DNA from: Acholeplasma sp. | GTDB taxonomy: Bacteria; Bacillota_I; Bacilli_A; Acholeplasmatales; UBA5453 | Assembly (NCBI GenBank): GCA_012839355.1 | Contig: DUNK01000005.1 | Location: forward strand, 1-40,318 | Direction of reading: 5' to 3' | Length of the DNA: 40,318 bases | Shown here: one piece after another, positions 1 to 40,318 of the stretch | Layout of the letters: every line of letters begins with the position of its first letter | Position numbering within the stretch: the first letter of the stretch is position 1 | The notes under the pieces: model-generated | The model's input: only the letters and a program-made list of their open reading frames with translations | Database searches by the model: none | What the model was told of the DNA's origin: nothing | Position numbers and translations under genes: made by a program

Positions 1-2001
<2,001 letters not shown>

Positions 2002-2022
2002 TTGCAATTAAAAATTTATCCA

Positions 2023-2035
2023 CTTTTCAAAGATC
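2023..2035 (-). promoter_or_regulatory. boxA-like antitermination element before 23S
   Basis: On the minus strand this reads GATCTTTGAAAAG, close to the TCTTTGAAAA leader element seen in Firmicutes rRNA operons. A second copy lies ahead of the 16S gene. Position between tRNA-Ile and 23S fits a role in NusB/S10 antitermination; the role is inferred. Confidence 0.4.
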
Positions 2036-2057
2036 TTCTACTTCCAAAAAAACTTAA

Positions 2058-2134
2058 TGGTGGGCCTGAGTGGACTCGAACCACCGACCTCCCGGTTATC
2101 AGCCGAGCGCTCTAACCAGCTGAGCTACAGGCCC
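2058..2134 (-). tRNA. tRNA-Ile(GAT), CCA encoded
   Basis: A 77-nt cloverleaf on the minus strand: acceptor GGGCCTG pairs with CAGGCCC, discriminator A, and the CCA end is encoded. The anticodon loop reads CTGATAA, giving anticodon GAT (isoleucine). The T-loop region GGTTCGAGTCC is standard. It sits in the 16S-23S spacer, the classic place for tRNA-Ile. Confidence 0.97.
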
Positions 2135-2204
2135 ACATAACCAGTTATAACCACTTTTTAAGTCTCTCAAAACTGAATGTGAAAAGTACTACAACGCTTC
2201 CCTT

Positions 2205-3724
<1,520 letters not shown>

Positions 3725-3801
3725 TTTATCTGAATTGTTTGTTTCTAGCTTTTTTTCTCTTAGAATTTCTTTTTTGTTGTTGTAACTTCTTTTCACTATT
3801 C

Positions 3802-3813
3802 AGTTTTCAAAGA
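3802..3813 (-). promoter_or_regulatory. boxA-like element in the 16S leader
   Basis: The minus strand reads GTCTTTGAAAACTGAATAG here, the typical leader element of low-GC Gram-positive rRNA operons, about 80 nt before the mature 16S start. It is likely an antitermination or processing signal (inference from position and sequence). Confidence 0.45.
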
Positions 3814-3858
3814 CCTAATTACTCGCGCGCTTCTATATTATTATTGTCGCGCTTTTTT

Positions 3859-3887
3859 ATTTTAACATTATAAAATCGGGATGTCAA
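3859..3887 (-). promoter_or_regulatory. rRNA operon promoter
   Basis: On the minus strand TTGACA (3882-3887) is followed after exactly 17 bases by TAAAAT (3859-3864), with TGT immediately before the -10 (extended -10). It is about 135 bp before the mature 16S. The -35 lies inside the loop of the terminator hairpin of the upstream tRNA-Tyr gene. Confidence 0.75.
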
Positions 3888-3905
3888 GACTAATTTCCCG
3901 ATTTT
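3872..3905 (-). terminator. Terminator of tRNA-Tyr, overlapping the rRNA promoter
   Basis: Perfect 10-bp inverted repeat AAAATCGGGA ... TCCCGATTTT on the minus strand, 14-nt loop, starting 12 bp after the tRNA-Tyr CCA end and followed by an AT-rich run. The loop contains the rRNA -35 box TTGACA. Confidence 0.6.
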
Positions 3906-3917
3906 AGCGTTTTAAAA

Positions 3918-4002
3918 TGGTGGTGGGGGACGGATTCGAACCGCCGAACCCTTAGGGAGTAGATTTACAGTCTACCGCGTTTAGCCACTTCGCTACCCCA
4001 CC
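3918..4002 (-). tRNA. tRNA-Tyr(GTA), CCA encoded
   Basis: An 85-nt class II tRNA on the minus strand. Acceptor GGTGGGG pairs with CCCCACC, discriminator A, CCA encoded. The anticodon loop CTGTAAA gives anticodon GTA (tyrosine), and a long variable arm (CTCCCTAAGGGTTCGG region) is present as expected for bacterial tRNA-Tyr. It stands between the DUF951 gene and the rRNA promoter. Confidence 0.96.
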
Positions 4003-4075
4003 ACTTTAGACACGCTGCCATTTATTCTATCTTATTCAGAATAAAATTGCAACCTTTTTATTTGTCTATTATATT

Positions 4076-4249
4076 TTAATTGTCTTTTTTTATAATTTTA
4101 TCGAGTTTTACCTTAGGAAGCATAATTTCTCTGTTGCATTTTTGACATTTTATCTTAATATCAGCACCAGTTCTTATTACAATCCAAAGGTTGTTTTGGC
4201 AAACATGAGGTTTTTTTGTTTCAATAATCATTCCAACTTCATATTTCAT
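4076..4249 (-). CDS. DUF951 family small protein (YyzM-like)
   Basis: A 57-residue protein, start MKYEVGMIIETKKPHVCQNN, too short for usual length cut-offs. The pattern KKPHxC...W.IIRTG.DI.IKC..C is the DUF951 signature also seen in B. subtilis YyzM: a conserved PHxC and a CxxC (KCQKCN) that could bind a metal. Function is not known. Its ATG overlaps the TGA of parB (ATGA), so it is probably translationally coupled and last in the mnmG-rsmG-parB operon. The location next to parB/rsmG agrees with the Bacillus origin-region neighbourhood. Confidence 0.85.
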   Translation of the reverse strand: MKYEVGMIIETKKPHVCQNNLWIVIRTGADIKIKCQKCNREIMLPKVKLDKIIKKDN

Positions 4250-5085
4250 TTTAATAATTTTTCCAATAGGTTTTCTAACTCTTGTTCGTTCTTGTAAGAG
4301 ATTGTTAGTTTCTTAGGTTTAATACTCACAGGATAACCTAATTTCTTATTTAATTGTTTTTCATAACTAACATATTGGTTAGGTTTAGGTTCTCTTTTTT
4401 GTTTAACAACTTTTGTTTCTTCTTTTGCAAGATTTTCAATATCTCTAACGCTTAAAGATTTCTCAACAATTAGTTTGGCTAATTCAATAACTCGTTTTGG
4501 ATCATCCATTTTGGAAAGCACACGAGCATGACTCATTGATAGTACATTAGTATTAACCATCTCTTGAACATCTTCAGGCAATGATAATAAACCTAACATA
4601 TTTGTAATGTGGCTTCTACTCTTACTAACTTTTAGTGCTAATTCATTATGAGTTAAACCTAAGTTCCTTCTTAACATGTGATATGCTTCTGCTTCTTCAA
4701 TTGGTGTCAAATCTTCTCTTTGTAAGTTTTCAATTAAAGAAAGTTCGGTCACTTGACTATCTTCATATTCTCTAACTATTGCTGGAATAGTTTTCAAGCC
4801 TGCTTTATTAGCTGCACGATATCTTCTTTCACCCGCAACAATTAAATAACCACCATTTGCTTTTTTTAAAATAATCGGTTGAAAAACACCATGTTCACGA
4901 ATGGAGTTTGCAAGTTCATCTAACTTTTCTTGATCAAAAATTCTTCTTGGTTGATAAGGATTAGGAGAGATTAAACTTAAATCAATTTGCTCAATTGATT
5001 CGCCTTCTTTTAATTCTCTCTTACTTGGTTTTTCAACAACTGCTTCTTCCTTTAAAATATCTTTTAGTCCTCTTGCTCTTTGCAT
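4246..5085 (-). CDS. ParB/Spo0J/Noc family DNA-binding protein
   Basis: 279 residues, a usual length for chromosomal ParB. Order: N-terminal tail, ParB/Srx domain (about residues 31-120) with the CTP-binding motif GERRYRA (85-91) and ENLQRED (119-125), a helix-turn-helix near 143-165 (GLTHNELALKVSKSRSHI), and a C-terminal dimerisation region. ParB proteins bind parS and spread as CTP-dependent clamps in chromosome segregation; Noc is a relative acting in nucleoid occlusion. No parA precedes it and it follows rsmG directly, which is the position of noc in Bacillus; the HTH, however, resembles Spo0J, so the exact class is open. SD AGGAGG lies 8 bp before the ATG. Confidence 0.88.
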   Translation of the reverse strand: MQRARGLKDILKEEAVVEKPSKRELKEGESIEQIDLSLISPNPYQPRRIFDQEKLDELANSIREHGVFQPIILKKANGGYLIVAGERRYRAANKAGLKTIPAIVREYEDSQVTELSLIENLQREDLTPIEEAEAYHMLRRNLGLTHNELALKVSKSRSHITNMLGLLSLPEDVQEMVNTNVLSMSHARVLSKMDDPKRVIELAKLIVEKSLSVRDIENLAKEETKVVKQKREPKPNQYVSYEKQLNKKLGYPVSIKPKKLTISYKNEQELENLLEKLLK

Positions 5086-5099
5086 ATAAAGTCCTCCTT

Positions 5100-5789
5100 C
5101 TAAAGTGGGTTTTTCTTTATTTGATTAAATGGTCTTGGATAACCTTTAACGCTTTTTTTCTTATCTATTATTATAATAGTTCTTTTACCTAATTGTAAGG
5201 GCAATTCAATATTTAATATATTTTTCAGTTTTCCACCTAATATCATTATACCATTTTTTGCTTCTTCAATCTCGCTTTCATAGTTGTCACCTTTCATTGC
5301 TAAAAAGGTTCCGCCGACCTTAACTAAAGGTAATGTGAGTTCACTTAAAATATTTAGTTGCGCAACAGCTCTAGCCGTTACAATCTCAAAACTTTCAAAG
5401 TGCTTTTTTGCGAACTCTTCCGAACGCATATTATACACCTTAACATTATCTAATTTTAAAAGTTTAAGAACACTCTTTAAGAAGTTTGCTTTCTTAGTTT
5501 GCGACTCAATTAAACTGAAGTTTATATCCTTGTTTATTATCGCCAAAGGGATGCCCGGAAATCCCGCACCTGAGCCAATATCAGCAACACTCATCCCACT
5601 CTTAAAAAGTCCTGTTTTTAGGAGTGTTAGTGAGTCATAAAAGTGTTTAATTAGCACTTCTTCATAATCAGTAATTCTCGTTAAATTATACTTTTTATTT
5701 TCCTCTAACAAGTAATTATAATAAGCCTTAAAAGCCTCTTCTTGTTCGATTGTTAAATTGATGTTTAAATCTTTAAATAGTTCTTTCAT
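5100..5789 (-). CDS. rsmG: 16S rRNA (guanine-527-N7) methyltransferase RsmG
   Basis: 229 residues, typical length. The SAM-binding motif I is seen as [15 protein letters not shown] (GSGAGFPG at 72-79), with the family-specific TARAVAQL downstream. RsmG (GidB) methylates G527 of 16S rRNA with SAM. The start ATG overlaps the TGA of mnmG, so the two are translationally coupled, the near-universal gidA-gidB pair. The stop is TAG, 14 bp before the parB start. Confidence 0.96.
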
Positions 5790-7630
5790 TTTAGTGTCCT
5801 TAAATATATTTTTAAGATAGATATATCTGTTGGGTTAACGCCACTAATTCTCTTCGCTTGACCGATTGTTTTTGGTCTTCTTTTTGAGAGTTTTTCTCTT
5901 GCTTCTGTAGCGATGTTTTTTATTTCTTCATAATTAATATTTACAGGTATTAAAATATTATCATCATACTTCATCTTATTAACTTTTACACTTACATCTT
6001 CAATATATCCATCATATTTTATTTCAATTTCTACATGCTCTAATACATCATCAGAAAACTCTTTATCAATAAATAATTTGATAATTTTATAATCAATCTC
6101 TGGACGTTTTAAAAGTGTTTTGATTGATTCTTTTTGTTTAATTGTTGGTAGTCCATTTTCTTCTAAAAAGGCATTGGTTTCTTTATTAGGTAATAAATAT
6201 GTTTCGCTTATTAATTCTTTAACTTCTTCTATATCTTTCTTTTTATTTATATACTTTTCATATAACTTATCATCTATTAATCCAAACTCATACGCATAGT
6301 CTCTTAACCTTAAATCAGCATTATCATTTCTTAAAAAGAGACGATACTCAGCTCTTGTTGAGAAAAGTCTATAAGGTTCGTCTGTGCCTTTACTAACTAA
6401 ATCATCAATTAAAACTCCAATATAAGCTTCATCTCTGCCTAAAATAAATGGGTCTTTTCCATCAATCTTTAAGCTCGCATTAATGCCTGCGATTAAACCT
6501 TGACCTGCTGCTTCTTCGTAGCCACTTGTGCCATTTATTTGTCCAGCACAATAAAGATTATTAATTAATGTTGTTTCTAGGGTTTGTTTTAGTTGTGTGG
6601 GGTTAATTGCATCATATTCTATCGCATATGCGTATTGAACTATTTCTGCGTTTTCTAACCCAGGAATAGTTTTTAAAATTTCTTCTTGCACATCTTTTGG
6701 TAGTGCCGTGTATAATCCTTGAATATATATTTCATCATTTAATAACGATTCAGGCTCTAAAAATAGTAAGTGACTATCATGATTATGAAACCTTACTATT
6801 TTATCTTCTATTGAAGGACAATATCTAGGTCCTGCTCCTTCACTAGCGCCACTATACATTGTTGTTTGGTGAAGATTATTTTTAATTATTTCATGTGTTT
6901 TTAAATTTGTTCTTGTTATATAACAAACTTCATCTTTTAAACTTATTTCAGCATCTTTATCAAAAGAAAACCTATATTTATTGTTGCCTATTTGAACTTC
7001 TAAATTAGATACATCAACAGTCTGTTTTCTCACTCTTGGTGGACTAGAGGTTCTAAGTCTCATTAACTTAAAGCCTGCTTCTTTTAAATCGTTAGATATA
7101 CCTTTTGTTGTAGGTTGTTTATCAGGCCCTTCATCTATAACATTTAAACCAATTAAGATATTACTCGCTAAATATGTTCCAGCAGTAATAATAACTGTTT
7201 TACTATAAATGTTTTCCCCTGTTTTTAACTTAACGCCTTTAACTGTTTTTTCTTCAATTATTAAGTTTTCTACTAACGCCTCAATTAAAGTTAAGTTTTC
7301 TTCTTTTTGTAAGAGTTCTAACATCTTTTTCGGATAAAGAACCTTATCTGTTTGAGCCCTTAAAGCGTGTACCGCTGGACCTTTAGATGTATTTAACATT
7401 TTAATTTGTAGTTTTGTAGCATCAGCAACCCTACCCATTAACCCCCCTAAAGCATCTATTTCTCTAACAACTATTCCCTTAGCTGTACCACCAATCGCTG
7501 GATTACAACTCATAAAAGCTACTCGCGATAAATCGCCAGTAACTAAAGCTGTTTTTTTATTCGTTTTTGCTGCTGCATAAGCTGCCTCTACACCTGCGTG
7601 TCCGCCGCCTACAACAATTACATCATACAT
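5786..7630 (-). CDS. mnmG: tRNA uridine-5-carboxymethylaminomethyl modification enzyme MnmG (GidA)
   Basis: 614 residues, close to the family length of about 620-630. The N-terminal FAD site [12 protein letters not shown] (6-17), the segment [10 protein letters not shown] and the C-terminal [11 protein letters not shown] helix are all diagnostic. With MnmE it modifies wobble U34 of several tRNAs using FAD and 5,10-methylene-THF, which links it to the folate enzymes encoded later in the window. The usual TGTPPRI stretch reads TSSPPRV here, a mild variation. The ATG is preceded by AGGAG. The only DNA between the transketolase stop and this start holds a terminator hairpin. Confidence 0.97.
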
Positions 7631-7642
7631 CTTTTTACTCCT

Positions 7643-7667
7643 AAAAAAAGGCGTATCGTTACGCCTT
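7643..7667 (-). terminator. Terminator in the tkt-mnmG gap
   Basis: Minus strand: AAGGCGTA, loop ACGA, TACGCCTT, then a run of T (stem arms 7648-7655 and 7660-7667). The stem begins inside the tkt stop codon and the T run ends about 13 bp before the mnmG ATG. Confidence 0.8.
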
Positions 7668-9615
7668 AAATTTTTTTGTACTCTTCGACAATATCTTCAA
7701 CTTCGAACTTTAATTCTCTCCTAACTACTTCTTTAGGAGCTGATATACCAAAATCATTTAAACCATAAACGTGTTTCGTGTATTTATACCAAGGCATTGG
7801 AGAACCTAATTCGATTGCTAAAATTTTAGCATCTTCTGGTAATAATTCTTCTTTATATTTATCTATTTGTTTATCAAACATCTCCATTGATGGCATACTA
7901 ACAACACGTGTAAATATATTATCATTTTCTAATTCTTTTTGAGCGAATATTGCTAGAGGTACTTCTGAACCTGATGCTAGTAACACTCCATCTAGCTTTC
8001 CTTTTTCTTTTGAGACAACATATGCGCCTCTCTTAAACGAACGATTAAATGCTGAAACATTCCTAACTGACTGTCTCGTTAAAACAAGCACAGTTGGTCC
8101 ATCTAAGTTTTCCATTGCTAATTTCCATGCTTGAACAGTCTCATTTGCATCAGCAGGTCTGAAGACTGTTAAATTTGGAATTGATCTAAGCATTGTTAAT
8201 TGCTCAATCGGTTGATGCGTTGGTCCATCTTCACCAACCATAACCGAATCATGTGTAAAGATGTATATAACAGGTAACTTCATCATTGCAGAAAGTCTAA
8301 TAGCTGGTTTCATATAATCACTAAACACGAAGAAACCACCAGAGAAAACTCTTAATCCTCCATGTAAGGCAATACCATTATTAATAGCTGCCATAGCATG
8401 TTCTCTAACACCATAATTAATATTTCTACCTTCTGGTCTATCTTTAGTAAAGTCGCCGCCCACTCCTTTGGCTTTTGTAGAACTGCTTAAATCTGCAGAA
8501 CCTCCTATTAAATTAGGATATTTTTCACTTAAAACTTTAATAAGTTCACCGCTTACTTGACGAGTAGCAATTGATTCGCCAATATTATATGTTGGTAAAT
8601 CATCATATTGTAATTTATAATCTTCTTTTATAAATCTTTCAAACATTTCAAATTCTGGACGATGCTTTTCTTTATAAGTTTCAGCCATTGATTGCCATTT
8701 TTCATACTCTTTTAATCCTCTTTCATACACATGCTTATGATAATGTGCATAAACATCTGGATCAACATCAAATGGCTCGTGTTTATATCCTAAATATTTC
8801 GCTGTATCGGCTCTATTTGTTTCTCCTAGAGGAGCTCCATGAACTGCCTCTGTATTAGCGAGTGGACTACCATAACCAATAATAGTTTTAATTTCAATTA
8901 ATGTTGGTTTGTCAGATTTTTTAGCTTTGTTAATTGCGTTAGAAATAGCATACGGATCTGTGCCTTTTTTAACTAGAATATAATTCCACTTTGCTGCAGC
9001 AAATCGCATCTTATGATCTTCGCTAGTAGCCATGCTTGTAGGACCATCTAACTGAATATCATTTGAATCAAATAAAACTATTAGTTTGTTTAACTTTAAA
9101 TGACCCGCCAAACTTATCGCTTCTTGCGCAACACCTTCTTGTAAGTCTCCATCACCACAAAGTGCATATGTATAATGATCAACTAACTTTAATCTTCCTT
9201 TATTGAATCTAGCGGCTAAGTGTGCCTCAGCAATAGCCATTCCAACCGCATTAGCTATCCCTTGACCAAGCGGTCCTGTAGTTGCATCAACGCCATCGGC
9301 ATGATTATATTCAGGATGACCTGGTGTTTTTCCATTTTGACGGAAATTTTTTAAATCAGCTAAATCAACATTAAATCTCGACAAATGATTAATCGCATAT
9401 AATAATGCTGAACCATGTCCTGCTGATAAAACAAAACGATCGCGATTAATCCACTTTGGATTAGCTGGATTAACAATTAAATGTTTTGTATATAAACCAT
9501 AAATAGTTGGTGCCGCACCTAAAACTATCCCTGGGTGCCCACTGTTGGCCTTGTTTATCGCATCAACGCCAAGCATTCTCAGTGTATTTAATGCAAGTTT
9601 TTCTGTTTTATCCAT
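7666..9615 (-). CDS. tkt: Transketolase
   Basis: 649 residues, normal length. Thiamine diphosphate site GDGDLQEG...N (154-161 onward), N-terminal GHPG, and the central-domain segment [19 protein letters not shown] with the catalytic-type EDGPTHQP motif. Transfers two-carbon ketol units between sugar phosphates in the non-oxidative pentose phosphate pathway. It could process pentose phosphates released from nucleotides, in line with the secreted nuclease in this window (inference). SD AAGGAG precedes the ATG. It lies 19 bp after the FSTMRK-repeat protein gene and ends in a strong terminator. Confidence 0.97.
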
Positions 9616-9634
9616 GATAAACTCCTTTTATTTA

Positions 9635-11347
9635 TTATTTAATAGCTTCTAATAATTCACCTTTACGCATTGTACTAAAGTTAGGAACTTTCTTAACTCT
9701 TGCTAATGCTTTTAATTCAACTGCTCTTAAATCTTCAACTTTATTTGGGATTGCTGCAACTAATTCTGGTTTACGCATTGTACTAAAACCAGCAACTTTT
9801 CTTTCTTTTGCGAATTCTTTTAATTCTTCAACTGTTAAAAGATTTAAATTAGCTGTGCCATCTTCATTTAATACATTAATTACTTCAACCTCTTCAACTT
9901 CTTCAACAACTTCTTCAACTACAACAGGTATTCCTAAAGTTAAACCTTCAATAAGTTCATCTTTACGCATTGTACTAAAGTTAGGTAATTCATAGTATCT
10001 AGCATAAGCTTTTAATTCAGTTAATCTTAACTCATTAATGTTGTTAGGTAAAGATTCAACTAATTCAGGTTTACGCATAGTGCTAAATCCTACAACTTTT
10101 CTATCTTTCGCGAATTCTTTTAATTCTTCAACTGTTAAAACAGCTAGATTAACCTTTCCATCTTTTTCAACAACTTGAATTCTTTCGCTTGCTTCTTCAA
10201 CTACAGGCATTTCTTCTTTTTGAGGCTCTTCTTTTTCTTGATAACCATTTTTAAGAACATCAATTAATTCACCTTTACGCATTGTGCTGAAATTTGGAAT
10301 ACTTTCTAATCTTGCAAGTGCTTGAAGTTCAACAACTCTTAAATCAGCATATACTTTTGGTAAAACTTCTACTAGTTCACCTTTACGCATTGTGCTAAAA
10401 CCATTGACTTTTCGATCTTTCGCAAATTCTTTCAATTCATCAACTGTTAAAACAGATAAATCTACTGCATCATTAGGATCAACAGCCTTTTCTGCCGGTT
10501 TCTCTTTTGGTTTAGCTGCTGCTTTAGGTTTAACTTCTTCTTTTGGTTTTTCTTCAACTTTAGCAGGCGTTTTTTCTTCTTTAGGCTTAACTTCTTCCTT
10601 CTTAACCTCTTTCGGCTCTTCTTTAACTGTTTCAGCTGGTTTTGCTTCTTCTTTTTTAGGTTCCTCTTTTACTTCTTCAACCTTATCTTCTTTAGCTTCA
10701 CTTACCCACGCTGGTACAACTTGAGTTTCTTCTTTCTCTTCAACTTCTGCTTCATGAACTACATCTTCTTTAACTGGTTCTTCATCATCAAAGTTAAAAT
10801 ATCTAGCGTGATATTCTCTTTGTCTAACAACGAGTTCATCTAGTTTTGTATCACCAAAGAATTCTTCTAAATCATCAAAGTATTGATTACGTAATTTATC
10901 TACTTTTCTTCTTAAATAACTTGATTGAAAAATGTTAGCAATTAGAAACACAACTAAACCACCAATTGCGATTTGAATTGTATAATCAGCTAATTCTTTC
11001 ATAAGCATTGACACTACTAACAATCCGACAATTATTAAGAATACAGGTAGAATTAAACTTAAATAAATTCTTCTTCTCGCCTTTGATAAATCTTCATAAA
11101 GCTTAATTTGCAAAGATTGTACCTTTGGTAAAAAGAGTTCATTTAATTCTTCATAATAACCTTTTTCTACAAGTAATTTGTAAGACTTTCCATCACTTGA
11201 CCATGCGAAGAAATGGCCTTGCCCAGCATGCTGAGCTAAATAGTTAGTATCATTCATATAGTGAATTTCAACAACTTTTCCTTCAACTTCTAAAACTTCC
11301 GCTGGCGGATTAGTTAAAGAGTTAAACATTTTAACATTCATTTTCAT
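9635..11347 (-). CDS. Membrane-anchored protein with six Rho_N/SAP-like FSTMRK modules
   Basis: 570 residues, no recognised name. Residues 1-90 form an unknown soluble region; two hydrophobic segments (about 93-115 and 121-141) could form a membrane hairpin; 142-190 is charged helix; 190-295 is a Lys/Glu/Pro-rich low-complexity linker. The C-terminal half holds three tandem pairs of about 70 residues, six copies of a motif FSTMRKxEL (FSTMRK at 317, 353, 421, 457, 521, 557). Each module reads L..eLKefAKdrkv.gFSTMRKgELve.l, resembling the helix-extended-loop-helix of Rho N-terminal and SAP/LEM-type nucleic-acid-binding domains. A membrane-tethered nucleic-acid-binding role is inference. SD GGAGG is well placed. 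It lies between SRP RNA and tkt. Confidence 0.8.
   Translation of the reverse strand: MKMNVKMFNSLTNPPAEVLEVEGKVVEIHYMNDTNYLAQHAGQGHFFAWSSDGKSYKLLVEKGYYEELNELFLPKVQSLQIKLYEDLSKARRRIYLSLILPVFLIIVGLLVVSMLMKELADYTIQIAIGGLVVFLIANIFQSSYLRRKVDKLRNQYFDDLEEFFGDTKLDELVVRQREYHARYFNFDDEEPVKEDVVHEAEVEEKEETQVVPAWVSEAKEDKVEEVKEEPKKEEAKPAETVKEEPKEVKKEEVKPKEEKTPAKVEEKPKEEVKPKAAAKPKEKPAEKAVDPNDAVDLSVLTVDELKEFAKDRKVNGFSTMRKGELVEVLPKVYADLRVVELQALARLESIPNFSTMRKGELIDVLKNGYQEKEEPQKEEMPVVEEASERIQVVEKDGKVNLAVLTVEELKEFAKDRKVVGFSTMRKPELVESLPNNINELRLTELKAYARYYELPNFSTMRKDELIEGLTLGIPVVVEEVVEEVEEVEVINVLNEDGTANLNLLTVEELKEFAKERKVAGFSTMRKPELVAAIPNKVEDLRAVELKALARVKKVPNFSTMRKGELLEAIK
9638..10450 (-). repeat. Coding tandem repeats (three double FSTMRK modules)
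   Basis: The plus strand shows TTTACGCATTGTACTAAA or near copies six times (for example near 9660, 9772, 9960, 10070, 10275, 10382), encoding FSTMRK in reverse. The repeats come in three pairs with the first and second halves of each pair distinct (GFSTMRK after KDRKV/KERKV versus NFSTMRK after a divergent strand), so the unit is about 70 residues and arose by duplication of a two-module block. Confidence 0.85.
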
Positions 11348-11385
11348 TTTTTATACCTCCGTTTATTATTTAAATCTTTATGAAA

Positions 11386-11497
11386 AAATCCCACTCAAGC
11401 ATCGCTACCCACCCTCCCAAAAAGCTTATGGCTGCTTCAGTCAAGACCTGACCAGGTTCACTATCAGAAGTCGAATAGCGATGCTTGAAGGGGATTT
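11386..11497 (-). ncRNA. ffs: Signal recognition particle RNA (small bacterial type)
   Basis: The minus strand holds CCTGGTCAGGTC...TGAAGCAGCC, the conserved SRP domain IV core, inside a long stem closed by AATCCCCTTCAAGCATCGCTA pairing with TAGCGATGCTTGAGTGGGATT. About 110 nt, Alu domain absent. It begins directly after the tadA stop; tadA followed by scr/ffs is also the order in B. subtilis. A T run (GGGATTTTTTC) at the 3' end may serve as terminator. The apical loop reads TTGACT where GGAA is usual. It would bind Ffh for co-translational membrane targeting. Confidence 0.92.
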
Positions 11498-11947
11498 TCA
11501 CTTTCTTAATTGTTTGAAAAAATCTTTAATTATTATTTCCGATTCTTCTTTTAAAACATTCTTAGTTACTAACAATTTATGATTAAACTTATTTTTTAAA
11601 ACATTAAAACTACCACCAAGTGCTCCACTTTTATTATCTGTAGCACCAAAGTATACATGTTTAATTCTTGCTTGGATAATAGCCCCTACGCACATCATAC
11701 ATGGTTCTAATGTTACATATAAATCACAGTCTTCTAGTCTCCATGAGTTCAGTTTTTTATTAGCTTTCTCAATCGCTAATAATTCAGCATGTGCGAGAGT
11801 ACTTTCTTTATTTTCTCTCTTGTTGTGTGCCCTAGCAATGATCTTATTATCCTTTACAATCACACAACCGATAGGCACTTCATCTAATAAGTATGCTTTT
11901 TTTGCTTCTTTCAATGCCTCTAGCATATATTTTTCATGTTTTTTCAT
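11498..11947 (-). CDS. tadA: tRNA-specific adenosine deaminase TadA
   Basis: 149 residues. Zinc-dependent deaminase motifs HAE (53-55) and PCMMC (82-86, C83 and C86) are intact, and the PIGCVIVKDNKII segment is typical. Converts A34 to inosine in tRNA-Arg(ACG). Stop is TGA. The SRP RNA follows with no gap. A promoter with good boxes lies about 70 bp upstream of the ATG. Confidence 0.93.
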   Translation of the reverse strand: MKKHEKYMLEALKEAKKAYLLDEVPIGCVIVKDNKIIARAHNKRENKESTLAHAELLAIEKANKKLNSWRLEDCDLYVTLEPCMMCVGAIIQARIKHVYFGATDNKSGALGGSFNVLKNKFNHKLLVTKNVLKEESEIIIKDFFKQLRK

Positions 11948-12016
11948 TAATTATTTTAAACCCGTTCAAATAAATATTTTTAAAATCATTTTATGATTTA
12001 AAACGACACTAAATAT

Positions 12017-12045
12017 AGTATATAGGCTTTTACCTTTTTTTACAA
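12017..12045 (-). promoter_or_regulatory. Predicted promoter for tadA / SRP RNA
   Basis: Minus strand TTGTAA (12040-12045), 17-bp spacer, TATACT (12017-12022). This would start transcription about 60 nt upstream of tadA and could also feed the SRP RNA. Confidence 0.6.
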
Positions 12046-12330
12046 GTGTTTTAAACTCTTTTTTACATTTAAAATTTATTTGTTTTAGAATTCAAATTCA
12101 AAGTTTTCAAAAACAATTCTCTCATACCTGCAAAAAGAGACTCTTTTAACTCTAAAACGTTCCTTCAAAAAGTTTTTTTGCTAATTTTTAAAATATAACA
12201 GATAATCTATCTATTAAATAGTTGTTGTTTTTTTTGAGCCTTATTATAATGTTATCCACAAAAAATGTGGAAAACTTTTAATTGGACAACCTTTCTAAAC
12301 TATGTTTTAATTAAATTTTTCTTTATATGC
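12046..12330. other. AT-rich intergenic region with an inverted DnaA-box pair
   Basis: About 285 bp with no credible gene. It holds TTATCCACA (12252-12260), a perfect DnaA box, facing TGTGGAAAA (12266-12274), a one-mismatch box in the opposite direction; together CCACA-AAAAA-TGTGG forms a small palindrome. The rest is T- and A-rich without clear repeats. The origin-like content is not enough to call oriC. Confidence 0.45.
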
Positions 12331-12368
12331 AAAAAAAATACCTTCGCACCGGAAGGTATATTTTTTTT
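12331..12368 (-). terminator. Terminator of rpmE
   Basis: Hairpin ATACCTTC / GAAGGTAT with loop CGGTGC on the minus strand, flanked by A8 and T8, so it could also work in the other direction. It starts at the rpmE stop codon. Confidence 0.85.
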
Positions 12369-12690
12369 AATTAGCTTTTTCTGTTTCTTCTGAGTCTTTT
12401 TTAGGTGCTGCATCAGCTGCTTTTTCAACTTTAGGTTCTTCCTTTTTTGCTGGAGCTGCAGTTGCCTTTTTAGGCTCCTTGTCTGACTCTTGCATACCAT
12501 AACGTTTTTTGAATCTTTCTACTCTACCAGCTGCTTGTACATATGTTTCTTTCCCAGTATAAAAGGGATGACATTGTGAACAAACCTCAACACGAATTTC
12601 TTTCGCTGTTGATCCTACTTCAAATGTCTCGCCGCAATTAACACAAGTAACTGTCGTTTTTTGATATGTTGGATGAATTCCTTTTTTCAT
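12367..12690 (-). CDS. rpmE: 50S ribosomal protein L31 (zinc-type) with Lys/Ala-rich tail
   Basis: 107 residues from the chosen start [20 protein letters not shown]. An earlier in-frame ATG at 12711 exists, but its first codons contain AAGGAGT, the obvious ribosome binding site for the ATG at 12690. Zinc-ribbon cysteines are kept (CVNCG and CSQCHPF), so this is the C+ form. The core ends near YGMQES; the remaining tail is rich in Lys, Ala and Glu, a low-complexity extension often seen on Mollicutes ribosomal proteins. A promoter and a short inverted repeat lie just upstream. Confidence 0.95.
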
Positions 12691-12746
12691 ACTCTCTACT
12701 CCTTCCGCCATGAACTTCTATAGTTCATAGTAAGTTCGCACGATTT

Positions 12747-12774
12747 ATTATAACACATTGAATATAAATTACAA
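12747..12774 (-). promoter_or_regulatory. Promoter of rpmE
   Basis: Minus strand TTGTAA (12769-12774), 16-bp spacer, TATAAT (12747-12752) preceded by TGT (extended -10). Between it and the start, GAACTT...AAGTTC forms a 6-bp inverted repeat around the leader, possibly autoregulatory (inference). Confidence 0.65.
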
Positions 12775-12787
12775 GCGTTTAATTTAA

Positions 12788-13324
12788 TTATTTTTGTGTT
12801 TCATCTTCTTCTGTTGGTTTGTTAGTAAATATTGGTTCGCCAACAATTAAAAGCCTTTTAGCAAAAAAACCCGTTATAATACCTGCTGGTATGCTTAATG
12901 CCAACATTATTGGTGCATAGTAAATTGAGGCCGGCAATAAAACAATAGCAGCAAGCAACTGACCAACAACGTGCATGAACGAACTAACTGCTGAAACCGC
13001 AACAATACTAAATATATTTATCTTTTTAAAGATTGCAATTACAAGTATTGAAACTACTCCACCAGATAAACTTAAAATAAATGTCGGTCCAAAACCTGAA
13101 GGACTTAATAGACCACCAAAAAATAGTCTTATTAAACCAACTGCTATTCCTTCTTTCCAACCATAAGCATAAAAGACTATTAAAATAATAATATTCGCAA
13201 AACCAATTTTAAAAGCTGTGCCTGGTATTAGTTGGATCATTGATTCAATTATATTAACTAATAATGCTATCGCAGTTAAGACCGAAAGTATTACTAGTTT
13301 TCTAACTCTTTCATTATTGTTCAT
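12788..13324 (-). CDS. Gx transporter family membrane protein (heptaprenyl diphosphate synthase component I family)
   Basis: 178 residues from ATG 13324 (a TTG at 13327 is less likely because the ATG forms a TGATG overlap with the preceding stop). About five hydrophobic segments, with the family pattern VNIIESMIQLIPGTAFKIGFAN, FGPTFILSLSGG and LLSPSGFG. Members are ECF-type S-component-like membrane proteins, often misnamed heptaprenyl diphosphate synthase component I. Encoded directly after NusG-II and ApbE proteins, an arrangement known from flavinylation and extracellular electron transfer loci. Substrate unknown. Confidence 0.8.
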   Translation of the reverse strand: MNNNERVRKLVILSVLTAIALLVNIIESMIQLIPGTAFKIGFANIIILIVFYAYGWKEGIAVGLIRLFFGGLLSPSGFGPTFILSLSGGVVSILVIAIFKKINIFSIVAVSAVSSFMHVVGQLLAAIVLLPASIYYAPIMLALSIPAGIITGFFAKRLLIVGEPIFTNKPTEEDETQK

Positions 13325-13836
13325 CAAATTACATCATCCAATTCATTCTTAGTAAATTTGATTGTAATAAAGTTTGGCAAACAAACAATTGGTACATCGT
13401 TTGATTCGCCTTGTTTACTACAAATATTATAAGGACTTGTCTCTTCAACAACTCTCATTTTCTTTGTTTTTTTATTGTAATAAATCTTAACATATCCTAA
13501 ATTTCCTTTGACAAAAAAGAACTCTTTATTATTAGTTTCATCTTTATAAATTAAGACTCCGTCACCTTCTTTTATTTGCTCGAAAACCTCACCTTTAACC
13601 ATTAGTTTTTCACCAGCAATTTCTGGCATTTCATCGGTTGTGTAACTAGCGGTTAATAGCGTAGTTTCGCCGCTTTCCATATTAACCTTAAACAGTGTTT
13701 GGTTATCATAAGCAACAATCGCTAATTCACCTTTAGGCTTTAATGCGTAGTAAAGAATGAACGCAATCCCAACAAGCAAAATAAGCGTTCCAATCAAGAT
13801 TAAGTCTCTCAAAATTTGGGGCTTTTTTTCTGTCAT
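13324..13836 (-). CDS. Membrane-anchored NusG domain II protein
   Basis: 170 residues. One N-terminal TM segment (about 13-32), then a beta-rich domain ending in ETSPYNICSKQGES...PIVCLPNFITIKF, the NusG domain II hallmark with two cysteines. Such stand-alone proteins commonly accompany ApbE and Gx transporters; their task is unclear. Its ATG overlaps the TGA of apbE and its TGA overlaps the next ATG, so the three genes are coupled. Confidence 0.82.
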   Translation of the reverse strand: MTEKKPQILRDLILIGTLILLVGIAFILYYALKPKGELAIVAYDNQTLFKVNMESGETTLLTASYTTDEMPEIAGEKLMVKGEVFEQIKEGDGVLIYKDETNNKEFFFVKGNLGYVKIYYNKKTKKMRVVEETSPYNICSKQGESNDVPIVCLPNFITIKFTKNELDDVI

Positions 13837-14924
13837 TTTATTTCTCCAACAATCTCATATTGTACAAAATCTTCTTCGCTTAAATTCGTTACGATAGAAT
13901 AGTCAAACAAATATAAAATATAGCCTATATCGTGTTCTTCTAAAAAGGAAATTGCATCTTCATCTGTCATTAAAAATACAGCCGTTGTATAGACATCTAA
14001 AAGTATACTATCATCGCCAACTAGTGTTACTTTATAAAATGTATTTACAGGCTCTAATGTAAATGGTGAAACAAGGTGATGTATTTTAGTATAATATCCT
14101 TCGTCATCATAAACATTTACGCTTTGTTGGGCGCTACCACTTGTTGCAATGTGCTTATTCCCACCAACGATATACCCTAACATTCCATCTTGGTATAAAT
14201 ATTTTTCACCTATTGAATTATCATCTTTAATATATGTTTTAATTGATTTCCCTTTTGGTGGTAAACCAATAGCAATCGATGATGAACCGGCATTTATTTT
14301 AAATCTTTTAATGCCTTTTTCTTCTTTTAAATAATCATAAGCAAGTTGTGTTGCATAACCTTTTGCGATTGCACCTAAATCTAACAACATCTTATCATCA
14401 TCTAAATAAACTGTGTTATTTTCTTTATTAATAATTACTTTGTTTAAGTCAGGTGTTGTATATGTAGATAAACTATCTAAAGCTGCTACATAAGCTTCTT
14501 TTGGTACAACTAAATAATTATGAGCGAGAGTTTTCCAAACTGCTGTAACCTCTCCTAAACCAATATTAAAATACCCATTTGTTTCTTCATTTAAACCAAT
14601 AGATAGTTCAAGCAATTCTATCAATTCTTCTCTTACTTCAATGGGGCCTACTTTTCTGTTTTCATTTATCACATAAATATTGTTTAAATTGTAATATGGG
14701 CTATTTTCATCTACTTCATTTCTTCTATGACTTGAAGTTAATTGACTATATAATGAAAAAATATCTTTAACACCTTCAAAAGCTCCCTTGCTTTTTTCAT
14801 ATAACTGAACAGTAATCACTGTCCCCATAGCATTAAAACTCTTTTCCTCTATGTATGTGCCACAAGATATTAAACTTACTAATGCGCTAATTAAAATAAA
14901 CATGCTAAATATTTTCTTTTTCAT
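13833..14924 (-). CDS. apbE: FAD:protein FMN transferase ApbE, lipoprotein
   Basis: 363 residues. Lipoprotein signal with lipobox LISC (Cys21). Family motifs: FNAMGT near the N-terminus, INAGSSSIAIG, LDLGAIAKGYATQLA and a C-terminal DxxTTAVFLM (here DVYTTA). Transfers FMN from FAD to a Thr in target proteins outside the membrane. Likely targets in this window are RnfD (T168) and RnfG (T155 and T422). First gene of the three-gene operon with NusG-II and Gx transporter; an extended -10 promoter lies at 14948. Confidence 0.93.
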   Translation of the reverse strand: MKKKIFSMFILISALVSLISCGTYIEEKSFNAMGTVITVQLYEKSKGAFEGVKDIFSLYSQLTSSHRRNEVDENSPYYNLNNIYVINENRKVGPIEVREELIELLELSIGLNEETNGYFNIGLGEVTAVWKTLAHNYLVVPKEAYVAALDSLSTYTTPDLNKVIINKENNTVYLDDDKMLLDLGAIAKGYATQLAYDYLKEEKGIKRFKINAGSSSIAIGLPPKGKSIKTYIKDDNSIGEKYLYQDGMLGYIVGGNKHIATSGSAQQSVNVYDDEGYYTKIHHLVSPFTLEPVNTFYKVTLVGDDSILLDVYTTAVFLMTDEDAISFLEEHDIGYILYLFDYSIVTNLSEEDFVQYEIVGEIK

Positions 14925-14947
14925 ATTAATAACCTCAATTCTTAAAT

Positions 14948-14956
14948 ATTATAACA
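14948..14956 (-). promoter_or_regulatory. Extended -10 of the apbE promoter
   Basis: TGTTATAAT on the minus strand, about 25 bp before the apbE ATG; no strong -35 is seen, in line with an extended -10 promoter. Divergent from the pdxS promoter. Confidence 0.5.
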
Positions 14957-14999
14957 TATTATAAATCAAACTTAATCTTTATGATTAAAAAGATAGTTA

Positions 15000-15008
15000 T
15001 GTTATAAT
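15000..15008 (+). promoter_or_regulatory. Extended -10 of the pdxS promoter
   Basis: TGTTATAAT on the plus strand, about 32 bp before the pdxS ATG, with GGAGG as ribosome binding site 10 bp before the start. The -35 is weak. Confidence 0.55.
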
Positions 15009-15040
15009 TATTATAGTATTTTACTGGAGGTTTACATTAA

Positions 15041-15865
15041 ATGAAAAAAGAGAGAAGCATTGAAGTTTTAATGAATAAGTTAAAGGGCGGAGTAATTATG
15101 GATGTTACTTCTCTAAGCGAAGCTAAAATAGCTAAAGAAGCTGGAGCGGTTGCTATTATGGTTTTAGAAAAGGTTCCTGCCGATATTAGAAAAGATGGCG
15201 GTATCGCTAGAATGAGTGACCCAAAACTTATTAAAGCAATAAGAGCTAATATAGATATTCCTATCATGGCTAAAGTAAGAATTGGCCATTTTACTGAAGC
15301 GCAAATCTTAGAAGCTTTAGATATAGATTTTATTGATGAAAGTGAAGTTTTAACAAGAGCTGATTATATGTATCATATCGATAAAAAGGCTTTTGAAACT
15401 CCGTTTGTGTGTGGTGCGAAAAACTTAGGCGAAGCATTAAGAAGAATAAACGAAGGAGCTTTAATGATTCGTACAAAAGGTGAGGCTGGTACCGGTGATG
15501 TTAGCCAAGCAGTTAATCACATAAGAACTATCACAAATGAAATTAAAAACTTAAAACATCTAAGCGGATTTGCTGAAAAAGAAAACGTTCCATTAGAACT
15601 AGTAAAAAATGTAAAAGATAGTGGCAGACTCCCTGTCTTAAACTTTGCCGCAGGCGGCATTGCTACTCCTGCTGATGCAGCATTGATGATGCAACTAGGC
15701 TGTGATGGTATATTTGTCGGTTCAGGTATATTTAAATCAAGCAATCCAGCAAAAATGGCAAAAGCAATCGTAGACGCAACCAAACACTATAATGATAATA
15801 AAAAACTTGCTGAAATAAGCGAAGGTTTAGGCGCAGCAATGTCAGGAATAGATCTGGCTAAATAA
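15041..15865 (+). CDS. pdxS: Pyridoxal 5'-phosphate synthase lyase subunit PdxS
   Basis: 274 residues, somewhat shorter than the usual ~290, lacking the C-terminal LLPEQRMQERGW-type tail. Catalytic residues appear intact: D21, K78 (IMAKVRIGH) and K146 ([10 protein letters not shown]), plus [20 protein letters not shown]. Condenses ribose 5-phosphate, glyceraldehyde 3-phosphate and ammonia to PLP. The glutaminase partner PdxT is normally the next gene but is not found here; the gene ends in its own terminator. PLP is the cofactor of GlyA in this window. Single-gene transcription unit on the plus strand. Confidence 0.96.
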
Positions 15866-15883
15866 TTATATATCTAAAGAGAA

Positions 15884-15911
15884 AAACGAGAAATAGTTTC
15901 TCGTTTTTTTT
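15884..15911 (+). terminator. Terminator of pdxS
   Basis: Perfect 10-bp stem AAACGAGAAA / TTTCTCGTTT, 3-nt loop TAG, followed by a T run. Confidence 0.9.
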
Positions 15912-15958
15912 ATAATACCTACAATATGAACTTATAAAATAAGCATCTAACCTTATAT

Positions 15959-15970
15959 TACCTATCGGTA
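15959..15970. promoter_or_regulatory. Distal hipBA operator-like palindrome
   Basis: TACCTATCGGTA: half-sites TACC and GGTA separated by 4 bp, identical in layout to the site at 16058. Lies 99 bp upstream of that copy. A degenerate version TTCCTTTTCGGTAA is at 16007-16020. Confidence 0.55.
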
Positions 15971-16026
15971 TTATTAGTTAAAATAAACGCATTATTATAA
16001 TTTTTATTCCTTTTCGGTAAAATTTG

Positions 16027-16055
16027 TTGCTTTTAAGCTTTAATGTTAGTATAAT
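16027..16055 (+). promoter_or_regulatory. hipBA promoter
   Basis: TTGCTT (16027-16032), 17-bp spacer, TATAAT (16050-16055). The -10 is directly followed by the proximal operator palindrome. Confidence 0.6.
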
Positions 16056-16057
16056 TA

Positions 16058-16069
16058 TACCGAGAGGTA
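16058..16069. promoter_or_regulatory. Proximal hipBA operator-like palindrome over the ribosome binding site
   Basis: TACCGAGAGGTA, same TACC-N4-GGTA layout as 15959. It sits between the -10 box and the ATG at 16075 and includes the purine-rich ribosome binding site, so a bound HipB would block the transcription start (inference). Confidence 0.6.
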
Positions 16070-16074
16070 ATATT

Positions 16075-16278
16075 ATGGATGTGAAAACAATCGGAAAATT
16101 AGTTAGAAACAAACGAAAAAAATTAAATATCACACAAGCTTATTTAGCCGCAGCAGCCAATACTGGTGTGCGTTTTATTAGCGATTTAGAAAACGGCAAA
16201 CCTACTATTGAACTTGGAAAAGTGCTTCATGTTTTAAAGACCCTTAACATTAAACTTGAGGTAATTGATAATGACTAG
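16075..16278 (+). CDS. hipB: HipB-like XRE-family antitoxin
   Basis: 67 residues from ATG 16075, chosen because GAGAGGTAAT precedes it; an upstream in-frame ATG at 16024 overlaps the promoter. Helix-turn-helix: IGKLVRNKRKKLNITQAYLAAAANTGVRFISDLENGK, typical of HipB/XRE proteins, followed by KVLHVLKTLNIKLEV as in HipB. It would neutralise HipA and repress its own operon through the TACC-N4-GGTA sites. Overlaps hipA by 8 bp. Confidence 0.88.
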   Translation: MDVKTIGKLVRNKRKKLNITQAYLAAAANTGVRFISDLENGKPTIELGKVLHVLKTLNIKLEVIDND

Positions 16279-17452
16279 ATTATTGAATGTATACATGAAT
16301 AAAAATAAAGTTGGTGTATTAAAAGAAAAAAATGGCAAAACATTTTCTTTTTCATATGATCATAATAGTAAAAGTTTTATTTCTTTATCTATGAAAAGTT
16401 TGGATAAAGAATATGATGATAAAGTAGTGCGTCCATTTTTAGAAAACCTTCTTCCGGAAGGCAAGATTATCGATTATATCGCTAAAGTGCATTTAGTCTC
16501 TAAAAATAATCCCTTTTCTTTGTTATCAAAAATAGGTGAAGATTGTGCTGGCGCCATTTCTTTTACTAATAATGATGTTTTTGTTTCACAACCTTTAAAC
16601 TATTTACCTAAAGATGATTTTTTATCTTTACTTGAAAATAACGAAAAGGGGCTTTCTTACTATAAAAAAGGCATGAGACTTTCTTTGGCTGGTGCACAAG
16701 ATAAAATATCCTTGTTAATTAAAGATGGCAATTACTATTTGCCTAGTTTTGATAATCCTTCCACTCATATAGTTAAATTTAATAGTCCAAATTTCCCTAG
16801 TTTGCTTATTAACGAGTTTTTTGTAACAAAGCTTGCTAATAAATTAAAAATCTCTGTTTCATTAATTGATTACATAAATGAACCATACCCACACTTAATT
16901 ATAGAAAGATATGATAGATCTAACAATTTAAGGATTCACCAAGAAGACTTTTGTCAAATATTGAGCGTCAGACCGCATAATAAATATCAAAAGGAAGGCG
17001 GCCCAAGTTTTAAAAATATAGTGGAAATTATAAACAAAGACTTATCAAATCCAGCACTAAATATAATCAATCTTTCACGCATCTTAATATTCAATTATCT
17101 TATAGGTAATTGCGACTATCACTCTAAAAATATTTCAGTTTTATATAAAGACGACTTAAACTTAAGCCCTTTTTATGATTTATTATCAACATATATCTAC
17201 GATGATTTGTCTAAAGATATGGCGATGTCAATTAATAAAATATATAACATTGATTTAATCACCAAAGAAGACATAATCAAAGAATTTGATAGTTGGGGTA
17301 TTCACGGGAAAAACATGTTTTCTTTAATTATGAAAGAGTTTAACAATATCATTCCAATTGCAAAAAGCATAGTAAACGATACTAAATATCATCAAACCGA
17401 ACTATTAAAAATAGTAGATATCATTGAAAAAAACTACAACAAAATTATTTAA
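16271..17452 (+). CDS. hipA: HipA-like serine/threonine kinase toxin
   Basis: 393 residues from the ATG at 16271 (a TTG at 16265 is weaker). N-terminal HipA_N domain (VYMNKNKVGVLKEKNG ... FLENLLPEG), SLAGAQDKISLL (138-148), ATP-lysine region HIVKF (K169), catalytic loop GNCDYHSKN (279-287, D282 and N287) and metal-binding LSPFYDLLS (D303). All key kinase residues are present, so the toxin may be active. E. coli HipA phosphorylates GltX; the target here is unknown. Transcribed with hipB; a bidirectional terminator follows. Likely a mobile module inserted between housekeeping genes on the minority strand. Confidence 0.92.
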   Translation: MTRLLNVYMNKNKVGVLKEKNGKTFSFSYDHNSKSFISLSMKSLDKEYDDKVVRPFLENLLPEGKIIDYIAKVHLVSKNNPFSLLSKIGEDCAGAISFTNNDVFVSQPLNYLPKDDFLSLLENNEKGLSYYKKGMRLSLAGAQDKISLLIKDGNYYLPSFDNPSTHIVKFNSPNFPSLLINEFFVTKLANKLKISVSLIDYINEPYPHLIIERYDRSNNLRIHQEDFCQILSVRPHNKYQKEGGPSFKNIVEIINKDLSNPALNIINLSRILIFNYLIGNCDYHSKNISVLYKDDLNLSPFYDLLSTYIYDDLSKDMAMSINKIYNIDLITKEDIIKEFDSWGIHGKNMFSLIMKEFNNIIPIAKSIVNDTKYHQTELLKIVDIIEKNYNKII

Positions 17453-17462
17453 TATTTAAAAC

Positions 17463-17511
17463 AAGCCCTTTAAGTTCTACAACAAACTTTAAAGGGCTTA
17501 TTTCTTTTTTT
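17463..17511. terminator. Bidirectional terminator between hipA and the Na/Pi transporter gene
   Basis: AAGCCCTTTAAAGTT-type inverted repeat (AAGCCCTTTAAG ... CTTTAAAGGGCTT) with T run on the plus side and A-rich sequence on the left. The genes on both sides converge here. Confidence 0.8.
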
Positions 17512-17518
17512 CTATTAT

Positions 17519-19141
17519 TTAACTCTTAGCGTGTGCGATAAAGTTCATATGATCAGCTGCACGCTCTAAGTTTGAAACTAAATTGATTAATACCGGGCTT
17601 GAATCAGGCGAACAAACTCCTTCTTCTAACCTTGCAATATGAGATTCAATAATTGTTCTTCTAAGTTCGTCTACTTTATCTTCTAATTCATCAACTAGTT
17701 CTAACTTTTCATATGATGGCGAATTAAACGCATCTAACATAGCGATAAATAGGTTTTCAATCACTTCAAACATATGTTTTAAATCTTCTACGGCAACATC
17801 GGTAAAATGAAGTTTTTCATACACATATGTGTCTGTATATTTTGTTAAGTTATCTGCTAAATCGCCAATTCTTTCTAAATCATTTACTGTATGATATAAT
17901 GCTGAAACTTCTAATTTTTCATTAAATCTTAAGTTTTCGCCAGACAACTTAACTAAATAGGATGTAATTTGTTTATTAATTCTATTAGTGTTTCTAATCT
18001 TCGTTTGAATTGTTTCTTTTCCTGTTACATCTTTATTGATAAAGGAATGAAAACCACTCCTTAAACAATCCATTGCGTTTTCTGCCATAACTGTCGTTTC
18101 TTTTTTAAGTTGATGAATTGCGATTGATGGTGTTTGCAGCAATCTTTCATCTAAAACAACATTTTTAACCTCTAATCCTTCTTTATCAGGAATTAATCTT
18201 TCACTAATCTTAACAAATACTTTCGCAAAAGGTAAAAATAAAAACGAACAAGTTAAATTAAAGAGTGTATGGAACATTGCTATTTGCGTTGCTTCTTTTG
18301 TAAATGCTATCCCTAAAAAGTCATCTTTAAATCCTGGAAGAGCAAGTAAAATTATAAAGAATATCGCGCTACCAAACACATTGAAAAGCAAGTGAATTAA
18401 CGATGCTCTTCTAGCATTAGTGTTTGCTCCTATTGACGATAACATTGCTGTGACTGTTGTACCAATGTTTGTTCCTAAAATAATATATAAAGGCGCGTTC
18501 CCGCCACCGCCAATCGTCATGCCGGCAATTGACATTGAAATAATAATTGCAGTAATTGCACTGCTACTTTGAAAGATTGCAGTAATTGCAGCACCTATTA
18601 ATAATAGTAAAAGCGGATTTGAAAGAGATGTTAATAAATTAGTAATCTCCGGTGAATCTTTAAATGCATCCATTGAACTACTTAATAAATGTAACGCAAT
18701 AAAAACAACACCTAAACCAGCTAAAACATTTCCAATTACTTTTGTTCTATCTTTTTTAGCTAATAATGTCATAAAAGCTCCAATAAATGCAAACAACATC
18801 GCAAATATAACAAAGTCAAAAGCTTGAAGTGATGCTATTTGAGCAGTAACTGTTGTCCCAACATTCGCCCCCATAATAATTGCAGTTGCTTGAAGTAATG
18901 TTAATACCCCAGCATTAACAAGTCCTACTACCATTACCGTAGTAATACTTGAAGATTGGACAATTGCTGTTGTCCCTAAACCTATCCCAAACCCAATTAA
19001 TCTATTATTGGTCGTTTTGTTGAACATTTCTTCTAGTTTAGTGTTAGCAATTTTTCTCATATTACCAGATAGCATTGCCATACCGATTAATAATGCTCCC
19101 ACTCCACCTAACATTAATAAAATTGCTTCTAAATACTGCAT
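17519..19141 (-). CDS. Na/Pi cotransporter family protein with PhoU-like domain
   Basis: 540 residues. The N-terminal half has about eight hydrophobic segments and the two inverted Na_Pi_cotrans repeats with QSSS motifs (VQSSSITTVM at 61-70 and FQSSSAITAI), plus GANVGTTVTA and GTNIGTTVTA. The C-terminal ~200 residues are helical and PhoU-like (EKLEVSALYHTVNDLERIGDLADN). Imports phosphate with sodium (family knowledge). It lies 145 bp downstream of rnfB, so it may use a sodium gradient built by Rnf (inference). The leader contains two palindromes. Confidence 0.92.
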   Translation of the reverse strand: MQYLEAILLMLGGVGALLIGMAMLSGNMRKIANTKLEEMFNKTTNNRLIGFGIGLGTTAIVQSSSITTVMVVGLVNAGVLTLLQATAIIMGANVGTTVTAQIASLQAFDFVIFAMLFAFIGAFMTLLAKKDRTKVIGNVLAGLGVVFIALHLLSSSMDAFKDSPEITNLLTSLSNPLLLLLIGAAITAIFQSSSAITAIIISMSIAGMTIGGGGNAPLYIILGTNIGTTVTAMLSSIGANTNARRASLIHLLFNVFGSAIFFIILLALPGFKDDFLGIAFTKEATQIAMFHTLFNLTCSFLFLPFAKVFVKISERLIPDKEGLEVKNVVLDERLLQTPSIAIHQLKKETTVMAENAMDCLRSGFHSFINKDVTGKETIQTKIRNTNRINKQITSYLVKLSGENLRFNEKLEVSALYHTVNDLERIGDLADNLTKYTDTYVYEKLHFTDVAVEDLKHMFEVIENLFIAMLDAFNSPSYEKLELVDELEDKVDELRRTIIESHIARLEEGVCSPDSSPVLINLVSNLERAADHMNFIAHAKS

Positions 19142-19152
19142 ACTTTTACCTA

Positions 19153-19171
19153 ATACTCAAAAAATGAGTAT
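19153..19171. repeat. Inverted repeat in the Na/Pi gene leader
   Basis: ATACTCA-AAAAA-TGAGTAT, a perfect 7-bp stem with 5-nt loop, 12 bp before the start codon. It could be a small regulatory hairpin or operator; no ribosome binding site of usual strength is visible in front of the start. Confidence 0.5.
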
Positions 19172-19180
19172 ATAACATTA

Positions 19181-19206
19181 GCACATGTGCGCGCGCACAC
19201 ATGTGC
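19181..19206. repeat. 26-bp alternating purine-pyrimidine palindrome
   Basis: GCACATGTG, CGCGCGCA core, CACATGTGC: 26 consecutive bases alternate purine and pyrimidine and the ends are inverted repeats. In a genome this AT-rich such a GC-rich Z-DNA-prone run stands out. It lies in the leader of the Na/Pi gene after rnfB and may also act as a hairpin. Confidence 0.7.
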
Positions 19207-19285
19207 CAGTATTCCTTTCTTTATAGTTTTCACTTATATATTATATAATATCTTTTAAAGTTTTTTAAAGTTTACAAATTCTTTT

Positions 19286-19603
19286 TTATATTTTTATAAC
19301 AACTGCCGAACCATCTTCATTTGGATTGTTTTTTAAATATTCCATAATAGGATTAAAGTTTTCATCGCGTTTGCCTGGTTTACAACGAGATAAGTTGCCT
19401 GCTTCACCATTTACGATTTCAGTTGCGAAAGCATGACAGCTTGGCGTTCCACACGCTCCACAATTATAACCTGGCAAGAGTGCTTCTACTTCGCCTATTC
19501 TTTTATCTTCTTCTACTTGTAAATATTGACTTGCTAAAGCTAATATTACTCCAAAAATTAGTCCGATTGCGCCTATAATTAATGTTGACCATAAAATTGT
19601 CAT
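19286..19603 (-). CDS. rnfB: Minimal RnfB (TM helix plus one FeS domain)
   Basis: 105 residues against about 190-330 in other RnfB proteins. One N-terminal TM segment (about 5-26), then the FeS domain with C48, C51, C56 and C74 (CGACGTPSC ... C). The ferredoxin-like 2[4Fe-4S] part that normally follows is absent, and the 140 bp after the stop hold no coding remnant, so the short form is not a fresh frameshift. RnfB normally accepts electrons from ferredoxin. Its ATG overlaps the TGA of the small CxxCH protein. Last gene of the rnf operon. Confidence 0.85.
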   Translation of the reverse strand: MTILWSTLIIGAIGLIFGVILALASQYLQVEEDKRIGEVEALLPGYNCGACGTPSCHAFATEIVNGEAGNLSRCKPGKRDENFNPIMEYLKNNPNEDGSAVVIKI

Positions 19604-19806
19604 AGTGAGTTTTCCTCCTTAAATTCGATTATTACTTCTTCAGGAATTAAATGTTGTCGTTTAGCGTGACATCCTGAACAAGTTTGAGCTTCTTCATATC
19701 TTTCTTGTAACTCTTCAGGAATTGGTGTTTTTTCATTAGCCGTATAACTAATAAAATATACCGATACCACTAATACTATTATTCCAATTATTACTAAATA
19801 GATCAT
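19600..19806 (-). CDS. Small membrane-anchored CxxCH protein in the rnf operon
   Basis: 68 residues, not recognised as a named family. One TM segment (about 2-20), a charged stretch, then QTCSGCHAKRQ with C43, C46 and H47, i.e. a CxxCH motif as in c-type haem sites, though a metal or disulfide site is equally possible since no cytochrome maturation gene is seen here. Between rnfA and rnfB with overlaps on both sides (TAATG with rnfA, ATGA with rnfB), so it is surely co-translated with the complex. May supply a redox or assembly function missing from the short RnfB (inference). Confidence 0.8.
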   Translation of the reverse strand: MIYLVIIGIIVLVVSVYFISYTANEKTPIPEELQERYEEAQTCSGCHAKRQHLIPEEVIIEFKEENSL

Positions 19807-20396
19807 TATATCAATCCTGCAAATCCTAAAAAAGCTAAACTCATTAAAGCTGCCGTAATAAAAGCAATCGGTAATCCTTTAAATGCTCTAGGGACATCTT
19901 GACTATCTAATTTAATTCTAATTGCGCTGAAGGCGATTAAAACTAGCGAATAACCTAATGCACTGCCTAGTGTAATTACCATAGCATCTAAAAAATTAAC
20001 TGCTTCACCGCCGCTTGCAACTCCTAATGCAATACCTAATACTGCACAGTTAGTTGTAATAAGTGGCAAGAAGACCCCTAAACCTCTATAAAGACCTGGA
20101 GAAAACTTTTTAATTACTAATTCCAATAATTGGACAACTGATGCAATTACTAAAATAAATGCGATTGTTTCTAAAAATACAATATTTAACGGTTTTAAAA
20201 TATAAAAATATATTGGATAAGTAATCGCTGTTGAAGCAAGCATAACGAGTATAACTGCTGCGCTCATTCCAAATACGTTTTCTATCTTTTTAGAAACTCC
20301 TAAAAATGAACATACGCCTAAGACTTTACTTAATAAAACGTTGTTTATTAATAAGCTTGCGATAAGTGATGCTAATAAAACTCCTACTAATTCCAT
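19806..20396 (-). CDS. rnfA: Rnf complex subunit RnfA
   Basis: 196 residues, normal length, six hydrophobic segments. Recognised by LLINNVLLSKVLGVCSFLGVSKK near the N-terminus and PLITTNCAVLGIALG in the middle, each with a conserved cysteine that in related complexes helps bind a membrane FeS cluster with RnfE. Starts in a TAATG overlap with rnfE. Confidence 0.95.
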   Translation of the reverse strand: MELVGVLLASLIASLLINNVLLSKVLGVCSFLGVSKKIENVFGMSAAVILVMLASTAITYPIYFYILKPLNIVFLETIAFILVIASVVQLLELVIKKFSPGLYRGLGVFLPLITTNCAVLGIALGVASGGEAVNFLDAMVITLGSALGYSLVLIAFSAIRIKLDSQDVPRAFKGLPIAFITAALMSLAFLGFAGLI

Positions 20397-21106
20397 TATT
20401 CAGCCGCCGCCTTTCTTGCTTGTAATTCTTTCGCTCTCTTAATGCCTGCGCGATACTTCTTATTATTGTCATATGCAACAAACGTTGCTAATAAAACTCC
20501 GATAATTAAATATGCTCCCATTGGTTGAATTAACATACTAATTCCATATTCGCTTGGGAATAATCTTAATGTTACTTCAAATGGTAAAGGTAATAATACA
20601 CCTAACTTAATTGCGCCTGTGCCTAATGCTTCTCTAAACACAGCAATCAATAGAAGGGCCAACATAAAACCTAAACCACTGCCTAAACCATCTAAGATTG
20701 ATTTACCTACCGAATTATCTTTAGCGAAAGCTTCTGCTCTACCTAAAACGATACAGTTAACTGTAATTAAGGCAATAAATACTCCTAAACTACTTGCGAG
20801 TGCTGCCGCATACGCATCAACAAACATTTTCATCATTGTAACAACTGTCGCAATTATCAAAATATATGCTGGAATTCTAATCTCATCAGAAATAACTTTT
20901 CTTAACATTGAAATGATTGCATTAGTAATTGCTAGTACTATTACAACCATTATCCCCATCCCTAAAGCACCTTCAACTGTGTTAGAAATTGCAAGTGCTG
21001 GACATAGACCTAATGTTAAAGTGAATACTGCGTTTTGTTTAAAGATTCCACTTAAGAAAATATCTTTATTTGATACTTTTTGTTTATCTTTTACTTTTTT
21101 ACTCAT
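20396..21106 (-). CDS. rnfE: Rnf complex subunit RnfE
   Basis: 236 residues. Homologous to RnfA with LTLGLCPALAISNTVEGALGMG and LITVNCIVLGRAEAFA, both holding the conserved cysteine. Six hydrophobic segments, basic tails. The start overlaps the rnfG stop by 8 bp. Together with RnfA it forms the membrane core. Confidence 0.95.
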   Translation of the reverse strand: MSKKVKDKQKVSNKDIFLSGIFKQNAVFTLTLGLCPALAISNTVEGALGMGIMVVIVLAITNAIISMLRKVISDEIRIPAYILIIATVVTMMKMFVDAYAAALASSLGVFIALITVNCIVLGRAEAFAKDNSVGKSILDGLGSGLGFMLALLLIAVFREALGTGAIKLGVLLPLPFEVTLRLFPSEYGISMLIQPMGAYLIIGVLLATFVAYDNNKKYRAGIKRAKELQARKAAAE

Positions 21107-22427
21107 TAGTAATCACCTCTTTAATCGCGTTGAATATAGCATTTAATGCATCAGCTGATATTGTTGAACCTGTAACACTTTCAACATTTAAATTTTCAAC
21201 TGCTAAACCATTTAAAGCTTCTAGCGCACTATAATAATTTTCATAATGATTTAGTGTATGCTCATTAACTAAATGAATAAGTCCCACAACTTTTCCTTCT
21301 GTATCTACTCCAACCATTATTGTTAATAATTTATCTGGGACATAATGGTGTAAGTCCATTAAAATAGTACCCGTATAAGTATAGCCAACTAAATTATTTT
21401 CTGCATCATAAACTGCTGCTTTTTCAATAACTATTTCTGTAGCGGTAAACTCTTCATCAACAACTCCTGTATGTCCTTCGCCAAATATCTTTTGATAAGC
21501 CGTTCTGATATCTGGATTAGCCGTTGTCCTAATTGCAGCAAACAGCGTATTTAAGGCGTTTCCAACCGCTTCGTTGCCTGCTACAATAGTTATCTCTAAG
21601 TTTGCCATCATCTGTCCACTTAAATTATTAAGTGCATCTTTATATGCCTTAGTGTCTAATGTATGTTCTTCTTCATAAACACCTTTAAGTTCGCCATCAA
21701 TTGTCATACCAACAACTACTGTTAATGCTTTCTCGTCAACTAGCGTTGTTGCTTTATAAGCATAACCTAAAAACTCATTATTTGCATCTTTAACTTCTAG
21801 TTTTTCTCTAACTACATCTTCAGCACCAAACTCTAAAACAACTGTCCCTGTTGCACCAATTCCAAAGAGTGTTTCAAATGCGTCTAATTGAACTGATACA
21901 ACATAATTATGTGCAACTTCTCCAACCTCTTTAATTAATCTATCTAAGAGTGAACCTGTATCTGTTGCACCGGCTAAGTTATTGATGCCTGCCAAACCAT
22001 CTAATGTGTTTCCTCTTACTCGGTCATTATCTAAGAACCCATCATCGCCTTCATATTTTTCAGGATAACCTGGTGTGTGTTCATAACTTAAAACTTTAAT
22101 TCCTTTAATTGCTCCTTCTGGTGTAGCAGCAACTAGTAAGTCAATTAAACCTCTAGAGTTTGAACCTTTAGTTCTAAATGCATGACCAACTACATTTCCG
22201 CTTTTGTCAATGACTTTAACATATTCATATACATATGTGCCATCAACTTCTTCAATTTCCACCTTATCTAATTCAGGGAAAAATTCTTTATATGCTTTTC
22301 TAGCCTCTTTTGTTTTATTTTGTTCAATGATTGGTTCTGTAATCCAGTTAGCAACGCTAATTAAAAGTCCACAAACCAAACCAATGATTGTAAGTATTAA
22401 GGCTGATTTTAATATGTTTTTATTCAT
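21099..22427 (-). CDS. rnfG: RnfG with three FMN-binding repeats
   Basis: 442 residues, about twice the usual ~200. One N-terminal TM helix (about 7-29) then three consecutive FMN_bind-like units. Unit 1 (about 65-180) ends with NNLAGATDTGSLLDRLIKEV, flavin-accepting Thr expected at T155. Unit 2 (about 208-300) ends with IVAGNEAVGNALNTLF: the Thr is replaced (E286). Unit 3 (about 340-442) ends with VTGSTISADALNAIF, Thr T422. Units 2 and 3 are clearly alike (VGYTYTGT / LGYAYKAT; HTL.; ALN.LF). FMN would be attached by ApbE. Operon position between rnfD (TAATG overlap) and rnfE is normal. Confidence 0.92.
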   Translation of the reverse strand: MNKNILKSALILTIIGLVCGLLISVANWITEPIIEQNKTKEARKAYKEFFPELDKVEIEEVDGTYVYEYVKVIDKSGNVVGHAFRTKGSNSRGLIDLLVAATPEGAIKGIKVLSYEHTPGYPEKYEGDDGFLDNDRVRGNTLDGLAGINNLAGATDTGSLLDRLIKEVGEVAHNYVVSVQLDAFETLFGIGATGTVVLEFGAEDVVREKLEVKDANNEFLGYAYKATTLVDEKALTVVVGMTIDGELKGVYEEEHTLDTKAYKDALNNLSGQMMANLEITIVAGNEAVGNALNTLFAAIRTTANPDIRTAYQKIFGEGHTGVVDEEFTATEIVIEKAAVYDAENNLVGYTYTGTILMDLHHYVPDKLLTIMVGVDTEGKVVGLIHLVNEHTLNHYENYYSALEALNGLAVENLNVESVTGSTISADALNAIFNAIKEVITNE

Positions 22428-23506
22428 TAGTTAAAACCTCCTACTCCAGCTACAACAATTAAAATTGCAACTACTAATGTAGCTCCATATAAAGTCCATG
22501 ATTTCCAAGAGTAGTTATTTTTTGACCACTTATGATAATCGATTAATGGTGAAAACATATTACAAATTAAAATTGTATATGCTACCCCTTCTGGGTTTGG
22601 CCCAAACAATCTAAAGATTGCTACTAATGAACCAATTAGTAACCCATAGAGCCATCTACCTGGTTTAGTTGTTGGGGCAGTCACAGGATCTGTCACCATA
22701 TAAACAGCACCATATAATAATCCGCCACCTAATAGTTGATATAAAATAATTAAATGAGCATTACTTGCATCTAAGATTAGCGCTGCTACTCCAATTAAAA
22801 CTGTAAATGATAATAACATTGAAGCTGTAATGCGCCAATCTGCTGCTTTTCTAATAAATAAGTATAAACCACCAACAATAATTAGTAGTGCACAAATCTC
22901 TCCCATTCCCCCAGGAATTTTTCCCAAGAAAAGATCTAAGAGAGAATAATTATTAAGCATATCAGGAATATTCATAATTGAATCTCCGATTGCTGTGAGT
23001 GGTGTCGCTCCTGCTACAGCGTCTAATTGTGTATATTTAAATGACGCCGCAAATGACACGTGTGCGATAACAAACGCTACTGCTGCAGGGTTAAAGATAT
23101 TCGCTCCTAATCCTCCAAAGACTAATTTACCAAATAAGATTCCTAAGAAGGCCGCAACGATTACAACATAAATTGGTAATTGTGCAGGGACCATTAAAAC
23201 AAATATTAAACCACTAATTGCTGGTGTAATAATGTTTAATAATCTTATTTGTTTAAATCTTTCAATCATTCTCACTTTAAAGCCTTCAAACTTTGGATGA
23301 GGACGATGTCTAATCATTACTGTTACTACTTCTGTTAAGATCATTACAGCTACTGCAATAATAATTCTTAAAAAAGCATCTAATCCAAACTTCCATACCG
23401 CAAAAACAACTAATGGAAATAATGCGATTAAAACATCAATCATCATTCTTTTAGTTGATGCTGGTTTACGGATATAAGGACTTGTTTGTTTCGTAAATGT
23501 TGCCAT
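22427..23506 (-). CDS. rnfD: Rnf complex subunit RnfD
   Basis: 359 residues, multiple TM segments (about nine or ten). The covalent FMN motif is LDAVAGATPLT with acceptor T168. FGGLGANIFNPAAVAFV and the C-terminal GGLLYGAVYMVTDPVTAPTTKPGRWLYG are typical of RnfD/NqrB. Nine bp after rnfC; stop overlaps the rnfG start. Confidence 0.96.
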   Translation of the reverse strand: MATFTKQTSPYIRKPASTKRMMIDVLIALFPLVVFAVWKFGLDAFLRIIIAVAVMILTEVVTVMIRHRPHPKFEGFKVRMIERFKQIRLLNIITPAISGLIFVLMVPAQLPIYVVIVAAFLGILFGKLVFGGLGANIFNPAAVAFVIAHVSFAASFKYTQLDAVAGATPLTAIGDSIMNIPDMLNNYSLLDLFLGKIPGGMGEICALLIIVGGLYLFIRKAADWRITASMLLSFTVLIGVAALILDASNAHLIILYQLLGGGLLYGAVYMVTDPVTAPTTKPGRWLYGLLIGSLVAIFRLFGPNPEGVAYTILICNMFSPLIDYHKWSKNNYSWKSWTLYGATLVVAILIVVAGVGGFN

Positions 23507-23515
23507 ATTAACCTC

Positions 23516-24811
23516 CTATTTCACTAGCGCTTTTGCTAAACGCATATATTCTGTTAAATGTATTTTAGATGGACATACATAACTACATAAGCCACACTCA
23601 ATACATTTATTCACTTCTAAACTATTAATTACATCTTTATCTTTTTGTTTATAAGCTCTCATTATTTGAACTGGTTGAATATTAACCGGACAAGAGTACA
23701 CGCATGATGCACAGTTAACGCACGGCTCTTCAACAAATTTTTCTTCGTTTAAAACGACTAGGCTAGTTGTTGTTTGGCTAACGATAAAATCGTCAGAGGT
23801 TAAGTTAGTTCCCATCATTGGTCCGCCAATGATTAAAACTTTATTTTCTTCATCTCTATATCCGCCACACATTTCAACTAAATCTTTCACAGGTGTACCA
23901 ATTCTAACATAAAAGTTTTTCTCTTCTTTAATGCCATTGCCAGCGACAGAAAAATATCTTAACATCATTGGCAATCTTTGCGTTACGGCATTATATAGTC
24001 CATATAATGTGCTTGTGTTAGAAACAATTATTCCATGATCAACTGTTAAATCACCAACCGGAACTTTAATTCCTAATGCTGATTTGATTGTTTGTAATTC
24101 CCAACCTTGCGGATAAAAACATTTGATCATTTTAACTTCTAAATCATAATCTGGAAAATCTTTGAATGCTTCATTAAATTTAACTGCTAACTCAGGGTAT
24201 TTCTCTTTAAATACTACAACTCCTTTTTTAGCATCTACAGAACGCATCGCATAAACTAAACCTTCTGTAATTTCACGAGCGTGCGACTTCATTAACTGAT
24301 AATCGCTAATGATGTATGGTTCACACTCAACACCGTTTGCTAATACATATTCAACCGGTTTATCAGTTTTGTATTTAATAAACATCGGGAATGCTCCTCC
24401 GCCAAGTCCAACAAGTCCCGCTTTTTCCATTATTTCAACTAAATCTTTTTTAGTTAATTTTTTAATTTCTTTCTCTGTTCTTGGTTTAACATTTTCGTGT
24501 AGTTCGTATTTAAAATCATTTTCAATTTTTATACATTCTACTTTACTTCCTAAACCATGAAGTTTTTGTTCTATTCCTACAACTTTACCGCTCACCGTTG
24601 AATAGATTGGTTGATCAAAGAAACCTCCATGACGCGTTCCGATTAATTGACCCATCTTAATTTCATCACCAGGAGCTACACAAGTATCTCCTTTTGGACA
24701 TCTTAAGTCTGTAATCGGAATATAAATGTATTTAGGGTCTTTTACTTCTTCTACCAACATATCTCTGCGCATTTCTTTAAAATCAGGAATACATCTAGTT
24801 TTTTCGGTCAT
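23516..24811 (-). CDS. rnfC: Rnf complex subunit RnfC
   Basis: 431 residues. GLVGLGGGAFPMFIKY is the nucleotide/FMN-binding SLBB-NuoF-like segment; the C-terminal region has two [4Fe-4S] motifs, C364-x2-C-x2-C-x3-C374 and C403-x2-C-x2-C-x3-C413. Peripheral NADH-side subunit. Shorter than proteobacterial RnfC because it lacks the Ala/Lys-rich tail. The ATG is 9 bp after the glyA stop, so glyA and rnf appear to be one operon. Confidence 0.96.
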   Translation of the reverse strand: MTEKTRCIPDFKEMRRDMLVEEVKDPKYIYIPITDLRCPKGDTCVAPGDEIKMGQLIGTRHGGFFDQPIYSTVSGKVVGIEQKLHGLGSKVECIKIENDFKYELHENVKPRTEKEIKKLTKKDLVEIMEKAGLVGLGGGAFPMFIKYKTDKPVEYVLANGVECEPYIISDYQLMKSHAREITEGLVYAMRSVDAKKGVVVFKEKYPELAVKFNEAFKDFPDYDLEVKMIKCFYPQGWELQTIKSALGIKVPVGDLTVDHGIIVSNTSTLYGLYNAVTQRLPMMLRYFSVAGNGIKEEKNFYVRIGTPVKDLVEMCGGYRDEENKVLIIGGPMMGTNLTSDDFIVSQTTTSLVVLNEEKFVEEPCVNCASCVYSCPVNIQPVQIMRAYKQKDKDVINSLEVNKCIECGLCSYVCPSKIHLTEYMRLAKALVK

Positions 24812-24820
24812 AGTATCACC

Positions 24821-26053
24821 TTATTTACCCGCATTAATTGGAAAATCAACAACTAATTGGATAACCCTTTCTTTTATTCTATTTAATTCTTTTTTATTAT
24901 CTCTGTTTTTAATTGCCAAATCTATTAACTCAGCAACTATAACCATTTCTTTTTCTTTTAATCCTCTAGTAGTCATCGCAGATGTTCCTATTCTAATTCC
25001 CGAACCAACTGCTGGTGGTTGTGTATCAAAAGGAATGGTGTTTTTATTAACTGTAATATTTACTTCTCCTAATAAATCTTCTGCATCTCTACCTGTAATG
25101 TTTGCTGATGTATACACATCTACTAAAAATAAATGATTGTCTGTTCCGCCTGAAACGATTCTATAACCGCGCTTGTTTAACTCATCGGCTAATAGTTTAG
25201 AGTTAGCAAGAACTTGTTTTTGGTATTTAACAAAACTATCACTCATCGCTTCTTTAAATGAAACTGCCTTTGCGGCAATAATGTGCATTAATGGTCCACC
25301 TTGAATGCCTGGAAAAACATTTCTATCAATCTTTTTTGCAATCTCTGGATCATTAGTTAAAATAATTCCTCCGCGTGGCCCTCTTAATGTTTTATGTGTG
25401 GTTGATGTTATTGCGTGAGCATATTTAGCTGGTGAGGGATGAACTCCTGCTGCAATTAAACCAGCAATATGCGCCATGTCAACTAATAAATAAGCCCCTA
25501 CTTCATCTGCAATTTCTCTAAACTTCTTAAAATCAACAACTCTTGGATAGGCACTATAACCAGCGATAATTAATTGTGGTTTTTCTTTTTTCGCTACTTC
25601 TAATACTTCATCATAATCAATCATTTCTGTCTCTTTATTGACAGAGTATGTAGCTCCTATATAGTCTTGACCTGAAAATGATAATCTATATCCGTGCGTT
25701 AAATGTCCACCACTATCTAAGCTCATTCCTAAAATCTTATCTCCCGGCTTAATTAAACTTCTAATCGCAGCCATATTAGCTTGCGAGCCAGAGTGAGGCT
25801 GTACATTAGCGTATTTAACATGAAAAAGTTTTTTCGCTCTCTCAATCGCTTCAGTTTCTACTACATCTGCGAACTCACACCCACCATAATATCTCTTGTT
25901 GGGATAGCCTTCAGCATACTTATGAGTAAAAACGCTCCCTTGTGCTTCTAACACATCTAAGGAGACAAAGTTTTCGCTTGCGATTAACTCTAAATTTTCA
26001 GTTTGTCTTTTCTTTTCATTTAAAATCGCTTCTTTAATTATCTTATCGTTCAT
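24821..26053 (-). CDS. glyA: Serine hydroxymethyltransferase
   Basis: 410 residues from the ATG at 26053, chosen over the ATG at 26059 because GAGGA is 7 bp before it. PLP lysine K221 in [27 protein letters not shown] and the C-terminal TRG are typical. Converts serine plus THF to glycine plus methylene-THF. Works with FolD and Fhs encoded 2 kb away. First gene of the glyA-rnf operon. Confidence 0.97.
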
Positions 26054-26117
26054 TAACATTCCTCATTTTCTTTATTCTTTTCTTTTACAAAGAAAAACTC
26101 TCTAACTCCAATTACAT

Positions 26118-26146
26118 ATTATATATGATTCTCAAATTATTTGCAA
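26118..26146 (-). promoter_or_regulatory. Promoter of glyA-rnf operon
   Basis: Minus strand TTGCAA (26141-26146), 17-bp spacer, TATAAT (26118-26123). The leader is only about 55 nt, too short for a known folate or glycine riboswitch. Confidence 0.65.
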
Positions 26147-26159
26147 CGAAGTTTAAAAC

Positions 26160-26369
26160 GCCTATTTCTTTTTGTCTATTTATAAACACATATATGGTTT
26201 TTTCAACACATTTTTTGAAAAAAATGACCATCAAAGTACACTGAACTCCTTTCTCCGGCTGGTCTAGATTTAGAAGCTATACAAAACAAGCGTATTTTTT
26301 TACGACCGCAAATACGGCCGTTTTTTGAGTGTTTTTTTGTTTTGCGGCCGTTTTTATCATGTTTATAAC
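26160..26369. other. Intergenic region with GC-rich islands
   Basis: No convincing gene. The segment 26230-26290 is richer in GC than its surroundings, and CGGCCG followed by T runs occurs twice (around 26314 and 26345) with a related CGACCG at 26303. A frame on the minus strand is open for about 50 codons without a start. Could be a decayed mobile element or a dispersed repeat. Confidence 0.35.
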
Positions 26370-26397
26370 AAAAAAAGGCTTTATAACAGCCTTTTAT
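26370..26397 (-). terminator. Terminator of ppa-yebC
   Basis: AAAAGGC / GCCTTTT stem on the minus strand with loop TGTTATAAA and T run, 35 bp after the yebC stop. Confidence 0.8.
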
Positions 26398-26432
26398 CTT
26401 TCTTGTTTTAAGTTATCTTAATCTCTTTTTAA

Positions 26433-27137
26433 TTAGTCTTGAATATTGTGATAAACGTTTTGGACATCATCCACTTCATCTAACATCTCTTCTAGTTTAG
26501 CGAATTGTTCTTTTTCTTCATCATTTAATTTTTGATAAGTGATTGGCAACCATGTTATTTCATCAACTTCTAAAGATGCTTCTGGATAATCATTTAAAAT
26601 TGCTTCTCTTATTTCGTGATGAAGTGTTGGATCGGAAATAATACCTAATTGTCCTTCTTCGGTTTCTAAATCTTCAACATCTAAATCGTTATTAATTAAA
26701 GATTCTAAAACTTGTTCTTCTGTTAAATTGGTAAATCCTAAAACTGATTTATGCTCAAACATATGTAAAACCGAAGCGCTCTTTCCACCTGTCTTAGTAA
26801 AACAAGCTCTAACTTCATGAATTGTACGAGTAACATTATCTGTTAAACATTCAACTATAAATAAACTGCCGCCTGGTCCAATAAACTCATATCTTGTCGC
26901 TGTATAATCTTCGCCTGTGCCGCCTTTAGCTTTTTCGATTGCTCTTTCGATAACATCTTTAGGTACTTGATCTTTTCTAGCTCTTTCTAATATTCTTTTC
27001 AGTTCAATATTTATTTCTGGGTCTGGCATACCCTTTGCCGCAATATATATTTCTCTTCCATAGCGAGCATAAATTTTACTTTTCTTCGCTGCGGTTTTTG
27101 CCATTGATTGTTTGCGGACTTCAAAAGCTCTTCCCAT
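26433..27137 (-). CDS. YebC/PmpR family protein (YeeN type)
   Basis: 234 residues. GRAF...KSKIYARYGREIYIAAK, ERAIEKAKGG, IEVRACFTKTGGK-like segment and the C-terminal DDVQNVYHN are diagnostic. The N-terminal GRAFEVRKQ and IYAR.GREIY wording matches the YeeN subgroup of Firmicutes. YebC-type proteins bind DNA as regulators or help ribosomes through proline stretches. The start overlaps the ppa stop (TAATG). Confidence 0.92.
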   Translation of the reverse strand: MGRAFEVRKQSMAKTAAKKSKIYARYGREIYIAAKGMPDPEINIELKRILERARKDQVPKDVIERAIEKAKGGTGEDYTATRYEFIGPGGSLFIVECLTDNVTRTIHEVRACFTKTGGKSASVLHMFEHKSVLGFTNLTEEQVLESLINNDLDVEDLETEEGQLGIISDPTLHHEIREAILNDYPEASLEVDEITWLPITYQKLNDEEKEQFAKLEEMLDEVDDVQNVYHNIQD

Positions 27138-27667
27138 TACTTATCAAACACCTCTTCATACTTCTTCATTGCTTCAGCAATTATTTTTTTAGCTGCTTGT
27201 TTATCTTCAATCTCTAAAACATGAGTTTGTTTACCTTCTAACACTTTATATACATCAAAGAAGTGATGCATTTCCGCTAACATATGCGGCGGTAAGTCTT
27301 CTAATTCTTCATAATGTGACAAAGATGGATCACCAATCGTTACTGCAATAATCTTTTCATCTTTATATTTTCCATCAATCATTGAAATAATTCCAATCGG
27401 CTTACAATTTACTAAACTCATTGGAACAAGCGTTTCACTACATAAAACTAAAACATCAAGTGCATCTCCATCACTTGCAAATGTTTTTGGAATAAAACCA
27501 TAGTTAGCTGGATAGTGAGTTGATGTATATAAAACTCTATCCAAAACTAATAGTCCTAAATTTTTATCAATTTCATATTTACATTTTGAACCTTTAGGTA
27601 TTTCTATATAAGAAACAAATTCATTTGGGTTTATTCTTTCTTTTTCAATATCATGCCATATATTCAT
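27137..27667 (-). CDS. ppa: Inorganic pyrophosphatase, family I
   Basis: 176 residues. The family signature DGDALD (D66, D68, D71) and KYEIDKNLGLLVLDRVL, HYPANYGFIPKT are present, so the soluble Mg-dependent family I enzyme. Hydrolyses PPi. Coupled with yebC. AAGGAG precedes the ATG and a possible extended -10 TGTTAGAAT lies at 27689-27697. Confidence 0.95.
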   Translation of the reverse strand: MNIWHDIEKERINPNEFVSYIEIPKGSKCKYEIDKNLGLLVLDRVLYTSTHYPANYGFIPKTFASDGDALDVLVLCSETLVPMSLVNCKPIGIISMIDGKYKDEKIIAVTIGDPSLSHYEELEDLPPHMLAEMHHFFDVYKVLEGKQTHVLEIEDKQAAKKIIAEAMKKYEEVFDK

Positions 27668-27719
27668 AGAATCACTCCTTACTACTACATTCTAACATTA
27701 TTTATTAAAAATAACATCT

Positions 27720-28128
27720 TTATTCTTTATTATTCTTTTTAACTTTACTATCTATTGTTTTAATAGTTACTAAATATTCTTTCTCAACCTCTGTTAAGGT
27801 TTTAACTTGATATTTTTTATATTCTTCTGTTGCTTATTCGATAGCCTAGTGAAATTATCATATCTAAATTATAATGCATAACGTTATAGTTTTTTCCATC
27901 AGTGGCAGTTATTCGGAATTTCCGAACAACTGAATTTTTGTCTAATTCACCTTCTGCAAAAATATTACTAATATGCTCACTTATATTAGATTTACTTGTT
28001 TGATATAATTCTACAAGTTGATCTTGAGATAACCAAACATTATCATCTTCAAGTTTTACCTCTATATTAGTTAAATCATCTTCAGTTTTATAAATTATTA
28101 TTTCTCCTTTATCATTTTTAGTTGACAT
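27720..28128 (-). pseudogene. RhuM-family virulence protein, internally deleted remnant
   Basis: The intact part (27817-28128) gives 103 residues from MSTKNDKGE with AAGGGA as RBS: the RhuM N-terminus (VWLSQDQLVELYQTSKSNISEHISNIF ... MHYNLDMIISLGYR). Translation then stops at TAA 27819. In another frame, 27720-27833 encodes ATEEYKKYQVKTLTEVEKEYL..., the usual RhuM C-terminus. Full-length members have about 330 residues, so roughly 190 residues are gone, and the ends joined out of frame near 27833-27840. RhuM genes are common in genomic islands. Confidence 0.75.
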
Positions 28129-28209
28129 AGAATCCCTTGTATACTCTAATATGTAAAACACAACCATTATTTTGAATATACATTCCTTTCTTTAAATACT
28201 AACCTTTTT

Positions 28210-28240
28210 TTATAAAATGTTCGGCACATTTAGCCGAACA
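28210..28240 (-). terminator. Terminator of fhs-folD
   Basis: TGTTCGGC / GCCGAACA 8-bp stem with 7-nt loop, 12 bp after the folD stop; the minus-strand tail is T-rich (ATTTTAT). Confidence 0.75.
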
Positions 28241-28251
28241 CTTTATTTCTT

Positions 28252-29109
28252 TTATTTTTTAGAGTTCTCCATCTTATTTAAAAACGCGTCCATAGTATTA
28301 TGAATTAGAGCGCTGATTGTCATTGGGCCTACCCCGCCTGGAACCGGTGTGATGTAACTTGTTTTTTCTTTAACATTTTCAAAGTCAACATCGCCAACTA
28401 TTTTATCGCCTACACGATTAATCCCAACATCGACAACTATCGCTCCTTCTTTTACCATATCAGCAGTAATTAAATTAACTACTCCTGTTGCAACAACTAT
28501 TAAGTCTGCTTGAAGTGTATAGTGTTTTAAATTTTCTGTATATCTATGTGTTACAGTTACCGTTGCATCATTATTTAAAAGCAGTTTTGCCATTGGTGAA
28601 CCGACGATATTACTTCTACCAACCACGACTGCATGTTTCCCTCTCAAAGGAATGCTGTAATGGTTTAATAACATCATTACTCCTTTAGGTGTCGCTGGTA
28701 CAAATCCACTTTGTCTATTCATCAATTTTCCGGCGTTCAATAAACTTAATCCATCTACATCTTTCTCAGGTGCAACTTCATTTAAAATTGTACTTTCATC
28801 AATGTGTTCTGGTAATGGTAATTGAACGATAAAACCATCTACTTTTGAATCTTTATTTAAGTCTCTAATTACCTTTAATAAATCATCCTGTGAAACTGTT
28901 TTTGGAAGTTTAATTATCTTGCTGTCAATCTTCGTTCTTTGACACGCTTTTTCCTTTGATTTTACATAACTTAGACTTGCAGGATTATCGCCTACCAATA
29001 CGACAACCAGCTTTGGAGCTCTGCCGTGCTTTTCAATCATTTCCAAAACTCTTTCTTGAAGTTTTCCTTCTAATTCACGAGCTGTTTTTCGACCTTCTAA
29101 TAGCTGCAT
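28252..29109 (-). CDS. folD: Methylene-THF dehydrogenase / methenyl-THF cyclohydrolase FolD
   Basis: 285 residues from ATG 29109 with AGGTG 7 bp upstream; a GTG at 29118 would add MKN. YVKSKEKAC, the catalytic lysine region, GFIVQLPLPEH, GRSNIVGSP and PGGVGPMTISALI are all canonical. Interconverts methylene- and formyl-THF with NADP. Directly after fhs. Confidence 0.97.
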   Translation of the reverse strand: MQLLEGRKTARELEGKLQERVLEMIEKHGRAPKLVVVLVGDNPASLSYVKSKEKACQRTKIDSKIIKLPKTVSQDDLLKVIRDLNKDSKVDGFIVQLPLPEHIDESTILNEVAPEKDVDGLSLLNAGKLMNRQSGFVPATPKGVMMLLNHYSIPLRGKHAVVVGRSNIVGSPMAKLLLNNDATVTVTHRYTENLKHYTLQADLIVVATGVVNLITADMVKEGAIVVDVGINRVGDKIVGDVDFENVKEKTSYITPVPGGVGPMTISALIHNTMDAFLNKMENSKK

Positions 29110-29118
29110 ATTTTTCAC

Positions 29119-30753
29119 CTATAACCTTTCATTAATTGTTCCGTCAGGATTGATAGTAATTTTTTCTGCATTTGGAATTTTTGGAAGTCCTGGCATCGTA
29201 ATAATACCTTTAGTTAAAACTACTACAAAACCTGCTCCTCTAGATATTCTCGCATCACTTATTGCTAAATCAAACGGATAGATTGATCCGCGTTTTTTCG
29301 TATCATTTGAAAAGGATAAAGGTGTCTTTGCAATACAGACAGGAAGATGTGAATAATTTTTATTTAACTCATCTAATATCGCTTTTGCATTAGCACTATA
29401 AACTACATCATCAGCACCATACATCTTTCTGGCAATCTTCTTAACCTTCGTATATAAATCATCTTTCAAATCATAAATATACTTAAATTCTTCTTTTTCT
29501 CTATTAGTTAACTTAACTACTTTTTCTGCTAAATCAATCGAGCCTTCAGAACCCTTTAAGAATCCATCAACGAAACTAATTGGATGGTTATTTTTGTTAG
29601 CCCACTCAATTAAAGTTTCTACTTCTTCTTTTTTATCATCAGCAAAATGATTAATCGCAATTATATAAGGGACATTATATTGTTTAATATTGTTTACATG
29701 CCTTTCAATGTTTGATAAACCTTCTTTTAATGCTACGATGGAATCTTTACCTTCATCAACAAAGCCATGATACTTTAACGCTCTAATCGTTGCGACAATA
29801 ACGATTGCATCAGGTGTTTGATTAATTCGTCTTGTTTTAATGTTTAAAAATTTTTCCGCACCAAGTTCAGCACCAAACCCTGCTTCCGTAACTGTATAAT
29901 CGGCTAACTTTAATGCTAACTTAGTTGCGATAATGCTATTACAACCATGAGCGATATTCGCAAACGGACCACCATGAATTAATACTGGTGTGTTTTCTAA
30001 TGTTTGAACTAAGTTTGGCTTAATTGCTTCTCTTAAAATCATCGTTAAAGCATCACTTACATTTAATGCTTTCGCGTAAACTTCTTCACCTTTATTGTTA
30101 TAACCAATTAAAATGTTCCCAAGTCTTTCTTTTAAATCTAATAGGTCGCTTGATAAACCTAAAATGGCCATCATTTCGCTAGCTGCTGTAATAATAAATC
30201 CATCGTTTCTATACTTAGTAGAGATTGTTCGTAAGGCTCTATCATTAACATCTAATGTTCTAGGCCACACAATTCTATCTTTATTTAAATCAAGTTCATT
30301 TCCATAATGTAAATGATTGTCAATCGCTGCACTTAAAAAGTTATGAGCTGTTGTAATTGCGTGGAAGTCACCAGTAAAGTGTAAGTTAATTTCTTCTCTT
30401 GGCATTACTTGTACCTTACCACCGCCTGTTGCTCCGCCTTTCATCCCTAAGACTGGTCCAAGCGAAGGCTCTCTTAATGCGCAAACAACATTTTTATTTA
30501 GTCTATGTAAACCATCTGATAAGGCAATTGAAATAGTAGTTTTACCTTCGCCTGAAGGTGTAGGAGTAATAGCTGTAACTAAAATTAATTTCCCGTCTTT
30601 TTTATCTTTTAAGCGGTCCATTACCTTTAAGTCCACTTTTCCCATTAAGTGCCCATAAGGAATAAATTCATCGTCCTTTAACTTTAACCCTTTTCTAATT
30701 TCCTCAATTGGTTTTAGTTTTGCTTCTTTAATTGCTTTTTCTTCAAAATTCAT
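29119..30753 (-). CDS. fhs: Formate-tetrahydrofolate ligase
   Basis: 544 residues. P-loop TPTPSGEGKTT (63-73), LREPSLGPVLGMKGGATGGG and EINLHFTGDFHAI are diagnostic. Makes 10-formyl-THF from formate and ATP, or ATP in the reverse direction. Followed by folD at 10 bp or less. With glyA it gives a complete one-carbon route. Confidence 0.97.
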   Translation of the reverse strand: MNFEEKAIKEAKLKPIEEIRKGLKLKDDEFIPYGHLMGKVDLKVMDRLKDKKDGKLILVTAITPTPSGEGKTTISIALSDGLHRLNKNVVCALREPSLGPVLGMKGGATGGGKVQVMPREEINLHFTGDFHAITTAHNFLSAAIDNHLHYGNELDLNKDRIVWPRTLDVNDRALRTISTKYRNDGFIITAASEMMAILGLSSDLLDLKERLGNILIGYNNKGEEVYAKALNVSDALTMILREAIKPNLVQTLENTPVLIHGGPFANIAHGCNSIIATKLALKLADYTVTEAGFGAELGAEKFLNIKTRRINQTPDAIVIVATIRALKYHGFVDEGKDSIVALKEGLSNIERHVNNIKQYNVPYIIAINHFADDKKEEVETLIEWANKNNHPISFVDGFLKGSEGSIDLAEKVVKLTNREKEEFKYIYDLKDDLYTKVKKIARKMYGADDVVYSANAKAILDELNKNYSHLPVCIAKTPLSFSNDTKKRGSIYPFDLAISDARISRGAGFVVVLTKGIITMPGLPKIPNAEKITINPDGTINERL

Positions 30754-30770
30754 ATCTGTTCTCCCTTTTT

Positions 30771-31412
30771 TTATTCATATTTAACACTTAACTCGTGTTT
30801 ATCATAATAAACGCGATAAGATGTTTCCACTGTTGTTAATTCTAGTTTGTAAACTATTTTAAATTCTTGTAGTTTTTTACCCTTTATTCTTACTTCAATA
30901 GAGACATTACTTATATTTTCATCAATTCCGAAAAACTCTTTTGTATATTCGTCTTTAATATCCGCCTTCAACAATAAATAATCTGCAAGTTTTGTTAAGG
31001 TGTGTTCGCTTAAATAAGACTTTTTAAATTTTAATTTAGGTAAGGTAATGCTTTCGCTAAACTCACTAAATGCCTTTTTAACCCAAGTGATATTATCTTC
31101 GTTTTCTGTACCGATAGAGTCTTTATAATAATATTCATTATAACGAGTCTCAGTAAATTGACTATCTAAACTAAACTCATTTAAATCTTTTTTAAAATAG
31201 TATTTGTGAGCCATTATAGGAGTATCACGATTAATTTTCATATCTAAACTTTATTCATAGATTATTACTCCATCTAACCTTTGAATTTTTGTATAACGAT
31301 GTCCTGCTGTTTTACTATAATCATAGCCTTTAAAAGCCGCACTAAAGTTAGTTAGTTCATCTGATGATCCACAACTAACAATAAACATAAACATCAATAA
31401 AATTATAACCAT
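30771..31412 (-). pseudogene. Lipoprotein gene broken by an in-frame TAA
   Basis: 31251-31412 encodes 53 residues beginning MVIILLMFMFIVSCGSSDE, a textbook lipoprotein signal (Cys14), then stops at TAA 31251-31253. The same frame continues without interruption from 30771 to 31241 (156 residues from MKINRDTP). Read through, this is a single 213-residue lipoprotein-like protein, family unknown, rich in Tyr and Lys. Alternatively two separate short genes. The ATG 31412 lies inside the 3' end of the upstream InlB-repeat gene, in another frame, and no ribosome binding site precedes it. Confidence 0.6.
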
Positions 31413-34400
31413 TTTTAGTCGGTGGCGTTGGTGCGCTTATCACTTCTCCATAATCATGTGTCTCACCATCTATTAAACTGCCGCCGTTCGTATTAAACGT
31501 AATTGTGTATGAATTAGGTGTTGCATCATAAAGAGCGTAAACATCTAAATCACTTGTAATATAATTAAACGCTTTATCCCATCTATCAAATGTATATGTA
31601 TATTCAGGCGTAGCTGCCTTACTTGGATTAGCTGGCGCTGTTGCAGCACCTTCATAAACTATTTCTTGTGAGTCATGTAATACACCATCATTATAAAAGT
31701 TTACTGTATACTCTCTTGGGCTACTTGAATATTCTGCATAAACATTTAAATCGCTTGTAATATAATTAAACGCTTTATCCCAACCTGTAAATGTGTATAC
31801 AAGCGCAGGTGTTGGTGTTTTAGTTGGATCATCTGGTGCTGTTGCAGCACCTTCATAAGATACTAACCTAGTAACTATTAATACAGATTCATTATAAAAC
31901 TTAACTTCATATTTTCTTTCACTGCTTGTATATGTAGCATAGACATCTAAGTCTGCAGTAATGTTATCAAACGCTTTATCCCAACCAGCAAATGTATATA
32001 CAAGCGTATTTGTTGGTTCTTTAGTTGGATCATCTGGTGCTACTGCTGCTTCACCATACTCTACTTGTCTAGTAACTATTAATGTAGATTCATTATAAAA
32101 TCTAACCGCATATGTTCTAGTGTGTTCAGTAAAGACTGGATAGATTTCTCTTTCTTCTGTTACATTTAAAATATTTCCGCTCCACTCAGAAAACTCATAT
32201 GTAAAATAAAGAGTGCTAGCTTTTGTTGGAGCACCTTCAGGAACTGTTGCGTTATTTCCATGCTCAACATAAACAGTCTCAAAAACTACTTTAGGAGTAA
32301 CTCCTGATTCAGTACTATAAAAATGAACAGCATAACTTATTATATTCCATTTAGCATATAACGTTACATTCTCTGCTGGCATTGTAGAAGGGAATGTATA
32401 AGCGTTCGTCAAATCTTCATTACTATACCATCCAACAAATGTGTGCCCTGTCTTAGTTGGATCTGCCGGTTGTGTAATTGCCTCGTTATAATTTTCAGTT
32501 ATTGCTGTAACACTCGTTCCACCATTAGAGTTAAAACTAATTGTATAACTATTAATTGTCCACTTCGCATAAAGAGTTTTATTCTCTGCTGGCATTGTTG
32601 TAAATTCATATAAGTTATTTAATGCCGCTTCTGTGTACCAACCACCAAAACTATGACCTGTCTTCGTCGGTGCCGCCGGTGGTGTAAGTGTAGTACCATA
32701 AGCTTGCGTAATACTGCTTACAAGACTGCCTCCATTAGAATTAAAACTAATCGTATAATTATTCGCACTCCACTTAGCATATAACGTTACATTCTCTGCT
32801 GGCATTGTTGTAAATTCATAATCAACCAAGAGATGTTCATCGCTACACCAATTTACAAATGTGTGCCCTGTCTTGGTTGGGTCTGCTGGTTTAGTAACTG
32901 CTGTGTTATATACTTGTGTAATAGGTAGAACACTACTTCCGCCATTAGAGTTAAAACTAATTGTATAACTTCTTAAGGTTGCTGAGTATACTGCATTTAC
33001 TCTTAAATATCCCTGAATATTAGTAAAAGTTTTATCCCATCCTGTAAATGTATAGTGGTATTGTGGTGTTGAAGCTTTTGTTGGATTAGTTGCTGGCGCT
33101 GTTGCATCTCCCCCATAAACAACATTTTGTTCATCATAAAGTACAGAGTCATTATAAAACTCTACTTTGTATGTTCTTAAAGTTTCTGTGAACTTAGGAT
33201 AAACATTTAATGTTCCTGTTAATGTTCCTGGTGTAAAGGCTATCGTTCTGAGAACATCAGTGTACCAACCAGCAAATGTATATGTGTACTGAACTGTTGA
33301 AGATTTTGTTGGGTTGGTTGCTGGCGCATTAATCATTGTCCCATATCCTAAATAATCATGAGAAAAGAAGTTCGTATCATCATGTTCATAAAATATTACT
33401 TCATAATATCTTAATGTTTCGGTAAAGACTGGATAAGTATCAACATCACTAGTAATATTTGTTAGTGATGGGTTCCAATGACTGAACTCATATGTATACT
33501 GAGCATCCGGTGCTTTATACATCTCTGACGCATACCAATCATTATTTGATTCATCTTCTCCATACGGAAAACTTTCTATAGCGTAAACATTTCCACTTGC
33601 ATCATGGAATGTAACAGTGTAGTATCTCAAAATACTGTTATATGATGCTGTAACAGTCAAATCAGAAACAATGTTAGTTAAACTTCCACCAGTCCAACTA
33701 TTAAAAGTGTAATGATATTGTGGTGTTGAAGCTTTTGTTGGTGTAACATTATAGGTTGCATCATTATTAAAACTAACAGTCTCTGTATGTAAAATTGTAC
33801 TATTATCATCATCTTTATAAGTAACCGTTACATTGATTAAATCATACTCCCCTACAACAGCATATCCGCCCATGTTCCAATTAGTATCCCATGTCCCAGG
33901 TATACTTGCAACAGGATCTTGATAATAAATATTTAAAGAAGCATTTGAACCACCATAAGCATTGCTTCCTACAAATGTTACAGTATTAGGGATCATCGCT
34001 ATTTTTAGATTCCCATTATTTTTAAATGCTTCTGCTCCTATTGTTGCTAAACTGCCATTATTAACTACAACTGTCTCTAAACCACTATTACCTATAAAGG
34101 CTTCATTTTCAATTGTTGTAACAGAACCATCTATTATTACTTTCTTTAAATATGCTGTATTATAAAACGCATGCTTTTTAATTGTTGTAACAGTTGATGG
34201 TATTTCAAAATTCTCCACATAATTTTGCGCAGGGAAATGAATTATTTCTGTTTTTGACTTATTGTATAAAACTTCAAGTTCACTACTATAGTTTGAATTG
34301 TCTTCGTCAACATAAATCATCATTAAGTTAGGTAAGTTGTTAAATGTTCCCGCTTCTATTAATGTAACTGATGCAGGAATAGAAACATATACTGGTACAT

Positions 34401-34893
34401 TATTATTTAAAAAAGTCGCCGAACCTACACAAAGAATATCTTTTACTTCGTATAAACCCGTGACTCCTGCTTCTTCATAATAATAACCAGGTATTGATAC
34501 CATATCATTAGTTCCCGTGTATTCTGTTAATTTATAACCCGCGCCATATGCTTCTACTGTAAAATCATCAATATTATATTCAAGATACGTTAACGCATAA
34601 AGATCTGTTGGTGTTGCTGCACTGACAACAGCACCATAATAGTTCGTTCCCGTATAATTTACATTATCATACCAACCCTCAAAAACTCTACCGGTAAGCG
34701 CTGGTATCTCCACAATTGTATCATTAAGATTATAGATAACTTCATAACTACTGCTGTTTACATGAAACGTTACCGTGTGTGTTGCATGAAGCTTTTTATT
34801 ATCTATAAAAAACAAGCCTATCAAAAAAATAAACACGCTTGTAAAGATAATTTTTCTTATGCCTTTCAAAGACTCTTTAAATGTTTTTCTCAT
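31375..34893 (-). CDS. Secreted InlB-repeat/LRR surface protein, C-terminus lost
   Basis: 1,172 residues from ATG 34893 (GGTGAT before it; an in-frame ATG at 34932 is less likely). Signal peptide (KIIFTSVFIFLIGLFF), an InlB B-repeat, a BspA-type leucine-rich region (VSIPASVTLIEAGTFNNLPNL, STVTTIKKHAFYNTAYLKKV, repeated), then eleven complete and one partial InlB B-repeats (Flg_new/List_Bact_rpt; TFxSNGG...PTKTGHTFVGWY...LYAKW and a xYxVxFYN...FAGWDKAF variant). The last repeat stops after NGYNF where GWY is expected and no anchor follows. Role probably adhesion (family inference). Confidence 0.85.
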   Translation of the reverse strand: MRKTFKESLKGIRKIIFTSVFIFLIGLFFIDNKKLHATHTVTFHVNSSSYEVIYNLNDTIVEIPALTGRVFEGWYDNVNYTGTNYYGAVVSAATPTDLYALTYLEYNIDDFTVEAYGAGYKLTEYTGTNDMVSIPGYYYEEAGVTGLYEVKDILCVGSATFLNNNVPVYVSIPASVTLIEAGTFNNLPNLMMIYVDEDNSNYSSELEVLYNKSKTEIIHFPAQNYVENFEIPSTVTTIKKHAFYNTAYLKKVIIDGSVTTIENEAFIGNSGLETVVVNNGSLATIGAEAFKNNGNLKIAMIPNTVTFVGSNAYGGSNASLNIYYQDPVASIPGTWDTNWNMGGYAVVGEYDLINVTVTYKDDDNSTILHTETVSFNNDATYNVTPTKASTPQYHYTFNSWTGGSLTNIVSDLTVTASYNSILRYYTVTFHDASGNVYAIESFPYGEDESNNDWYASEMYKAPDAQYTYEFSHWNPSLTNITSDVDTYPVFTETLRYYEVIFYEHDDTNFFSHDYLGYGTMINAPATNPTKSSTVQYTYTFAGWYTDVLRTIAFTPGTLTGTLNVYPKFTETLRTYKVEFYNDSVLYDEQNVVYGGDATAPATNPTKASTPQYHYTFTGWDKTFTNIQGYLRVNAVYSATLRSYTISFNSNGGSSVLPITQVYNTAVTKPADPTKTGHTFVNWCSDEHLLVDYEFTTMPAENVTLYAKWSANNYTISFNSNGGSLVSSITQAYGTTLTPPAAPTKTGHSFGGWYTEAALNNLYEFTTMPAENKTLYAKWTINSYTISFNSNGGTSVTAITENYNEAITQPADPTKTGHTFVGWYSNEDLTNAYTFPSTMPAENVTLYAKWNIISYAVHFYSTESGVTPKVVFETVYVEHGNNATVPEGAPTKASTLYFTYEFSEWSGNILNVTEEREIYPVFTEHTRTYAVRFYNESTLIVTRQVEYGEAAVAPDDPTKEPTNTLVYTFAGWDKAFDNITADLDVYATYTSSERKYEVKFYNESVLIVTRLVSYEGAATAPDDPTKTPTPALVYTFTGWDKAFNYITSDLNVYAEYSSSPREYTVNFYNDGVLHDSQEIVYEGAATAPANPSKAATPEYTYTFDRWDKAFNYITSDLDVYALYDATPNSYTITFNTNGGSLIDGETHDYGEVISAPTPPTKNGYNFIDVYVYC
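31480..33000 (-). repeat. Tandem coding repeats of InlB modules
   Basis: Near-identical DNA recurs, e.g. CTTGTAATATAATTAAACGC around 31555 and 31752, and CATTCTCTGCTGGCATTGT near 32370, 32585 and 32795. They encode the B-repeats and could promote recombination within the gene. Confidence 0.8.
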
Positions 34894-34952
34894 TAGCATC
34901 ACCAAGTTATAACTTCTTTTTACTAATTTCAATCCCCAACTCTTGTAAAATT

Positions 34953-34961
34953 ATTATAACA
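34953..34961 (-). promoter_or_regulatory. Extended -10 for the InlB-repeat gene
   Basis: TGTTATAAT on the minus strand, about 60 bp before the ATG at 34893. Divergent from the promoter at 35033. Confidence 0.5.
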
Positions 34962-35032
34962 TAAATCAATAGATTTATAAACAACTCAATTATAAAAAAA
35001 TAAAACGCTTACTTTTTATAACAAATTGATTA

Positions 35033-35041
35033 TGTTATAAT
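35033..35041 (+). promoter_or_regulatory. Extended -10 for the membrane protein gene
   Basis: TGTTATAAT on the plus strand, 32 bp before the ATG at 35074; TTTTTA stands 17 bp upstream as a weak -35. Confidence 0.5.
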
Positions 35042-35073
35042 ACTTAATATACATTGATATGCGAGGTAAAAAA

Positions 35074-35886
35074 ATGGAAAAAATTAAAAAAATGGATTCA
35101 AAAGATTTGTTGGCAGTCCTTGCGATTGCAGTATCAGGATTTTTATTTCTTCTCCTGAATGTTATTTATGTGTTCCAAAGTAGTCGTGGGAATGTCTGGA
35201 TGAATATTGGAACATTGTTAGAAGTTATATTGATAGTTGGCGCCTTAACTTTTGCCATCCTTGAAAAGAAATATTTAGCCGGTTTAGTCGTTGCCAGTTT
35301 AAAAATTACTTTACCACTAGGAAATGATTTTTTAATGCCTTTCTTTAGATTCGGAATATTTGATTTAGATGGTTTAACAGAAACCTTTGACTTTATTTTT
35401 GCGTTACTTTCAGTAGCCGTAATTGCCGCTATTTTAATACAAACAAACAAGTCAAAACTCGTTATAAACAAACTTGATTTAAAGATGCTATTAAACCCTT
35501 TAATTGTCTTAACTTTCTTAATGCTTTATAGCACTTATGAGAACGCGGTTGTCGCATCTCTATCCGAAATTCTGGCTCTTGCACTAGCTGCGTATATAAC
35601 TGCAAAATTATTATTTGTAAGTGTCTTTATCAATGTTCCATTTATGTTCATTCAAAGACTTGCAAATGGTGGTAATGTGAACCTTGCGGTTATAACTCAT
35701 TTCTTGTTAGGTTTACTATTGCTTGTTTATGGCTGTTATTTACTATTTAAAGCATTCAAACCTAAACTTGAAAGCCATAAAGCTGCTAAAGCAAAACCAC
35801 AACCAGAACCAAAGGCTGAACCGCCAGTTGTTGAAGAAGTTAAAGTTGAAGAAAGCGAACCAGAAAAAGAGGGTTCAGTTGATTAA
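35074..35886 (+). CDS. Multi-pass membrane protein of unknown function
   Basis: 270 residues from ATG 35074 (GCGAGGT before it; ATG 35059 is upstream of the RBS). About six hydrophobic segments up to residue ~230, then a Pro/Glu/Lys-rich cytoplasmic-type tail (KAKPQPEPKAEPPVVEEVKVEESEPEKEGSVD region). No family recognised. One of few plus-strand genes; single unit with its own promoter and terminator between two surface-protein genes. Confidence 0.75.
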   Translation: MEKIKKMDSKDLLAVLAIAVSGFLFLLLNVIYVFQSSRGNVWMNIGTLLEVILIVGALTFAILEKKYLAGLVVASLKITLPLGNDFLMPFFRFGIFDLDGLTETFDFIFALLSVAVIAAILIQTNKSKLVINKLDLKMLLNPLIVLTFLMLYSTYENAVVASLSEILALALAAYITAKLLFVSVFINVPFMFIQRLANGGNVNLAVITHFLLGLLLLVYGCYLLFKAFKPKLESHKAAKAKPQPEPKAEPPVVEEVKVEESEPEKEGSVD

Positions 35887-35904
35887 TTTTTAACACTTAA
35901 AATG

Positions 35905-35938
35905 AAAAGACCATTCAAGATGAAATGGTCTTTTTTTT
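35905..35938 (+). terminator. Terminator of the membrane protein gene
   Basis: AAAAGACCATT / AATGGTCTTTT stem with T run; may also serve the convergent nuclease gene. Confidence 0.85.
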
Positions 35939-35939
35939 A

Positions 35940-38639
35940 TTAACTATAAAACAAATGTGGTTCTTCTCTTTTTACATACTTTGATTGAGTCTTATAGTAA
36001 CTTATTAATACTTCAACATAATTTACATTTGTAATTATTTCATTATCGCTTGCGACAGTATATGAAACTTGTGCTGAACCCCAAATTAAACTAACAAATT
36101 CTGGATGATCAATAAATGGATTTCTATTTTCTTGTTCTTGATATAAAACTTCATTTCTGTTTCTTTCAAAATCATCAACTGGATCTTCTATGTGCCATTG
36201 TTTAAACATTGAAAGTGAACCCATAGTATTAACATTTAATTGACTATAACGAGTTATCATAAAGAAGATAATTCTGGCAATGTCTCCTTTATCTTGATCA
36301 CCTGGATACCAACCACCAGATACATGACCATAACTTCCGCTACCTGGCGCAAACGGACTATTACCTCGGCTGCTATTAATAGGATTGTTACATGGTTTTA
36401 AATTGTGAAGATCAGAATCGCTTGCTCCAGCTAATAATGATTTTGGCCAAACGTGTTCTCTATTCCATGTATTTCCACTATCCCAAGTACTATTTACAGA
36501 GGCTCTATTATATACTAATATAACTTTGCTTGAATTATTAGGATCTTGATCAGATACTGGTAAAACATATTTTGCTGCATCATAACTTCTATGTCTATAA
36601 CTAGATATTATAGCTCTTAGTCCTGATTGTAGGGCACTACCTGATAAACCTTCAACAGAACTATAATATGGCATAAGAGTTTGCTCGCTCCATTTAGCGT
36701 GTAAGGTCGTATTAGCATACAAAGCTGAACTAAAATTAAATAGATAATTAAAACTTGCATCTTCGTACCATCCATCAAATGCATAACCGCTTTTTGTTGG
36801 GTTTGCTGGCTCTGTTGCTTGTCCGCCTTTTACTATTGTTTGTGGGCTTACTGATGAACCACCATTAGAATTAAATGTTACTGTTACATAATCTGGTTCT
36901 GTTTCCCAATGAGCAACTAATGTTATATCACTATTAATTGGTGTATTAAAATTAAATGGCACGCCATTTAATTTCCAATGACTGAAATAATAACCACTTC
37001 TTGTTGGGTTTGCTGGCTTAGTTGCTAATTCACCTTTTTCTATTTGTTGAGGAGAAACCACTGAACCACCATCTGAATTGAATGTTACGGTATATTTTAC
37101 TAAAGTTTTAACTGTTAAATTAAAAGTTTTAGTTATTTTCCCTTCATATTCTGGTAAAGAAATTAAAGCTGTAAGTGTTACAACAACATCTCCGGTAGTT
37201 GTTGGTCTAGTTACAACACCATTGTTAGGATTAATTACACTTTCATCACTTGAATACCAAACGACATTTGTCCCATTTGAACCTGTAGTTGGAAGTATCA
37301 CATTTTGTCGAACGCTATTTTCATTATCGCTACCATTATAACCAATTGTTAAATTATCTTTTGCAGCTTTAACTTTTCCTGCATTATTAACATTACTATA
37401 ACTTGTCCAACTAAAGTTATCAGCAGTTGTTGCTCCTCTTTTACCTGTATTAATAGAAATAACTTTAATTGTTACATCGCCAGGAACATTTATATCATCA
37501 ATTTCCCATTTTTGTGGAGTATCGCTATTTACATCTACATCAAATGTTCCAAAACTAACATCATTTACAAATAGTTCTAATGTTCTAGGATGAGTGTTCG
37601 TAAAAGCTCTAACAACATCTAATGAGAAAGACTGAATCCCGCCTGTCGCTTCTACTTGTATAACGCTATTATCAGCAGCGTTTCCAAAAGTCCAAGCCTT
37701 ACCATCTAATGTTTGATCGTTTCTACCTTTTAAATTCCATGTAAAACCATTTAAATCCACACTATTAGTTATGGTTGTGTCATAACTTGAACTGTTCGTT
37801 CCACCTATAGTTGCAAAATCTTGAATATAACTATTTCCTGGTGAATAAACTACTTCATCCCAAGTTAAACTTAAAAGGACATTATCAATAGGGAAAACAA
37901 ACGATTCGTCAATGTTATAAACTATATCTCCATGTTTATAACCTAAAAATAATTGATCTACTTGTTCGGCTGGTATTGGTAAGTATGTGCTTGTTACTTC
38001 TGGTGGATAAAAATCATATACGTTTAAATCTACATAATTATCTGTTATATCTTTTACACCTTTAGCAACTTCTAGATTTACACCTACCATCCCAACTCTT
38101 CTAAAGTTGGAAAGTTCACTTAAAACATCTTCTACTCCTTGCGGTAACGGATCTTGCGTTGCTTGATCCATCAATATTGCAACTTCGCCAACAGATTTAC
38201 GAATAGGATTAACAAATGAAACAGTAGTCGTACCTTCTCTTACAACATAAGGTATAACGGTAACATCATCTAAATAACCTTTTACGGGTATCCCGGTTAA
38301 AACAATACTAAACTTATTTTCTGTTGTTATACCAGGAACAGGCACTTTATAAACTTCTTTTCCTTTATGAAGTATAGTATCGCCAACAGAGTTATCCAAC
38401 GCTGCTTGTAAGTCAATAACTGTTGCTTGACCATAAAGTATATAAAAACCTTTTTCACTTATTTGTTCAGCGTTTAATACTCTGGCACTAAATCTTAACC
38501 CTTGAACTCCTTCTGTCCTAATAGCTGCTCCTTCAAGACTTTCTATCAAGTCAGGTGCAGCAAATGTTTTACTCTCTGTTAAGAAAAATCCAACAGTTAA
38601 TAATAGTAATAATCCAAATATTTTTTTCAAATGTTTCAT
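35940..38639 (-). CDS. Secreted endonuclease I with InlB repeats
   Basis: 899 residues. Signal peptide (1-27, cleaved near TFAA). Residues ~35-215: a domain shared with the protein encoded at 38804 (MDQATQDPLPQGVEDVL at 157-173). ~265-412: beta-sandwich region with DFATIGGTNSSSY. ~425-510: bacterial Ig-like domain. 516-579 and 585-651: two InlB B-repeats. 657-854: endonuclease I (EndA/NucM) domain with NTWNREHVWPKSLL (catalytic H729), DLHNLKPCNN and GDQDKGDIARI. Degrades DNA outside the cell, presumably for nucleotide uptake. No anchor seen; promoter at 38696. Confidence 0.93.
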   Translation of the reverse strand: MKHLKKIFGLLLLLTVGFFLTESKTFAAPDLIESLEGAAIRTEGVQGLRFSARVLNAEQISEKGFYILYGQATVIDLQAALDNSVGDTILHKGKEVYKVPVPGITTENKFSIVLTGIPVKGYLDDVTVIPYVVREGTTTVSFVNPIRKSVGEVAILMDQATQDPLPQGVEDVLSELSNFRRVGMVGVNLEVAKGVKDITDNYVDLNVYDFYPPEVTSTYLPIPAEQVDQLFLGYKHGDIVYNIDESFVFPIDNVLLSLTWDEVVYSPGNSYIQDFATIGGTNSSSYDTTITNSVDLNGFTWNLKGRNDQTLDGKAWTFGNAADNSVIQVEATGGIQSFSLDVVRAFTNTHPRTLELFVNDVSFGTFDVDVNSDTPQKWEIDDINVPGDVTIKVISINTGKRGATTADNFSWTSYSNVNNAGKVKAAKDNLTIGYNGSDNENSVRQNVILPTTGSNGTNVVWYSSDESVINPNNGVVTRPTTTGDVVVTLTALISLPEYEGKITKTFNLTVKTLVKYTVTFNSDGGSVVSPQQIEKGELATKPANPTRSGYYFSHWKLNGVPFNFNTPINSDITLVAHWETEPDYVTVTFNSNGGSSVSPQTIVKGGQATEPANPTKSGYAFDGWYEDASFNYLFNFSSALYANTTLHAKWSEQTLMPYYSSVEGLSGSALQSGLRAIISSYRHRSYDAAKYVLPVSDQDPNNSSKVILVYNRASVNSTWDSGNTWNREHVWPKSLLAGASDSDLHNLKPCNNPINSSRGNSPFAPGSGSYGHVSGGWYPGDQDKGDIARIIFFMITRYSQLNVNTMGSLSMFKQWHIEDPVDDFERNRNEVLYQEQENRNPFIDHPEFVSLIWGSAQVSYTVASDNEIITNVNYVEVLISYYKTQSKYVKREEPHLFYS

Positions 38640-38695
38640 CTCGCTATCTCCCTATATTAAAACCTGTTTTTTTATTATCCCTATATAGCATAAAT

Positions 38696-38704
38696 ATTAT
38701 ATCA
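38696..38704 (-). promoter_or_regulatory. Extended -10 of the endonuclease gene
   Basis: TGATATAAT on the minus strand, about 57 bp upstream of the ATG at 38639. Confidence 0.5.
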
Positions 38705-38723
38705 CACTTTAAAAATAAAAAGG

Positions 38724-38780
38724 AAAAAGACTATAAAGTCTTAATGGTTATTATTTCCATGACTTTATAGTCTTTTTTTC
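38724..38780. terminator. Long bidirectional terminator
   Basis: 17-bp stem AAAAAGACTATAAAGTC / GACTTTATAGTCTTTTT with inner ATGG/CCAT pairing and T runs. It ends the gene at 38804 (minus strand) and separates it from the endonuclease gene. Confidence 0.85.
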
Positions 38781-38803
38781 AATCAAATAAATTGCTAACC
38801 TTA

Positions 38804-40055
38804 TTATTCTGATACATGTACTACGATTTTATTAAACTTTAATCCTGCTACAGAACCCATTGCAAATACCTCAACAACTAATTTTAAATATGATCCTGGC
38901 GGAATGTTTAGATTATTAAAGGTTAATGTTCCACCACTTGATGTAGGTACTACTTGGATTCTTGTCCAACTACTTCTAGTTTCTGATATTTCTAAATATA
39001 TATCGCCAACTTCAGTTCCCATACCAAGATAACTTACGCCCATTATCTCTACTTTTGTAACAACTTCATAATGTTTAAAATCTGTTCTAATATTTGGTGT
39101 GCATACCGTTTCTGAAGCTAGTAATGTCCCGTCTGTTAAACTTAAATCCGCATGAGAAGCAACCCACCATGTAGCTTTTGGTTTTCCGCCCGGATTATCG
39201 TCAGCATATGATACAAGGGTTGAAATATTTGTTAAAGTTAAATCGCTATTATTATGATGCCCTCCATCTAAAAAATCATATGAATAGAAATCAGCGTTCC
39301 ATTGCGCAACCAATGTCATATCTTCAATAATTGGCATACTAAAATCATATGGCACTCCATCTAATAACCATGCTCTCAAGAAATGGTTAGTTTTAGTTGG
39401 GGCTGTTGGCATAGTTGCTAAACTTCCATGCTCAACTGTTTGTGTGCTTGGAACCGGTGTGCCACTAACAGTATCAAATGTAACTGTATAAGTGTTAATT
39501 GTCATGTTTCCATAACAAACTACTGTATCGACTATATCCGCTGCTAAGACGCTTGTAATCGGAGTGTTAAATGTCTCATCAGAATACCAACCGTTAAAAG
39601 CATATCCTTCTCTAGTTGTAGGCAATATTATTGTTGTCATATTTGGCGGATAATAAGTATACAACTCAATATCAATATAATTATCTAATTCATCTTTCAT
39701 ACCTTTATTAAGTTCATAATTATTTTCTACATAACGTGCTCTTACAAAACTTTGTAAACTAGTAAGTACATCTTCTACTCCTTGCGGTAACGGATCTTGT
39801 GTTGCTTGATCCATCAATATCGCAACTTGACCAACAGATCTAACTATTGGCGTGCCATAATCTGTCACACCAACATTAAGACTAGCATAAGGTATTACAG
39901 TTATTTTATCCATATAACCAACTACAGGCATTCCTGTTAAAACAATACTAAACTCATTACTCGCTGATACACCAACAACCGGAACTTTAAATATTGTTTT
40001 CCCATTATAAGTCATTGTAGGAATCGCTGCTGTTAAATCAGCTAATGTTTTTCAT
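38804..40055 (-). pseudogene. Surface protein paralogous to the endonuclease N-terminus, 5' end broken
   Basis: Longest frame 38804-40015 gives 403 residues without a signal peptide. It starts in the middle of the domain shared with the endonuclease (IFKVPVVGVSASNEFSIVLTG matches YKVPVPGITTENKFSIVLTG) and continues with two InlB-type repeats and a beta-rich domain rich in Ser/Thr. No ribosome binding site precedes the ATG 40015. The frame extends up to TGA 40054-40052, which overlaps an out-of-frame ATG (40055, ATGAAAAACATTAG); removing one A from that run would join this start to the frame. Promoter-like TGATAAAAT at 40087-40095 remains. Probably a deletion/frameshift product. Confidence 0.65.
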
Positions 40056-40110
40056 TTTCTAAATCTCTTTAAACTTATTACGAATTATTTTATCATAAAT
40101 AATTTGTAAA

Positions 40111-40171
40111 CAAAAAAAGAGACTGCAACCTTACAAGAAATTTACAATCGCCCGTTTGTTGCAGTCTCTTT
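40111..40171 (-). terminator. Terminator of the gene at the right edge
   Basis: 14-bp stem AAAGAGACTGCAAC / GTTGCAGTCTCTTT with T run on the minus strand, 30 bp after the stop of the partial gene. Confidence 0.9.
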
Positions 40172-40200
40172 AATCTTTTTTGTTTTGCTTTTTCTTACTA

Positions 40201-40318
40201 TTATGACTCTGGATTTAATACTGAAGTTTCTGACCACTTAATATTATCAATCACTGCTTGTCTACTTGTTGTGGTGCTTCCTACGTTTTTAATTCTTATT
40301 GTTATAACACCTGTTTGA
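40201..40318 (-). CDS. C-terminal end of another surface/secreted protein (partial)
   Basis: The last 38 residues, ending with VIDNIKWSETSVLNPES and a TAA stop; the rest lies outside. The segment VITIRIKNVGSTTTSRQAVIDNIKWS resembles the endonuclease region VTIKVISINTGKRGATTADNFSWTSYS (388-415), suggesting the same beta-sandwich domain in a third family member of this cluster. No further function can be given. Confidence 0.6.
   Translation of the reverse strand, partial: QTGVITIRIKNVGSTTTSRQAVIDNIKWSETSVLNPES

Follow-up and report, generated by a model that had tools for sequence, protein, structure and literature searches.

The stretch of DNA analysed here (40,318 nucleotides, hereafter the window) belongs to a MAG of the Acholeplasmatales (0.96 Mb, 86% complete, 41 contigs) and contains a complete and unbroken rnfCDGEAB run, all on the minus strand. 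The rnfG gene occupies 21099-22427 (442 residues, ATG at 22427, stop codon ending at 21099), as the sequence-only reading had placed it. It lies between rnfD on its start side and rnfE downstream, overlaps rnfE by 8 bases, and encodes three FMN_bind-type units after one N-terminal membrane helix. Upstream of it are found rnfC (23516-24811; 431 residues with an NADH/FMN domain, SLBB and two 4Fe-4S motifs; TIGR01945, 350.7 bits, over cut-off) and rnfD (22427-23506; 359 residues; TIGR01946, 212.6 bits, over cut-off; it carries a flavinylation motif of its own, DAVAGAT), and it is followed by rnfE (20396-21106; 236 residues; PF02508), rnfA (19806-20396; 196 residues; TIGR01943, 230.7 bits, over cut-off) and rnfB (19286-19603; 105 residues; PF04060). 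Both conserved [2Fe-2S] cysteines are kept in RnfE (C35 and C118) and in RnfA (C29 and C117), giving the full set of four that characterises a canonical Rnf, and all the redox residues that were checked in RnfA, RnfE and RnfD are kept. RnfB is composed of a membrane helix and one Fe-S domain with four cysteines; it matches TIGR01944 over positions 7-89 of 190 only, and the ferredoxin-like 2x[4Fe-4S] part of canonical RnfB is absent from it. The idea that this short RnfB is a peculiarity of the genome was rejected, since an RnfB of about this length occurs commonly in the class.

Further along the same strand are the genes of a flavin transferase, ApbE (13833-14924; 363 residues; PF02424, 151.6 bits; the sole apbE found in the genome), of a NusG domain II protein (13324-13836; PF07009), which accompanies apbE beside rnf in relatives, and of an ECF-transporter-like / Hpre_diP_synt_I membrane protein (12788-13327; PF07456), another companion of apbE. 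These three genes (14924-12788) come directly after rnfB in most relatives. In the window, rnfB and the apbE cluster are separated (15041-19141) by genes for a Na/Pi cotransporter and a PdxS-like protein and by an HTH/HipA pair. The same genome also encodes POR and ATP synthase alpha/beta-type subunits. Neither further FMN_bind proteins besides RnfG nor an extracytosolic reductase partner were found in the 86% of the genome that is covered, and the FAD_binding_2 matches consist of two short stretches of 30-32 positions, one of them in a MnmG-like ORF of the window (5786-7630).

At its N-terminus RnfG has a transmembrane segment (about residues 3-36; 22320-22421), as indicated by a phmmer alignment with the C. 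tetanomorphum protein (7zc6_G), which covers residues 6-121 as a whole, and by a long helix in the structure model. RnfG shares this membrane helix, the FMN_bind fold and the location between rnfD and rnfE with the canonical RnfGs (7zc6_G, 9eri_G and 8ahx_G), which are its best matches in sequence and in fold; in these, about 190-240 residues accommodate a single FMN_bind unit with one covalent FMN, whereas the window protein has three units in 442. The NCBIfam rnfG model, TIGR01947, matches residues 10-126 only (45.1 bits, E 1.2e-11), under its threshold of 102 bits, which is a naming threshold and not a biological feature; judged by its sequence, the window RnfG is divergent from this model and longer than it. 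The Pfam FMN_bind profile scores 37.4 bits on the whole protein (cut-off 22) in two stretches; applied to each unit alone, it recognises units 1 (20.7 bits) and 3 (19.0 bits) and gives no match on unit 2.

Because Pfam is blind to unit 2, a clade-specific unit profile was made from the sequences of relatives and then built again with the window left out. This held-out profile recovers unit 1 at the canonical RnfG position (residues 45-168; 21924-22295; i-E 1.9e-23), unit 2 (residues 183-299; 21531-21881; i-E 4.5e-15) and unit 3 (residues 310-437; 21117-21500; i-E 1.9e-24), the matches themselves spanning residues 46-168, 184-284 (envelope to 299) and 311-435. The respective scores of these matches are 69.5, 42.5 and 72.8 bits. 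In the shuffling test the three units score 74, 47 and 77 bits, to be compared with 12.6 bits for the best of 2000 shuffles per unit and 6.3 bits at most for the other ORFs of the window. Pairwise identity among the three units is 27-42%, with 42% between units 2 and 3.

At the structural level, the AlphaFold model of the full RnfG displays one strand-helix order three times over (pLDDT 76.9), and RnfG is its first structural match in Foldseek; confidence is low in unit 2 and in the arrangement, and the relative placement of the units is unreliable (pTM 0.45). Modelled alone with 50 related units, unit 2 reaches a pLDDT of 89.4 and a pTM of 0.84. In the PDB it is matched best by RnfG subunits, followed by NqrC, and the matches to five RnfG chains have a probability of 1.00 each, yet weak E-values (1e-3 to 1e-2). 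According to this model, unit 2 is folded as an FMN_bind domain. The three-unit architecture that had been proposed from the letters is thus recovered both by the held-out profile and by the structure models.

T155 (21963-21965), E286 (21570-21572) and T422 (21162-21164) share one column of the unit profile, exactly at the places given in the sequence-only reading. The flavinylation consensus is D-x-x-[S/T]-G-A-[S/T]; a review of ApbE reports that FMN is no longer attached once the acceptor Thr is replaced by Ala, that A-to-V or G-to-A leads to about 50% flavinylation, and that D-to-A has a minor effect (PMC12052999). Around the predicted acceptor T155, unit 1 (NNLAGAT) keeps the Thr, Gly and Ala and deviates from the consensus twice (D to N, S/T to A), and unit 3 (ESVTGST), with T422 as predicted acceptor, also carries two deviations (E and S). 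In this clade the RnfD motif, too, often has an Ala where the consensus has S/T, and that of the window is an example. In view of this and of the tolerance described in the review, two covalent FMNs on the window RnfG, at T155 and T422, are likely. In unit 2 the acceptor is lost with the whole motif (TIVAGNE), the loop is shortened, and the unit is very probably empty of flavin. A compensated frameshift behind E286 was considered and rejected, as no alternative frame, inspected by eye, restores GAS or GAT.

Relatives were gathered with an RnfD alignment, a contig search with the RnfG protein alone having found none, and 80 named loci were obtained from Acholeplasmataceae, Anaeroplasmataceae and allied Bacilli. 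The acceptor position is S or T in 230 of 230 readable units from these loci, a count that includes recognised units only and in which the S of some units from giant RnfGs stands in a poor motif (e.g. AHSS). E286, the only residue other than S or T among the aligned units, is therefore a unique loss, and the extra units of the relatives look selected for flavin attachment. A Glu in place of the acceptor, with the motif gone and the loop shortened, could also indicate that the extra units are decaying leftovers and that unit 1 alone matters, as could the presence of a single rnfG where relatives have two and the small size of the genome. We regard this as decidedly unlikely: T422 is present in unit 3, whose score is as high as that of unit 1, no break occurs in the reading frame through all three units up to the overlap with rnfE, and the acceptor is conserved throughout the relatives' units.

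In the RnfD tree the window lies within a clade where every other member has two adjacent rnfG genes, with 2+2, 3+2 or 2+3 units (4-5 in total), so that its single three-unit rnfG is the smallest set of the clade. The sister groups have one single-unit rnfG gene of 170-240 residues. The statement that a usual RnfG has one domain is accordingly valid for the solved RnfGs and for the sister clade, but not for the clade of the window itself. Another group has an RnfG of 610 residues with four units, and a further one (L103, L104, L106, L108, L113 and L123) a single giant RnfG of 1353-1555 residues with 9-10 recognised units. The clade of these giant RnfGs is related to Acholeplasmatales, and the motifs of several of their later units are weak.

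With two-gene sets of 4-5 units in the nearest relatives, the window gene appears as a reduced form, and its interpretation as an expansion was rejected on the basis of gene counts and of the RnfD tree. The present form of the gene would be accounted for by a fusion of two rnfG genes, a deletion between them or the loss of the second one. The linker before unit 3 (TANPDIRTAYQKIFGEG) resembles that of the relatives' second rnfG (KEPNPKITETPYETLFGEG), but the relatives' own linker between units 2 and 3 also has NP, which weakens this likeness as a sign of fusion. The last units of adjacent rnfG genes are 82% and 93% identical within a genome (L053 and L056), which suggests recent duplication or gene conversion. 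Such near-identical units could mislead an assembler, and in a MAG of 41 contigs the three-unit gene might be an artefact fusing two rnfG genes. This is highly improbable, as units 2 and 3 of the window, at their level of identity, offer no shared repeat behind a collapse, a three-unit rnfG is also present in L054 and L055, and the overlap of rnfG with rnfE is regular.

Rnf has already been reported in Acholeplasmataceae (PMC11122141, PMC4221730) and also in further Tenericutes from the environment (PMC7301438). Multi-flavinylated RnfGs in RNF clusters were described by Meheust et al. (2021, eLife, PMC8238504), who proposed a branching path to extracytosolic acceptors. Like these proteins, the window RnfG is encoded in an RNF operon and has more than one FMN_bind domain; it differs by one unit without acceptor residue and by its clade, the wall-less Acholeplasmatales. 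Tandem FMN_bind proteins are known to carry several FMNs (PMC10339131), and many of them are arranged as beads on a string (PMC11334425). In the soluble SaFMN3 and CbFMN4 each FMN is attached to a Thr by ApbE (PMC10339131); their domains are more than 80% identical, flavinylated and found outside Rnf, whereas the window units are far more divergent and one of them is dead. Multi-unit RnfG is thus already known, and the dead middle unit is the individual mark of the window gene.

Rnf is a ferredoxin:NAD+ oxidoreductase, and in the canonical path electrons travel from ferredoxin through RnfB, the [2Fe-2S] cluster of RnfA/E, the RnfG flavin, the RnfD flavin and RnfC to NAD. This path operates with one RnfG flavin, so that extra RnfG flavins cannot be required for it. 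Multi-flavin proteins have been proposed to act like multi-haem cytochromes. In our assessment it is rather probable that the window RnfG functions as the extracytosolic flavin subunit in the Rnf of an anaerobic, wall-less member of the Acholeplasmatales, reduced from a two-gene set, and that the complex serves as a pump and an electron outlet. ApbE would, with good reason to expect so, attach FMN to T155 and T422 and leave unit 2 bare, the latter most probably persisting as a spacer domain. Unit 1 would provide the canonical RnfG flavin between the iron-sulfur cluster of RnfA/E and the flavin of RnfD. Unit 3 could hang outside as a second flavin, draw electrons off the canonical path and pass them to a soluble extracellular acceptor, and the Rnf complex would in this way be both pump and outlet. 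Without an acceptor in unit 2, electron transfer requires direct contact between units 1 and 3 or a swinging motion, and a relay from unit 1 to unit 3 is uncertain given the dead middle unit. Moreover, the full ferredoxin branch is kept in the window, so that its Rnf need not export.

Instead of leading outwards, the flavin of unit 3 could act within the complex, as an electron buffer or as another possible step from RnfG to RnfD, and an external acceptor would then not be involved. The sufficiency of one RnfG flavin in canonical Rnf argues against this. Furthermore, relatives have anything from 1 to about 10 units and RnfD shows no corresponding change, which fits outward reach better, and the extra units are kept in relatives devoid of RnfB. 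The complete ferredoxin-to-NAD path of the window agrees with an internal role, as does the partner reductase that was not found in the genome, and in SaFMN3 the FMNs on three near-identical domains have a single potential, which suggests that no direction is built in (PMC10339131); on balance we consider an internal role unlikely. As for the combined pump and outlet, the suggestion that the extra flavin lengthens the electron path towards an external acceptor is an idea published in 2021 (PMC8238504). Nothing in the window shows it, but the comparison of gene sequences in relatives favours it.

This comparison rests largely on six loci without RnfB (L093, L110, L114, L120, L127 and L070), which come from three MAGs and from the species Acholeplasma oculi, A. 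granularum and A. equifetale. A genome search gave no RnfB in any of the six genomes, while two control genomes gave E of about 1e-41. RnfE and RnfA are degenerate in these loci and devoid of all four conserved [2Fe-2S] cysteines. POR gave a match in 0 of 6 RnfB-less genomes versus 5 of 5 RnfB-holding relatives tested (Fisher p 0.002, uncorrected for kinship). Five of the six loci form one clade in the tree and the sixth may be separate, so that one or two independent events are represented. The other half of the path is preserved: RnfC keeps the Fe-S cysteines and the NADH-site sequence (four checked of the six), RnfD keeps its acceptor motif, and the RnfGs have two to three units each, three or four in total, with intact S/T acceptors. 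With the ferredoxin arm gone, the only remaining route in these loci runs from NADH through RnfC, RnfD and RnfG outward.

A one-way route from NAD(P)H to extracytosolic flavins has been proposed for Nqr/Rnf-like two-subunit systems (PMC8238504, PMC11334425), which use the same half of the path as is kept by the RnfB-less Acholeplasma. These systems are without RnfA/E, in contrast to the window, which has the whole Rnf set, A, E and B included. The literature searched, subscription journals lying outside it, contained no text naming both 'Acholeplasma' and 'RnfB', and within this scope the half-Rnf of Acholeplasma appears to be undescribed.

More widely, and only tentatively, we propose that the Rnf of Acholeplasmataceae may be an NADH-driven electron outlet with the multi-FMN RnfG as its external wire. 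Acholeplasma would represent the end state, in which the tandem RnfGs remain together with RnfC and RnfD after RnfB, the iron-sulfur cysteines of RnfA/E and the POR family have been lost, and the window organism would represent a double-duty form that combines the whole ferredoxin branch with the outlet. The single natural loss of an acceptor at E286 offers a built-in negative control for flavinylation. Moreover, a clade with RnfGs of one to about ten units, together with cousins whose Rnf has lost its ferredoxin half, makes the outlet hypothesis testable in cultured, wall-less Acholeplasma species.
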